From the NCBI RefSeq assembly GCF_003987395.1, contig NZ_PIPT01000003.1:124001-188000 (forward strand): 64,000 bases of DNA. Direction: 5' to 3'. The stretch's first letter is position 1; every line of letters begins with the position of its first letter. Shown here piece by piece: positions 1 to 64,000 of this stretch. Under the pieces are notes generated by a model. It did no database searches, was not told the DNA's origin, and was given only the letters and a program-made list of their open reading frames with translations. The position numbers and the translations under genes were made by a program. This stretch comes from Pseudidiomarina aquimaris. Lineage in GTDB: Bacteria; Pseudomonadota; Gammaproteobacteria; Enterobacterales; Alteromonadaceae.

Positions 1-1
1 C

Positions 2-1042
2 GTGTACCCAGGTGTCATTGCGCTGGATACCACCATTGGCTTGCGTGAAATTGAGGCCGTACGCGCTACTGAGGACGCCGAAGAAGTAGGTGCAGTGACG
101 CCAGAAGTTTCCGGTCATGTGGCTTATAATCCGGATTCAGAGGTGATTCCGACTATTCGCTACAACGGTGTATCGCATGCGCAAATCGTTCCGCAAGGCG
201 ACTTAGTTATGGGGCGTTCGAGTTTATTGCAACTCGACGGTTGGACCTATGAAGATGCCGGTGAGCGATTGAACGTGGGAGTTCACGTTAATTGGCCGCG
301 CGTTGGCATCAATACCGCATGGTGGGAGCGTCGTTCGCCGGAAGAACAACGCAAAGCCAATGCTGAAGCCCGTAAGAACCTAGAAAAAACCTTGGTACAA
401 GCGAAAGCTTATTATGACGCTAAGCTTGCTGGGGAGTTACAGGGTACCGACCTGCGTTGGGAAGCAATGCTTGGCCTGTTTGACGGTACATCAACTTTGT
501 TTGTACACGCTAACGACCAGCGTCAAATCGAAGAAGCGATGGACCTTACGCAAGAATGGGGCTTTGATTGGGTGCTGATGGGCGCTCGGGACGCATGGCG
601 CATGGCTGATGAACTCGCGGCGGCTGAAGTTCGCGTGGTGTTCGGTGCGCCGTTTGGTCTACCAAGTCGTCATGACGAAGCCTTTGACCAAGCGTTTGCA
701 ACGCCGGCCGCACTTGCTGAAGCTGGCGTGAACTTTGCGCTTAGCTATCCAGGTTATTGGGATGTTCGTAACTTACCGTTTGCGGCGGGTAACGCTGTTG
801 CTTATGGCTTAGATCGCGAAGCTGCGCTGGCAGCTATTACGCTCAAACCAGCCGAGTTTCTCGGTGTTGCCGACCGTCTTGGTTCACTCGAAGAGGGCAA
901 GCAAGCAACCCTGGTTATTTCTGCGGGAGATTTGCTGGACCCAATTGGACAAAAGGTAGAAGCATTATTTATTGAGGGGCGTAACGTTGATTTAAACAAC
1001 CGTCATTTGCAACTCTATAATAAATATAAGCAAAAGCCTTAA
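2..1042 (+). CDS. Amidohydrolase family protein, C-terminal part (5' end outside window)
   Basis: The reading frame is open to the left edge, so the N-terminus, including any HxH metal-binding motif, is missing. The visible 346 residues resemble the C-terminal half of imidazolonepropionase-like amidohydrolases. A metal-ligand-like His sits in LFVHAND near residue 170. The tail pattern (AITLKPAEFLGV, then GSLEEGKQATLVI) is typical of the small beta-sandwich domain that closes these enzymes. Metal-dependent hydrolysis of an amide or related bond is likely, but the substrate cannot be told. A clear terminator follows the stop codon, so this is the last gene of its unit. Family assignment is fairly secure; the specific function is unknown. 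Confidence 0.8.
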   Translation: MYPGVIALDTTIGLREIEAVRATEDAEEVGAVTPEVSGHVAYNPDSEVIPTIRYNGVSHAQIVPQGDLVMGRSSLLQLDGWTYEDAGERLNVGVHVNWPRVGINTAWWERRSPEEQRKANAEARKNLEKTLVQAKAYYDAKLAGELQGTDLRWEAMLGLFDGTSTLFVHANDQRQIEEAMDLTQEWGFDWVLMGARDAWRMADELAAAEVRVVFGAPFGLPSRHDEAFDQAFATPAALAEAGVNFALSYPGYWDVRNLPFAAGNAVAYGLDREAALAAITLKPAEFLGVADRLGSLEEGKQATLVISAGDLLDPIGQKVEALFIEGRNVDLNNRHLQLYNKYKQKP

Positions 1043-1060
1043 GTAAAATGTTAAAGACAA

Positions 1061-1089
1061 AAGCCGATTCATTAGAGTCGGCTTTTTTT
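1061..1089 (+). terminator. Rho-independent terminator after the amidohydrolase gene
   Basis: Ten-base-pair stem with arms starting AAGCCGA and ending TCGGCTT, including one T-G pair, and a four-base ATTA loop. A run of seven T follows. It lies 19 bases after the stop codon. Confidence 0.85.
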
Positions 1090-1195
1090 ATTCAGGATTA
1101 GCGTAAAAATACGCGGCAAAGCTTGTGTTTAGTGGCTTCTATTGGCACTATTTACAGGTCTCTAATCAAATAATAACAATCAAAGTAGGTATCGA

Positions 1196-1501
1196 ATGTC
1201 GGTTTCCCGTCACTTAACGAGCGATGGCAAAGAGTTAACGATCTCAATACATGGCAAATTTGACTTTGGAGTCGTTAATGATTTTCGCCGAGCCTATAGC
1301 TCGCTCGGCGATGAAAAGCCAAGAGTTTACATCGATTTACGAGAAACAGAATATTTAGATAGTTCAGCATTAGGGATGTTACTTAATATGCGTAAAGCAA
1401 TTAACGAACATGTTGAATCTATCCACATCATCAATTGTCGCGCCGAAGTTCGCAACATCCTCGATATTTCGCGTTTCGATAAACTCTTTATTATCGACTA
1501 A
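1196..1501 (+). CDS. STAS-domain anti-sigma factor antagonist (HsbA/SpoIIAA-like)
   Basis: A 101-residue single-domain STAS protein. The hallmark LDSSALG lies at residues 54-60, with the phosphorylatable serine being Ser-56 or Ser-57. In the SpoIIAA/RsbV/HsbA family the unphosphorylated form binds an anti-sigma kinase or another partner, and phosphorylation releases it. The next gene, 24 bases downstream on the same strand, encodes a protein with both a PP2C phosphatase and a kinase-like ATPase domain. The two therefore probably form a partner switch. What the switch controls (a sigma factor, a biofilm cyclase or a flagellar regulator) cannot be read here, because no sigma factor or anti-sigma gene is adjacent. 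Confidence 0.85.
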   Translation: MSVSRHLTSDGKELTISIHGKFDFGVVNDFRRAYSSLGDEKPRVYIDLRETEYLDSSALGMLLNMRKAINEHVESIHIINCRAEVRNILDISRFDKLFIID

Positions 1502-1525
1502 TCGTCGGTAACGGAGGCTCTCGTT

Positions 1526-3184
1526 ATGTTGCAGCCGTCCAAACAAGCCGTTATTGACATCTTTCATGATGATTCGTCGTTCGCTGCGCAAGTAATCGCA
1601 GAGGTGCGACGTTTACGGCTGGCACGGAAGATACGGCAACGCAAGTTGGCAACGTGGTCTGCTGCAGATCATCCTCCGCATCCAACGCTTCTAGTCACTG
1701 TCGATGCTACCGGCGTGTTAACACCCGCGTTAGCTTGCGCTGAGCAATTGCTTATCGTTCCGGAGCCATTAAGTATAAGAGAGCTATCGCGTTGGCCGGG
1801 CGAAGTGATTGAATGGCCGCTCCACCCGACACATTTGTCGCGCCGTATTCAACGTGTATGCAATGCTTTTAATACCGCAGGGCAGTTGCGCGCGGTGCGC
1901 GAAAGCCTTTTCTGGCACAATCGCCGTGTCGATCGCGAATATGAGTTGATTGAACACATTTTTCGTAACGCACTAAGCCGCAACTATCTTGATTACCCGC
2001 ATATCCGAACCTTGCTGGCGCCGGCAGCAAAATTTAACGGCGATCTGTGTTTAGTAACACCAGGGCCGCAAGGTGGCTTATACGTGATGATGGCCGATTT
2101 CACGGGGCATGGCTTGGCTCCGGCTACAGGCGCGCTGCCACTTTCTCAAGCCTTTTTCGCCATGGCAGACCGAGGCGTGTCGATTGCTGAGATGGTCACT
2201 GAGTTTAATTATCGGCTACATCGCCTGTTACCCAATGACATGTTCTGCGCCTGCTTTATTTTGGAGCTGTCGGCCAGTGGAGAGCGTTTGTCCTATTGGA
2301 ATGGTGGCATGCCCCCAGCGTTGGTTTATGACGCCGAGGGAACGATTCGTCACCGCTTAAAAGCGCAGCACATGGCGCTTGGCGTGTTGTCCCCCGATGA
2401 CTTTGATGCACAACTGGTAACCATCCGAACTGAACGCTCTGACTTTGTGGCGCTTTATACTGACGGTGTGATTGAGCTGCTGAGTCAACAACATGAATTT
2501 CTGGGTGCGGAAACGTTTGAGCGCTATCTCGCCGACTATCCGAGTCTGAGTGACTTTGATCGCCTTGTGGCCAAGCTTGAGAGCTTTCGCGGTAATCAGC
2601 CGCTGCATGATGATTTATCGTTGGCGGTCTTGCAGTGTCTTCCTACAGAGTTAGGTGCACCGGATGAAGAAGCCGAAGTCCATGCACTGCCGTTTAGTTT
2701 TGAATCACGACTTACCGTTGAAGACTTGCAACAGCTTGATGTCGTCAGTGCGGTCCTCAGTGTGCTTCGGCGTTTGCCAAAGTTACGTAGTCATCGCACG
2801 ACGATTTACCTATTGCTAGCTGAAGCTTTTAACAACGCCCTAGAACATGGCCTATTAGGGCTCGATTCACGCATGAAAAATGATCCTGAGGGGTTCGCTT
2901 ACTATTACCAACTCCGTGCGGAACGACTGGCGGCGTTACGCGAAGGCTGGATTGCAATTCGTGTGGAATATCATCCCCATGAACATTATTTGAAGTTTAA
3001 CTTAGCGCATTCGGGCGAACCCTATGACCTCACTGAATTAGAGCAAGATAACCAGATACAGCGTACTTATGGCCGTGGTGTAACGTTACTGCAGCAGCTC
3101 GCCGACAATGTCCAGTGGCATGCCAACGGGCAAAGTGTCGAATTCGGTTACTACCTCAACAACGGCAACTCAACCGCCCGCTAG
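1526..3184 (+). CDS. Receiver-like / PP2C phosphatase / HATPase fusion, partner-switch regulator (HsbR/RsbU-W-like)
   Basis: 552 residues. Residues about 8-115 look like a degenerate response-regulator receiver: Asp-15/Asp-16 could be the acidic pair and Asp-60 the phosphoacceptor, but the usual Lys-Pro near the end is His-100/Pro-101. A SpoIIE-type PP2C domain follows at about 165-370, with metal-binding GD (172-173), DFTGHG (191-196), YTDGV (311-315) and DD (362-363). A GHKL ATPase of the RsbW type lies at about 395-545, with N-box EAFNNALEHG (433-442) and a glycine box near YGRGVTLLQQ. The protein could thus both phosphorylate and dephosphorylate the STAS protein encoded just upstream. Its last 15 bases overlap the convergent yciH gene. 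The domain calls are firm; the receiver call is tentative. Confidence 0.85.
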   Translation: MLQPSKQAVIDIFHDDSSFAAQVIAEVRRLRLARKIRQRKLATWSAADHPPHPTLLVTVDATGVLTPALACAEQLLIVPEPLSIRELSRWPGEVIEWPLHPTHLSRRIQRVCNAFNTAGQLRAVRESLFWHNRRVDREYELIEHIFRNALSRNYLDYPHIRTLLAPAAKFNGDLCLVTPGPQGGLYVMMADFTGHGLAPATGALPLSQAFFAMADRGVSIAEMVTEFNYRLHRLLPNDMFCACFILELSASGERLSYWNGGMPPALVYDAEGTIRHRLKAQHMALGVLSPDDFDAQLVTIRTERSDFVALYTDGVIELLSQQHEFLGAETFERYLADYPSLSDFDRLVAKLESFRGNQPLHDDLSLAVLQCLPTELGAPDEEAEVHALPFSFESRLTVEDLQQLDVVSAVLSVLRRLPKLRSHRTTIYLLLAEAFNNALEHGLLGLDSRMKNDPEGFAYYYQLRAERLAALREGWIAIRVEYHPHEHYLKFNLAHSGEPYDLTELEQDNQIQRTYGRGVTLLQQLADNVQWHANGQSVEFGYYLNNGNSTAR

Positions 3185-3511
3185 TTTCACCGTAAAGCCC
3201 TGTTGCTCGAGATAGGCTTTACTCGCTGCGCGCTGGTCACCTTGTAATTCAATCGTGCCATTTTTTACACTGCCACCCACACCACACTGTTTGCGTAAGG
3301 CTTTTGCATAGCGTTGCAAGAGTTCTTCTTGAGCAGGCAAGTCAAGAAGAACCGTGACACCTTTACCTTTACGCCCTTTGGTTTGGCGCTGAATACGCAC
3401 CGGTAAACTGGTATCGGGCGTAACCTCTTGGGTTTGTGCGTCAGGCGTCGTAGCAGGCTCGTTGCTGCTGGAAAAACCTAAGTTCTTTAATTGCTCAGAT
3501 AAGCTTGACAC
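3170..3511 (-). CDS. yciH: YciH, SUI1/eIF1-like translation factor
   Basis: 113 residues, close to the length of E. coli YciH. The C-terminal half carries the SUI1 fold: a basic stretch TKGRKGKGVTVLLDL, then LRKQCGVGGSVKNGTIELQGDQ, the most conserved part of the family. The N-terminal 40 residues are low-complexity and probably disordered. Bacterial SUI1 proteins bind the small ribosomal subunit and affect start-codon discrimination, but their physiological role is poorly settled. The gene converges with the partner-switch gene, with a 15-base overlap at the 3' ends, and diverges from cysB. Confidence 0.9.
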   Translation of the reverse strand: MSSLSEQLKNLGFSSSNEPATTPDAQTQEVTPDTSLPVRIQRQTKGRKGKGVTVLLDLPAQEELLQRYAKALRKQCGVGGSVKNGTIELQGDQRAASKAYLEQQGFTVKLAGG

Positions 3512-3595
3512 AGAATCCTCATATTTTAAGCTTGGAATAACTAATGATCGTGTTATATATTTTTAGAATAAGTGAACCATCACCTGTGAGGCTAG

Positions 3596-4579
<984 letters not shown>

Positions 4580-4594
4580 TGTGCAGGTGCGTGT

Positions 4595-5968
4595 TTAACA
4601 CTCAATGATATTGACGGCGAGGCCGCCACGTGCGGTCTCTTTGTATTTGGTTTTCATGTCGTTGCCGGTGTCCCACATGGTTTTGATCACTTTGTCGAGT
4701 GAGACTTTGTGATCGCCGCTTCCACGCAACGCAAGGCGCGCAGCATTAATAGCTTTCACTGCCCCCATGGCATTACGCTCAATGCAAGGGACTTGTACCA
4801 AGCCACCTACAGGGTCACAGGTTAGGCCGAGGTTATGCTCCATACCAATTTCCGCGGCATTTTCGACATTGCTCGCGTTGCCGCCCATGAGCTCCGCTAA
4901 CGCACCCGCTGCCATAGAACAAGCGACACCTACCTCACCTTGACAACCGACTTCAGCACCGCTAATTGAGGCATTTTTCTTATACAAAATACCGATGGCT
5001 GCAGAGGTCAACAGAAAACGCACGACCGTTTCTTCGTCGAGCGGTGAGATAAACTTGTCAGCATACTTCATGACCGCCGGAATGATGCCTGCGGCGCCGT
5101 TGGTTGGCGCGGTTACAACGCGTCCACCTGCGGCATTCTCTTCGTTTACCGCAAGGGCAAATAAGTCCACCCAGTCCATGGTTTGCATTGGGTCTGCTGA
5201 CTTTTCGTTCTTCAGGCGTTGATAAAGCCCTGGAGCGCGACGACGCACCTTCAAACCGCCGGGTAAGATGCCCTCGGTTTTAATGCCACGGTCGATACAT
5301 TCGTCCATGGTTTGCCAAATATGCATCAGGCGCTCGCGAATTTCTTTTTCGCTGCGGAACACTTTCTCGTTGGCAAGCATGAGTGAGCTAATACGCAAAC
5401 CATGCTCATTGCACTGCGAGAGGAGCTCGGCGGCGCTATCGAATGGGTATGGGATCGGCTTACTCGATTGTTCGATGGCTTCCTCTAAGGTGTCATCGAA
5501 GTCGGCATCGCGGACAATAAAGCCACCGCCAATGGAGTAGTAAAGATCCTTATAAATGACCTCGTCGCCTTTGTAGAGGCGTAACTCCATAGCATTAGCG
5601 TGACGGGGCATAGTTTTGCGTCGATGAAAGGTGATTGCCCCTTCGCGCGGAAACTTAATCTCGTGTTCACCCAGTAACTTCAGCCGTTGGCTTTTCTCCG
5701 TCGTGGCTAAAAACTCATCGACTACCGTGGTATCTACGGTTTCGGGGTCTTCACCGGCAAGTCCGAGGATAACAGCTTTACCAGTACCGTGGCCTTTACC
5801 GGTTTGGCCAAGAGAGCCGAATAGCTCGACTTTGATGCCGGTAGCTTCGCTAAGCGATACCTTTTGTGCCGCGTCATGCAGAAATTCTTTAGCTGCGCGC
5901 ATAGGTCCGACAGTATGTGAACTCGATGGGCCAATACCCACTTTGTAGATATCAAAAACACTAATCAT
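4595..5968 (-). CDS. sdaA: L-serine ammonia-lyase (iron-sulfur, single-chain)
   Basis: 457 residues, normal for one-chain L-serine deaminases, which convert serine to pyruvate and ammonia using an oxygen-labile 4Fe-4S cluster. The N-terminal half is the beta domain, starting [22 protein letters not shown]; the C-terminal half is the catalytic alpha domain. Cysteines 342, 384 and 395 match the three cluster ligands of the family. The last residue of the protein is Cys-457; in the known type 2 serine dehydratase structure the C-terminal cysteine occupies the open iron site. The gene lies 11 bases after nudL and is probably the third cistron of a pabB-nudL-sdaA transcript. It converges with cysB. 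Whether the organism calls it sdaA or sdaB is arbitrary here. Confidence 0.94.
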
Positions 5969-5979
5969 AAATGTATTCG

Positions 5980-6579
5980 TTAACCTTCGTTGAGTGAGCG
6001 ATACAATGTATGGCGCTCAGGATACACGTGATCGGCCAATTCTCGCAAAATTCCAGCCGTCGCACCCCAAATATTTCTATGTTCATATGGAATAAAGTAT
6101 ACCTGATCGTAAATAAAGCGCCGCAAGCGATAGGCAAAATGGCCTTGCTGCTGCATTAAGTGTGCCAATGGAACTGTGAAAATTTCTTCCACTTCACTGG
6201 GATCTGCTTGCAACGGTTGCTTAGGTGTAATGAAGCCGACATACGGGCGGATGAGAAAGTTACTAATGACTGGGTAGTCTTGTAGTACACCCACCAATTC
6301 AACATCGTTGGGCTGGAGGGCTATCTCTTCATGGGCTTCACGTAAGGCGGTGGTGTACAGATCAGGATCAGCTAATTCTTGCCGTCCGCCAGGAAAGCTA
6401 ATCTGCCCCGCGTGGTGCCGCAAATGATTACTACGTTGCGTTAACACTACTTCGAGTTGCCCTTCACGCTCCCACAGAGGGATAAGCACAGCGGCAGGGC
6501 GCAGGCGTTTCAATAGTGGACGTTGCTGCAGCTGTTTCGAATGCAGTTGAAAACGGCGCAAAAACTCGTCGCGGGTCAT
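5980..6579 (-). CDS. nudL: NudL-type Nudix hydrolase (coenzyme A pyrophosphatase family)
   Basis: 199 residues. The Nudix box spans residues 64-86, with GG at 64-65 and REAHEE at 80-85. It is preceded by the [20 protein letters not shown] signature (47-65) that marks the CoA-diphosphatase (YeaB/NudL, PCD1-like) branch. Members cleave CoA or related nucleotides to 4'-phosphopantetheine and 3',5'-ADP. The start codon overlaps the pabB stop by four bases (ATGA type). The pabB-nudL-sdaA order is also found in enterobacteria, where yoaB/pabB, nudL and sdaA are neighbours. Confidence 0.92.
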
Positions 6580-7916
6580 GTGCCCATCTCGCTTACGCTG
6601 GTCGAACGTAACACCGGCAGAATTTTTGCGACCTTATCAAGGGTTTCTTGATACTCTTCTGCGCCGGCAGAGTCGATCACCAAGCCGCCGCCCGCCCAAC
6701 AGTGCAACGCCCCATGCTCGGCTACGAGAGTGCGAATACAAATATTGGTGTCGCTGGCGCCATGCTGCGAAATATAGCCCATGCTGCCGCAATAGAAGCT
6801 CCGTCGGTGGGGTTCTAACTCGTCAATAATTTCCATCGCCCGCACTTTGGGGGCACCGGTAATCGAGCCGCCTGGAAAGCACGCTGCAAGCAAGTCTAAG
6901 GCCTGCATGGGGGGCTGGAGCTCGCCCACGACCGTACTCACTAAATGGTGAACGGCAGGGTAGCTTTCGATCGCAAACAATTTGGGCACCTGCACGCTAC
7001 CAGGTTGGCAGACGCGACTGAGGTCATTGCGTAATAGATCGACGATCATGACATTTTCGGCGCGGTCTTTGCTGGCTGATTGTAACGCGTTGGCAAGCGC
7101 TTGATCGCGCTCGGGTGTAGCAGCGCGGGGGCGTGTGCCCTTGATTGGTTTGGTCTCGACATGACCTTTGGCATCGACGCGTAAAAAGCGCTCGGGAGAT
7201 TGGCTCAACAGCGCGCCCTCGGGCAGCCGCATAAAGGCTGAATAGGGCCCTTGGTTGGCGTCACGTAAACGCTGGTAGGCGTCCCACTCGTCACCGTGGT
7301 AAGGGGCGGTAAAGCGTTGCGCGAGATTAATCTGGTAGCAGTCGCCAGCCCGCAAATAATCTTGTACTTGCGCGAACTTGGTCAAGTAATCGGCACGGCT
7401 CATGTTGCTCTGCCATGCGCCGGCTAAGGCGAAGGCTTCAGGATTCTTTGCAGCTGAGTCGCTGGTTTGCCAGAATTGCTGCCAGTGCTCTATTTCGCCA
7501 GCGGGGGCAAGCAGCCAGATACAATCTTTCACGCGGTCATGAATGAGCGCTCGCACATAAAGCCCCACTGCGAGTTGTGGTAACTGAATATCAGCAAGTG
7601 CGTGTTCTGGTAGACGTTCCAGCGCACGTCCCGCATCGTAGCTCCAGGCACCTGCAAGTCCACCTTGGAAGGGCAACTCACTAGGACCTTGGTAATGCGG
7701 TAACTGCGTCATGAGCTCGCTGAGCTTGCTCGGCCATGCGGCGGCGTCAGTGACAACTGCTTCCGGCTGCCAAAAAATGAAGTCATAATGGCTATGCGGG
7801 TGCTCGCAGCTGTCTAATAGTAGCGCCCATGGCTGCTCGGCAACCTTGCTGAACAGATCTACTAACGTCACTTTATCGTTTGCTTGCAGTGCCAGCGGAA
7901 CAGCAACAATCGTCAC
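6576..7916 (-). CDS. pabB: Aminodeoxychorismate synthase component I
   Basis: 446 residues, the usual length. It converts chorismate plus ammonia (from the PabA glutaminase) to 4-amino-4-deoxychorismate for folate synthesis. The chorismate-binding domain fills residues about 170-440 and contains PIKGTRPR (257-264), with PabB rather than TrpE character, and the downstream ENVMIVDLLRNDL and PGGSITGAPK segments. The N-terminal domain is the anthranilate-synthase-like region with DSCEHP. Translation starts at GTG with GGAG upstream; the nearby ATG is in another frame and closes at once. The gene diverges from fumarase across 120 bases and overlaps nudL by four bases. No pabA or pabC is nearby. 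Confidence 0.93.
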   Translation of the reverse strand: MTIVAVPLALQANDKVTLVDLFSKVAEQPWALLLDSCEHPHSHYDFIFWQPEAVVTDAAAWPSKLSELMTQLPHYQGPSELPFQGGLAGAWSYDAGRALERLPEHALADIQLPQLAVGLYVRALIHDRVKDCIWLLAPAGEIEHWQQFWQTSDSAAKNPEAFALAGAWQSNMSRADYLTKFAQVQDYLRAGDCYQINLAQRFTAPYHGDEWDAYQRLRDANQGPYSAFMRLPEGALLSQSPERFLRVDAKGHVETKPIKGTRPRAATPERDQALANALQSASKDRAENVMIVDLLRNDLSRVCQPGSVQVPKLFAIESYPAVHHLVSTVVGELQPPMQALDLLAACFPGGSITGAPKVRAMEIIDELEPHRRSFYCGSMGYISQHGASDTNICIRTLVAEHGALHCWAGGGLVIDSAGAEEYQETLDKVAKILPVLRSTSVSEMGT

Positions 7917-8036
7917 GACATCTTTACTCCAAAAGCATTTGCCACAAGCTTAACATAAGCTCGGCTAAAACTGGTCAGCGTGCGCTGAAAACGCTATGAT
8001 AACGCCCAATTGTAACCGCATGAAGTAGAGGAAAAC

Positions 8037-9548
8037 ATGGCCATTATTCGTCAGGCTGACTTTATTGAAAGTATTGCCGATGCCCTGCAGTATATTTCGT
8101 ACTACCACCCGCTGGATTTTGTTCAAGCTTTAGAAAAGGCCTATCACAAAGAAGAAAGTGAAGCGGCTAAGAATGCGATTGCCCAAGTTTTGACGAATTC
8201 ACGCATGGCAGCTCAAGGGCACCGCCCGATTTGCCAAGATACCGGTATCGTGACGTGTTTTGTCAAAGTTGGCATGGGCGTGCAATGGGACAAGACGGAC
8301 ATGGCCGTGCAGCAAATGGTTGACGAGGGCACGCGTCAGGCGTACACCAACCCAGAAAACCCGCTACGCGCATCGATTGTCGCCGACCCAGCAGGTAAGC
8401 GTAAAAATACCGGCGATAATACGCCAGCCGTGGTGCACATTGATATGGTGCCGGGTGACAAGATTGAAGTCATGATTGCAGCCAAAGGTGGCGGCTCAGA
8501 AAATAAATCGAAGATGGTGATGCTTAACCCAAGTGACTCAATTGCCGACTGGGTGGTTGAAACCATGCCGAAACTTGGTGCGGGCTGGTGCCCACCGGGC
8601 ATGATTGGCCTTGGTATTGGCGGTACTGCAGAAAAGTCGGCAGTCTTGGCGAAGGAAGCCTTGATGGACCCAGTCGACATTCAAGAGTTGCTGGAACGTG
8701 GACCGCAGAACGCCGAAGAAGAACTACGCCTCGAAATTTATGAGCGGGTAAACAAATTAGGTATTGGAGCGCAAGGCCTCGGCGGCGTGACAACCGTCAT
8801 GGACGTCAAAATCAAAACGGCACCCACTCATGCTGCGTCCAAGCCTGTGACCTTGATTCCAAACTGTGCGGCGACACGCCACGCGCACTTCTATCTCGAC
8901 GGTTCAGGTCCCGCAGATTTGCAGCCACCGAAGCTTGAAGACTGGCCCGATATCACTTTTGAACTTGGTGATGATGCGCGTCGTGTCAATCTGGATGAAC
9001 TCACGCAAGCGGATATTGAAACTTGGAAAACCGGCGAAACCGTATTGCTCTCGGGTAAAATGCTGACCGGTCGCGATGCTGCGCATAAGCGCATTAAAGA
9101 TATGCTTGATAACGGCGAAACCCTGCCGGTCGACTTCAAAAACAAGTTCATTTATTACGTCGGTCCTGTTGATCCGGTGGGCGACGAAGTCGTCGGTCCT
9201 GCGGGCCCAACAACGGCCACACGGATGGATAAGTTTACCGACTTAATGCTCGATAAAACGGGCATTCTTGGCATGATTGGTAAGGCTGAGCGTGGACCTG
9301 CGACGGTTGAAAGTATCAAGCAACACAAAGCGGTTTACTTGATGGCTGTGGGTGGTGCTGCTTACTTAGTTGCCAAGGCAATTAAGAAAGCCAAAGTCGT
9401 CGCGTTTGAAGACTTAGGTATGGAAGCTATCTACGAGTTTGAAGTTGAAGATATGCCTGTCACCGTAGCCGTGGATAGCACCGGTGAAAATGCCCATGAA
9501 ACCGGGCCGGCGATTTGGCGCGTCAAACTGGAAGCTGCTGATGCTTAG
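8037..9548 (+). CDS. fumA: Class I fumarate hydratase (4Fe-4S)
   Basis: 503 residues with the class I iron-sulfur fumarase layout: an alpha region starting near residue 10 and a C-terminal beta region around VGPVDPVGDEVVGPAGPTTATRMD. Cys-66 in RPICQDTG and two further conserved cysteines (in AGWCPPG and IPNCAATRHAH) are the expected cluster ligands. It hydrates fumarate to malate in the TCA cycle. The stop codon overlaps the start of rmuC (ATGCTTAG), so the two are translationally coupled. Symbol fumA versus fumB cannot be separated by sequence alone. Confidence 0.93.
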   Translation: MAIIRQADFIESIADALQYISYYHPLDFVQALEKAYHKEESEAAKNAIAQVLTNSRMAAQGHRPICQDTGIVTCFVKVGMGVQWDKTDMAVQQMVDEGTRQAYTNPENPLRASIVADPAGKRKNTGDNTPAVVHIDMVPGDKIEVMIAAKGGGSENKSKMVMLNPSDSIADWVVETMPKLGAGWCPPGMIGLGIGGTAEKSAVLAKEALMDPVDIQELLERGPQNAEEELRLEIYERVNKLGIGAQGLGGVTTVMDVKIKTAPTHAASKPVTLIPNCAATRHAHFYLDGSGPADLQPPKLEDWPDITFELGDDARRVNLDELTQADIETWKTGETVLLSGKMLTGRDAAHKRIKDMLDNGETLPVDFKNKFIYYVGPVDPVGDEVVGPAGPTTATRMDKFTDLMLDKTGILGMIGKAERGPATVESIKQHKAVYLMAVGGAAYLVAKAIKKAKVVAFEDLGMEAIYEFEVEDMPVTVAVDSTGENAHETGPAIWRVKLEAADA

Positions 9549-10887
9549 TCTGCAGCTATGGCAATGGTTAACGGCGGGTGCTGCGGCGCTCGTCGTTGGC
9601 GGCATGCTGACCTGGCTTTGGCAACGGGCAAAAGTGCAGCAGGCGGCGCAGCAGTTGGAACACCAAGTGGGGCTTGCGGCACAACGTGAAGAACAGCTCG
9701 AACATGAACTCGAGCAAACGGAACAGCGCCTACAGCTTGCCGAGCAGCAACAGCAACAATTGCAGCAGCACCGCAGCCAGCTACAAGCCGATCTTGCGGC
9801 AAATCAAAGCAAACTCGAAAGTTCACTGAAGCACGCGGAAGAGAAGCAACGCTTGCTCGAAGCGAGTGAAGAGCGCATGAAAAAAGAGTTTGAGCGCTTA
9901 GCACAGCAGATTTTTGAGCAAAAATCAGAGCGTCTTCAGCAAAGTAGCAAGCAGACGCTGGAAGTCACTTTAGCACCGTTCAAACAGCAGCTTGAGGCCT
10001 TCAAGAAGCAAGTTGAGAGCCAATACACTGAAGAGCTAAAACAACGCGCCTCGTTAACCACTGAAATCACCTCATTGAAAGAACTCAATAAGCAAATGGC
10101 AGCTGAAGCTGATGCGCTTACCCGTGCTTTGAAAGGCGATACCAAAGCACAGGGCAACTGGGGGGAAGTCGTATTAGAGCGTATTTTAACCCAATCGGGT
10201 CTGCGCGAAGGTCATGAATACGACACGCAAAGTCATCATCGTGATGAAGACGGTAAGTCATTTAAGCCTGATGTCGTGGTGCATTTACCCAACGAAAAAG
10301 ACGTGGTGATTGACTCCAAAGTGTCGTTGGTAGCGTACGAACGCTATTTCAACAGCGACGATGATAAAGAGCGTGATGCCGCGTTAGCTGAGCATGTTAA
10401 CTCGCTGCGCGCGCACATTAAGGGCTTATCTAAGAAAAACTATCAACAGCTCGACAGCGTGCGAACGCTTGATTATGTCTTGATGTTTATTCCGATTGAA
10501 CCGGCCTTTTTGCTTGCGGTTGATCGCGATCCGGAACTGATTCGTCTGGCGCTCGAACACAATATCATGTTGGTGAGTCCTACCAACTTATTGGTGGCCT
10601 TGCGTACGGTGAACAATATCTGGCAATACGAACATCAAAACCGTAACGCGCAAAAAATAGCTGAGGACGCCGGAAAGCTTTATGACAAGTTCGCTGGCTT
10701 TATTGAGGATATGCAGAAAATCGGTAATAGCCTCGATACCGTGCGTAAGCATTATGATGGTGCGATGAATAAATTGTCGACTGGGCGCGGCAATCTAGTC
10801 GGGCGTGTTGAGAAGTTCAAAGAGATGGGCGTACAGACCTCGAAAAAGCTCGATAGCAAGCTGCTTGATGATGACAGCGACGCATAA
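9541..10887 (+). CDS. rmuC: RmuC, predicted DNA recombination protein
   Basis: 448 residues from the ATG at 9541. A longer in-frame extension to 9484 exists, but it lies wholly inside fumarase and lacks a membrane-type start. From 9541 the protein opens with a transmembrane segment (about residues 5-25), then a very glutamine-rich coiled coil to about residue 120. The conserved RmuC nuclease-like domain follows (about 150-430) and includes GNWGEVVLERIL, KPDVVVHLPNEKDVVIDSKVSL and YVLMFIPIEPAF. RmuC proteins limit recombination at inverted repeats. The domain resembles restriction-endonuclease folds; the DSK motif is consistent with that. Overlaps fumarase by eight bases. Confidence 0.92.
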   Translation: MLSLQLWQWLTAGAAALVVGGMLTWLWQRAKVQQAAQQLEHQVGLAAQREEQLEHELEQTEQRLQLAEQQQQQLQQHRSQLQADLAANQSKLESSLKHAEEKQRLLEASEERMKKEFERLAQQIFEQKSERLQQSSKQTLEVTLAPFKQQLEAFKKQVESQYTEELKQRASLTTEITSLKELNKQMAAEADALTRALKGDTKAQGNWGEVVLERILTQSGLREGHEYDTQSHHRDEDGKSFKPDVVVHLPNEKDVVIDSKVSLVAYERYFNSDDDKERDAALAEHVNSLRAHIKGLSKKNYQQLDSVRTLDYVLMFIPIEPAFLLAVDRDPELIRLALEHNIMLVSPTNLLVALRTVNNIWQYEHQNRNAQKIAEDAGKLYDKFAGFIEDMQKIGNSLDTVRKHYDGAMNKLSTGRGNLVGRVEKFKEMGVQTSKKLDSKLLDDDSDA

Positions 10888-10898
10888 GCGCCGCTGTC
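10873..10898 (+). terminator. Stem-loop at the rmuC/rimO convergence
   Basis: Arms GACAGCG and CGCTGTC with a further CGC/GCG pair inside and an ATAA loop. It overlaps the rmuC stop codon. No strong T run follows on either strand, so it may be a bidirectional but weak terminator. Confidence 0.45.
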
Positions 10899-10921
10899 AT
10901 TTCGTAATACAGAACTTGATA

Positions 10922-12277
10922 TTAGCGAACCACAGTACCCCATAAATCGTACTCGTCGGCATGCTCGATTTGCACTCGAACACGTTCACCGGGTTGCACC
11001 TCGTATTCGCCATTGAGGTAAACCAAGCCATCAATTTCTGGCGCGTCGGCATAGCTACGACCGATGGCTCCTTCAGCGTCAACCTCGTCAATCAACACAT
11101 CGAGTGTACGTCCGATCTTCTGCTGTAAACGTGCTGCGCTGATTTCTTGTTGGACTTCCATGAAGCGCGCGTAGCGCTCTTGCTTCACTTCTTCGGGTAC
11201 AGGATCAGGTAGCTCGTTGGCCTTGGCACCTTCCACATCTGAGTAGGTAAAACACCCCACACGGTCGAGTTGCGCATCACGCAAGAACTGTAATAGCTCC
11301 TCAAACTCCTCTTCCGTTTCTCCTGGGAAGCCCACAATAAAAGTGCTGCGAATGGTTAAATCGGGGCAGATCTTGCGCCAATTCTGGATGCGTTCAAGGG
11401 TGCGATCAGCAGAACCCGGTCGCTTCATTAAACGCAAAATACGCTTGTTGGCGTGCTGCAGCGGAATATCCAAATAAGGCAAGATTTTGCCATCGGCCAT
11501 GAGTGGAATAACATCATCGACGGATGGGTACGGATAGACATAGTGCAAACGCACCCAAATCCCTAACTTGCCGAGCGCTTCGCAAAGCTCCAGCATGCGG
11601 GTTTTCACCGGCTGGCCGTCCCAGAAGCCGGTTTTATGTTTGACGTCCACACCATAAGCGCTGGTGTCTTGTGATATTACCAGCAATTCTTTTACACCTG
11701 CATTGGCAAGTCGTTGTGCCTCGGCTAGGACATCACCGACGGGACGGCTCACAAGGTCGCCACGCATAGACGGAATAATGCAGAAGGTACAACGGTGATT
11801 ACAGCCTTCGGAAATTTTTAAGTAGGCAAAATGCTTTGGTGTTAGCTTCACCCCAGTTTCAGGGACGAGGTTCTCGAATGGAATCCTTTCGGGTTGCGGC
11901 ACATATTGGTGCACATGTCCCATAACTTCCTCATAAGCATGAGGACCGGTGATTGCCAAAACATTTGGATGAACTTCACGAATTTCGTCATCTTTGGCTC
12001 CCAAGCAGCCGGTGACGATAACTTTGCCGTTTTCATTCAGAGCTTCGCCAATTGCATCGAGTGATTCTTGCACCGCACTATCAATAAAGCCGCAGGTATT
12101 GACGATGACCATGTCAGCATTATCGTAAGTGTTAACGATGTTATAACCCTCAGTGCGCAGCTGAGTCAGGATTCGTTCTGAATCGACCAGGTTTTTAGGG
12201 CAACCGAGGCTGACAAAACCAATCTTTGGTTGGCTCTGCACAGTATTTTTTACTGGGGTGTAGGACTCAACACTCAT
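10922..12277 (-). CDS. rimO: RimO, ribosomal protein S12 methylthiotransferase
   Basis: About 451 residues from the ATG at 12277. This start sits one base after the upstream nuclease stop and has an AAGG ribosome-binding site, so it is preferred over an extension of eight residues. Domains in order: UPF0004 ([15 protein letters not shown]), radical SAM with the CNHRCTFC cluster motif, and a C-terminal TRAM domain. RimO adds a methylthio group to the conserved Asp of ribosomal protein S12 using two 4Fe-4S clusters. The DSERIL and [11 protein letters not shown] segments separate it from MiaB. It is the downstream member of a minus-strand pair with the S1/P1 nuclease gene. Confidence 0.94.
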
Positions 12278-12278
12278 A

Positions 12279-13106
12279 TTAACCTTCGCTATTTGCTGCA
12301 AACACGTCGTTCAAGTACGCCGCGATGCGCACACCACCTTGTTGCAGGCGCTGTTTCATCACCGGTGTGTAATTGTAGACATAGTCCCAGCCGAGATACG
12401 GCTCATCGGTTTGTGGGTAAACCTCGTCACGTAATTGTGAACTTTCATTGATCCATGTGTAGGGATCGGGAGTTGCCCATGTTTGCGCTTGTGCAGGGGT
12501 AATACGCCGCTGTAACCAATGCGAGAACTCGCTGTAAGAAAGCTTTTGGTGATCGACTAAACCAGAGTCCCAAACGCGATGTAGGTTGCTTTGCTCACCG
12601 AAGAACACAACTTTAACGTCGTTACCACCGCGATCACTAAGTGCGGCTGAACCCACGTGAAGAGGCTGATGTAAATCGCCAATGATATGCACGATAAAAC
12701 GCAAGGCTAGTTGCTTTTCTTCGCGGCTGGCATCGTCGCTTTTCAGAGTGGCAGTGAAGTCTTTCAACGCGCTCATGGCGTCGCCTTCTGGCGGACAATC
12801 GTCAGCATGATAGTCGTGCGGCTGCTGCAGGGTGACATAGTGAAATGGATTGGCTGTTTTTTGCCAGAATTCACTTGGGTTTGAGCGCATTTCATCTGCA
12901 TAAGTAGAAGCTTCTGCCAATGATTCAGGTCCCAGCAGCTCCGCAATTGCCGCTTTTGCTTCAACAGAGAGATAGGCCGTTGCGATTTTACCGGTAATGC
13001 GGTGGCCCGTTTTGCCCCATGCATGAGCAGGTGTGGCGACCAAATTCGCGGTCGACGCCAAAGTGACAGCGCCAAGCGCCGCAATAGTAAATTTAGAGAG
13101 TTTCAT
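12279..13106 (-). CDS. Secreted S1/P1-type zinc nuclease
   Basis: 275 residues with a signal peptide ending at about AHA-29, leaving Trp-30 as the mature N-terminus. Members of the S1/P1 family use that tryptophan as a zinc ligand. Other family signatures are visible: [38 protein letters not shown] and [10 protein letters not shown], giving the full His/Asp set for three zinc ions. The enzyme should degrade single-stranded DNA or RNA in the periplasm or outside the cell, probably for phosphate or nucleotide scavenging. It is cotranscribed with rimO, apparently by position only. Confidence 0.88.
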
Positions 13107-13140
13107 ACTATCAGCCGTTAACTATAAGGATGCTGATATT

Positions 13141-13995
13141 TTACGGGTTCTGTAGCAGAAGCCAACGATCTTTTGCGGCTTGAAACTGGGGATCTTGTTG
13201 AACTGCGGGTATTGCCTCGTTAATCAGTTCGATTGCGCGCTTGCCCCAAGGCGTTGCAGGGCAACCTACTGCCCCTTCAACCGCAATGCCTTGATTCTGC
13301 AGTATTGGCACGAAAACGAGGTCAATCGGCAGCACTTGATTATGGTAGTTGAGCAGTATTGGGTAGTCGATGACAAAATCGACGCGTTTGGCGTTGACCA
13401 TGGCGAGCATATTGGCATTGGCGTCTTTGCCAGAAACCTCGGAATATTGCTCGCTATTTAGCAAAAAACGTTCGATGTAGGGTTGTAGATTACCGTAGCG
13501 GCGGCCCATGGGTTGGGCAAAACGATAACTGCGCTGCTTGAGCATTTCGACAAGGTCCACGGGGTTGCCAAATCGTTCGGTAAATTCTTTCGCTAATTCG
13601 GGACGGGTAATAATGCCATGTGGCGGGTAGCTGAAGACGCGATCTGAATAAGTCACTATTTCCGCCGGACTAATATTACGAATCATACAGGGAAAACAGA
13701 GATTTCCACCTTGGCGTATTTGCGCCGCGATGCGCGCTTGCGGGTAGTATTCGATCTGTTGTTCGACGTTGGGTAAAGCCCGTTCAAAAGCCGCGATCAT
13801 TTGGTCACAGACGCCCTGATTAGCAAAGTAGCCGTCGAGAATATGGAAAGGTGGCGCACTGTTTACGCCCCAAATAATGCTATCTTTCGTCTGAGTTTGA
13901 TTTTCTAATGCGTGCGCAGAAGCAATCGGCGGGAATATAGCCTGTAGTGAAAATAAAAAGGCACTGCATATGAGTGCTTTTAGCAGGCGGCGCAC
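13141..13995 (-). CDS. Periplasmic solute-binding-like protein (type 3 family)
   Basis: 284 residues, GTG start with an AGGA site upstream. An N-terminal signal peptide (about 27 residues, ending ASA) precedes a fold resembling extracellular solute-binding proteins of family 3: VNSAPPFHILDGYFANQGVCDQM near the start and VNAKRVDFVIDYP near residue 210. No ABC permease or ATPase gene is adjacent, and it is not fused to a GGDEF or kinase domain. It may be an orphan sensor or binding protein. Such orphan proteins are frequent in Alteromonadales, with no known ligand. Cysteine pair LCFPC near residue 100 could form a disulfide. Confidence 0.65.
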   Translation of the reverse strand: MRRLLKALICSAFLFSLQAIFPPIASAHALENQTQTKDSIIWGVNSAPPFHILDGYFANQGVCDQMIAAFERALPNVEQQIEYYPQARIAAQIRQGGNLCFPCMIRNISPAEIVTYSDRVFSYPPHGIITRPELAKEFTERFGNPVDLVEMLKQRSYRFAQPMGRRYGNLQPYIERFLLNSEQYSEVSGKDANANMLAMVNAKRVDFVIDYPILLNYHNQVLPIDLVFVPILQNQGIAVEGAVGCPATPWGKRAIELINEAIPAVQQDPQFQAAKDRWLLLQNP

Positions 13996-14056
13996 ACTTC
14001 GATCCTCGTTTAGCTAACATTAGGTTAACTATCATAACGATTGCTAAAGCGAAGCG

Positions 14057-14797
14057 CTAGCCCAAATTTTCAGCACGCATATGATCGACCCACATCGCGG
14101 TTGAACCGCACACCGCAACAGGAATCATGATGAGATTAATCACTGGAATTGAGGCCAGAAAGGCAACGACGACACCGAAGGTAAGGCTCTTACCCTGATG
14201 CTTATATAAGCTAGCGCGCATATTACGAAAAGGGACTTTATGGTTATCGAAGGCATAGTCTGCGTATTGAATGGTCATCATCCATCCGCCCCAAAGCAAC
14301 CAGAGAACTTGCCCGATAACTGGCAAAAAAATCAGCAGTAAAAAGAAGCCGAGCGAGCGAGGAATAAAGTACAGGATCTTTTGCATTTCTCGCCCGAGTG
14401 TACGAGGGATGTCCTTTATCATGCCGCCCACGCCGCCATTGGCTGCGGGTACGCCAGTAAGACGCTCCTCAACTTTTTCGGCCAAAAGGCTATTGAAGGG
14501 GGACGCAATGATGTTCGCAACACTGGTAAAAGTCAGGGCAAAGAGCAATAACACGGCGATGATGATTAACGGCCACAGGACAACTTCCAGCCAATGCAGC
14601 CATCCGGGAAGCCACGCCATAAAATCGGCAACCCAAAGCGTCGTGTAGTGGAACACAGCGGCAATTGCGAAACTGAAAAGTAGCACATTGATGGTGAGTG
14701 GGATGAGAGCATAGCGCCGGACCCCTTTTTGAAAGGCCAGCTCGAAACCCCGTGCCACATAACTGGCACCATTGTCGCTGTATTTTGCTTGCTGCAT
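14057..14797 (-). CDS. cysZ: CysZ, sulfate uptake membrane protein
   Basis: 246 residues from the ATG at 14797, which has an AAGGAG site six bases upstream; a TTG two codons earlier is less likely. Four or more hydrophobic segments are visible (about 30-50, 65-95, 145-175, 205-235), and the NIIASPFNSLLAEKVE region is characteristic of the CysZ/EI24 family. CysZ mediates sulfate import for cysteine synthesis. It lies divergently from smc-zipA-ligA; in E. coli cysZ is also next to zipA-ligA, so the order supports the call. CysB (encoded at 3605-4579) is the expected activator. Confidence 0.93.
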   Translation of the reverse strand: MQQAKYSDNGASYVARGFELAFQKGVRRYALIPLTINVLLFSFAIAAVFHYTTLWVADFMAWLPGWLHWLEVVLWPLIIIAVLLLFALTFTSVANIIASPFNSLLAEKVEERLTGVPAANGGVGGMIKDIPRTLGREMQKILYFIPRSLGFFLLLIFLPVIGQVLWLLWGGWMMTIQYADYAFDNHKVPFRNMRASLYKHQGKSLTFGVVVAFLASIPVINLIMIPVAVCGSTAMWVDHMRAENLG

Positions 14798-14882
14798 GCT
14801 CAACTCCTTGTCGCTTTATGACTACCGAACGTATTTTGCGAGAGCTTTACGCAGTATACAAACTTATAATCGCCAACTAACC

Positions 14883-14910
14883 TTGAAAATGTTACAAAAT
14901 CTAGCATTAT
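14883..14910 (+). promoter_or_regulatory. Possible sigma-70 promoter for smc
   Basis: TTGAAA at 14883-14888 and CATTAT at 14905-14910 with a 16-base spacer, about 50 bases before the smc start. Match is partial. A second TATAAT at 14865-14870 has no convincing -35 element. Confidence 0.35.
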
Positions 14911-14959
14911 GAAGGTCTGCGAAGAATTACCCTGACATAATAACTAAAAACAGGACTCC

Positions 14960-17900
14960 ATGCGCCTCAAACATATCAAGCTTGTTGGGTTTAAGTCGTT
15001 CGTCGACGCCACCAAAGTACCGTTTCCGCACCAGATGACGTGTGTCGTCGGGCCGAACGGCTGTGGCAAGTCGAACGTCATTGATGCTGTGCGCTGGGTA
15101 TTGGGTGAGAGTTCTGCAAAAAACTTACGCGGCGATGCCATGACCGATGTCATCTTCAATGGTTCAGGCGCACGAAAACCAGTATCGCAGGCCAGTGTAG
15201 AGCTGGTCTTTGATAATTCAGATGGCCGTATTCAAGGCGAATATGCGAACTACGCGGAAATCTCTGTAAAGCGTTTGGTAACGCGAGACGGTCGCTCTGA
15301 TTACTTTCTCAACAATAGTAAATGCCGCCGACGCGATATCACGGATTTATTCCTTGGTACCGGACTTGGTCCGCGCAGTTATGCGATTATCGAACAGGGC
15401 ATGATTTCGCGACTCATTGAGTCGAAGCCGCAGGAATTAAGAGTATTCCTGGAAGAGGCTGCTGGGATCTCGAAATACAAAGAACGCCGGCGTGAAACCG
15501 AAAACCGCATGCAGCACACTCGCGATAACTTAGATCGTCTGAACGACGTGCGAGATGAGCTTGGCAGTCAATTAGATAAGCTACAACGCCAAGCAGCTGC
15601 CGCACGGCGCTACAAAGATTTGAAACAGCAAGAGCGCAAGTATAAAGCGGAGCTGCAAGCGCTCCGTTGGCTGACCCACGAACAGCAAGCAGAACGCTTG
15701 CGGCAAACCATTCGAGAGCACGAGGCCGAGCTCGAGCGCTGGTTGGCAGAGCAACGCGGCAGTGAACGTGGCACATTAGAATTGCGCGAACAAGCGAACG
15801 AAACCAAGGCAAAGTTGGACGAAATTCAACAACGCTTTTATCAGTTGGGTAATGATGTCACCCGCACCGAGCATCAGTTACAAGCGCTACGCACTCAAGC
15901 ACAACAACGCCAACAGCGTCAGCAGCAATTGCAAAGCGAGCTGAGCCAGTTGGACCAAACCTATCAGCGCGATGTTGAACAAGAAGTCGAAATCAAACTG
16001 CAATTAGAGCAATTGCAACCAGAACTGGAGCAACTCGCTGAGACGGCTGAACAGGCGCAAGAAGCATTTCAGCAACATGAAGAAGCTTGGTTACAACTAC
16101 AAAACGATTATCAACGCTTTCTGACCGAGCAACAGCAATACCGAGAGCGCTTGCAACAATTGCAGTTGCAACGTGAGCGTTGTGCTGACCAACTGCAACG
16201 AACCCAGCAACAAACCGATGACATCGGACGCCAGGCTCAGCAACTCAAGCAGGAGCTGCAAGAGCTCGCTGAGCACGAAGCTAATCAACAATTAGAGCAA
16301 GCAGAGCAGGCGGCCAGTAACGCAGAAGTCGAGCTAAAAGCTCTGCAACAACAACAGCATCAGTTGCGTGAACAACGTCAACAGCAGAGTCAGCAGTTAA
16401 CTCAATTACAGCAACAAGAGCAGCAACTACTTGGTCGCGAAAGTTCGCTACAAACATTGTTGACGGCAGCGCAGGCCGACTGGCCCAACGTACTCGTTGA
16501 CTGGCTTGCGCAGCAGGGGCTTGAGCCGCTAGGTCAGGTGCGAGACCTGCTGAATGTAAGTGATAAATGGCGGTTAGCTGCCGAGCAAGCTTGCCATGCG
16601 TGGCTTGATGCTTTTGTACTAGAACGAGCGCCCGCCGATTGGCCTGAAGAGTTGGGAACACGTTTGGTTATTTTGGGGCAAGACGAGGCACCGCGTGACT
16701 CTTTAGCTGCGCAATTGAGTGGGCCATTGCAACAGTGGCCGTTAGCGCAACAAATGCAGCTATGTGCTAATGCTGACACCGTGAATGAGATCTTACCGCA
16801 AGCAACGTCGCGCTGGTTGCTGACCGAGCAAGGCCAACTATGGTGTGCAGGAAGTTATCAGGCGCAACAGATTGCCGCACAAGAAAGTCAGTTACTGCAA
16901 CAACAAGAGTTGGAGCAAACAACGGAAAAGCTCACAGAAACACGCAAGCAGTTGCGTGCCCAAGAGCAACACCTTGAACAATTAAATCAGCAACGAGAAA
17001 CGCTTGCAGTGCAACTCGATGCGGCGCAGACGCGACTGCATGAAGCACAAGCAAATGCCGCGACTTGGCGCGAGAAACAGCGCTGGCAGGCCGCTCAGCA
17101 AGAGCAATTACAAGAGAAATTAGTGCGTTGCGAGGCGCAACAACAGGAGCTTGCGGAAAGCGCTGAAACCTTGTTGTTACAGCAAGAGGAGGTCAGCGCG
17201 CAATTGGCGGACGCCGAGGCAGCGCAACCGAATGTTGATGAGCACGAGTGGCAGAGCAAACGTGAACTGCTGCAGGCTGAGCGCCAACAGTTGCGTGATC
17301 AAGCACAGCAGAGCCAGCAGCAGTGGCAAGATAAAAAGCTGCAAGTCGAACAATATAAAACGCAGTTGCAGCACACGCATACTCTGTTGCAGCGTTTGCA
17401 ACAACAGCAGCAGCAGGCGCAAGAACAGTTGCAACTGCTGGCCGATGGCGGTGAAGACCAAGAAGAAACCGAAGTGCTGGCGCTACAGCTAGAGGAGTTA
17501 TTGCAACAGCGTGAAACGGTCGACGAAGAACGTCGAGAATGGGCTGACAAACTTGCCGAAATTGAGCAGCAATTGCAACAAGTGAGCAGCGGCGTCAAAG
17601 GCGTCGAAACGCAAATTGAGAAAGCTCGGCAGCAATTACAGAGCAGCCAGATGGAACTTGCTGCCGTACAGGAACGTAGCCGTAATGTACTTGCGGTCCT
17701 CGATGACATGCAGCAGCCATTGAAGCCCGTGCTTGAGCAGCTATCCGAAGATGCCGATGAGAAAAAATGGCAGCATGAAGTCGAACGTTTGCAAAGCGCT
17801 ATTGCACGGCTTGGGGCAATTAACTTAGCTGCTATCGAAGAATCTGAAACACTTGCTGAACGTAAAGAGTACCTTGACCAGCAACACGAAGATCTTACGT

Positions 17901-18427
17901 CCAGCCTTGAAACCCTAGAAACGGCGATTCGCAAGATTGATCGCGAAACGCGACAGCGCTTTAAAACGACCTATGATGCGGTGAACAACGGTCTCCAAGA
18001 ATTGTTCCCGAAAGTTTTTGGTGGTGGCAGTGCCTATTTGGAACTTACCGAGGATGATCTACTCGAAACAGGTGTAGCGATCATGGCGCGTCCACCGGGT
18101 AAGAAAAACAGTACAATTCACTTGTTATCGGGTGGTGAAAAGGCGTTAACAGCTTTATCATTAGTGTTTGCGATCTTTAGATTAAATCCAGCGCCGTTTT
18201 GTTTACTCGACGAAGTCGATGCGCCTCTGGATGATGCCAACGTGGGACGTTTCTGTCGTCTCGTTGAAGAAATGTCGCAAACGGTGCAATTTATTTATAT
18301 CAGTCACAATAAAGTGGCGATGGAAATGGCGTCTCATCTAGCCGGGGTCACCATGCAAGAGCCAGGTGTCTCACGCTTAGTAGCCGTAGATGTGGATGAA
18401 GCTGTCGCCTTGACCGAAGCTTCGTAG
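14960..18427 (+). CDS. smc: Smc, chromosome segregation ATPase
   Basis: 1155 residues, the normal length for bacterial Smc. The N-terminal ATPase half has the Walker A GPNGCGKSN at 31-39. Long coiled coils flank a hinge at about residues 500-640. The C-terminal half carries the ABC signature LLSGGEKALTAL and Walker B FCLLDEVDAPLDD. Smc dimers compact and organise sister chromosomes with ScpA/ScpB, which are not encoded here. The coiled coils are strikingly rich in glutamine, including a run of six near 17397-17414. First gene of an smc-zipA-ligA unit, an order also seen in Pseudomonas and other gammaproteobacteria that use Smc rather than MukB. Confidence 0.96.
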   Translation: MRLKHIKLVGFKSFVDATKVPFPHQMTCVVGPNGCGKSNVIDAVRWVLGESSAKNLRGDAMTDVIFNGSGARKPVSQASVELVFDNSDGRIQGEYANYAEISVKRLVTRDGRSDYFLNNSKCRRRDITDLFLGTGLGPRSYAIIEQGMISRLIESKPQELRVFLEEAAGISKYKERRRETENRMQHTRDNLDRLNDVRDELGSQLDKLQRQAAAARRYKDLKQQERKYKAELQALRWLTHEQQAERLRQTIREHEAELERWLAEQRGSERGTLELREQANETKAKLDEIQQRFYQLGNDVTRTEHQLQALRTQAQQRQQRQQQLQSELSQLDQTYQRDVEQEVEIKLQLEQLQPELEQLAETAEQAQEAFQQHEEAWLQLQNDYQRFLTEQQQYRERLQQLQLQRERCADQLQRTQQQTDDIGRQAQQLKQELQELAEHEANQQLEQAEQAASNAEVELKALQQQQHQLREQRQQQSQQLTQLQQQEQQLLGRESSLQTLLTAAQADWPNVLVDWLAQQGLEPLGQVRDLLNVSDKWRLAAEQACHAWLDAFVLERAPADWPEELGTRLVILGQDEAPRDSLAAQLSGPLQQWPLAQQMQLCANADTVNEILPQATSRWLLTEQGQLWCAGSYQAQQIAAQESQLLQQQELEQTTEKLTETRKQLRAQEQHLEQLNQQRETLAVQLDAAQTRLHEAQANAATWREKQRWQAAQQEQLQEKLVRCEAQQQELAESAETLLLQQEEVSAQLADAEAAQPNVDEHEWQSKRELLQAERQQLRDQAQQSQQQWQDKKLQVEQYKTQLQHTHTLLQRLQQQQQQAQEQLQLLADGGEDQEETEVLALQLEELLQQRETVDEERREWADKLAEIEQQLQQVSSGVKGVETQIEKARQQLQSSQMELAAVQERSRNVLAVLDDMQQPLKPVLEQLSEDADEKKWQHEVERLQSAIARLGAINLAAIEESETLAERKEYLDQQHEDLTSSLETLETAIRKIDRETRQRFKTTYDAVNNGLQELFPKVFGGGSAYLELTEDDLLETGVAIMARPPGKKNSTIHLLSGGEKALTALSLVFAIFRLNPAPFCLLDEVDAPLDDANVGRFCRLVEEMSQTVQFIYISHNKVAMEMASHLAGVTMQEPGVSRLVAVDVDEAVALTEAS

Positions 18428-18467
18428 AAGAACAACAACAGAACATCAAAATCATGGAAAGCCTGCA

Positions 18468-21517
<3,050 letters not shown>

Positions 21518-21526
21518 ACTGTGGCT

Positions 21527-23140
21527 TTATATGTCGTTTGTCATGCGGGTCACGTCGACGATAAGTTTCAAGCGTTGCCCTGGTTGTAAGTAATTACGGC
21601 GATTGATCTGATTCCACTTTTCAATATCGCGGATGGTGACATTGAAGCGGCTCGCAATACGCGCTAAAGAGTCGCCAGAGCGCACTTGATAATGAATGTT
21701 ACGCGTCACCCCTGAAGTTTTCTCCTCTCCCTGCCAAACCACTAACTTACGCCCTGGGCGTAGTGGGTCGGTGGGAGCCATGCCATTCCATTTGGCAAGT
21801 TGGCGTAAATTAACGTCATATTTGCGGCTTAAATCCCACAAGGTATCGCCGCGTTGAATCGTGTGATCAATCTTGTAGCTTCCTTGCTGCTGCGATTGAG
21901 TGGCCGTCAGGCGCTGATCGGCAGAGAGGCTGTAGTCATCTAGCTCACGTGATGCCGCAGGAACGACTAAATAATCACCCGCACGAATCAAATGGCCGGT
22001 TAAATTGTTGGCTTGCTGAATGGCATGAGGCGTCGTGTGGTATTGCTTGGCAATCACGATCAGGCTCTCACCTGACTTTACTTTGTGGCGGTGCCAACGC
22101 ACAAGATCTTGTTGTTCAGCGTTGGCAAGCCATTGCTGCAGACGTTCGGCATTTTCCAACGGTAATAGCAGACGATGTGGCCCTTCAGGGTTGGTCGCCC
22201 AGCGGTTATAGCCAGAGTTGTAATGATGCAACTGCTGCAACTCTAAGCCTGATTTTTCTGCTGCTAAGGCGAGGTCGATCTGACTACCCGTTTCAACCAC
22301 TTGTAGATAAGGTTCATTTTCAATCGGTAGCCAACTCACCTGATATTTCTCTTGTTGGCTTAAAATATCTGCCAACGCTAGCAGCTTCGGCACATAGGCA
22401 CGGGTTTCCCGTGGTAGATCAAGAGACCAGAAGTCGGTTGGTTTGCCAGCTCGTGCATTACGACGAATCGCCGAGTTCACTCTGCCACCGCCAGAATTAT
22501 AGGCAGCGAGCGCATGCAGCCAGTTATCGAAACGCTCATTTAAAGCGGTGAGATAATCGAGTGCGGCGTGGGTAGCTGAATAGACGTCGCGACGACCGTC
22601 ATACCACCAGTTGATATCCAAACCATACTGCCGTGCCGTACCCGGAATAAACTGCCAAATTCCTGAAGCACTGCCATGGGAATAGGCAAATGGGTCGAAT
22701 GCACTTTCAACAATGGGTAAGAGCGCCAGTTCAAGCGGTAAATTGCGCTTTTCAATCTCTTCAACAATTAAGTGCATGAATGGTGCTGCACGCTTGGCGA
22801 CACGATCCATGTAAGTTGGGTGCTGCAAGTAAAATTTACGTTGCGCATCAATGCGTGCATTTTCCGGTATTTGCATGGTCAATTGCCGACGGATACGTTG
22901 CCATAAGTCAGCTTCTTGTTGCGGAGTGATCTCTTCGACTACTGGCAAGGGTGCAATTAGCTCAGGGTTTAACAATTGCACTTGTTGTTGCACCGGCGGT
23001 TGTGGCTTTGCAGTTTGCGTTTCAACGTGAGTGCTTTGATCTTGCTGGTTTGTAGTTGTTGTTTTCGCAGTGTCCGTCGGCGTTGATTGGCAAGCAGCCA
23101 AAACCGACGCACTCAGCGTCAGCATTATCAATTTTTTCAT
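21527..23140 (-). CDS. mltD: MltD-type lytic murein transglycosylase with three LysM domains
   Basis: 537 residues. A lipoprotein signal peptide with lipobox LAAC (Cys-17) places it at the outer membrane. The SLT catalytic domain contains ALLPIVESAFDPFAYS with catalytic Glu-145, then GIWQFIPGTARQYGL and HALAAYNSGGGRVNSAI. Three LysM peptidoglycan-binding modules follow at about residues 345-390, 420-470 and 480-530. It cleaves glycan strands to anhydro-muropeptides. In E. coli mltD is next to gloB, as here. Confidence 0.93.
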   Translation of the reverse strand: MKKLIMLTLSASVLAACQSTPTDTAKTTTTNQQDQSTHVETQTAKPQPPVQQQVQLLNPELIAPLPVVEEITPQQEADLWQRIRRQLTMQIPENARIDAQRKFYLQHPTYMDRVAKRAAPFMHLIVEEIEKRNLPLELALLPIVESAFDPFAYSHGSASGIWQFIPGTARQYGLDINWWYDGRRDVYSATHAALDYLTALNERFDNWLHALAAYNSGGGRVNSAIRRNARAGKPTDFWSLDLPRETRAYVPKLLALADILSQQEKYQVSWLPIENEPYLQVVETGSQIDLALAAEKSGLELQQLHHYNSGYNRWATNPEGPHRLLLPLENAERLQQWLANAEQQDLVRWHRHKVKSGESLIVIAKQYHTTPHAIQQANNLTGHLIRAGDYLVVPAASRELDDYSLSADQRLTATQSQQQGSYKIDHTIQRGDTLWDLSRKYDVNLRQLAKWNGMAPTDPLRPGRKLVVWQGEEKTSGVTRNIHYQVRSGDSLARIASRFNVTIRDIEKWNQINRRNYLQPGQRLKLIVDVTRMTNDI

Positions 23141-23197
23141 GCATGCCTTCCTATCGGTAGGTTGAAATTCGTGCGTACTGTAGCGCAGTTTACGGTT

Positions 23198-23923
23198 TTA
23201 AAAGTTATCTTTCCACTGCCTTAACTTACCGAACTCCGCGGCGTCTTTGGCGCGGAGGAACGGATTTATTGCAAGTTCACGCTCGAGTCGCGAGGGCAGT
23301 GAAGGCTGATGTTGTTCACGTAGCTTTGCCACCTCATTTTGCGCAGCTTCGATTGCCATATTATCGGGCTCTGCAGCACGCGCAAAACGCAAATTTGCAG
23401 CGGTGTATTCGTGCGTACAATAGACGTGTGTTGTCGCTGGAAGTTCTGCCAATTTACGTAAAGATGCGAAAAATTGAGGTGCCGTTCCTTCGAACATGCG
23501 TCCGCAACCTGCACTGAAGAGGGTATCCCCGCAAAATAACATGCCCTCAGCTGTGTCTGGGGTATAGAAACTCAAGTGATCAAGGGTGTGACCCGGTGTT
23601 TCGATGACTTGAAACTCGACGGTTAATCCCGCTGGAATAAAACGGTCGCCTTCGTGTAACTTTTGACTGATACCTTGTATTTTGGGGTTGTTTGGACCAT
23701 AGACCGGAACCTCAAAATGTTCTAACAGCGGCAGTAGACCATCGGTATGATCCCAATGATGATGGGTGATCAGGATACTGGCGAGGCCAATACCTTGCTG
23801 TTCTAACCATTTTAATACGGGAGCTTCATCACCTGGATCGACGATGACGGCATCCGCATTCTGTGTTGGCTGAATAGCCCAAATGTAGTTATCATCAAAA
23901 GCAGGGATGGGCGTAATAATCAT
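23198..23923 (-). CDS. gloB: Hydroxyacylglutathione hydrolase (glyoxalase II)
   Basis: 241 residues from the ATG at 23923; the frame is open for 78 more codons upstream, but that stretch has no family similarity and crosses into the yafS region. Metallo-beta-lactamase fold with THHHWDHT (residues 53-60), plus further metal ligands in FETPGHT-like ETPGHTLDHLSFY, FCGDTLF and THEYTAANLRFA. It hydrolyses S-lactoylglutathione to lactate and glutathione, the second step of methylglyoxal detoxification. Diverges from yafS across 56 bases. Confidence 0.94.
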   Translation of the reverse strand: MIITPIPAFDDNYIWAIQPTQNADAVIVDPGDEAPVLKWLEQQGIGLASILITHHHWDHTDGLLPLLEHFEVPVYGPNNPKIQGISQKLHEGDRFIPAGLTVEFQVIETPGHTLDHLSFYTPDTAEGMLFCGDTLFSAGCGRMFEGTAPQFFASLRKLAELPATTHVYCTHEYTAANLRFARAAEPDNMAIEAAQNEVAKLREQHQPSLPSRLERELAINPFLRAKDAAEFGKLRQWKDNF

Positions 23924-23979
23924 GGCGCATTCATCTTTAGTTGCTAGCATTGCCATCAGTATACAGGGCCACGAGCACG

Positions 23980-24726
23980 ATGTTAAAACCCGCTTTGCGA
24001 GATAAACGTACAGCAGCACCAGCGAACTGGCAGGACGTTGCGCATGGCACTTGGTTACAAAGCCAGGTTGAGCAAGTGTTGGCGCCGCATATCGAGCGTC
24101 TCTATGGTTATCATTTTGCCGCGGTAGGTCCCTTGAGCGCTCATCTGAGTTTACCAAAGTCTGCGATCAAGCATTGTTTTACCTTGGCAGAAGGGCACGG
24201 CAAACATGTCAACGTGTGTGCTGAATCGACTCAGTTGCCCTTTGCCGAAGCTAGCCTTGATGCAATTCTTTTAGCCTGTGAGCTTGAATTTGCGCAAGAT
24301 CCGCACCAAGTATTAAGAGAAGTAAGTCATAGTCTTATCGCTGATGGTAAATTAATTTACGTCGGCTTTAATCCGTTCGCCTGGCATCAGGTGCAACAAT
24401 TGTGGCCGCGGCAGGTGAACCAACTACCATGGCGAGGACGTTCTTTTACTAGAGCACGCGTTTTGGACTGGCTGGCGCTTTTAAATTTTGAGGTATGCGA
24501 AACGCATTACTTTGCGCCAAGCTTCCTTCAACAACGTTGGCAGTGGCCTGAGCGATTGGCAACAAAAGCGCATCAATGGCTGCCGCAACTGGCGAGCTGT
24601 TATTTTATCGTGGCGCGCAAACGCGAGTATCCGCTGACGTTGTTACCAGAGCGCAGCAAACGTAAACGAGTACAACCGAACTTACAGACGGTTCCCTTAG
24701 CGAACCAGACGCAATTAAAGGAGTGA
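23980..24726 (+). CDS. yafS: YafS-like SAM-dependent methyltransferase
   Basis: 248 residues from the ATG at 23980; a TTG 39 bases earlier is possible but the N-terminus from 23980 (MLKPALRDK) matches the YafS pattern better. Class I methyltransferase: a central segment with CAESTQLPFAEASLDAILLACELEFAQDPHQVLREV corresponds to motifs II-III of Methyltransf_11 enzymes (shown here split: CAESTQLPFAEASL, then DAILLACELEF). The C-terminus is basic. The substrate is unknown. Its place between gloB and rnhA/dnaQ matches E. coli yafS. Confidence 0.82.
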   Translation: MLKPALRDKRTAAPANWQDVAHGTWLQSQVEQVLAPHIERLYGYHFAAVGPLSAHLSLPKSAIKHCFTLAEGHGKHVNVCAESTQLPFAEASLDAILLACELEFAQDPHQVLREVSHSLIADGKLIYVGFNPFAWHQVQQLWPRQVNQLPWRGRSFTRARVLDWLALLNFEVCETHYFAPSFLQQRWQWPERLATKAHQWLPQLASCYFIVARKREYPLTLLPERSKRKRVQPNLQTVPLANQTQLKE

Positions 24727-24728
24727 TG

Positions 24729-25118
24729 ATGTTAAGTCCACAAGAATTATGTGCAACCGCAAAAGGTAATGTTGAAGAAATCAATGTTGAGCAATTGCAG
24801 GAGCGGATTGCTGAAGGCGCACGGGTGATTGATGTGCGTGAGCCAGGTGAATACGCAGCAGGACATATTCGCCAGGCGGTGAACATGCCACGTGGCGTAC
24901 TCGAAATGCAACTCAACCAACATCCCGATGTCGCTGGCTATGATGATGCATTGCAGCGCATCGCAGAGCAGCCACTGTATCTCATTTGCCGCTCGGGTGG
25001 TCGCTCGGCTCTGGCTGCAGAGTCGCTGCAGCGTATGGGCTTTGATAAAGTTTATTCAGTGGATGGCGGTATGCAGGCTTGGGAAGAGAAAAAGTACCCA
25101 CAAGTCACCGGTGAATAA
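24729..25118 (+). CDS. Rhodanese-domain protein
   Basis: 129 residues from the ATG at 24729, which lies five bases after an AAAGGAG site; GTG 24723 and ATG 24726 are closer to that site and less likely. A single rhodanese domain with VIDVREPGEYAAGHIRQA near residue 30 and an active-site loop CRSGGRS with the sulfur-carrying cysteine near residue 90. Single-domain rhodaneses act in sulfur transfer or cyanide/thiosulfate handling; the specific partner is not evident. It follows yafS almost directly and is probably cotranscribed with it. Confidence 0.88.
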   Translation: MLSPQELCATAKGNVEEINVEQLQERIAEGARVIDVREPGEYAAGHIRQAVNMPRGVLEMQLNQHPDVAGYDDALQRIAEQPLYLICRSGGRSALAAESLQRMGFDKVYSVDGGMQAWEEKKYPQVTGE

Positions 25119-25129
25119 AGCCGGCTAAG

Positions 25130-25603
25130 TTACCCTTCGTAGCCAGTGTCCTCAGCGAGTTTGTCGCCACTGGCTGCTTGTCGTGCCAGCTCATCGCAGC
25201 GCTCATTTTGCGGATGTCCAGCATGGCCTTTGACCCACTTCCAATGAATCGTGTGACGTTGGGCCGCTGCATCTAGAGCGCGCCACAAGTCAGCATTTTT
25301 TACTGCCTTTTTTGCGGCTGTTCGCCAGCCATTGCGCTTCCAGTTGTGGATCCATTTCTGAATGCCGTCCTTTAGATACTGGCTATCTGAGGTAAGGGTC
25401 ACTTCACAAGGTTGGTTAAGTATTTCTAGGGCTTTCACCGCCGCCAACATTTCCATACGATTATTGGTCGTCAGGCGGAAGCCCTCGCTCATTTCTTTGT
25501 GATGTTTGCCATACTCGATAACAATTCCGTAGCCACCGGGTCCTGGATTGCCTAGGCACGAGCCGTCGGTATAAATATGGACGTGTTTCTTGGCTCCACT
25601 CAC
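25130..25603 (-). CDS. rnhA: Ribonuclease HI
   Basis: 157 residues. Catalytic acidic residues are visible in [14 protein letters not shown] (Asp-13), NNRMEMLAA (Glu), TSDSQYL (Asp) and ERCDELAR (Asp), and the basic protrusion [13 protein letters not shown] is present as in E. coli RNase HI. It removes RNA from RNA-DNA hybrids, including R-loops and Okazaki primers. The start is GTG within a four-base overlap with the dnaQ stop. It converges with the rhodanese gene. Confidence 0.95.
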
Positions 25604-26301
25604 GAGTTCGGCTCCTGCCAGAGCGGCGCATCAATTAATTGCAACCGCTCTCGGTGCGCTTGCTCTTCGGCTGCTGTGGCTTTCACAACCTTCAATTGCG
25701 GTTTATTGGTAACGCGACTCCAATCGACAGCTTGTCCATTATGCTGATGGTTTTTCTTTTGGCTTGCGAGTTCAAGTTTGGTTTGTCCACCGGTCATCGC
25801 GAGGTAGACATCGGCGAGCAATTCAGCATCCAATAGTGCGCCGTGGAAAGTACGGTTGGAGTTGTCGATGCCAAAAGCTCGACAGAGCGCATCGAGATTA
25901 TTTTTCTGCCCTGGACGCATTTCGCGTGCCAGCATTAGGGTATCGAGAACCTTACAATAGTCCGTTGTTTTGCCGGTGCCGTTGCGGAGCAGGGCAAACT
26001 CGTGGTCCATAAAGCCTACGTCGAATGCGGCGTTGTGAATAACCAATTCGCCACCGTCAATAAACTGCAAAAATTCATCGGCAATTTGCGAGAACACCGG
26101 CTTGTCCTGCAGAAACTCATTGGTGATACCATGTACTTCAATGGCCTCCTGCTCAACCACACGTTGCGGGTTGATATAAACGTGGAAAGTGTTTCCAGTG
26201 AGTTTACGGCCAATCAATTCAACTGCGCCAATTTCGATAATTCGATGTCCGCGCGCTGGGTCGAGACCCGTAGTTTCCGTGTCGAGAACGATTTGTCGCA
26301 T
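25600..26301 (-). CDS. dnaQ: DNA polymerase III epsilon subunit (proofreading exonuclease)
   Basis: 233 residues. DEDDh exonuclease: [11 protein letters not shown] (Exo I, near residue 5), [15 protein letters not shown] (Exo II) and [15 protein letters not shown] (Exo III). The C-terminal 50 residues form the linker and the alpha-binding tail. It proofreads for the polymerase encoded by dnaE, which lies at 41837-45349 in this window. It is upstream of and overlaps rnhA; in E. coli these two genes are divergent, so the local arrangement is different. Confidence 0.94.
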
Positions 26302-26450
26302 GGTAAGATAGTCCTGAGCTTAAGCATCATGAAGTAGCAAGAGTACCTGAAAGCGGGGGCTTTGCGAACCCGCGAGGGGATGCAAAACTTGTAAAAATAG
26401 TACGATCTGATTGTTTTTCAGGCAAACGGAATAAATCTTCAAAAAAAAGG

Positions 26451-26479
26451 TTGACGGGAATGAACAGCCCTCGTAATAT
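26451..26479 (+). promoter_or_regulatory. Sigma-70 promoter of the tRNA-Asp pair
   Basis: TTGACG at 26451-26456, a 17-base spacer and TAATAT at 26474-26479, followed by a GC-rich discriminator (CGCTCCGC) that is typical of stringently controlled stable-RNA promoters. The first tRNA starts about 50 bases downstream. Confidence 0.7.
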
Positions 26480-26529
26480 TCGCTCCGCATTCGGGGGGAC
26501 CCACTCGGGAAACCCAGAATCAGGAAGTT

Positions 26530-26606
26530 GGAGCGGTAGTTCAGTTGGTTAGAATACCGGCCTGTCACGCCGGGGGTCGCGGGTTCGAGTCCCGTCCGCT
26601 CCGCCA
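26530..26606 (+). tRNA. tRNA-Asp (GTC), copy 1
   Basis: 77 bases with encoded CCA. Acceptor arms GGAGCGG/CCGCTCC, anticodon stem CCGGC/GCCGG around CTGTCAC with anticodon GTC, T loop GGGTTCGAGTCCC. Asp identity follows from the anticodon. Confidence 0.97.
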
Positions 26607-26633
26607 CTTTCCTGAAACGCAAATCACCGCTGC

Positions 26634-26710
26634 GGAGCGGTAGTTCAGTTGGTTAGAATACCGGCCTGTCACGCCGGGGGTCGCGGGTTCGAGTCCCGTC
26701 CGCTCCGCCA
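26634..26710 (+). tRNA. tRNA-Asp (GTC), copy 2
   Basis: Identical to the first copy over all 77 bases and separated from it by 27 bases, so the two are probably one transcript. CCA is encoded. Confidence 0.97.
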
Positions 26711-26746
26711 TTTCAAACATGATTTTTTGTTGTGGAGTGTTGCGCG

Positions 26747-27094
26747 ATGAGTACGGTTTCGGCCTGCTTGACGTGTGGGGCTTGCTGCGCCACCTATCGT
26801 GTTTCGTTTTACTGGGGAGAAGCCACTGGCGCTCCTGCGGGTTACGTTCCTTCTGAACTCACCGAAAACTTTCATCCTCATTTACTCTGTATGCAAGGCA
26901 CTAATCAGGCCGAGCCGCGCTGTGTTGCGCTCGAAGGCGAGATTGGTAAGCAGGTAGGTTGTAGCATCTATAACAATCGCCCGTCTCCTTGTCGTGAGTT
27001 TGTGGCTGGCGATGAGGCAGCCAACCCGTTTTGTGATAAAGCCCGCGCCAAATATGGCTTAGCTCCCCTAATTCCTGTCAAAGAAGTAGCGTAA
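26747..27094 (+). CDS. YkgJ-type cysteine-cluster protein
   Basis: 115 residues from the ATG at 26747, nine bases after a GGAG site; a GTG 15 bases earlier is less likely. Cysteines are arranged as CLTCGACC near the N-terminus, then single Cys near residues 48 and 58, and CSIYNNRPSPCREF and FCDKA toward the end. This fits the CxxCGACC zinc or iron-sulfur cluster family (YkgJ, UPF0153-like). Its function is not known. It follows the second tRNA by 36 bases. Confidence 0.85.
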   Translation: MSTVSACLTCGACCATYRVSFYWGEATGAPAGYVPSELTENFHPHLLCMQGTNQAEPRCVALEGEIGKQVGCSIYNNRPSPCREFVAGDEAANPFCDKARAKYGLAPLIPVKEVA

Positions 27095-27228
27095 TCCGCT
27101 CAAATGTAGGTTTTGCGCTACGAAAAGCTCTTGAGCCCCTGTTTACCAACGGTTACATTATTGAACGTTATAAACTAGCCCGATCTGCTATGGTAAAGGG
27201 CTACATAATTCACAGGGGAGTCTTACTC

Positions 27229-29427
27229 ATGCGTAAAAGCCTGATCGCCGTTGCTATTGGTGCCGCACTAACTGTTGCTGCATGTGCCGATAAAGAAGCA
27301 GCGCAAACAACTGAACAACAAGCTGAACAACAAGTTCAACAAGCCGAGCAACAGACCGCTGCGGCAACCTTCAATGAATCGAATCCGTTCTATGCAGAAA
27401 GCACCTTGCCTTTCCATGCACCAGATTTCACTCAAATCGAGTTTGCTCATTACGAACCTGCGTTACTTGCAGGGATGGAACAGCACACTGCTGAAATCGA
27501 AGCGATTGCTAACAACCCAGAACCAGCGACGTTTGAAAATACCATCGTTGCCATGGAAAAATCAGGTGCTTTGTTAGGTCGTGTGAGCTCAGTATTCGGT
27601 AACGTTGCAGGCTCTGCTGGCAACGATGACTTCCGTGCTTTGCAAGTAAAAATGGCGCCTAAGTATGCGGCGCACGGCGATAATATCAGTCTGAACCCTG
27701 ATTTGTTCGCACGCGTGAAAACGGTCTATGAAAACCGTGACCAGTTTGAAGGCGAAGAGTTGCGCTTGATTGAAGATACCTATAAAGGTTTCGTTCGCGC
27801 GGGTGCAGAGTTAAACGAAGAGCAAAAAGCGCGAATTCGCGAAATTAACTCTGAGCTTTCGTCGCTGACCACTGAATTCCGTAACAACCTCATGAGTCTG
27901 GTTGACGAGAATATGGTTGTGGTTGAAGACAAAGCAGAGCTTGCTGGTTTGAGCGATTCACAAATTGCACAATTAGCCGCAACTGCTGAAGCTAAAGACA
28001 TGTCTGGAAAGTATGTGATCACGGTCACCAACACCACACGTCAGCCAATTTTACAGTCGCTTGAAAATCGCGAACTGCGCGAAAAAGTTTGGCGTGCTTC
28101 TGCCGAGCGTGGCTCTGGCAACACCGCAACGGACAACCGTCCACTGGTTAAACAAATGGCGCAGTTGCGTGCTGAAAAAGCGCAGCTTCTGGGTTATGAA
28201 AACTGGGGTGCTTACGTACTTGAGCAAAGCATGGCCGCTACGCCAAGTGCCGCACAACAAATGTTGCGTGACTTAGTGCCAGCAGTAGTAAGCAACGTTG
28301 AAGCCGAAATGGCCGAAATCCAACAAGTGATTGATGGCGAAGGCGGTGATTTCGAAGTTCAGCCATGGGACTGGGCATACTACGCAGAGAAAGTACGTGC
28401 TGAGAAATATGCGCTCGACTCAAATGAAGTGAAGCAATATTTCGAGTTCAACCGTGTGGTTGAAGACGGCGTTTTCTACGCAATGAACCAGTTGTTCGGT
28501 ATTACTTTCGAAAAACGTGACGATATTCCAACGTATGCAGACGACATCGTTGTTTACGAAGTGAAAGACGTTAACGGTGAAAGCCTTGGCTTGTTCTATG
28601 GCGACTGGTTTACCCGCGACGGTAAGCGTGGTGGTGCATGGATGAGCTCATTTGTTAGTCAGTCGCACTTGCTTGGTAACAAGCCAGTGATCTTGAACAA
28701 CATGAACATCACCAAAGCACCTGATGGCGAACCTACATTGTTGAGCTTTGACGAAGTAAGCACCATGTTCCACGAAATGGGGCACGCGTTGCACGGCATG
28801 TTCTCTGACGTAACTTACCCGTCACTGGCAGGTACTTCGGTATCACGTGACTATGTTGAATTCCCGTCAACCTTCCAAGAAGACTGGACGTTGAACCCGA
28901 AAGTTATCGCTAATATGGCGAAGCACCATGAGACAGGCGAGCAAATCCCACAAGAATTGCTTGATAAAGTAATGGCTGCGAAAAACTTCAACATGGGTTA
29001 CGACACCCTTGAGTACATTGCCGCAGCATTGCTAGACCTTGAGTATCATACGCTTACTCCTGATTCAGCAGCGGGTATTGCGGACGTTAACAGCTTCGAA
29101 CAAGCTGCATTAACACGCAATGGCGTAGCGGTTGAAGCGGTACCACCACGTTACAAGTCTAACTTCTTTGCACACGTGTTTGCTGGCGGCTATTCAGCTG
29201 GTTACTACGCTTACATGTGGTCAGAAGTATTAGCTGCAGATGCCTTTAAATTCGTACAAGACAATGGCGGTTTGACCTTGGAAAACGGCCAAGCATTTCG
29301 TGATGCGATTTTGTCGAAAGGTAACAGCAAAGACCCAATGCAACAGTACATCGACTTCCGTGGCCAAAAGCCTACGGTAGATGCGTTACTTGAGCGTCGT
29401 GGTTTGACTGCGCCGACCATCGACTAA
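27229..29427 (+). CDS. dcp: M3-family metallopeptidase, peptidyl-dipeptidase Dcp-like lipoprotein
   Basis: 732 residues from the ATG at 27229, chosen because it gives a good AGGGGAG ribosome site and a lipoprotein signal peptide (LTVAAC, lipobox Cys about residue 18). A short Gln/Glu-rich linker (about 20-45) precedes the M3 peptidase body. The zinc motif HEMGH lies at 515-519, with the third ligand Glu about 28 residues on. The closest functional relative is peptidyl-dipeptidase Dcp, which releases C-terminal dipeptides. E. coli Dcp is not a lipoprotein; here the enzyme is anchored, probably on the periplasmic side of a membrane, for peptide nutrition. Confidence 0.9.
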   Translation: MRKSLIAVAIGAALTVAACADKEAAQTTEQQAEQQVQQAEQQTAAATFNESNPFYAESTLPFHAPDFTQIEFAHYEPALLAGMEQHTAEIEAIANNPEPATFENTIVAMEKSGALLGRVSSVFGNVAGSAGNDDFRALQVKMAPKYAAHGDNISLNPDLFARVKTVYENRDQFEGEELRLIEDTYKGFVRAGAELNEEQKARIREINSELSSLTTEFRNNLMSLVDENMVVVEDKAELAGLSDSQIAQLAATAEAKDMSGKYVITVTNTTRQPILQSLENRELREKVWRASAERGSGNTATDNRPLVKQMAQLRAEKAQLLGYENWGAYVLEQSMAATPSAAQQMLRDLVPAVVSNVEAEMAEIQQVIDGEGGDFEVQPWDWAYYAEKVRAEKYALDSNEVKQYFEFNRVVEDGVFYAMNQLFGITFEKRDDIPTYADDIVVYEVKDVNGESLGLFYGDWFTRDGKRGGAWMSSFVSQSHLLGNKPVILNNMNITKAPDGEPTLLSFDEVSTMFHEMGHALHGMFSDVTYPSLAGTSVSRDYVEFPSTFQEDWTLNPKVIANMAKHHETGEQIPQELLDKVMAAKNFNMGYDTLEYIAAALLDLEYHTLTPDSAAGIADVNSFEQAALTRNGVAVEAVPPRYKSNFFAHVFAGGYSAGYYAYMWSEVLAADAFKFVQDNGGLTLENGQAFRDAILSKGNSKDPMQQYIDFRGQKPTVDALLERRGLTAPTID

Positions 29428-29463
29428 GACTGACTACGACTTTAGTCGAATAAAGTCTGCTAA

Positions 29464-29498
29464 AAAGCCCGTCAAGCCGTTGAGGTTTGGCGGGCTTT
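29464..29498 (+). terminator. Terminator-like stem-loop after the M3 peptidase gene
   Basis: Arms AAAGCCCG and CGGGCTTT with further TCAA/TTGG pairing inside. The T tract after it is short and interrupted. Confidence 0.6.
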
Positions 29499-29556
29499 AC
29501 ATTTTCATTACACTGTTATCTTGCTGAATTTCTTGTTTTATGCCATAAGTTAAGTT

Positions 29557-29575
29557 CATATTCTTTAAGAATATG
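29557..29575. promoter_or_regulatory. 19-bp perfect palindrome upstream of the TonB-dependent receptor
   Basis: Arms CATATTCTT and AAGAATATG around a single central T, ending 36 bases before the receptor start. It overlaps where a -10 element could be (a TTGTTT at 29533-29538 lies about 18 bases upstream). It looks like an operator for a dimeric repressor; the regulator is unknown. Confidence 0.5.
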
Positions 29576-29611
29576 TTAACTCATGTGGAAAATTATCCAG
29601 GGAATATCATC

Positions 29612-32188
29612 ATGAAAACACCATTTCAATTATCGTTGTGCGCACTGGCTCTCAGTGCTTTTTACTCTCCACAGACTATCGCTCAAGAGAATGACTCTAG
29701 TGCTGAGGCTGACGAACGTATTCAAGTTACCGGTTCACGTATCAACCGCACAGATCTTGAAGGCGCATCTCCTGTAGATGTCATCTCGCGCGATGAAATA
29801 GAGGCTTCGGGTTTTTCTAATCTACAACAGTTGCTGGAGCGTAATCCGGCTGCTGGCGTGGGAACTTTCTCAACGCGTGGCAATAGCCAAGACTCTACCG
29901 CCAACGGCGGGGCAGCAGTAAGTCTGCGTGGCTTTGGCGCAGATGCGACATTGGTACTTGTGAATGGGCGCCGCGTGAACGTATCGGCGTTCGCCGAAGG
30001 GGTTGCCAACTCGTTTGTCGATATCAATACCATTCCGGTAGCGGCCATTGAGCGCATTGATATTTTAAAAGACGGCGCTTCGGCCATCTATGGATCTGAT
30101 GCGGTTGCAGGTGTAGTCAACGTTATTTTGCGTGACGATTATGTAGGCACTGAGTTCAATGCGGGTTACGGCGGTACCACTGGGCCTTCGTACGATGAAA
30201 CAACGTTTAGCACAGTCTGGGGTAATGGCGATTCATCGGGCAACACCACTGTTATTCTCGATTACTTCAAAAACTCATCCATCATGGGCTATGAGATGGG
30301 CCGATTCGGTACCGCCAACCAAGCACCTTATGGTGGTAATGATTTTCGCTCATCACGTGGTTATCCAGGGAACTTCATCCTCAATGGTGAAGTGGTTATT
30401 GATCCCGGTTGTCCAGCAGAAAATGCGTTCGGTCAAACCTGTGTCTACGACTATGGTCCGTGGACGATGACGATTCCTGAATCTGAGCGGGTGGGCGCAT
30501 TAATTCTTGCGAATCGCGAACTGGGTAATAATGTTGAAGGCTACTTGGAAATTGCCGCGCAGCACAATTCGTCAATGGCAGGTGGTGCTGCGACACCACT
30601 GGACCTAGATGCAGGTTTATATGTGCCGGCAGATCATCCGAATAATCCATGGGGAGAGCGGGTTGATATTAACCGTTATCGTACAGTTGATGCTGGCAAT
30701 CGGGTCTGGAGTATTGAGTCGGATACATTGCGTTTAGTAGCAGGCTTGCGCGGTATGGTCGGTATGTGGGACTGGGACGTTGCAGTGCAAAAAGCACGTA
30801 GCCGTTCGTTGCAAACCGGCGACAAGTCGCAAGGTTGGGTACGTACTGACTTGCTGCAGGAAGAAATCAATGCTGGCCGGTATAATCCGTTCGGTGGTGT
30901 GACCAACCCGCAAAGCGTGATTGATGCAATTACTACAAGCCTTGTACGTCGTGGTGAATCTCACCTTACTGCAGTTGACGGGAGTATCACCGGTGAAGCC
31001 TTCGAACTTGCTGGTCGTCCCGTAATGATGGCAGCCGGCTTTGAATATCGCGAGGAAGACGTTGAAGACATCCCTGATGATCAGTTCCAGCGTGGTTTAA
31101 TCTTTGGTACTGAGTCGGTTTCAGCTAGCGCTGAGCGTGACCAGTGGGCTGCGTACGTTGAGTTTTTAGCGCCACTAACCGATGACCTTGAATTGAGTGT
31201 TGCAGCCCGTCACGATGATTATAGCGATTTTGGAACCACTACTAATCCACAAGTGAAGCTGCGTTGGAATGCGTCAGATACCTTAAGTTTCCGAGCTTCT
31301 TATGGTGAAGGTTTCCGTGCTCCGTCACTGGCGCAAATTGGTCTTGGGCCGTCACAGGTGTCACAGTTCTTCCTCGATACCTATCGTTGCCCTGAAGTTG
31401 ATCCGAGCAATCCAGCGTGTGCGGCGACCGACTACACCATCGTGTTTGGTGGTAACCCAAATCTTGAAGCTGAAACCTCTGAGAGTTGGAACCTTGGCGC
31501 AGTTTGGCAGGTCAACCGAGACTGGGATATTAGTGCGGATATCTGGTCAATCACTCAAGACAATAAAATTGATCGAAATGACTTTGAGTTGGTTTATCAA
31601 GCTGAGTGTAACAACCAAAACAGCACCGTGTGTGTGCGTTTAGATCCGCTACCAGGCGAAACTCTGGGTCCGTTGTCACGTCTGTATAACAGCTATATCA
31701 ATATTAGCTCACAAGAAGCTAATGGTATCGATTTTTCAACAAACTATGGCATGTCTCTTGAGGATATGGGCGATCTTAAATTTGCCTTAGATTGGTCATA
31801 CATGAATAAGTTTGAGAAAAATGGTATCGACTATGCGGGCGAATATAATTACCCCGAGCACCGTTGGGTGGCTTCCGCAAATTGGACACGTGGAGTGCTT
31901 GGCGCAACTGCGACCCTGACTTATATCGGTGAGTTTGAGGATTACCAAGCGCCACAAGCTGTAGAAGCGAGTGAAGCTAGAATGATCGATGCACAAACAC
32001 TGTTAGACTTGCAGGTTCGTTATGATGTTTCAGCGAGCATGCAGTTGGTGTTTGGCGGTACCAATGTCTTAGACGAAGAACCTCCATTTGCTATCGGTGA
32101 TGGTGATGGAGACCTATATGGTTATGCTTCTTCAGTACATAACCCTCGTGGTAGCTTCGTGTATGGCAAGGTCAGCTATAAGTTTTAA
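29612..32188 (+). CDS. TonB-dependent outer-membrane receptor
   Basis: 858 residues from the ATG at 29612, eight bases after GGGA; the upstream ATG at 29573 lies inside the palindrome and gives no signal peptide. Signal peptide to about residue 25 (TIAQEN). A TonB-box-like segment ERIQVTGSR (about 34-42) is followed by the plug (GASPVDVISRDEIEASGFSNLQQLL, GFGADATLVLVNGRRV; shown in short: VNGRRVN, LKDGASAIYGSDAVAGVVNV). The 22-strand barrel ends with VSYKF, a terminal aromatic. The substrate is unknown; the plug resembles the peptide/siderophore-receptor subgroup common in Alteromonadales. No transporter partner is adjacent. The upstream M3 peptidase could supply peptides, but that is speculation. 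Confidence 0.9.
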   Translation: MKTPFQLSLCALALSAFYSPQTIAQENDSSAEADERIQVTGSRINRTDLEGASPVDVISRDEIEASGFSNLQQLLERNPAAGVGTFSTRGNSQDSTANGGAAVSLRGFGADATLVLVNGRRVNVSAFAEGVANSFVDINTIPVAAIERIDILKDGASAIYGSDAVAGVVNVILRDDYVGTEFNAGYGGTTGPSYDETTFSTVWGNGDSSGNTTVILDYFKNSSIMGYEMGRFGTANQAPYGGNDFRSSRGYPGNFILNGEVVIDPGCPAENAFGQTCVYDYGPWTMTIPESERVGALILANRELGNNVEGYLEIAAQHNSSMAGGAATPLDLDAGLYVPADHPNNPWGERVDINRYRTVDAGNRVWSIESDTLRLVAGLRGMVGMWDWDVAVQKARSRSLQTGDKSQGWVRTDLLQEEINAGRYNPFGGVTNPQSVIDAITTSLVRRGESHLTAVDGSITGEAFELAGRPVMMAAGFEYREEDVEDIPDDQFQRGLIFGTESVSASAERDQWAAYVEFLAPLTDDLELSVAARHDDYSDFGTTTNPQVKLRWNASDTLSFRASYGEGFRAPSLAQIGLGPSQVSQFFLDTYRCPEVDPSNPACAATDYTIVFGGNPNLEAETSESWNLGAVWQVNRDWDISADIWSITQDNKIDRNDFELVYQAECNNQNSTVCVRLDPLPGETLGPLSRLYNSYINISSQEANGIDFSTNYGMSLEDMGDLKFALDWSYMNKFEKNGIDYAGEYNYPEHRWVASANWTRGVLGATATLTYIGEFEDYQAPQAVEASEARMIDAQTLLDLQVRYDVSASMQLVFGGTNVLDEEPPFAIGDGDGDLYGYASSVHNPRGSFVYGKVSYKF

Positions 32189-32213
32189 ATAGCTTTACTT
32201 ACATACTTACAGT

Positions 32214-32243
32214 AAAAGGGATAGCTTGGCTGTCCCTTTTTTT
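32214..32243 (+). terminator. Rho-independent terminator after the TonB-dependent receptor
   Basis: Arms AAAAGGGA-T-AGC and GCT-G-TCCCTTTT around a TTG loop, followed by a run of T to 32243. Because both ends are A/T tracts it may also serve the converging minus-strand gene. Confidence 0.85.
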
Positions 32244-32261
32244 AGGTTTGACTGGTGCCTT

Positions 32262-32750
32262 TTATTCCCGCTCAGGTTGATAGATAAACCAAGTGATCAA
32301 GGCGATGGAAGCTAAATAGATAAAAGCTCCGCGCATGGATGCGTCGCCCAGCTCGGTCTGCCACATTTGAAAAAATGCGCCACCGATGACTTGGAAAAAG
32401 CCAAACCATACCAGTAACGCAATACCGGCACCGACCAAAACCCAATACTTTTGTGCTTGAAAAACAACACTTTCATTACGTGCGCCGAGTAACCTCCAAG
32501 TGGCAAAGAGTAAAACCAGGCCTGCGATAAACTCCGCAGCGATAACTAAAGTCGCTGCAAACCATACCAAACTGGGTTGTGTCACGTTTACAGCGAAGGT
32601 TTGAGGGTAATACTGGTGACCGTCCATACCCATTACTGCCGACATTACGCCAAAAACAGCGTCAACATTAGCGATATTTTGTAGGGCGTAAAAAAGACAA
32701 AGGTAACTTAGCGCTAAGGTAAGTAGTATTTTTATCCATTTGAGTAGCAT
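32262..32750 (-). CDS. DUF2165 family small membrane protein
   Basis: 162 residues with four predicted transmembrane segments (about 5-25, 60-85, 100-120, 140-157). The pattern NVDAVFGVMSAVMGMDG after the first helix and EFIAGLVLLFATWRL are typical of the DUF2165 proteins. The function of the family is unknown. It converges with the receptor gene; the terminator between them probably serves both. Confidence 0.8.
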   Translation of the reverse strand: MLLKWIKILLTLALSYLCLFYALQNIANVDAVFGVMSAVMGMDGHQYYPQTFAVNVTQPSLVWFAATLVIAAEFIAGLVLLFATWRLLGARNESVVFQAQKYWVLVGAGIALLVWFGFFQVIGGAFFQMWQTELGDASMRGAFIYLASIALITWFIYQPERE

Positions 32751-32766
32751 CGTGGGTTCCTCTCTA

Positions 32767-32790
32767 TTATTCGTTATTCGTTATTCGTTA
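32767..32790. repeat. Three tandem copies of TTATTCG
   Basis: TTATTCG occurs three times in a row at 32767-32787 and is followed by a further TTA. It lies 17 bases upstream of the DUF2165 start codon, so it could be a slippage tract that affects its promoter. Confidence 0.7.
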
Positions 32791-32899
32791 CCCGAATGAC
32801 CGCACGGATAAAGAAGGAATAGACTTTCGTTGTGGAACTGTCAAAGATAGGTAAGGCCATAATTCATATTATGAATACTCAATTTCAAGCTATGCTTAC

Positions 32900-32928
32900 T
32901 GGTCTATAATCCGCTTTATTGCTATACT
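32900..32928 (+). promoter_or_regulatory. Probable icd promoter (extended -10)
   Basis: TGC-TATACT at 32920-32928 forms an extended -10 element about 70 bases before the start codon. A second possible -10, TATAAT, is at 32905-32910. No good -35 is seen for either. Confidence 0.5.
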
Positions 32929-32989
32929 TCGCGCCACTTTTCACATCCTTTACGAACCTATTTGTGAGTAGGTTAGTGCAACCAAGTAA

Positions 32990-35224
<2,235 letters not shown>

Positions 35225-35259
35225 CCTGTTAGCTGCTCGTCCGTCTTAACGACGAACAG

Positions 35260-35286
35260 AAGGCCGCACTTGTTGCGGCCTTTTTT
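35260..35286 (+). terminator. Rho-independent terminator after icd
   Basis: Arms AAGGCCGCA (35260-35268) and TGCGGCCTT (35274-35282), loop CTTGT, then a T run to 35286. It ends against the convergent TPR-GGDEF gene and may work for both. Confidence 0.9.
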
Positions 35287-35287
35287 A

Positions 35288-37297
35288 TTACCGCACTACT
35301 AATGTCTGCGGTTCGTTGTTTGGCAGCTGATAGCGGATCCGATTGCGGCCTTCCGCTTTCGCTTGGTAGAGCAGAGCATCGGCCTGTTTTACCGTCTCTT
35401 CCCAGTTCGGTGGCATCCGACTGCTGGCGATGACGTTACAACCGCCGCTAAGGGTGATATGCAAACGCCCCACGCTGGTATGGAATGCTTTGCCACTGAT
35501 GTCACTGAGGAGTTTGCGCGCGACTTGTAAAACTTGCTCGCTGTTGACATGTTCCAACACGATCAAAAACTCTTCACCACCCCACCGTACCGCCATGTCC
35601 GTTTTGCGAACTGCCTGTCGCAAGCGGCGGCCGAACTCAATTAAGACTTCATCGCCAACGCTATGGCCGTGCTTGTCGTTGATGGTTTTAAAATGGTCAA
35701 TGTCAATTATAAATAATGCGTGATCACCGGTGTAAAGACGCTTGTCATCTTGTAGTAATCGGTCATAGATAGCGCGTCGATTGTAGAGGCCCGTTAATGG
35801 ATCACGGAGTGATTGTTCATGGAGTTCGTTATTGGCATCGTTCAACAGGGCATTGAGTCGCCGCGTTTTGCGGTAGCCAAAGGCGAACAGCAGGATAAGC
35901 AGGATCAGCGAGCCGGCAGCCACAGCGAAGAGTTGTTGTTGGCGTTGTTTGACGGCTAACTCTTGTTCTTGGAGATCAGCTTGTTGTTCTAGTAATTTTA
36001 TCTCATAGGATTTTTCTGCTGCTTGATAACGCACTTCGAGCTCGCTGATCTTTTGCTCGCGTTCTTCGGTAGCCAACTCGGATGTCATTTCCACTTGCTG
36101 CTGCAACACTTCTGCCTGCTTTTTATAGTTACCGGCAACTTCGTAGGCGCGCGCGATGTGGGTTAACAGGATGGCTTGCTCACGCTTTTGTGCAAAGCTG
36201 TTGAACACTTCGGCGGCGGCCAGCATTTCTTCTAGCCCTTGCTCATGTTCCCCTTGTAATACTTTGATGTAGCCAAGGTTGAACTCGGTTACAGAGCGTT
36301 CATTGACGTTACCGATCTCTTTTGCGACGGCGAGCCCTTGTTGTAGATAGAGCTTCGCCTCATCAAGTTCGGACATTAACAGCTTGGCTGCGCCCGCATT
36401 GTTATAGGCCAACATTTCGACCCGAGGGTTATCCAATAAGCGACCGGACTCTGCGGCTTTAAGAAACGCTGCGACAATCTCATTTGAAGGCCCCTCGGCA
36501 TATTGCCGCGAATAAGCCGCAACCAAGTAGAGTTCGGGGAGGTGATTGTTATTGCCTGAGCGCAATGCGTCACTAATGGCATTTTCAGCTGTTTGTGCAG
36601 ACGCTTCCCAGCGTCCGAGGTTAGCTTGCATGCGTGCTAGATGAAGGTTCAAAAATTGCCGACGACGTTGCTGTTCAGATGGCTCCGTTTGTGGGATTAA
36701 CGTCTGAGCGGCGAGCAAGTGCTCGAGTGCCTTGGGGATTTGTCCATTTTGTTGCAAGGTACGCGCGATCAAATGATGGGCATGATAGCGTACCCGAGGA
36801 TTCGTCACGTCAGGCAACAGTGCTTCGACGCTTTCTGCTTCGACTAACGCCTGCGCATAGTCGGCGTTGGCTAAATAAATTTCAGCAAAATCGATTTGCA
36901 CTTCGGCAATCGCATTAGGATTACCGCTCTTTTGCGCAATGCTTTGCACTTCGTTGGCAATGGCCAATGCCGCGGGTAGTTTTTGCTCCAAGGCAAGCGT
37001 TAACACTTGATAGCCCTGCGCACGGACAAAGGTTTCGACTGGGGTATCGACGTCGACATTACGTAATAATTCGTTTAGCGCGCTACGGTTACTGGGAACT
37101 AAGTCACCGTCCATCAGCTCGTCCAAGCGTGCTTCTAAAGCTGGATCTTGTTGGCTAGTAGCGGTGGGTGCAACGATTGCAGTCTCATCGTCAAAAAGTG
37201 CGAAAAAGTGCTCTTGTTCAGCCGCAGCAGATTGGCACCCAAGCAACGCAAAGATGAGTACGGTAGGAGTGGTCAAAGTTTTACTGCGGTAGCCCAT
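35288..37297 (-). CDS. TPR-GGDEF protein, membrane-anchored diguanylate cyclase
   Basis: 669 residues. The N-terminus is a secretion signal with a lipoprotein-like FALLGC, although the residue two before the Cys (Leu) is unusual. About 400 residues of tetratricopeptide-type helices follow (for example SVTEFNLGYIKVLQGEHEQGLEEML), probably in the periplasm. A coiled stretch with heptads and then a transmembrane segment at about 458-478 leads to a cytoplasmic GGDEF domain. The active-site motif is GGEEF near residue 572, so cyclase activity is expected; the inhibitory RxxD is not obvious. It probably makes cyclic di-GMP in response to a periplasmic protein or ligand bound by the TPRs. No EAL domain is present. 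Confidence 0.88.
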   Translation of the reverse strand: MGYRSKTLTTPTVLIFALLGCQSAAAEQEHFFALFDDETAIVAPTATSQQDPALEARLDELMDGDLVPSNRSALNELLRNVDVDTPVETFVRAQGYQVLTLALEQKLPAALAIANEVQSIAQKSGNPNAIAEVQIDFAEIYLANADYAQALVEAESVEALLPDVTNPRVRYHAHHLIARTLQQNGQIPKALEHLLAAQTLIPQTEPSEQQRRRQFLNLHLARMQANLGRWEASAQTAENAISDALRSGNNNHLPELYLVAAYSRQYAEGPSNEIVAAFLKAAESGRLLDNPRVEMLAYNNAGAAKLLMSELDEAKLYLQQGLAVAKEIGNVNERSVTEFNLGYIKVLQGEHEQGLEEMLAAAEVFNSFAQKREQAILLTHIARAYEVAGNYKKQAEVLQQQVEMTSELATEEREQKISELEVRYQAAEKSYEIKLLEQQADLQEQELAVKQRQQQLFAVAAGSLILLILLFAFGYRKTRRLNALLNDANNELHEQSLRDPLTGLYNRRAIYDRLLQDDKRLYTGDHALFIIDIDHFKTINDKHGHSVGDEVLIEFGRRLRQAVRKTDMAVRWGGEEFLIVLEHVNSEQVLQVARKLLSDISGKAFHTSVGRLHITLSGGCNVIASSRMPPNWEETVKQADALLYQAKAEGRNRIRYQLPNNEPQTLVVR

Positions 37298-37385
37298 TGC
37301 CGTGCCATATTAATAATCTGGGGACGTTTCTTAACCTTACTCGTTAAGGCATGAGCTGTCTAGATTTTACCCACGCTTTTCTAAG

Positions 37386-37979
37386 CTAATCAGTACCTTT
37401 GAAAAAAGCTATGATTTGAGCAGGATAGCGCGCGAAGTCGACAAAACCGTGATCGCCCCCAGTCTCGATAGTTTGACGTGCGTGAGGCAACGCGATGACA
37501 GCTTCACGATAGTCCAAAAGTTCATCAGCGGTTTGCGCAAGCAGCCAGCAATTATCGTCGCTAAGTGCTGAAGGGTACGTTGGCTCGAGTTGTAGCAGAG
37601 TGTCGACGTAACTTTCGCGCCACTCATAAGGACTGTTATCGTAGTAATTGATAGCCTCACCCAAAGCACGTTGCAATGAGGTTCCAGCGTGCATCGAAGG
37701 GTTAATGAGCACGACTTTAAGATGATATTTGACTGCCAGGCAATGGGCATAAAAACCACCCAGTGAAGAGCCCATCACGCAAAGCTGCTGGGGCGCCAAC
37801 AGAGCAGATAGTTGCTCTACCAATTCAGTTAAGGTTTGCCATGCAAGGGCTGGGATATGAGAAAGCGATGGCGCAATAAAGCGAATATCGTGCTTGGCAC
37901 AGTAGTCGCGCATTATTTGCGCTTTACTACCAAAACCATTCGAGCCGAAGCCATGAATAAACAAAATGACCGGTTGCAT
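37386..37979 (-). CDS. yqiA: YqiA/YcfP-like alpha/beta-hydrolase esterase
   Basis: 197 residues with an alpha/beta-hydrolase fold. IHGFGSNGFGSKA near the start is an oxyanion-hole segment, Ser-72 in GSSLGG (GxSxG) is the nucleophile, and GGDHGF near residue 175 offers the histidine. The length and the segment VVLINPS after the nucleophile elbow match the UPF0227 family that contains YqiA and YcfP. YqiA of E. coli is an esterase for short acyl esters. Its neighbour, 17 bases upstream, is the HEPN-like gene, so the two may be cotranscribed. Confidence 0.82.
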   Translation of the reverse strand: MQPVILFIHGFGSNGFGSKAQIMRDYCAKHDIRFIAPSLSHIPALAWQTLTELVEQLSALLAPQQLCVMGSSLGGFYAHCLAVKYHLKVVLINPSMHAGTSLQRALGEAINYYDNSPYEWRESYVDTLLQLEPTYPSALSDDNCWLLAQTADELLDYREAVIALPHARQTIETGGDHGFVDFARYPAQIIAFFKGTD

Positions 37980-37996
37980 GCGTGCCTCAGGAAGTT

Positions 37997-38662
37997 TTAA
38001 TCAGTGATGAAGTATGCGGCATCAGCCCAGACTTCGTTGCCGTGCTGCATCATCAGTTGCAAGGTAATAGGTAATAGAGCTGCAAGAATACCGCAGGCAT
38101 CGCGCAATTGCTCGCGATTAAGTCCACCATTCCAAGTGGCACCACCGTGCACCAATTGATTTCGGAGTGTATAGAGTCGATCCATGATGATGCTCAGGCT
38201 TGTTACGACATTACTTTCCGCCAGTGCTTGATGTGCTGCGCGCTTGGCTGAAGCGAAAGTGTCTTGCCAACTGTCTGCTGGGTTACGGCCAGAGGCACAA
38301 TCCCAAAATGGCTGAAAAACATAAGGGTTATCCATCAAGGTGCGGATCTTGGTGGGGTAGTGTTGCCAGATGACCTGATAAAGCTGTTGCGTTTCGTCGT
38401 AGTCGACAATGCGGGTGAAAAACCGCGCAAAAGCATCGCGCTGCTGTAAGCGTTGATCATGGGTGTATTCACTGGCGTACGCGGCGTTGAAGCTGATCCA
38501 CAAAAACAGGAACTCGGCATCCAGATCTTCTCGGGCACGCTCTTGTTCAGCTCGGTCGAGCCAACTGAGCGCGCGATGGACGCGCAGCGATAAGCCTTGG
38601 TTCCAGGTATCGCGGTGCGCACGTTGATAGTTTTTGAGTTGCTTGTGGGAAAGCTCTGTCAT
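37997..38662 (-). CDS. HEPN-like (Apea-type) protein of unknown function
   Basis: 221 residues, all-helical in character. Near the C-terminus Arg-167 and His-172 sit in RLYTLRNQLVHGG, the RxxxxH motif of HEPN ribonucleases, and the motif neighbourhood (helix with MDRLYTLRNQLVHGGATWN) is characteristic of Apea-like HEPN proteins. The N-terminal part contains FLFLWISFNAAYASEY, where the aromatic WxxFNA helix is also common in that group. HEPN proteins are often RNases in toxin-antitoxin, abortive-infection or RNA-processing systems. No nucleotidyltransferase partner (MNT) or other antitoxin is adjacent; yqiA is the nearest gene downstream. Confidence 0.65.
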   Translation of the reverse strand: MTELSHKQLKNYQRAHRDTWNQGLSLRVHRALSWLDRAEQERAREDLDAEFLFLWISFNAAYASEYTHDQRLQQRDAFARFFTRIVDYDETQQLYQVIWQHYPTKIRTLMDNPYVFQPFWDCASGRNPADSWQDTFASAKRAAHQALAESNVVTSLSIIMDRLYTLRNQLVHGGATWNGGLNREQLRDACGILAALLPITLQLMMQHGNEVWADAAYFITD

Positions 38663-38783
38663 GTCTATCTCGCTAGAAATTTAATCGAAATTAGAATTAG
38701 TTGTATCACAATTGCTTGTGGCGTTGCAGTTGCTTGTGCTAACTTTTTTAAAAGAAAAGTTAACAAAAGGGATTGTTAAACCT

Positions 38784-39428
38784 ATGTCGAAGTTTGTCCA
38801 TTTAAGCTATTGGGTTGTCATTTTGGTACTGAGTGCACTGCTGTGGCGAGCGCATAATGACACTGTTGCGGAACCGAATACGTCCTTAGTAAACGGCGAC
38901 GAGCAAGCTTCAGCAACAGCTTCGCAGCCGGCGAAGCGTTCTCCGGGAAATGAAGTAACAAACGAAAACCTCGGTACCACCAGCAAGCTATCTGAGCAAC
39001 AACCTAGCGCCACAACGCCGGTGCCACAAGACGACATCCGACAGGTTGCTACAGTGGTTCGCCCAGCCACTGAAGATGAGGCGACCGCGCGTATGATGGC
39101 GCAGTTACAACGGGCGCAGAGTTACCCAGAGCGTTTGCAAAGGGAAGGAGTGGATCAAGATTGGAATTACCAAGTGAGCAGCGATGTCGAGCGTATTTTC
39201 TCTGAAGTGACGGGGTTGTCTGAGGACTATTTAGGCGAAGTAAACTGCCGCATGAGCTTATGCGAGGTGCAAGTATCCGCAAACACCACCGCGCCGATCG
39301 ATACCATGATGCGCTTGCAAAAAGCCTTGATTGAGATGCCGTGGTACACCGAAGATTATTCCACAATCTTCGATGCCACGGATAAAAATGGTTACTACCG
39401 CATTTATTTAGAGCGCGAGAGCCCCTAA
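38784..39428 (+). CDS. Unknown protein with N-terminal membrane anchor
   Basis: 214 residues from the ATG at 38784; the frame is open for 24 more codons upstream, but the hydrophobic stretch at residues about 5-20 (LSYWVVILVLSALLW) makes the 38784 start natural. A low-complexity, Ser/Thr/Gln-rich region follows at about 25-100. A folded domain at about 110-214 has DWNYQVSSDVERIF, CRMSLCEVQV and a Tyr/Asp-rich tail. The CR-x3-C pattern in that place recurs in uncharacterised secreted proteins of gammaproteobacteria, as far as I remember. It is probably periplasmic and tethered to the inner membrane, or exported. Function unknown. Its last 21 bases overlap the convergent serine hydrolase gene. 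Confidence 0.65.
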   Translation: MSKFVHLSYWVVILVLSALLWRAHNDTVAEPNTSLVNGDEQASATASQPAKRSPGNEVTNENLGTTSKLSEQQPSATTPVPQDDIRQVATVVRPATEDEATARMMAQLQRAQSYPERLQREGVDQDWNYQVSSDVERIFSEVTGLSEDYLGEVNCRMSLCEVQVSANTTAPIDTMMRLQKALIEMPWYTEDYSTIFDATDKNGYYRIYLERESP

Positions 39429-40805
39429 TACGTCGCGCGCAAAATCATGTTCATTAAAGCCTGGCTCACCGGCGATATCGTAGCCGCGACGGACAATCAC
39501 GAGGTTGTGACTCGGGATGATCACTAAAAATTGACCGCGGTTCCCGCGCGCAGCAATGGTATCATTCGGTAGTTCAGGGAAACGCTCATTATAGAGCCAC
39601 CATTGCGCCCCATAACCAGGGGCACCTTCAGGCGGCTGTGCTGGCGCGGGGGTGCTGATGTACGCAAGCCAGTCGTTAGGTAAAAGCTGCTCGCCGTTCC
39701 ATTGTCCGTTCTGCAGGTGCAATACACCTAGCCGGGCGAGATCTCGCGCGGTGGTCCACACTTGTGAAGACAGAATAAAGTCATCCTGCCAATCGGTTTC
39801 CAAAAAGGTGTGATGCATACCGACTTTATCGAGTAGCTGCTCATACGGGAAACGCAGATAGCCATCGCTGGTAGCGAAGCGCTCACGCAGTGTACGTAGG
39901 GCCAAAAGCGTATCGTTGTTGGCGTATTTCCAGCGCTCACCTGGCGTCACTTCGAGCGCACGCTCGGTTGCAGTATCACTCACCAGTCCGCCGCCCATAT
40001 ACACGCGATCGGTACGATTACCGGCGCGATTGCTATCGAGGCCAGATGCCATGTGCAATAAATTCGCTAGGGTAATGTGGCGACGTGGATCAAGTTCATG
40101 AGACCAATTCTCGAGGGCCGCAGGTGTGTCGACTTCGAGTAATTGTTGTTGCACCGCCACCCCGATGACACTAGCGCCAATACTTTTCGCTACCGACCAA
40201 GTCCGCTGTGCGGTTTCTGGAGTAAAACCAGGTAGGTATTGCTCGGCGAGGATATGCTCAGGCGTGGCGACCAAAATGGCTGAAGTACGTGCGCCACTAC
40301 CGTAAGCTTTGCTAAAGGCGCGCTCAACCACCTCTGCTAATGCCTGCTGTTGCGCAGCAGTTAAGCCATTGGGTGTAGCTGACCAAGGCGCGCCTGAATC
40401 AGCGCTCGGTGCTGTACTGTCGGCAAAAGGGTTAGCGACTTTTTTCAGATCGGCGCTGCTGGCGCCAACGGGCAAGTCCACACAACCAAGCTTGGGTCGC
40501 CAAACTGAAATACGCTGACGTTTGCCGCCGTCATAACTCACGCTGACGAACTTATGTTGGTGATCGATATTCGGTGTTAACTCTTGCACCTGCGCCGCAA
40601 CTAAGTCGTAGATGCCGGTGAGTTCATCGCGACGAATGGCGTCCATTTCTTTCTGTCCATTAAAGACCGCACTGCAGGTGAAGCCCGCGAGATAGCCCGC
40701 TGCATAAGCATGCTTGGTGGTTTCGGTTTCTTCGGCATGACCTACCGAGAGCGCTCCGGCACTAACAAGCAGCGAGGTAAGCACATAAGCAGAAAGAGGA
40801 CGCAT
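39408..40805 (-). CDS. Secreted serine hydrolase of the beta-lactamase class C / esterase family
   Basis: 465 residues. Signal peptide to about residue 24 (VGHAEE). The catalytic SxxK is SVAK at 204-207 and the second motif is YAN near residue 294 (WKYANNDTLL). The third, HxG/KTG-like, is not clearly seen; in class C-like esterases it often differs. An N-terminal extension of about 130 residues precedes the transpeptidase-like fold. Members include penicillin-binding-like peptidases, beta-lactamases and esterases; peptidase or esterase use is more likely here than antibiotic resistance. It lies 11 bases downstream of the SMP-30-like gene, which is transcribed first on this strand, so they form a pair. 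Confidence 0.82.
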   Translation of the reverse strand: MRPLSAYVLTSLLVSAGALSVGHAEETETTKHAYAAGYLAGFTCSAVFNGQKEMDAIRRDELTGIYDLVAAQVQELTPNIDHQHKFVSVSYDGGKRQRISVWRPKLGCVDLPVGASSADLKKVANPFADSTAPSADSGAPWSATPNGLTAAQQQALAEVVERAFSKAYGSGARTSAILVATPEHILAEQYLPGFTPETAQRTWSVAKSIGASVIGVAVQQQLLEVDTPAALENWSHELDPRRHITLANLLHMASGLDSNRAGNRTDRVYMGGGLVSDTATERALEVTPGERWKYANNDTLLALRTLRERFATSDGYLRFPYEQLLDKVGMHHTFLETDWQDDFILSSQVWTTARDLARLGVLHLQNGQWNGEQLLPNDWLAYISTPAPAQPPEGAPGYGAQWWLYNERFPELPNDTIAARGNRGQFLVIIPSHNLVIVRRGYDIAGEPGFNEHDFARDVLGALAL

Positions 40806-40815
40806 GATATTCGCC

Positions 40816-41679
40816 TTAGTTAGTTGAGTTTAAGGTGATTTTAAATATCTCAGTCTGATTGGTCACGTAGAGCACGCGGCCATCGGTCTCAACTAACGTA
40901 ACATTCGCCGTAAAGTCGGGGAGGGCTATCGTTTCAAGCAGCTCGCCGCTGGCGTCGTAGACGTAAATTCCCTCGGGGCCAGCAACGTATAGCGTACCGT
41001 CGGCGGCTACGGCCATGCCATCCATGCCTTGATCATATTCACCTTCAAGTTCGGCAAACAAACGCTTATTGGTAATGCCTGCAGGGCTTACATCGTAAGC
41101 AAATATCTGCCAACGATAGGCGTCGGTGACATAAAGTGTCTGCTCATCAGGGCTTAAAATAATGCCATTAGGGCGGTGCAGTTGGTCATCGATGAGAGTT
41201 AATTCACCCGTTGTTGAGAGGGCGAAAACTCCAGCGAAAGCAAGCTCCTGCTCTTCTTCGCTCACTGCAAAAGGTGGGTCGGTAAAATACAGCACGCCAT
41301 TTTCACCAAGTACGAGGTCATTGGGACTGTTGAGTCGTTTGCCTTCATAGGCATCAGCCAGTGACGTCTGCGTGCCATCGGCATTCAAACGCGCAATACG
41401 TCGCGCAGTGTGTTGTGCCATGAGTAAGTTGCCGTCGGCATCGGCAATCAAGCCGTTGGCACCACTTGAAGGGCGCACGGCGACTTCGCTACCGGTCTCA
41501 GGCTGCCAGCGGTAGATGGTGCTGGCAGGGATATCGGAAAACCATAAAGCATCATCGTGCCAGAGCGGCCCCTCGGTAAACTGATGGCCGTCACTTATGA
41601 CCTCAATTGTATGCTCTTGGGCTGATATAGTTGGTATAAACGTAAGCAGCAAAAGAACCCATAGCAGTTTATTTTTCAT
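40816..41679 (-). CDS. SMP-30/gluconolactonase-like beta-propeller protein
   Basis: 287 residues with a signal peptide (about 1-20, TISAQE). Blades of a six-bladed propeller are visible: FTEGPLWHDDALWFSDIPAST, GANGLIADADGNLLMAQ, LNSPNDLVLGENGVLYFTDPP, HRPNGIILSPDEQTLYVTD and GMDGMAVAADGTLYV. The metal-binding positions of the family (Glu in TEGP, Asn in SPND and RPNG, Asp in GMDG) are present, suggesting lactonase or related hydrolase activity. Exported location argues against a plain cytoplasmic gluconolactonase. It is transcribed first in the pair with the serine hydrolase. Confidence 0.85.
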   Translation of the reverse strand: MKNKLLWVLLLLTFIPTISAQEHTIEVISDGHQFTEGPLWHDDALWFSDIPASTIYRWQPETGSEVAVRPSSGANGLIADADGNLLMAQHTARRIARLNADGTQTSLADAYEGKRLNSPNDLVLGENGVLYFTDPPFAVSEEEQELAFAGVFALSTTGELTLIDDQLHRPNGIILSPDEQTLYVTDAYRWQIFAYDVSPAGITNKRLFAELEGEYDQGMDGMAVAADGTLYVAGPEGIYVYDASGELLETIALPDFTANVTLVETDGRVLYVTNQTEIFKITLNSTN

Positions 41680-41836
41680 TATCTTAGCCTCAGGTTTGTA
41701 ACGGTAAAAAGTGTGACTTCAGCTTAGTCGAATAAGCGCAAAAAGACACCCGAACAGATTGAATCAGGGCATGACATCAGTGCTAGCATGCGGCACAATA
41801 GACGGATAGTCTCACGATAAGAAACGCCGATTGCGC

Positions 41837-44800
41837 ATGACGGAACAAGCTCAAGACTCTACGCCAGCCTTTATTCACTTGCGGGTGCATAGTGATTTCT
41901 CGATGATTGACGGCCTCGCCAAAGTCGGACCTATTTGCACGGCTACGGCCGACCAAGGCATGTCGGCGCTGGCGCTGACCGATCAGATGAACATGTGTGG
42001 CCTGGTACGGTTCTATCGTACGACCCACGGCAAAGGTCTCAAGCCGATTGTCGGCTGCGATTTGTGGGTGTTACCTGAGGGCTGGACGGCAGACAGTCAG
42101 GAGCAACCTTTTCGCTTAACTGCGCTGGCGATGAACAATGACGGTTATCAGCAGCTGACGCAGCTTATTAGTCGTGGCTACTTGGCTGGGCATCGCGCAG
42201 GGCGACCTTGTGTTAATAAAGAATGGCTAGCCGAACATGCGAACGGTGTGTTGTTACTCAGTGGTGGTCGCGAAGGCGATGTGGGACGCAAGCTACTGCA
42301 AAATAGAAAAGCCGAAGCTGAAACTGAACTCGCTTTTTATCAACAGCACTTTCCCGATCGTTATTATCTCGAACTGTTGCGTACGGGTCGGCCGCAAGAA
42401 GACGATTACTTGCATGCCGCCGTGGCGTTGGCTGCTGAGCAAGATGTGCCGGTAGTTGCGACCAACGAAGTGGTCTTCTTGCGACCGGAAGACTTTCATG
42501 CGCACGAAGTTCGGGTTGCCGTAGCAGACGGCTACACCTTAGACGATAAACGCCGACCGAAAAAATACAGTCGTGAACAATATCTGAAAAGCCCAGCAGA
42601 AATGGCTGAGCTCTTTGCCGATATTCCAGAAGCGTTGGCCAACACCGTCGAAATTGCCAAGCGCTGTAACGTAACCATTACCCTTGATGAATACGTACTA
42701 CCGGCGTTTCCAACCGGTGGCATGACCCCCGAAGATTTCTTGGTCAAGAAATCGGAAGAGGGCCTCGAAGAGCGTTTGTTGCAGCTCTTTCCTGACGAAG
42801 CTGAGCGCGCCGAGAAGCGCAAAGAATATGATGAGCGCCTAAAAATAGAGCTCGACGTGATTAACCAAATGGGCTTCCCCGGTTACTTCCTGATCGTTAT
42901 GGAGTTCATCCAGTGGTCGAAAGATAACAATATTCCGGTTGGCCCGGGGCGTGGTTCAGGTGCCGGATCTTTAGTTGCCTATGCACTGAAAATTACCGAC
43001 CTTGACCCGCTAGAACTCGATCTCCTATTCGAGCGATTCTTGAATCCAGAGCGGGTCTCCATGCCTGACTTTGATATCGACTTTTGCATGGAGCGTCGAG
43101 ATGAGGTCATTGACCATGTAGCCGAGCTCTATGGCCGTGAGGCAGTGTCACAGATCATCACTTTCGGTACCATGGCGGCCAAAGCGTCGATTCGTGACGT
43201 GGGTCGTGTGCTCGGCCATCCTTATGGCTTTGTCGACAAGATCACCAAGTTAGTCCCAGGCGATCCGGGCATGACCCTTGAGAAAGCCTTCGAGGTTGAG
43301 CCGCGCTTACCGGAAATGTACGACCAAGACGAAGACGTGCGCGACTTGATTGATATGGCGCGTATTCTTGAGGGGGTAACGCGTAACGCAGGTAAACACG
43401 CAGGTGGTGTGGTCATCGCCCCTGAGAAAATCACCGATTTTTCGCCGTTATACTGCGATGAAGAAGGTAAACAGCCGGTCACGCAATTCGATAAGAACGA
43501 TGTTGAAGCGGCGGGCTTGGTCAAGTTCGACTTTTTGGGCTTACGGACGCTGACGATCATTCAGTGGGCGCTTGATATGGTGAATGCGAAACGCAGCCGT
43601 AAAGGTGCGGAGCCGATTGCGATCGAGCGCATCCCCTTAGATGACCCGCGTTGCTTTAAGTTACTGAAAAAGGCGCAAACGACCGCTGTGTTTCAGCTTG
43701 AATCAAGCGGTATGAAGCAGCTGATCAAAAAGCTGTTGCCAGATAGTTTCGAAGACATCATCGCTTTGGTTGCTTTGTTCCGACCGGGTCCATTGCAATC
43801 CGGCATGGTCGATAACTTTATCGACCGTAAGCACGGGCGCGAGCAGATCTCCTACCCTGATAAAGACTACCAACACGAGTGGTTGAAGCCGATTCTCGAG
43901 CCGACCTACGGCGTAATTTTGTATCAAGAGCAGGTAATGCAAATCGCCCAGGTCTTGGCCGGCTACTCACTCGGTGGCGCCGACTTGTTGCGTCGTGCGA
44001 TGGGTAAGAAGAAACCAGAAGAAATGGCCAAGCAGCGCGCGGTGTTCGCCGAAGGTGCTAAGAAGCAGGGCATTGACCCTGACCTCGCCATGAAAATTTT
44101 CGACTTGGTAGAGAAGTTTGCTGGCTACGGCTTCAACAAATCACACTCGGCCGCCTATGCCTTGGTGTCGTATCAAACGCTGTGGATGAAAACCCATTAT
44201 CCAGCAGAGTTTATGGCTGCAGTAATGTCCGCCGATATGGACAACACCGACAAGATCGTCACCTTAGTCGATGAATGTGAGCAGATGGGACTGAAGCTCA
44301 TGCCACCGGACGTTAATGTCGGTCAATATAAGTTCACCGTCGATGATGAAGGTAATGTGGTTTACGGTATCGGCGCTATCAAAGGCGTAGGAGAGGGGCC
44401 GATTGAGGCAATCCTTGCAGCGCGTAGTGAAGGCGGTGCGTTTAGTGATTTATTTGATTTCTGCTGTCGGGTGGATTTGAAAAAGCTTAACCGCCGCGTG
44501 TTGGAACGCTTGATTCGTGCTGGCGCGATGGATTCTCTCGGGCCGCATCGCGCGGCGCTTATGGCAACCTTAGAAAAAGCTATGCGCCAAGCCGAGCAGC
44601 ATGCCCGCGCTGAGGCTATTGGGCAGTCTGACTTATTTGGCGTATTAACCACAGCGAGCGATACTGACGAAATCGAGCACGAATTCGAAAAAGTGCCGGA
44701 GTGGCCAGAGGCTATCTGGCTGGACGGCGAGCGTGAAACCCTTGGACTATACTTAACGGGACACCCGATCAATCGCTTCCGTCGTGAGTTACGCAACTAT

Positions 44801-45349
44801 GTGCCATGCAATTTGAGCGATGTCCGCCCCACTGGGCGCGACCAAATGACCACTATCGCAGGTTTAGTGATCGATATGCGGGTGATGGTGAACAAGAAGG
44901 GCGCGCGTTGGGCCATTGTGACGTTAGATGACAAGACCGCCCGCTTTGATGTACGCTTTTTTGCACAAGATTATGAAAATTACGAGCATTTGCTGGCGAA
45001 AGACCAAATTTTGGTCATAAAAGGAGAGGTCAGCTTTGATGATTACTCGGGGGGCAATACAATGACCGCCCGAGAAGTTATGACCATAACGGGTATGCGC
45101 GAGCAATATGCCAAAGGCTTGCGTGTTGCGGTACGCCCAGAGCATCTAGAAGGTGCTGGCATGAAGAAGCTGTTAACGACGTTGCAGGCCTATAAAGGTG
45201 GTGCATGTCCGCTGCTTATTGACTATCAACGGCCGGATGTAAAGGCCAGCTATCAAGCCGCAACCGAATGGTACATAACGCCAGAAGACGAATTAATTTA
45301 TGAGCTGGAACAACAGCTTGGGCCACAACAGGTCGCACTAGAATTTTGA
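41837..45349 (+). CDS. dnaE: DNA polymerase III alpha subunit
   Basis: 1170 residues from the ATG at 41837; a TTG two codons earlier is possible. The PHP domain opens with [13 protein letters not shown]. The C-family polymerase core carries the three catalytic aspartates (PDFDIDF near residue 400 and a further Asp later), then the thumb and fingers with [16 protein letters not shown], and an OB-fold tail. The [18 protein letters not shown] segment is typical of DnaE1 rather than DnaE2. It starts a dnaE-accA-tilS block, as in E. coli. Confidence 0.96.
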
Positions 45350-45387
45350 TCCGCAGCGGGCAATGACCGTTGCACATGGGAGTCCAA

Positions 45388-46344
45388 ATGAATTTGCAAT
45401 TTTTAGAGTTCGAGAAACCAATTGCCGAATTGCAGGCACAAATTGATGAGCTAAAAGCCGTTGGTGCAAAAGGCGACTTTGATATTTCGATTGAAGAAGA
45501 AATTGCCAAGTTGCAAGAGAAGCGTGAGCAACTGATCGAAAAAATCTTCGGCGACTTGGGTGCCTGGCAAGTTGCACAAATGGCACGTCATCCCTTACGC
45601 CCTTATACGTTGGACTACATCGAGCATATTTTCACTGACTTCGACGAGTTGGCAGGTGATCGCGCGTTCGCCGATGACCGTGCGATTGTAGGTGGTACCG
45701 CCCGTCTTGACGGTCAACCGGTCATGATCATTGGCCATCAGAAAGGCCGTGAAACCAAGGAAAAGATTCGCCGTAATTTTGGTATGCCTAAACCAGAAGG
45801 CTACCGCAAGGCGCTGCGCTTAATGGAAATGGCTGAGCGTTTCAAAATGCCAATTATTACTTTCATTGACACACCGGGTGCCTATCCGGGTATCGGCGCA
45901 GAAGAGCGCGGCCAGTCAGAAGCGATTGCCCGCAATCTGAAAGTCATGGCGCGTCTCAATGTACCGATTGTTTGTACCGTTATCGGTGAAGGTGGTTCTG
46001 GTGGGGCACTGGCGATTGGTGTGGGTGACCGCGTGAATATGCTGCAGTACTCAACCTACTCGGTGATTTCACCAGAAGGCTGTGCATCCATTTTATGGAA
46101 GAGTGCCGAGAAAGCCTCTATCGCAGCTGAAGCGATGGGTGTTACAGCCGATCGCAGCCTTGAACTTGGCCTCATTGACCAAATCATTCCTGAGCCATTG
46201 GGCGGCGCTCATCGCGACTACTCAGCGATGGCGCAGAGTTTGAAACAACGCTTACTGAGTGACTTGGCTGACTTAAAAGGGCTGGATAAAACCGCTCTGT
46301 TAGAGCAGCGTTATCAGAAGCTGATGTCATTTGGCTACTGCTAA
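45388..46344 (+). CDS. accA: Acetyl-CoA carboxylase carboxyltransferase subunit alpha
   Basis: 318 residues from the ATG at 45388 ([11 protein letters not shown]), five bases after GGGAG. A coiled N-terminus leads to the crotonase-like carboxyltransferase domain: [40 protein letters not shown] (split in text) and [14 protein letters not shown]. It works with AccD to move the carboxyl group from biotin to acetyl-CoA in fatty-acid synthesis. Its place after dnaE is conserved. Confidence 0.95.
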
Positions 46345-46365
46345 GTCGACTCGGCTTAACGCAAA

Positions 46366-47373
46366 GTGAACGTTGAGTATCGCGACCTTTATCCAGAATT
46401 CTCCGTAGCGTTAGCCGCGCTAACGCTGCGTCCCTCACAACAAATTGTCGCTTGTCTCGGTGGCGGTGCAGATTCGCAAACCATTCTTGATCTTCTCGAT
46501 CGCTGGCGGACTGAACATCCAAACCTGAGTTATCTCGCTATTCATCTCGATCACCGTTTTCATCCTAGTTCCGCTGAATGGGCGGCTGGTTTAGAAAAGG
46601 ATTGCGCGCGGCGTGGTTTTCCGCTGCGCTGCGAGGTCCTACCGGTTGCACAAGGTGCTCGTATTAGCAAAGAAGCAGCAGGACGCGAAGCCCGTTACCA
46701 AAGGCTTAGCGAGTTGGCCGAAAGCGATGCAGTTATGCTGCTGGGGCAGCACCGAAATGACCAAATCGAGACATTCCTGCTGCAACTCAAGCGTGGCGCC
46801 GGGCCGAAAGGGCTGGCCTCAATGGCCCATGCGATAGCAAGTGATGCGCCACAGCGACCGGGTCAACAAACTTGGCTGCGGCCTTTACTGGGTGTCAGTA
46901 AGGCAGAAATTTATGCATACGCGGAGTACCATCAGCTGCATTGGATTGAAGACGATACAAACTACGACACCGCAATTGACCGCAACTTCTTGCGTCATGA
47001 AGTCGTCCCAAAGCTCGAACAACGCTGGCCCCATTTTGGCAACGCGGTGCTGCGTAGTGCGCAACTTTGTGCCGAGCAACAAGACGTACTCGATGAACTA
47101 TTGGCAGAACAATTAAAACAGCTGCTAAATAGTGACGGGGCGCTTGCAGTTGATCCGTTACGGGAACATTCAGCGGCGACCCAACGGGCGTTATTAAGAG
47201 CTTGGTTGCACCAAAATGGTGCAACTATGCCGTCTTATGCGCAACTGGAAGAAATTCGCACTCAAATGGTGCAATCCGGTAATGATAAGCAGCCGCAGGT
47301 CGGGTGGGGTAGGTTTTTACTGACTCGCACACGACAACGCTATTTACAGTTGCAACAACGTCACGAGCGTTGA
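46366..47373 (+). CDS. tilS: Short TilS-like tRNA(Ile)-lysidine synthase
   Basis: 335 residues from a GTG with only a weak ribosome site; an in-frame stop three codons earlier (TAA at 46357-46359) rules out a longer N-terminus. Homology to TilS is clear: GQHRNDQIETFLLQLKRGAGPKGL, RPLLGVSKAEI, WIEDDTNYDTAIDRNFLRHEVVPKLEQRWPHF (shown in part) and a C-terminal segment with MPSYAQLEEIRTQM. TilS joins lysine to C34 of the AUA-decoding tRNA. Two oddities: the PP-loop motif is GGGADS (32-37) instead of the usual SGGxDS, and the protein stops about 100 residues short of typical proteobacterial TilS, lacking the C-terminal domain. No frameshifted remnant is seen after the stop. Confidence 0.85.
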   Translation: MNVEYRDLYPEFSVALAALTLRPSQQIVACLGGGADSQTILDLLDRWRTEHPNLSYLAIHLDHRFHPSSAEWAAGLEKDCARRGFPLRCEVLPVAQGARISKEAAGREARYQRLSELAESDAVMLLGQHRNDQIETFLLQLKRGAGPKGLASMAHAIASDAPQRPGQQTWLRPLLGVSKAEIYAYAEYHQLHWIEDDTNYDTAIDRNFLRHEVVPKLEQRWPHFGNAVLRSAQLCAEQQDVLDELLAEQLKQLLNSDGALAVDPLREHSAATQRALLRAWLHQNGATMPSYAQLEEIRTQMVQSGNDKQPQVGWGRFLLTRTRQRYLQLQQRHER

Positions 47374-47382
47374 GGAGAATAA

Positions 47383-48276
47383 ATGGCTGCGCCGCCCGTA
47401 GAACTCAATCAACGCCGAGCGTTGACGTTTGGTTTGGCCGCTGTTGCGCTGTGGTCGACGGTGGCAACGGCCTTTAAGATCGCGCTGAGCTATCTGTCGC
47501 CGCTTCACTTGCTATTCCTTGCTGCGCTCACCAGTACCTTTATCTTTTTTGTCTTACTCGCTTGGCAGGGTCGCATACGTGAAACCTTTGCTTTAGGACG
47601 ACAGCGCTGGCTGTTTTACTTAGGACAAGGCGCACTGAATCCGTTTATTTACTATTGGGTGCTGTTTGCCGCCTATGACCAATTGCCGGCGCAACAGGCG
47701 CAAGCGATCAATTACACTTGGGCTATTACTATGGCACTGCTGGCCGTGCCGCTGTTGAAGCAACGTTTGAGTCAGCGAGAACTGTTGGCGATGCTTGTTG
47801 CCTACGGCGGCGTGGTGCTGATTGCAACCGGCGGGCAATGGGACTTTGCCCAAACCAATTGGGTTGGCATCGGTCTGGCATTGCTGAGCACTATGCTATG
47901 GGCCAGTTATTGGCTGATTAACACCAAAAATAAGGATGCCCCAATTCCCGCGATGTTTTGGTGCTTTGCCTTTGGTAGCCTATTGTTAGCATTAGCCGTG
48001 AGTGTGGATCCGACACCGGTCCCCTGGTTCGAATGGCGAGCACTGGTTGCCGCAGCTTACGTGGGCTTATTTGAAATGGGCATCACTTTTTTATTATGGC
48101 TCACGGCGATGCGCACGGCAGAACGGACTTCACAACTGTCGATGTTAATTTTTTTAAGTCCGTTCATGAGTTTGTTATTGATTTACTTTATTCTAGGTGA
48201 AGTGATTCAAACAACGACATTGATAGGACTCAGTTTGATTTGTCTTGGTCTTTACCTACAAAGGAAAAAAGCATGA
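47383..48276 (+). CDS. DMT-superfamily EamA transporter
   Basis: 297 residues with about ten transmembrane segments and two EamA repeats, one starting VALWSTVATAFKIALSYL near residue 20, the other ALLSTMLWASYWLINTK near residue 165. Family members export amino acids or other metabolites; the substrate is not deducible. It has a GAGGAG ribosome site nine bases after tilS, and the stop overlaps the next start by four bases (ATGA), so it is cotranscribed with the Kef-type gene. Confidence 0.88.
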   Translation: MAAPPVELNQRRALTFGLAAVALWSTVATAFKIALSYLSPLHLLFLAALTSTFIFFVLLAWQGRIRETFALGRQRWLFYLGQGALNPFIYYWVLFAAYDQLPAQQAQAINYTWAITMALLAVPLLKQRLSQRELLAMLVAYGGVVLIATGGQWDFAQTNWVGIGLALLSTMLWASYWLINTKNKDAPIPAMFWCFAFGSLLLALAVSVDPTPVPWFEWRALVAAAYVGLFEMGITFLLWLTAMRTAERTSQLSMLIFLSPFMSLLLIYFILGEVIQTTTLIGLSLICLGLYLQRKKA

Positions 48277-50240
48277 ATGGAGCTTTTGCGGACGTACTGT
48301 TACTTCTCGCTATCGCCGTAGTTCTGGTGTGGGGCTTTCGCCGCATCAAACTGCCTGCCATTCTCGCCTATCTCGTTGCGGGTATTATTGCCGGTCCTGA
48401 TGTCACCGCGTGGATAAAAGATCCAAACGATTATCACTTTGTTGCAGAGCTCGGGGTAGTTCTGCTGTTGTTCTCGCTTGGGCTTGAATTCTCGTTGCCG
48501 AAAATGATTGCCATGCGACGTTTAGTATTTGGTCTCGGTGCGGGTGAAGTGGTTATTTGTACGCTCATTTTTGCTGGGCTTGCGTACTTGTGGATGGGCG
48601 ACTGGACAGCGGCAATGGTGATTGGTGGTACCTTGGCACTCAGCTCCACCGCGGTGGTGATTAAGCAATTAGGCGAATCCTCACAACTTACCACGCGCAA
48701 AGGGCAGGCCACTGTCTCAGTGTTGCTGTTCCAAGATATTGCGGTGGTGCCGATGTTGATTATCATCCCGCTGTTAGCCGCAGAAAATGCACAAGTAGGT
48801 ATTTGGGAAAGCCTCGGCATAGCGCTCCTGAAAGGAGCCGGCGTCGTTGTCGTACTGATGGCGATTGGTAAATGGGTGTTACCCCATATCTTCCGAGAAA
48901 TCGCGCGCTTGCGTACCGATGAGCTTTTTGTTTTAGCGACCTTGCTTGTCGCTTTAGTGGCCGGTGGCTTGACTCATTTGTTTGGTTTATCGATGGCGCT
49001 CGGGGCGTTTTTGGCCGGCATGATGCTTGGTGAGAGCAAATACAAACACCAACTTGAAGCAGATATACGGCCGTTTCGCGATATTCTGATGGGGCTTTTC
49101 TTTATTACCGTGGGGATGCAATTGAACCTACAGGTGTTCTGGCAGAATCTGCATTGGATTTTGCTCGCCGTGCTAATTATTGGTGCTATTAAAATGGTAG
49201 TCGTGCGGTTATTAGCCGGTACTATGGGCGAACGCGAAGAAGACGCATGGGGCGCCGGCCTCATGCTATTCCAAATGGGTGAATTTGGTTTCGTACTTGT
49301 CTCGTTAGCGCTTACTTACGCGTTATTACCGCAAGATATTGCCTCTATGCTGGTGGGTGTCGGGGTGTTGGGGATGGCTGTTACTCCGTTGGTGATTCAG
49401 CGTTGTCGACAACTGGTTGCGCCCTTGGTGCGCGGGCGCACACGCGGTGAGCAAACTGAAATTATTCAGCCCGATGTTTCAGAACCCAAGCGCGTATTGG
49501 TCTTAGGTTTCGGTCGTGTTGGGCAAACCATCAGCCGCTTCTTGACTAACGAAGGCATTGACCACTTAGCGATTGACCATGACACCAAGCGGGTGCAAGA
49601 AGCTGTGGCGGGTGGCGCCAAGGTATATTTTGGTGATGCCGCACGACGCGATATTTTAAAAACAGTGCATGCTGATCAGGTGGAGCTCATCATTATAAGC
49701 TTTGCAGAAGACTTCAAAGCGCTCGAGGTACTCAAAGCCATCCGTGAACTCAATGAGCATGCCGAAGTTATCGTTCGCTCGCGTGACGACTTGCATCTTC
49801 AAGAAATGATGGATGCAGGTGCAACGCAAGTTGTTCCCGACACACTTGAAGCAAGTTTGATGCTTGTTTCTCAAGTTCTAAGCCGCTCTGGTATTCCGAT
49901 ACGCCGTATTTTGTCACGCTTAGACCAAGCTCGACGGTCGCACTATGGCGACATGCATGGCTTTTATCCTGGTGAAACGACGGATATGGATCCAGAAAAG
50001 ATTGATCGGCTACAGTTTTTGCATGCGGTACAGTTAAACGACAATGCTTATGCTTGTGGTAAAGAGTTACGACAACTGGGACTCGATGAGCTCGCGGTGC
50101 AAGTGAAATCCGTGCGTCGTGAAGAAGAGGAGTTCAGTGAAGTGCATGGTGACTTCGTTTTAAACAAAGGTGATGTTGTCTTGCTTGCCGGTGGCCCGCG
50201 TGCAATCGAGGCCGGCGAAAGTTATTTGTTGAATGGTTAA
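48273..50240 (+). CDS. KefB/KefC-like CPA2 cation:proton antiporter
   Basis: 655 residues from the ATG at 48273, which has an AAGGA site seven bases upstream and overlaps the EamA stop. The N-terminal 390 residues form about 12-13 transmembrane helices of the CPA2 family (GPDVTAW, LLLFSLGLEFSLPKM, GGTLALSSTAVVIKQLGE). A RCK/TrkA-N nucleotide-binding domain begins with RVLVLGFGRVGQTISRFL at about residue 408, followed by a TrkA-C domain (about 570-650). Such proteins exchange K+ or Na+ for H+ and may be glutathione-gated, but no KefF/KefG partner is encoded nearby. KefB and YbaL-type homologs cannot be separated here. Confidence 0.88.
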   Translation: MNGAFADVLLLLAIAVVLVWGFRRIKLPAILAYLVAGIIAGPDVTAWIKDPNDYHFVAELGVVLLLFSLGLEFSLPKMIAMRRLVFGLGAGEVVICTLIFAGLAYLWMGDWTAAMVIGGTLALSSTAVVIKQLGESSQLTTRKGQATVSVLLFQDIAVVPMLIIIPLLAAENAQVGIWESLGIALLKGAGVVVVLMAIGKWVLPHIFREIARLRTDELFVLATLLVALVAGGLTHLFGLSMALGAFLAGMMLGESKYKHQLEADIRPFRDILMGLFFITVGMQLNLQVFWQNLHWILLAVLIIGAIKMVVVRLLAGTMGEREEDAWGAGLMLFQMGEFGFVLVSLALTYALLPQDIASMLVGVGVLGMAVTPLVIQRCRQLVAPLVRGRTRGEQTEIIQPDVSEPKRVLVLGFGRVGQTISRFLTNEGIDHLAIDHDTKRVQEAVAGGAKVYFGDAARRDILKTVHADQVELIIISFAEDFKALEVLKAIRELNEHAEVIVRSRDDLHLQEMMDAGATQVVPDTLEASLMLVSQVLSRSGIPIRRILSRLDQARRSHYGDMHGFYPGETTDMDPEKIDRLQFLHAVQLNDNAYACGKELRQLGLDELAVQVKSVRREEEEFSEVHGDFVLNKGDVVLLAGGPRAIEAGESYLLNG

Positions 50241-50256
50241 TGTAACAGTTGTTACA
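50241..50256. promoter_or_regulatory. Inverted repeat upstream of the RND efflux operon
   Basis: TGTAAC and GTTACA around AGTT, directly after the antiporter stop codon and about 85 bases before the RND adaptor start. It could be an operator; no regulator gene is adjacent. Confidence 0.35.
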
Positions 50257-50339
50257 ACTCGCAACATAATCTGGCTTAATAATCCCCACAAGCTAGCGCA
50301 TACTATGCGCCATCTTCATGTTCAATTGGAATGATCTCA

Positions 50340-51578
50340 ATGGCTTTTAAGAAACGTGCTCTACTTCCTCCGCTCATCATTATTGTGGCGATCGCTCTCG
50401 TGGTGTTGCTCGGTATGCTGCGCCCGCAGTTACCGATGCGTTCGATGGAACGCCCAGCCGTCCTTGTTGAAATTCAAGAAGCGCAAGCTGAAGACATTAA
50501 CCTGTTAGTAAGCGGGCAAGGTAACGTAATGGCTAAGCACACCACTAGCTTGGTAACGCAGGTGAGTGGTCAGGTGATTGAGATCGCACCTAACTTCCAT
50601 AACGGCGGCTACTTTAATAAAGGCGATATGATCATCAAAATCGACCCGCAGGATTACCAAGTCGCCCTGCAAAATGCTAAAGCAAACTTAGCGCAAGCCA
50701 AGGCTGCACTTGCTGAAGAGAGTGCACGAGCCAAAGTCGCCAAAGAAGAGTGGGAATCGCTGCAGCTTGGCGAAATTCCAGCGTTAGGTTTGCGCGAGCC
50801 GCAAGTTGCGAGCGCGGTCGCGGCGGTCCAATCGGCAGAAGCTGCAGTTGCCAAAGCGCAACGCGACCTTGACCGTACCGTCATTCGAGCTCCCTTTGCA
50901 GGCTTACTGCAGAACAAAAACGTCGATTTAGGTCAATTCGTGAACCAAAGCAATCAGGTCGCACAAATGATGGGAACCGAAATCGCCGAAGTGCGCGTGC
51001 CACTGAGTGACCGCGATCTAGCTTATCTTCAGCTCCCTAGTAAAGACCAAGAAAGCGACTTTCCGCGCGTCCGTTTGAGCTCTTTTGTCGCCGGCGAAAA
51101 GTATGAATGGCAAGGTCGTCTGGTGCGCAGCGAAGGTGTATTGGATAGCAATAGCCGTGTCATCTACGGCGTAGTAGAAATAAAGGACCCGTATAATCGC
51201 GAGGGGCAAACCCACGAAGAGATTTTGCGCTTTGGCCGTTTTGTGCAACTCGAAATTGAAGGTAAGTACGTTGAGAATGTCTTCCGTGTGCCGCGCTACG
51301 CTCTGAATACCGATGGCAACTTATGGTTGGTCGACGAGGAGCGCCGCTTAAAACGTCAACATGTTGAGGTGCTGCGCGCTGAAGAAAACCAAGTCATCAT
51401 CAATGAAGGTTTGGAAGCTGGCGACAAAGTGGTGCTAACGCAATTAGCGAATGCGCTGCCAAGCATGAAGGTGCGTTTACCTGGCGACCCATTACCGCAA
51501 CAAATGGAGCGGCCAAAAGCTGAACAAGATGACACCGCAGTCGCGGCGAAAGACGCCTCTGACGAAGCTGGCGAGTAA
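50340..51578 (+). CDS. RND efflux periplasmic adaptor (membrane fusion protein)
   Basis: 412 residues from the ATG at 50340 (an ATG three codons earlier is possible). N-terminal membrane anchor (about 8-28), then lipoyl half-motifs, a helical hairpin (about 100-170: QVALQNAKANLAQAKAALAEE), beta-barrel and membrane-proximal domains. DPQDYQVALQ and RTVIRAPFAGLLQNKNVDLGQF are typical of HlyD_D23 adaptors. It links the pump encoded 11 bases downstream to an outer-membrane TolC-type channel; none is encoded here. Confidence 0.92.
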   Translation: MAFKKRALLPPLIIIVAIALVVLLGMLRPQLPMRSMERPAVLVEIQEAQAEDINLLVSGQGNVMAKHTTSLVTQVSGQVIEIAPNFHNGGYFNKGDMIIKIDPQDYQVALQNAKANLAQAKAALAEESARAKVAKEEWESLQLGEIPALGLREPQVASAVAAVQSAEAAVAKAQRDLDRTVIRAPFAGLLQNKNVDLGQFVNQSNQVAQMMGTEIAEVRVPLSDRDLAYLQLPSKDQESDFPRVRLSSFVAGEKYEWQGRLVRSEGVLDSNSRVIYGVVEIKDPYNREGQTHEEILRFGRFVQLEIEGKYVENVFRVPRYALNTDGNLWLVDEERRLKRQHVEVLRAEENQVIINEGLEAGDKVVLTQLANALPSMKVRLPGDPLPQQMERPKAEQDDTAVAAKDASDEAGE

Positions 51579-51589
51579 GGAGCTTAGTA

Positions 51590-54500
51590 ATGCAAGTACC
51601 ACAAAACTCGCCAGAAGCTGGCCGCGAAAAGGGATTGATTGCCTGGTGGGCTAACAATACCGTTGCGGCGAACTTGCTGATGGCATTGATCATCATCACC
51701 GGTATTTTCATGGTGTTTGAAGTTCGTAAGCAAATGTTTCCCGAAATCGAACTCAACACTATTAGCATTCAAGTGCCATTCCCAGGTGCTGCACCACAAG
51801 AAGTCGAACAGGGCGTCATCGTCCTCATCGAGGATGCTTTGGAAGACGTCAACGGCGTCGAACGCCTGACCTCAACTGCCCGCGAGGGGGGTGGCTCGGT
51901 CACCGTCGAGGTCGAAAACGGCTATGACCCACAGGTGGTCATGGATGAAGTGAAGATGCTTGTCGATGCCATTCCAAACTTCCCGCAGCAGATTGAAAAT
52001 CCGAATATCTATCGTATACGGCCTCAGCGTCAGGTGATCTGGATTAGCGTGTTCGGTGATATGAGCGAGCGCAACCAGAAAGAGTTGGCCAAACAGATCC
52101 GTGATGATCTGAAGAATATTGGCGGAATCACCAAAGTTGAAACGGTTGGCGCCCGTGACTATGAAATTTCGATAGAGATTTCTGAACACGATCTGCAGCG
52201 TTATAATCTGACTTTTCAACAGGTCGTGAACGCCGTACGTGGCACTTCGATAGACGTTGCAGGTGGTTCGATTCGTACACCGAATGGCGATATCTTATTA
52301 CGTGCGAACAATCAGGCGTACTACGGTGAAGAGTTTGAAAGTATTGTCCTGATTAACCGTCCTGATGGGACGCGTCTGACCCTTGGTGATATCGCCACCG
52401 TCAAAGATGAGTTTATTGAGCGGCGCCGCTTTACGCAATTCGACGGTAAGCCGGCAACTTTTGTACGCGTCGATTCTGTGGGTGATCAGAATGACCTAGC
52501 CGTCGCCGAAGCAGTGCGTAATTACATCGAGCGTAAACAAAAAGAGCTGCCGCCAGAAGTAAGTGTCGCCCATTGGGGCGATTCGTCCTACTATCTACAA
52601 GGCCGCCTCGACTTGATGCTCGATAACATGATCACCGGTGGTTTCTTGGTGTTCTTAATGCTGTCGTTGTTCTTACAGCTGCGTTTGGCTTTTTGGGTGA
52701 TGATCGGCATCCCGATTTGTTTCTTGGGTACCATCGCCTTGATGCCGTTACCGATGTTCGACATTTCCATCAACATGATCAGTCTGTTTGGCTTTATTTT
52801 GGTGCTCGGGATAGTGGTGGATGACGCCATCGTTATAGGTGAAAGTGCCTATTCCGAAATTGAAAAATACGGCAAGAGCACAGATAACGTTGTGCGCGGC
52901 GCGAAGAAAGTCGCCATACCGGCAACTTTCGGGGTGTTAACCACCATGGTGGCATTTATTCCGATGCTGATGGTGGATGGTGGCATGGGCGCCATTTGGG
53001 AATCGATCGCTTGGGTGGTTATCTTGTGCTTGGCGTTCTCTTTGGTCGAATCTAAGCTGATTTTGCCAGCCCACATCGCGGCGATGAAATTCAGCAAAGG
53101 CGGTGGCGAGAAACTCAATGCCTTCCAACGTGGCCGCAATAAAATTTCCGATAGTTTGCGGGTGTTCGTTGAACGTTTCTATCGTCCATTTCTAGCGAAG
53201 TGCTTGCACTATCGCTACACCACGCTAGCAAGCTTTATTGGCATGTTCATTTTGATGATTGGCTTGATTAGCGGTGGCGTGGTACGCTGGGTGTTTTTCC
53301 CGAACATTCCAAGTGACTTCATTCAAACCAGTGTGGAAATGCAACCTGGCTCATCGGAAGACGCGACGATTCGTGCCCTGCAAACCATCGAAGATGCCTT
53401 GATGCGGGTCGACGCGCAAATTAAGGAAGAAGAAGGTGAAGGCGTGGTGCGCCATACCAACGTTTGGTTGCAAGGCACCACCAACGGCATGATCATGAGT
53501 GAGCTGCAAAAAGGCGAAGAGCGCGAAATTGACGGCTTTGGCATCATCAACCGTTGGCGTCAAGAGACGCCGGAAATCGCTGGCGTGAAGGCGATTAATT
53601 TCCAAGGAAGCATCGGCGGCGGTGGCGGATTTGACGTCGAATTTCAGCTCGCCGGCGACGACCTAGATCAACTTTCAGCTGCAGCCAATGATTTAAAAGA
53701 AGTACTCGGCCAATTTGATGGTGTGTTCGATATTGAAGATACCTTTGGTGCGGGTAACGACGAAATAATTCTCGAGACCAAACCGCTGGCTACAGCGATG
53801 GGCATCACCCTAAGCGATCTTGCCAACCAAGTGCGTTATGCCTTCTACGGTGCGGAAGCGCAGCGCATTCAGCGCGGTGATGAAGAAGTTCGAGTCATGG
53901 TGCGTTACCCAATTGATGAACGTCAGTCGGTTGGTAACCTCGAAGACATGAAGTTGCGTACCGATGATGGCGCTATGATTCCATTTACCGAGTTGGCTGA
54001 TATTCGTTTCGCGAAAGGTTATAACACCATTACGCGTATCGATCGCGAGCGCTCCGTGCGGGTGCGAGCGCGGGTGGACAAAGAGCGCGTCGAACCGTTC
54101 GAAGTCGTGCAGCAGGTCCGCCAGCAGCATATTCAGCCGATATTAGATAACTACCCGACGGTAAGCTTCCAGCTCGAAGGGGCTTCACAAGACGAAGCCG
54201 AAGCCACCAACTCACTGGCGATTGGCTTTGTACTAGCGTTGTTTGCAATTTTCGCGCTGATGGCGATACCGTTGAAATCCTACAGTCAGCCGTTGATCAT
54301 CATGTCGGTGATTCCATTCGGTATGATTGGTGCGGTTATTGGCCATTGGGTTATTGGTATGCCGATTTCGATTTTGAGTCTGTTCGGTATCATTGCCCTC
54401 GCGGGTGTTGTGGTAAACGACTCGTTGGTCATGGTGGACTATGTTAACCAAGCTCGACGTGATGGTGTGGCACTTCGCCAAGCTGTGCAGGACGCAGGCT

Positions 54501-54778
54501 CTGCGCGTTTCCGCGCGATTATCCTGACCAGTTTAACAACCTTCTTTGGTCTGCTACCGATCGTGCTCGAAAAGAGTTTGCAGGCGAAGATGGTAATTCC
54601 GATGGCGATTTCTTTGGCATTCGGTATTTTGTTTGCCACCGTGATCACCTTGCTGTTGATTCCATGTCTGTACTTGATTCTGGACGATACCAAGCGGGGC
54701 CTCAAAACGATGCTCTCGTGGTACGGCTTAGCGGAAAAGCCAGCACCGAAATCGGAGTCGGACAATCCCGTCACATAA
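51590..54778 (+). CDS. RND efflux transporter permease
   Basis: 1062 residues with the RND layout: two sets of six transmembrane helices with large periplasmic loops after TM1 and TM7. TM1 is at about 20-40. The helix following ISLFGFILVLGIVVDDAIVIGE contains the paired acidic residues of TM4 that carry protons. The second half repeats it with ILSLFGIIALAGVVVNDSLVMVDY. The sequence is closer to AcrB/MdtC-type hydrophobe pumps than to CusA. It is cotranscribed with the adaptor. The substrate range cannot be told. Confidence 0.93.
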   Translation: MQVPQNSPEAGREKGLIAWWANNTVAANLLMALIIITGIFMVFEVRKQMFPEIELNTISIQVPFPGAAPQEVEQGVIVLIEDALEDVNGVERLTSTAREGGGSVTVEVENGYDPQVVMDEVKMLVDAIPNFPQQIENPNIYRIRPQRQVIWISVFGDMSERNQKELAKQIRDDLKNIGGITKVETVGARDYEISIEISEHDLQRYNLTFQQVVNAVRGTSIDVAGGSIRTPNGDILLRANNQAYYGEEFESIVLINRPDGTRLTLGDIATVKDEFIERRRFTQFDGKPATFVRVDSVGDQNDLAVAEAVRNYIERKQKELPPEVSVAHWGDSSYYLQGRLDLMLDNMITGGFLVFLMLSLFLQLRLAFWVMIGIPICFLGTIALMPLPMFDISINMISLFGFILVLGIVVDDAIVIGESAYSEIEKYGKSTDNVVRGAKKVAIPATFGVLTTMVAFIPMLMVDGGMGAIWESIAWVVILCLAFSLVESKLILPAHIAAMKFSKGGGEKLNAFQRGRNKISDSLRVFVERFYRPFLAKCLHYRYTTLASFIGMFILMIGLISGGVVRWVFFPNIPSDFIQTSVEMQPGSSEDATIRALQTIEDALMRVDAQIKEEEGEGVVRHTNVWLQGTTNGMIMSELQKGEEREIDGFGIINRWRQETPEIAGVKAINFQGSIGGGGGFDVEFQLAGDDLDQLSAAANDLKEVLGQFDGVFDIEDTFGAGNDEIILETKPLATAMGITLSDLANQVRYAFYGAEAQRIQRGDEEVRVMVRYPIDERQSVGNLEDMKLRTDDGAMIPFTELADIRFAKGYNTITRIDRERSVRVRARVDKERVEPFEVVQQVRQQHIQPILDNYPTVSFQLEGASQDEAEATNSLAIGFVLALFAIFALMAIPLKSYSQPLIIMSVIPFGMIGAVIGHWVIGMPISILSLFGIIALAGVVVNDSLVMVDYVNQARRDGVALRQAVQDAGSARFRAIILTSLTTFFGLLPIVLEKSLQAKMVIPMAISLAFGILFATVITLLLIPCLYLILDDTKRGLKTMLSWYGLAEKPAPKSESDNPVT

Positions 54779-54809
54779 TGGTAAACTAATGACCTTAAAC
54801 TAATTATCG

Positions 54810-54845
54810 AAGCCGCAGGTGGGAACACATTGCACCCACTGCGGC
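54810..54845 (+). terminator. Imperfect hairpin after the RND operon
   Basis: Arms AAGCCGCAG and CTGCGGCTT, extended by TGGG/CCCA after a one-base bulge. The following T run is short (TTTCG), so termination may be weak or Rho-dependent. Confidence 0.55.
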
Positions 54846-54880
54846 TTTCGTGCGTGGCACGTTAGCACAAGGTCAAAAGC

Positions 54881-55627
54881 ATGAACCTGAGTACACTTGA
54901 TATCGTCACCTTGACGTTTTTTGTGACGGTTTGGGTTTTCTACACGCAATTTGCGCGGATCCGTGCGCGCAGTACCTACAGTTTGTCGCACATTCTGCGG
55001 CAGCTTCGTATCGACTGGATGACGACATTAACGCGCAAAGAGCATCAGATTGCTGATGCCGCATTGCTTGGTAATGTCGAACGTACAGTCACCTTCTTTG
55101 CTTCATCGACGGTTCTGGTTTTGGCCGGTGTGCTGACTTTACTGGCCTCCGCAGACAAAGTCGTGACGGTGTTGCAGTCTTTGCCGCTCACGGCCGATAC
55201 CTCGCCTGAAAAAGTGCAATTTAAATTAGCCGTATTAGCGCTGATTTTCGTATTCGCGTTTTTTAAGTTCACTTGGGCCATTCGTCAGTTTGGTTTTGTG
55301 TCGGTGTTGCTTGGCGCCGCGCCGCAATATCGTAGTACCGAATTTACTGATGAACAGCGTGAGGTGTTTGCGCGACAGTCCGCTAAGGTTATCGACCAGG
55401 CAGGGCATGAATACAATAATGGCTTGCGCGCGTATTACTTCGCATTAGCCTTCCTCACTTGGTTTTTACACCCCTTACTATTCATAATTTCTACTATCGT
55501 GGTGGTGTCGGTTTTATATCGTCGCGAATATCGCTCGCGCGTGTTACGCGCATTATTAGCGACCAAAGGTTTGGAACCAGGACGCATTAAACAGCAGGAG
55601 TCAGAAAGTGAGTCAGACGACAAATGA
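54881..55627 (+). CDS. DUF599 family membrane protein
   Basis: 248 residues with about four transmembrane segments (about 8-25, 75-95, 115-135, 195-220). Conserved DUF599 elements: RIRARSTYSLSHILRQLR in the first loop and NNGLRAYYFALAFLTWF before the last helix. The function of the family is unknown. It overlaps astE by 20 bases at its 3' end. Confidence 0.8.
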   Translation: MNLSTLDIVTLTFFVTVWVFYTQFARIRARSTYSLSHILRQLRIDWMTTLTRKEHQIADAALLGNVERTVTFFASSTVLVLAGVLTLLASADKVVTVLQSLPLTADTSPEKVQFKLAVLALIFVFAFFKFTWAIRQFGFVSVLLGAAPQYRSTEFTDEQREVFARQSAKVIDQAGHEYNNGLRAYYFALAFLTWFLHPLLFIISTIVVVSVLYRREYRSRVLRALLATKGLEPGRIKQQESESESDDK

Positions 55628-56666
55628 GTTAGCCACAGTTAATGTACTTGATTGGACGTTAGCGGGATACAACGGCGAACCGGTTGCCGAATCACAACAA
55701 CTTTTAGGTAAATCCATTTCATACGCTGGCGGCGAATTGTATTTCCCCGATTACGGCATCGTCATTGTTGAGCCAAGCCGGCCGAGCGACAAAGATGTTG
55801 TTTTATCCTGTGCGGTGCACGGGGACGAGACGGCTCCCATTGAAATTGTGCGTGACATGATTCACGGCATTATGCGCGGTGAACTAAAACCCGTGCAACG
55901 CACCTTGTTTCTAATTGCAAACCCGGCGGCTATCGCAATTGGTAAGCGCTTTGTGGATATGAATATGAACCGACTGTTCAGCGGCGCACATCGCGAAGGC
56001 GATAGCCGCGAACATCAACGTGCGGCGCAGTTGGAGCAAGTGATCACTGACTTCTTTGCGGCGGCTCCAGCGGGTGAGCGACAGCGCTACCATTACGATT
56101 TGCATACCGCGATTCGCGACTCTGAGTTTGAAAAATTTGCCGTTTATCCATTCACTCACGGCGCACCCTACAAAAAAGAGCAGCTAACGTTTTTAGCCGA
56201 GTGTGGAGTCGAAACTATTTTATTGAACCAAGCTCCAACCACGACCTTTAGCTATTACAGCGTGCGCACGCACGGTGCTGATGCTTTTACAGTCGAGCTT
56301 GGGAAAGTTCGTCCATTTGGTGAGAATGACCGCAGTAAGTTCGCCGCAGCACAAAACATGTTTACGCGACTTATCTGCGAGCACGAGCTCAACTTACCTG
56401 CGTTCGATGAAAATCGTACACGCGTTTTTGACGTCTGCCGTACAATTAACCGTACAGTGGAGAGTTTTACCCTGCATTTTCCTGATGATGTTGCCAATTT
56501 TACCGCCTTTGAAAAGGGCGAGCTGTTGGCGACTGATGGGGACCAGGAGTATTTGGTTGAGCAGTCCGGCGAACGAATTATTTTCCCCAATGCCAAGGTG
56601 GCTCTGGGCCAGCGGGCATTACTGACGGTTGTCGAAGTTCCATTTGCGAACTTGCAACTGGTCTGA
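55608..56666 (+). CDS. astE: Succinylglutamate desuccinylase
   Basis: 352 residues from a GTG start, seven bases after AGGAG, overlapping the DUF599 gene by 20 bases. Zinc-carboxypeptidase-like fold: His-71 and Glu-74 in HGDETAP, and a third ligand in YHYDLHTAIR near residue 165. It completes the AST pathway of arginine degradation, releasing glutamate and succinate. The other ast genes (astC, A, D, B) are not in the window. Confidence 0.88.
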   Translation: MSQTTNELATVNVLDWTLAGYNGEPVAESQQLLGKSISYAGGELYFPDYGIVIVEPSRPSDKDVVLSCAVHGDETAPIEIVRDMIHGIMRGELKPVQRTLFLIANPAAIAIGKRFVDMNMNRLFSGAHREGDSREHQRAAQLEQVITDFFAAAPAGERQRYHYDLHTAIRDSEFEKFAVYPFTHGAPYKKEQLTFLAECGVETILLNQAPTTTFSYYSVRTHGADAFTVELGKVRPFGENDRSKFAAAQNMFTRLICEHELNLPAFDENRTRVFDVCRTINRTVESFTLHFPDDVANFTAFEKGELLATDGDQEYLVEQSGERIIFPNAKVALGQRALLTVVEVPFANLQLV

Positions 56667-56704
56667 TTTTTACGCAAATGCGTAGTCGCTTATTTGCATG
56701 TCAG

Positions 56705-56721
56705 TTGACGTAAAGGTAAAG
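56705..56721. promoter_or_regulatory. Possible MerR-type (LiuR-like) site or promoter upstream of bkd
   Basis: TTGACGTAAAGGTAAAG lies 32 bases before the E1alpha start. It resembles, as I recall it, the near-palindromic operator of LiuR-type MerR regulators of branched-chain amino-acid catabolism. The TTGACG also reads as a -35 box. A small hairpin (TACGC/GCGTA) is at 56671-56684, before it. Assignment is by memory of the motif, so low confidence. Confidence 0.3.
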
Positions 56722-56752
56722 TGAGCGCAATTTTTCTGAGAACGAGAAAGTT

Positions 56753-57952
56753 ATGGCACAGGATAAACAACATCAGTTGGAAATCGTGACCAAACCGAGC
56801 TTTTTAGACGGTTCAGCGTTACAGATTCCCATGCTTCAAATCCTCAAAGAAGACGGTACCGTGCACAAAGGTGCAAAGGTTCCTGAGATCGATAAAGATC
56901 TTGCTTTGAAAATGTTCGATACCATGCAGTTCATCCGTATTTTGGACGAGCGTATGATTGCCGCCCAACGTCAGGGGCGTATCAGCTTTTATCTGTCTTC
57001 ACTTGGTGAAGAGGCGGCCAGTATTGGCTCAGCTGCGGCACTGGATGATGGCGACATGATCATGGGCCAGTACCGTGAGCAAGGCGCATTGGCTTATCGC
57101 GGTTTCACTGTTGAACAGTTCATGGATCAATTGTTCTCGAACGAGCGTGATTTAGGTAAAGGTCGACAAATGCCAGTGCACTACGGCTGTGCGGCCCTGA
57201 ATTTCATGACGATTGCCTCGCCGTTAGCGACGCAAATTCCTCAGGCTACTGGTTATGCCTATGGCCAGAAGATGGATAAAACCGGTAACTGCACCATCTG
57301 TTACTTCGGTGAAGGTGCGGCTTCTGAAGGTGATTTCCACGCTGCATTGAACATGGCTGCGGTTTATAAAGTTCCGGTGATCTTCTTCTGCCGTAACAAC
57401 GGTTATGCCATTTCGACTCCGTCACAAGGTGAACAGTATGCTGGCGACGGCATCGCACCGCGCGGTGTGGCGTATGGCATGAAGACCATTCGTGTGGATG
57501 GTAATGACATTTTTGCCGTTTACCAAGCGACGCAGTTGGCACGTAAACTCGCCGTCGAAGAGAATGAACCGGTCTTGATAGAAGGTATGTCGTATCGTAT
57601 GGCGGGTCACTCAACTTCAGATGACCCGACCGGTTATCGTACCCGTGATGAAGAAGACGCTTGGCGTGCAAAAGACCCGTTAGCGCGCTTCCAGACCTAC
57701 TTGATCAAGAAGAAATGGTTAACCGAGAAAGACGCAGAAGAGAACTTCGCTGAAAAGAAAGCTGCTGTTCTTGCGGCACTCAAGAAGTCAGAAAAAGTTC
57801 CTGCGCCACACATTGATGAACTCATTAATGATGTGTACGACACCCCAACTCAACAGCTGAAAGAGCAGCTTGAAGAGTTAAAGGCGCATATTCGCAAGTA
57901 CCCAGAGGCGTACCCGAAAACTGCGTCACGTATTGATGGGGGAGATAAATAA
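56753..57952 (+). CDS. bkdA1: Branched-chain 2-oxoacid dehydrogenase E1 alpha subunit
   Basis: 399 residues of the thiamine-pyrophosphate E1 alpha fold. MVGQYREQGALAYRGF-like MGQYREQGALAYRGF (about 103-117) and the GEGAASEGDFHAALNMA TPP motif (near 185) are present; the GTSDDPTGYRT-like HSTSDDPTGYR phosphorylation-loop region (near 285) is characteristic of branched-chain E1 alpha. With E1 beta it decarboxylates the 2-oxoacids of Val, Ile and Leu and transfers the acyl group to E2. First gene of bkdA1-bkdA2-bkdB; an E3 gene is not in the window. Confidence 0.93.
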   Translation: MAQDKQHQLEIVTKPSFLDGSALQIPMLQILKEDGTVHKGAKVPEIDKDLALKMFDTMQFIRILDERMIAAQRQGRISFYLSSLGEEAASIGSAAALDDGDMIMGQYREQGALAYRGFTVEQFMDQLFSNERDLGKGRQMPVHYGCAALNFMTIASPLATQIPQATGYAYGQKMDKTGNCTICYFGEGAASEGDFHAALNMAAVYKVPVIFFCRNNGYAISTPSQGEQYAGDGIAPRGVAYGMKTIRVDGNDIFAVYQATQLARKLAVEENEPVLIEGMSYRMAGHSTSDDPTGYRTRDEEDAWRAKDPLARFQTYLIKKKWLTEKDAEENFAEKKAAVLAALKKSEKVPAPHIDELINDVYDTPTQQLKEQLEELKAHIRKYPEAYPKTASRIDGGDK

Positions 57953-58929
57953 TGGCGAACATGAACTTACTACAAGCCATCAATAGCGCACTTGATATCG
58001 CGATGGCGAAAAGCGACAAAGTGTATAGCTTCGGTGAAGATACCGGCGCTTTTGGCGGCGTGTTCCGCGCAACCTCGAAATTGACCGACAAATACGGTCG
58101 TCACCGTAACTTCAACACGCCGTTGGTCGAGCAGGGTATTCTTGGTTTTGCCAACGGTTTGGCCTCGCAGGGCAGCTATGCAGTCGCAGAGATTCAATTC
58201 GGCGACTACATCTTCCCAGCATTCGACCAAATCGTGAACGAGTCTGCGAAATTCCGCTATCGTTCTGGTAACGAATTTAACGTCGGTGGTTTAACGATTC
58301 GTACGCCATACGGCGGTGGTATTGCGGGCGGTCACTATCACTCACAGTCACCAGAAGCCTATTTTGCTCATACGCCTGGCTTGAAAATTGTCATGCCGCG
58401 TAATCCTTACATGGCAAAAGGCTTATTGTTGAGCGCTATTTTCGATCCAAACCCAGTGCTCTTTATGGAGCCGAAACGTTTGTATCGAGCCTCAACGGGC
58501 GAAGTTCCAGAAGAAGAGTACACGTTGGAGCTAGGCAAAGCAGACGTCGTGCGTGAAGGTAAAGACCTCACTATCGTCGCCTGGGGTGCGCAGGTTGAGA
58601 TGGCCGAGAAAGCGGCCGAGAAAGCTGCTGAAGACGGTATCGATTGCGAAGTGATTGACCTTGTCAGCCTGTTACCATGGGATATCGAAACCGTGGCGAA
58701 GTCAGTAATGAAAACTGGCCGCTTAGTGGTCACGCAAGAAGCACCTTTGACCAATGGTTTTGCCAGTGAAGTGGCGGCAACAATTCAAGACAAGTGTTTC
58801 TTATACCTTGAGTCGCCGATTGCTCGCGTGTGTGGCCTTGATGTGCCGTATCCGCTGTGCCACGAGAAAGAATACTTTGTCGACCACCTGAAAGTGTACG
58901 AAGCCGTCAAAGCTTCGATGACTTACTAA
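57952..58929 (+). CDS. bkdA2: Branched-chain 2-oxoacid dehydrogenase E1 beta subunit
   Basis: 325 residues of the transketolase-like E1 beta family, with VYSFGEDTGAFGGVFRAT, NTPLVEQGILGFANGLA, and AEIQFGDYIFPAFDQIVNE near the N-terminus. The start overlaps the E1 alpha stop by one base (TAATG), indicating translational coupling. It forms the alpha2beta2 E1 with the upstream product. Confidence 0.93.
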   Translation: MANMNLLQAINSALDIAMAKSDKVYSFGEDTGAFGGVFRATSKLTDKYGRHRNFNTPLVEQGILGFANGLASQGSYAVAEIQFGDYIFPAFDQIVNESAKFRYRSGNEFNVGGLTIRTPYGGGIAGGHYHSQSPEAYFAHTPGLKIVMPRNPYMAKGLLLSAIFDPNPVLFMEPKRLYRASTGEVPEEEYTLELGKADVVREGKDLTIVAWGAQVEMAEKAAEKAAEDGIDCEVIDLVSLLPWDIETVAKSVMKTGRLVVTQEAPLTNGFASEVAATIQDKCFLYLESPIARVCGLDVPYPLCHEKEYFVDHLKVYEAVKASMTY

Positions 58930-58941
58930 GAGGGCCGTAGT

Positions 58942-60561
58942 ATGAGTAAAGATTTTATCTTACCGGACATCGGCGAAGGCATCGTTGAATGCGAGATCGT
59001 TGAATGGTTAGTTGCTGAAGGCGATACCATCAAGGAAGACCAGCCTGTGGTCGACGTGATGACCGATAAAGCCTTGGTACAGATACCAGCCAAAGAAGAT
59101 GGCGTGGTCAGCAAGCTTTATTATGCCAAAGGCGATATCGCCAAAGTGCACGAGCCGCTCTTCGCCATCACCGGCACCGACGATGAGGGCAGCGACGACG
59201 TAGCCCGCAGTTCTACTGCGGGGGAACCTGAACCCAAAAACGATGCTGAACCTAGCAGCGTTGCCAGTTCAAACAGCTCCGTCACCGATTTCATCCTGCC
59301 AGATATTGGTGAAGGTATCGTTGAGTGCGAAATCGTCGAATGGCAAGTCAAAGAAGGCGACGTTATCGAGGAAGACCAGCCTGTCGTTGACGTAATGACC
59401 GACAAAGCGTTGGTGCAGATTCCCGCGAAAGAACACGGTGTGGTCGAGAAGCTCTATTACGCCAAAGGCGACATTGCCAAGGTTCACGAACCGCTATTCG
59501 CCATCCGTGTTGAAGGCGAAGAGGGCGAAGGCAACGTAGCCCGTAGTTCTGCTACGGGGTCAGCTAGTGCCACGAGCGATGCTCAATCATCTGCCGCCAG
59601 CTCATCTGCCGCAAACCCAGGCCAAGCCGATGCTCCACAAGCAGCACGCCAAGGCAAGGCGATTGCGAGTCCTGCAGTCCGTCGCCGTGCACGTGAACTT
59701 GATGTCGACATTAGCAAAGTTCCAGGTTCTGGCGCCAAAGGCCGCGTGATGAAAGAAGACGTCGAAAACTTCGTAGCCCGTGGTTCTACCACGGGAGAAG
59801 CTACAACATCGCAATCGACGTCCGACTCAGCAGCCAAGCCGGTAGCAACCAGCGGCGGCACTCGCACCGAAGCCATCCGTGGCGTGAAAGCCGCTATGGC
59901 CAAAGCCATGACCGAGTCCGTCAGCACCATCCCGCATTTCACCTATGCGGACGAGTTCGACATGACCAATGTCATGGCGTTACAGAAGCAGTTGAAAGAA
60001 CGTTACAAGGACGAAGGTATCCGCATCACCATGATGCCATTCTTCATCAAAGCCTTGTCGTTGGCGCTGAAAGAATTCCCAATCATGAATGCGCAGGTTA
60101 ACGCTGATTGTACCGAGATCACCTATTTTGATGATCACAACATCGGTATGGCAGTCGACACCAAGATTGGTTTGTTGGTACCGAACGTCAAACAGGTACA
60201 GAACAAGAGCATCATCGATATTGCCAATGAAGTAACACGCCTAACCCAAGCTGCTCGCGAAGGGCGCGTGGCACAGGAAGATATGAAAGGTGGCACTATT
60301 TCCATCTCCAATATCGGCGTTATTGGCGGTACCGTGGCAACGCCTATCATCAATAAGCCAGAAGCGGCGATTGTTGCGCTAGGTAAAGTACAAGAACTGC
60401 CTCGTTTTGATGCGCAAGGCAATGTTGTTGCACGCAAGATCATGAATGTCAGTTGGTCTGGCGACCATCGCATCATTGACGGCGGCACCATTGCGCGCTT
60501 TAACAAGCGTTGGCAGGAGTACCTCGAGGATCCAACCTCGATGCTGGTGCACATGGTTTAA
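58942..60561 (+). CDS. bkdB: E2 lipoyl acyltransferase with two lipoyl domains and REP-like linkers
   Basis: 539 residues. Lipoyl domain 1 (5-76) and 2 (117-188) carry the modified lysine in DVMTDKALVQ (Lys-43 and Lys-155). A peripheral-subunit-binding domain lies at about 238-277 (KAIASPAVRRRARELDVDIS). The acyltransferase domain (about 310-539) ends with the catalytic SGDHRIIDGG. It moves the branched-chain acyl group from E1 to CoA. The two lipoyl domains differ at only six of about 72 residues, although their codons differ widely. The linkers after each lipoyl domain and after the binding domain contain VAR-S/G-S-x-x-G, each encoded by a GTAG-headed hairpin (see the repeat features). The gene starts 12 bases after E1 beta. 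Confidence 0.94.
   Translation: MSKDFILPDIGEGIVECEIVEWLVAEGDTIKEDQPVVDVMTDKALVQIPAKEDGVVSKLYYAKGDIAKVHEPLFAITGTDDEGSDDVARSSTAGEPEPKNDAEPSSVASSNSSVTDFILPDIGEGIVECEIVEWQVKEGDVIEEDQPVVDVMTDKALVQIPAKEHGVVEKLYYAKGDIAKVHEPLFAIRVEGEEGEGNVARSSATGSASATSDAQSSAASSSAANPGQADAPQAARQGKAIASPAVRRRARELDVDISKVPGSGAKGRVMKEDVENFVARGSTTGEATTSQSTSDSAAKPVATSGGTRTEAIRGVKAAMAKAMTESVSTIPHFTYADEFDMTNVMALQKQLKERYKDEGIRITMMPFFIKALSLALKEFPIMNAQVNADCTEITYFDDHNIGMAVDTKIGLLVPNVKQVQNKSIIDIANEVTRLTQAAREGRVAQEDMKGGTISISNIGVIGGTVATPIINKPEAAIVALGKVQELPRFDAQGNVVARKIMNVSWSGDHRIIDGGTIARFNKRWQEYLEDPTSMLVHMV
59200..59222 (+). repeat. REP-like GTAG-headed hairpin, copy A (in bkdB linker 1)
   Basis: Head GTAG at 59200-59203, arms CCCGCAG (59204-59210) and CTGCGGG (59216-59222), loop TTCTA. 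Encodes VARSSTAG after lipoyl domain 1 (residues 87-94). Confidence 0.8.
59536..59558 (+). repeat. REP-like GTAG-headed hairpin, copy B (in bkdB linker 2)
   Basis: Head GTAG at 59536-59539, arms CCCGTAG (59540-59546) and CTACGGG (59552-59558), loop TTCTG. Encodes VARSSATG after lipoyl domain 2 (residues 199-206). Confidence 0.8.
59773..59795 (+). repeat. REP-like GTAG-headed hairpin, copy C (in bkdB linker 3)
   Basis: Head GTAG at 59773-59776, arms CCCGTGG (59777-59783) and CCACGGG (59789-59795), loop TTCTA. Encodes VARGSTTG just after the subunit-binding domain (residues 278-285). Confidence 0.8.
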
Positions 60562-60579
60562 GCACCTAGCTCGTAGACG

Positions 60580-60608
60580 AAAGCCAGCCCTTCGAGGCTG
60601 GCTTTTTT
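60580..60608 (+). terminator. Rho-independent terminator after bkdB
   Basis: Arms AAAGCCAGCC and GGCTGGCTTT, loop CTTCGA, then a run of T to 60608. Closes the bkd operon. Confidence 0.9.
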
Positions 60609-60684
60609 GTATCTTCGCACTGACTTGTTAGATGTATTCTGTTATGTTGAGTTTTTGAAAAAAAATAACAAAAAGGTGTGTGTT

Positions 60685-61818
60685 TTGAAGTCTCTTTCTC
60701 TGCAATTTAAAACCGCATTATATGCGTCAGCGTTCAGTGTGTTAGCGCTGCAAGTTAATTCTCCAGCTTCTGCATTCGAGCAAGTCGACGCTAAACAAGC
60801 GTTTCAGCACTCTTATAAAGCTTATGAAACAGCAAATGCTGATGCTTCGACACCGAATAGCGTATTACAAGAGCTTGCCTTCGAAGCCTATATAGCAGGT
60901 CGCGATTACTTTGGCAGCGAACACTTAAATACCGCCAACTTAGCGCTAAATTACCTATTTTTGTTGAAGCCTAAGGAACGCGTTAGTGAGCAAGCACATG
61001 CATTAGCTGCTTTAGTTGTACGCATTTATCAACGTGAGTATGACGCTTCTGCAATCGAACTACTTGAACCACTGTTGCTCGCGTTTGAGACCATGCCAAG
61101 CGCAAAAGATGAGCAAATATCTCAATACGAAATTGCCATCACTGAAGTATTTGTCGCGCAAGAAGCAGCGCATCCTGGAGTGGTATTAGCGGTGAAAACC
61201 GCAATGGCAAAGGCGTTTTTGCGGTTGAATCAATCGCGGCCAGCACTTTGGTCGTCACTGTATGACGCATATCTTGAGCGTAATGGCGCGGATCATGTGC
61301 TGACTGTTACCAGCGCGTTTTATGCCGCAATGGAAGATGCAGGAGAAGGCGACGTTGATGACGCGATTGAAAAGCTTGAACAAGTGGTTGCTGTTGATGC
61401 CCTAGGTCGTGCAGCAGTATCGCAGTTGCAGTTAGCGGCGAATCACCGATTGGTAGCCTTTTATGCTAACCAAAAGGATGAAGACGCGGTCGACCGCAGT
61501 TTGGCGCGTATTGCTGAAATGAGCGCGGAGTTAGGTGTCGAGTCGACCAATGAAGTTGTGTATCGAGTCAATCCATCCTATCCAAAAGAGCATCTAAGAT
61601 CAGATGAAGGTGGCCACGTCAAATTGAAGTTCGATATTAATACCTCAGGGCGCACCGAGAACATTCGCATCGAATCGGAGAGTGCGCCTGAGTTTGGTCG
61701 TGAGGGACTTAAGGCACTATCGAAATGGTTGTACGTTCCGGCCTATGAAAATGGTCAACCGGTTAAGGTGAAAGACGAGACCGTACAACTGGATTTTAGC
61801 ATCCAAAAGTCAAACTAA
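60685..61818 (+). CDS. Exported protein with helical repeats and a TonB-type C-terminal domain
   Basis: 377 residues from a TTG start at 60685, eight bases after AAGG. A GTG at 60676 is possible but leaves no room for the ribosome site. The N-terminus is a clean signal peptide (to about residue 24, PASAFE). The middle 220 residues are helical and TPR-like (SYKAYETANADAS, VRIYQREYDASAIELLEPLL). The last 90 residues are a TonB C-terminal domain: NPSYPKEHLRSDEGGHVKLKFDIN, then GLKALSKWLYVPAYENGQPV. Unlike TonB it has no N-terminal membrane helix for ExbB/ExbD and no proline-rich span. It could be a free periplasmic relative that binds a partner, not a true energy transducer. Function unknown. 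Confidence 0.75.
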   Translation: MKSLSLQFKTALYASAFSVLALQVNSPASAFEQVDAKQAFQHSYKAYETANADASTPNSVLQELAFEAYIAGRDYFGSEHLNTANLALNYLFLLKPKERVSEQAHALAALVVRIYQREYDASAIELLEPLLLAFETMPSAKDEQISQYEIAITEVFVAQEAAHPGVVLAVKTAMAKAFLRLNQSRPALWSSLYDAYLERNGADHVLTVTSAFYAAMEDAGEGDVDDAIEKLEQVVAVDALGRAAVSQLQLAANHRLVAFYANQKDEDAVDRSLARIAEMSAELGVESTNEVVYRVNPSYPKEHLRSDEGGHVKLKFDINTSGRTENIRIESESAPEFGREGLKALSKWLYVPAYENGQPVKVKDETVQLDFSIQKSN

Positions 61819-62600
61819 CGCTTAGCTACCATGCGGCGCACGAAGCTAGGCGAGATGCGCTGCAAAAAAGGAGCTAATTTCGACATGCCGGAGCCAACCA
61901 CGACTTCGGCTTTTCCTTTCGCAATAGCTTGCAATGATTGGCGTGCGCATTCTTCAGCTGAAATACCACTGGCGTTATCTGGATCTTCTTTGCCAAGTGT
62001 AGAACCGTCGCCCGACAGTGAGTTGTGGGCAATGGCGGTATTGATAAAGCCTGGCAAAATTGAAGTGACCACCAGTCCATGTTCGTGCATTTCTGCGCGT
62101 AACGAATCCATAAAGCCAATGACCGCAAACTTAGCGCCGTTGTAACCACTACGCAGCTTGGTGCCAACCTTACCAGCCACAGACGAGACCGTGACGATCT
62201 GGCCACTACGGCGTTCTACCATGCGCGGTAACACAAGCTTGGTGAGCGCAACGACGCCGAAATAGTCGATTTCCATCAACTGACGATAGACTTTTAAATC
62301 GGTATCCAAAATCATCGAGCGTTGTGAAACACCGGCGTTATTGATCAATATATCGATGACTTGGTCGCCCAGAGCTTCGCGTGCCTGCGCAGCCGCAGCT
62401 TCTGGCTGGCTCAAATCGAGGGCCAACACTTGATGATGCTCAGGGTGAGCAAGTTTACTGCGAACTTGTTCGAGAACCTCGGCGCGGCGCGACGTCAGAA
62501 TCAAATGGGCACCGGCTTCGGCAAGTTGCTCCGCCATAGCCAAACCGATGCCTGAAGAGGCACCGGTTAGCCAGACGGTTTTACCCGAAAAGTAGCTCAT
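61815..62600 (-). CDS. Short-chain dehydrogenase/reductase
   Basis: 261 residues of the classical SDR family. Nucleotide motif TGASSGIG (about 14-21), NNAG near residue 88, catalytic Ser near residue 140 and YxxxK as YNGAK near residue 155. The C-terminus is hydrophobic/basic (KLAPFLQRISPSFVRRMVAKR, shown in part), reminiscent of membrane-associated SDRs of the DHRS7 type. Cofactor is likely NADP(H), with substrate unknown. Its stop overlaps the convergent TonB-domain gene by four bases. Confidence 0.88.
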   Translation of the reverse strand: MSYFSGKTVWLTGASSGIGLAMAEQLAEAGAHLILTSRRAEVLEQVRSKLAHPEHHQVLALDLSQPEAAAAQAREALGDQVIDILINNAGVSQRSMILDTDLKVYRQLMEIDYFGVVALTKLVLPRMVERRSGQIVTVSSVAGKVGTKLRSGYNGAKFAVIGFMDSLRAEMHEHGLVVTSILPGFINTAIAHNSLSGDGSTLGKEDPDNASGISAEECARQSLQAIAKGKAEVVVGSGMSKLAPFLQRISPSFVRRMVAKR

Positions 62601-62603
62601 GGT

Positions 62604-64000
62604 TTAGCCTACCGCTGGGTACATGTAGTTGGCTTGGATACCGAGTGGAATGCCAAGCATCCAGTAGATAACTAGGAAGGCCGACCACAGCACTAATAAG
62701 CTAACGGTAAATGGCAGCATCAATGCAACCAACGAACCAATACCAGTACCTTTCACATAACGCTGACAGTACAACACCACGAGTGGGAAGTAAGGTAACA
62801 ACGGCGTAATAATGTTACTGGTGGAGTCACCAACACGGTACGCGGCCTGAGTTAAGTCAGGTGAGTAACCTAGCTGCATCAGCATTGGTACGAAAATCGG
62901 TGAAATCAGTGCCCATTTCGCTGAAGCTGAGCCAACAAACAAGTTAATGAAGGCCACCAAGAAAATGATGCCGACCATGGTGACACCACCGGAAAGCTGC
63001 AATGAGCTCAAGAAGGTTGCACCTTTGATTGATAGCAGAATACCGAGGTTAGAGTCGCCGAATGCTTTGATAAACAAGGCACAGAAGAACGCCATAACCA
63101 TATAGTAGGCCATGCCTTCCATCGACTTGGTCATTGCCCCAATCACATCTTGTGAGTTAGAGAAGTTACCCGAAACATAGCCGTGGACGATACCCGGTAA
63201 AATGAAGAGTAAGAAAATCAGTGGCACGATCATCTGCATCAATGGCGCGCTGAAAGACGCCAACTCACCAGTCACAGGATCAGCTAGAGGCGTGTTTTCC
63301 GCCGCTGCGGCAAAGTAGAGGCCGACTAAACCAACTACCATGGTTAACACGCCTAAATAGAACGCTTTACGGTCACGAGGCGTCACATCGTCAAGCGCAG
63401 GCATGTCTTCTTGGTCGCCGTCGATAGGCGTTTTGCTCAAACGTGGCTCAATCACGCGGTCGGTTAAGTACCAGCCAACTAACACCACTATAATTGACGA
63501 TGCAGCGGTGAAGAAGTAGTTGTTCAACGGATTCAATTGAATATTCGGGTCAAGGATCTGCGCCGCAGACTGGGTAAAGCCTTGCAAGAGCGGGTCAATC
63601 GCTGACGGGACAAAGTTGGCACTGAAGCCGCCCGAAACACCGGCAAACGCAGCGGCAATACCCGCCAATGGGTGACGGCCCGCGGCGTAGTAGATGACAC
63701 CACCAAGCGGAATCACCAGCACGTAGCCGGCGTCAACGGCGGTATGGCTGACAATCGCGATCAAGATGAGTACCGGAGTTAACAAGGCCTTCGGCGTGAC
63801 ATTCAACATCAGCTTGATAGCGACGTTAATAAAGCCACTGCGTTCAGCAACACCAACACCGAGCATGGCAACTAGCACCACACCTAACGGCGCAAAGCCC
63901 ATAAAGGTGCCGACCATATTGGCGAGGAAGTCGGCCATGGCTTCGCCGCTCAGTAAGTTGGCAACTTGTACGTTCTCGCCCGTAAGAGGGTGTTTGGCAT
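62604..64000 (-). CDS. AbgT-family transporter (5' end outside window)
   Basis: The frame stays open to the right edge: codons beyond the ATG at 63938 read AKHPLTGENVQVANLLSGEA, which matches the periplasmic loop of AbgT transporters before the segment GFAPLGVVLVAMLGVGVAE. The true start is therefore to the right of base 64000, and the ATG at 63938 is internal. At least 465 residues are visible with about 11 transmembrane helices and conserved AGVSGGFSANF and PAAVAF-like GSASAKWALISPIFVPML regions. The family exports sulfonamides or takes up p-aminobenzoyl-glutamate, driven by protons or sodium. A start-side gene may lie beyond the edge. It is the upstream gene of a pair with the SDR. Confidence 0.9.
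   Translation of the reverse strand, partial: AKHPLTGENVQVANLLSGEAMADFLANMVGTFMGFAPLGVVLVAMLGVGVAERSGFINVAIKLMLNVTPKALLTPVLILIAIVSHTAVDAGYVLVIPLGGVIYYAAGRHPLAGIAAAFAGVSGGFSANFVPSAIDPLLQGFTQSAAQILDPNIQLNPLNNYFFTAASSIIVVLVGWYLTDRVIEPRLSKTPIDGDQEDMPALDDVTPRDRKAFYLGVLTMVVGLVGLYFAAAAENTPLADPVTGELASFSAPLMQMIVPLIFLLFILPGIVHGYVSGNFSNSQDVIGAMTKSMEGMAYYMVMAFFCALFIKAFGDSNLGILLSIKGATFLSSLQLSGGVTMVGIIFLVAFINLFVGSASAKWALISPIFVPMLMQLGYSPDLTQAAYRVGDSTSNIITPLLPYFPLVVLYCQRYVKGTGIGSLVALMLPFTVSLLVLWSAFLVIYWMLGIPLGIQANYMYPAVG

Follow-up and report, generated by a model that had tools for sequence, protein, structure and literature searches.

Within the GTAG-tagged REP superfamily, intragenic REPs that encode amino acids are already known, and flexible linkers or loops have been proposed as neutral insertion places for them, as laid out in the main text of Di Nocera et al. 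(2013, PMC3733652). The REPs of that text and the REPs of Pseudidiomarina have in common the GTAG head, the short palindrome, the occurrence of dimers, the association with a transposase gene, and some copies located within ORFs. According to the same text, the decorated genes mainly serve DNA synthesis and repair or encode RNA-binding/modifying proteins, whereas in Pseudidiomarina they include the linkers of three 2-oxoacid dehydrogenase E2 proteins, in addition to Der, HscA, and RodZ; as words, Idiomarina and Pseudoalteromonas are absent from the main text. The 23-nt layout is found again in the Group 3 REPtron Sm of Stenotrophomonas maltophilia, for which PMC8266576 gives GTAG, an 8-bp perfect stem, and a 3-nt loop. 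The loop reads G13C14T15 in S. maltophilia, where cutting by TnpAREP was shown in vitro, and tct in Pseudidiomarina. A further parallel is provided by REPIN doublets, for which Bertels and Rainey (2011, PMC3116915) and PMC8049555 describe inverted REP pairs with a spacer as the common unit, as in Pseudidiomarina (often 65 bp from start to start), and persistence by vertical inheritance, which would also apply here. However, the REPs of the passages concerned were selected as extragenic, whereas Pseudidiomarina has a complete in-frame doublet in HscA of three genomes (G012, G031, and G034). Finally, the Rickettsia palindromic elements (RPE), in the passages of PMC3733652 and PMC10969869 that cite them, are in-frame palindromic repeats in many unrelated coding genes, and the REPs of Pseudidiomarina are likewise in-frame palindromic insertions in coding genes. 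In these passages, RPE are given as ~150 bp as first reported and no link to GTAG or RAYT is stated, whereas the Pseudidiomarina element has 23 bp plus a tail; the elements were not classed as RPE. New, as far as literature searches show, are the host genus, the load on E2 linkers, and the persistence at the DNA level inside codons, measured at fourfold sites; among the papers listed by these searches, none dealt with E2-linker REPs or with REPs inside Pseudidiomarina genes.

The window, i.e., the whole 64-kb stretch of DNA that was analyzed, contains a gene for an E2 lipoyl acyltransferase, which we take to be probably the E2 of a branched-chain 2-oxoacid dehydrogenase (bkdB label); all NCBIfam models that match the protein remained below their cut-offs. 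Three 23-bp units (copies A, B, and C) are located at offsets 258, 594, and 831 of this ORF, all on the plus strand and in phase 0, which confirmed the coordinates and the common codon phase given by a first-pass annotation of the window (Table 1). The pattern GTAGCCCGNNGTTCTNCNNCGGG, allowing ≤ 3 mismatches, had three matches in the window, all of them E2 copies, and 100 shuffles of the window gave a mean of 0.04 matches (maximum 1). In each of the units, the tetranucleotide GTAG stands directly 5′ of a short palindrome. The latter had been described as a perfect 7-bp stem with a five-base loop, but is better described by an 8-bp stem and a 3-base loop (tct), with perfect stems in copies A and C, and seven Watson–Crick pairs plus one T-G pair in copy B. 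The domain order in the protein is lipoyl domain 1, REP A, lipoyl domain 2, REP B, E3-binding domain, REP C, and catalytic domain. As the annotation had it, each hairpin follows a folded domain; all three are positioned in linkers outside the Pfam domains, and each copy reads as the peptide VAR-S/G-S-x-x-G. None of the three belongs to an inverted doublet; each is a single copy.

Table 1. Features of the E2 locus, with positions counted from the first nucleotide of the window.
Feature	Position	Strand	Description
E1 alpha subunit gene	56753..57952	+	directly upstream; best model below its cut-off
E1 beta subunit gene	57952..58929	+	directly upstream of E2; best model below its cut-off
E2 lipoyl acyltransferase gene	58942..60561	+	539 aa; domains: two lipoyl, one E3-binding, one catalytic
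Lipoyl domain 1	58951..59169	+	Pfam, aa 4-76
REP copy A	59200..59222	+	CA-type stem; VARSSTAG; linker 1 of E2, aa 87-94
Putative 3′ tail of REP A	59223..59245	+	extent inferred from flank profile of REP copies
Lipoyl domain 2	59287..59505	+	DNA repeat, 79% identical to domain 1; Pfam counts two lipoyl stretches
REP copy B	59536..59558	+	TA-type stem, T-G closing pair; VARSSATG; linker 2, aa 199-206
E3-binding (peripheral subunit-binding) domain	59662..59766	+	Pfam, aa 241-275
REP copy C	59773..59795	+	TG-type stem; VARGSTTG; directly after E3-binding domain, aa 278-285
Acyltransferase catalytic domain	59860..60546	+	Pfam, aa 307-535

The genome to which the window belongs (G000; assembly of 2.8 Mb in 22 contigs, 99.99% complete) was searched for further copies, as the first-pass annotation had advised. 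This revealed 49 exact copies, mostly outside long ORFs, with 24 on the plus and 25 on the minus strand and only TA, CA, and TG stems, while the reversed pattern, used as control, gave 0. A looser pattern applied to the G000 stretches examined gave 55 copies (21 TG, 20 TA, 13 CA, and 1 CAC), 38 outside any ORF of at least 150 aa and 17 inside. Nine of these 17 are found within six conserved proteins and away from their ends, which applies to E2 (three copies), YjbH (two copies), AceF, Der, HscA, and RodZ. Across 59 genomes searched, the pattern was present in 16, i.e., in 16 of the 26 genomes of the genus (G000 included) and in none of the 33 outside it, and in a wider sequence collection all among the matches listed were from Pseudidiomarina. 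On the 5′ side, the flank profile of the REPs breaks off sharply at GTAG; on the 3′ side, a tail of weak conservation extends to about +23 and includes ATG at +21 to +23. For the 258 looser-pattern copies of G000, G018, and G008, the nearest REP on the 3′ side lay in opposite orientation within ≤ 200 bp in 148 cases, often 65 bp from start to start; the remaining copies were tandem (41) or single (69). This arrangement is the layout of inverted REP doublets. On the 3′ side of the hairpin, CT dinucleotides were enriched (start at +5 to +8 in 108 and at +30 to +33 in 47 of the 258 copies), and on its 5′ side they were not (55 copies within −8 to −1 and 96 within −30 to −23), a placement that would only partly fit published CT cleavage.

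Two further observations concern the distribution of short repeats. REPs are strongly clustered in G018:C1:1155689-1418593, where 76 of the first 100 copies listed (124 in total) fall into ~263 kb, on a contig of 1.95 Mb; the clustering may have to do with the replication terminus. Copies of a different short repeat, TTGTTTGCTATTTGCTGTTTGTTGTTTG-like, occur at L069:9855-9909 and in contigs C1, C2, C3, C12, C16, C17, C18, C21, and C22 of G000, with some copies within ~150 bp of a REP.

A gene of the REP_Tyr_transpos family is located amid the same REPs in G003, G007, G008, and G018. The family assignment was made on the 183-aa protein of G018, which reached 151.3 bits with the NCBIfam model REP_Tyr_transpos (cut-off 80) and also matches Pfam Y1_Tnp and the solved TnpArep 4er8 (E 1.7e-31). 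In G011, G012, and G031, a RAYT gene lies amid GC-stem REPs, and in total full-length RAYT relatives (52–100% identity) were identified in eight of the 26 genomes of the genus. Furthermore, G002 has a 113-residue RAYT piece with a stop, and weak matches in G002 and G013 (26–28%) look like another kind. Two genomes speak against a RAYT-spread origin of the elements: G032 has a RAYT (52% identity) and no match to the looser REP pattern, and G007 has a RAYT and 35 REPs, none of them in the five genes E2, aceF, sucB, der, and hscA. The search for a RAYT, also advised by the first-pass annotation, was positive in these relatives and negative in the genome itself, as Pfam and protein searches of the 22-contig draft of G000 found no RAYT of the cognate kind. 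At the place syntenic to the G018 RAYT, an assembly gap was rejected as the reason, because the contig is unbroken there and has a 209-aa ORF instead; a gap elsewhere in the draft may still conceal a RAYT. With no cognate RAYT found and another ORF at its syntenic place, the REPs of G000 appear to be orphans, and from the tree we infer that their RAYT was lost. A distant Y1_Tnp gene at G000:C21:15141-15473 (L038) fell short of the REP_Tyr_transpos cut-off (74.4 vs. 80 bits) and was rejected as the cognate RAYT, and a hairpin scan of its 3.3-kb locus gave no GTAG/GGAG hairpins; other Y1_Tnp genes are present in many relatives. A decay of REPs where the RAYT is absent was not supported, since G003 has eroded copies with a RAYT, whereas G000 has intact ones without.

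In all probability, the three hairpins represent GTAG-type REPs from a population spread by a RAYT in the Pseudidiomarina lineage and captured in frame. REP-type elements in frame in linkers had already been proposed from the window, and the proposal is supported by the genome-wide family, the RAYT in sister species, and the REP-free E2 genes described below. In the course of events that we propose, a RAYT would have spread the REPs through this lineage, and copies may have landed in flexible, length-variable linkers. There, the sole fully open sense phase would encode the small polar peptide VAR(S/G)S(T/A)(T/A)G, so that an insertion would do little harm and survive, while copies in folded domains or closed frames would be lost.

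The E2 gene was found in 24 of the 26 genomes of the genus, and its comparison among relatives, another check proposed with the first-pass annotation, revealed REPs in the linkers of five genes and none in the other 19. All three linkers contain REPs in G000, G008, and G018, linkers 1 and 2 in G013 (TAC stem), and linkers 1 and 3 in G003, where the copy in linker 3 is eroded. The E2 gene of G002, with 98% identity in the catalytic part, is among those without REPs. The 23-mer of copy A is identical in G008, G018, and G003, and that of copy C in G008 and G018, while the orthologue of copy B differs by one base in G008 and by two in G018, where the head reads ATAG. The E2 REPs are probably old insertions, because G000, G008, and G018 share one stem type per linker; a clean empty site was not found, as linker length varies too much to read the inserted length. 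The first-pass annotation had named as contrary to its reading a lack of more copies in the genome, one and the same linker everywhere, and codons that disrupt the stem; this outcome was not observed. An origin by duplication within the gene would imply that one VAR linker arose and was then copied together with the lipoyl domain or by linker recombination. Tandem copying indeed seems real, as AceF of G008 has five hairpins, E2 of G013 has DVAR three times, and the RodZ site has two copies in G008 and G018. However, two lipoyl domains are present in all 24 E2 genes aligned and REPs in five only, so that duplication of the lipoyl domain was rejected as the source of copies A and B. In addition, copies A, B, and C differ in stems and tails, each keeps its stem type in G000, G008, and G018, and the same element occurring 49 times in G000 argues against an origin within the gene. 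As a source of the three hairpins, we regard duplication as very improbable, and it remains as a secondary process. An example is seen in linker 2 of the G013 E2 (L047), where DVAR stands three times in a row and the last one opens the REP, which corresponds to a small tandem expansion of the 5′ part of the REP.

Capture in frame is not restricted to this E2. Orthologues were gathered for der (25 of 26 genomes), aceF (26 of 26), sucB (25 of 26), and hscA (24 of 26). A tolerant sense-strand scan of five genes gave 59 matches, comprising 54 phase-0 REPs, some of them eroded, and five matches without an intact element that were dropped as chance, one of which was in phase 0 in a folded domain. 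The antisense scan of four genes (hscA left out) gave 16 matches, all with 3 or 4 mismatches at fixed positions; six were reverse complements of sense hairpins, and ten were chance-like. Besides E2, in-frame REPs were identified in AceF, Der, HscA, and RodZ of G000, and in SucB of relatives (none in G000, two each in G018 and G008, and one eroded copy in G003). RodZ of G000 carries a single REP, and the corresponding ORF of G008 and G018 carries a tandem pair at a distance of 66 bp. In aceF of G008 (L178), five in-frame hairpins are located at offsets 258, 315, 375, 663, and 708, of which four combine a GTAC or GAAC head with a perfect stem; this array looks like a local duplication of a head-mutated REP. 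HscA of G012, G031, and G034 has a second, inverted REP behind the first, and the complete doublet is read in frame. RibF and TcdA have C-terminal REPs in sense orientation and in frame, and YjbH has a REP doublet with one sense and one antisense copy.

Of the six genomes with GC-stem REPs at these coding sites, five group together as a single clade in the tree, from which the sixth (G035) is absent. Counted from the conserved LTD/YP motifs, the insertion points of the genomes with TA, CA, or TG stems and of most GC-stem genomes are 9 bp apart in HscA and 3 bp apart in Der, and the nearest relatives of G031 are without the Der REP. The differing insertion points and the missing Der REP near G031 suggest that the HscA and Der sites may have been hit more than once. 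In a comparison with solved Hsp70s, the match is weak over the section of the nucleotide-binding part that contains the HscA REP peptide, and the solved Hsp70 shown has a stretch of about equal length at this place; judged by this one alignment, the REP would form a loop inside the domain rather than an interdomain linker. The Der linker of G006 (L158) reads VANSATAEA where relatives have the REP peptide VARSSTAGD, and may go back to an old REP that is no longer recognizable in the DNA.

Among the six reading frames of the element, +1 and −1 are always stopped, +2 is stopped if the stem is of TA or TAC type, and +0, −0, and −2 are open. The common phase of the E2 copies is partly forced, since some frames always hit stops. 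If chance decided among the open frames, +0 would account for one third to one quarter of the insertions. The single copies in E2, Der, HscA, and RodZ are all in sense orientation, in the phase that gives VAR(S/G/T/R)S, and the excess of +0 in these proteins is best read as survival of a small polar peptide, not as target choice. The uniform phase would also agree with adaptation at the peptide level, i.e., selection of a VARSSTTG-like linker peptide with the DNA identity being incidental. We consider this highly improbable, as synonymous positions inside the REPs are nearly invariant, most orthologues are without the peptide, and the same DNA occurs outside genes. In mechanical ORFs of at least 150 aa in G000, G018, and G008, many of which may be non-genic, orientation is more mixed: 61 of the 258 copies were found there, 37 in sense and 24 in antisense. 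All 37 sense copies are in phase 0 (27 internal, six in the first 35 codons, and four near the end), and the antisense copies comprise seven internal ones, including one in YjbH, and 17 that fall within the first 35 codons, for which the ORF start may have been misplaced.

The 26 genomes of one genus form a comparative series in which the same linkers occur with and without REPs and with differing stem types at the same codons, so that a mobile palindrome can be traced inside conserved genes. Because the synonymous sites of the host genes give a yardstick, the upkeep of the palindrome as DNA becomes measurable, which is hard for extragenic REPs. All six G000 sites considered (E2 linkers 1–3, aceF linker 1, der, and hscA) are present in G018. 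Between G000 and G018, 1 of 35 fourfold sites differed in the REPs and 465 of 1069 in the host genes; between G000 and G008, at the five sites where each genome has just one copy, it was 2 of 28 and 362 of 792, with the p-values of both comparisons treating sites as independent. Comparisons with more distant species are biased, as eroded copies can escape the scan, which favours well-kept ones; the comparison of G000 with G018 is least affected, because none of the six sites is missing in G018. In 122 site-by-pair comparisons, whose counts repeat shared history, 139 differing stem columns were changed on both arms and 41 on one arm. The der stem is of CA type in G000, G002, and G003 and of TA type in G008 and G018, and the hscA stem is of CA type in G000 and G018 and of TA type in G008 and G002. 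The claim that base pairing is conserved while the sequence drifts could be upheld for the paired changes, as differences often affect both arms, but not for the drift, as TA, CA, and TG are standing REP variants.

Non-coding REPs served for comparison, with the best of several candidates taken per place, which favours identity. For 23 of 46 non-coding G000 REPs, matching flanks were found in G018, revealing nine identical copies, four with paired changes only, nine with unpaired, loop, or head changes, and one absence; for seven of nine REPs of the coding set, these were four identical, two paired-only, and one other. In G008, 16 of the 46 non-coding REPs had matching flanks (six identical, three paired-only, six other, and one absent), as did seven of the nine of the coding set (three identical, three paired-only, and one other). 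Unpaired changes were somewhat fewer in coding copies, with numbers too small to call them different from non-coding ones. Given the similar behaviour of non-coding REPs at corresponding places, the coding copies seem to be ordinary REPs of this population.

This bears on the question of whether the hairpins are kept for a structural job of mRNA or DNA in E2, e.g., by delaying ribosomes between two domains or by shielding the transcript. Such a role would agree with the nearly frozen internal fourfold sites in a diverging host gene, with the position of the hairpins next to domain boundaries, and with the stable folds of the isolated 23-nt RNAs (−13.1, −11.4, and −13.1 kcal/mol for A, B, and C). 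In an 83-nt context, however, the folds are unexceptional (z −1.66, −0.24, and −2.15, respectively), with copy A partly refolded. Moreover, 19 of 24 E2 genes lack the hairpins, stem changes at single-copy sites go mostly to other stem types of the family, and non-coding REPs in corresponding positions show comparable persistence and switching. We consider a structural role in E2 very unlikely. In line with capture of REPs from a RAYT-spread population, the copies would be inherited vertically after insertion, as for non-coding REPs, and the palindrome would be kept as DNA, with an occasional switch between family stem types that involves both arms together. The likeliest cause of this upkeep and switching may be that REP alleles or copies convert one another, or that a RAYT continues to recognize them, rather than a need of the protein; in G000, the cognate RAYT would since have been lost, leaving the REPs there as orphans. 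More tentatively, the in-frame REPs of E2, AceF, Der, HscA, and RodZ might be kept and rewritten by copying linked to REP and RAYT, so that their codons would change with the REP population, on both stem arms at once and mostly to family stem types, and not by codon-by-codon drift; we consider this idea rather less likely than not. If true, protein linkers would still be governed as mobile DNA. The genus offers natural material for studying whether REPs at fixed places are substrates of RAYTs or are copied into one another by them.

Regarding local divergence, hscA of G008 and G018 (L229/L230) has 41 differences within positions 731-932 (202 bp) around the REP at 870-892, and eight elsewhere in 1,893 bp. 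This patch looks like a short imported or converted tract and is a single case; because the stem switch lies within it, import of a foreign allele explains the switch in G008 hscA as well as REP-to-REP copying does. A general drop of identity near coding REPs between G018 and G008 was not supported, with 15% of 62 ORF windows below 0.9 at ≤ 150 bp and 14% of 1361 at > 500 bp. Intergenic REPs had more low-identity windows nearby in the same pair of genomes (32% of 98 vs. 9% of 191).
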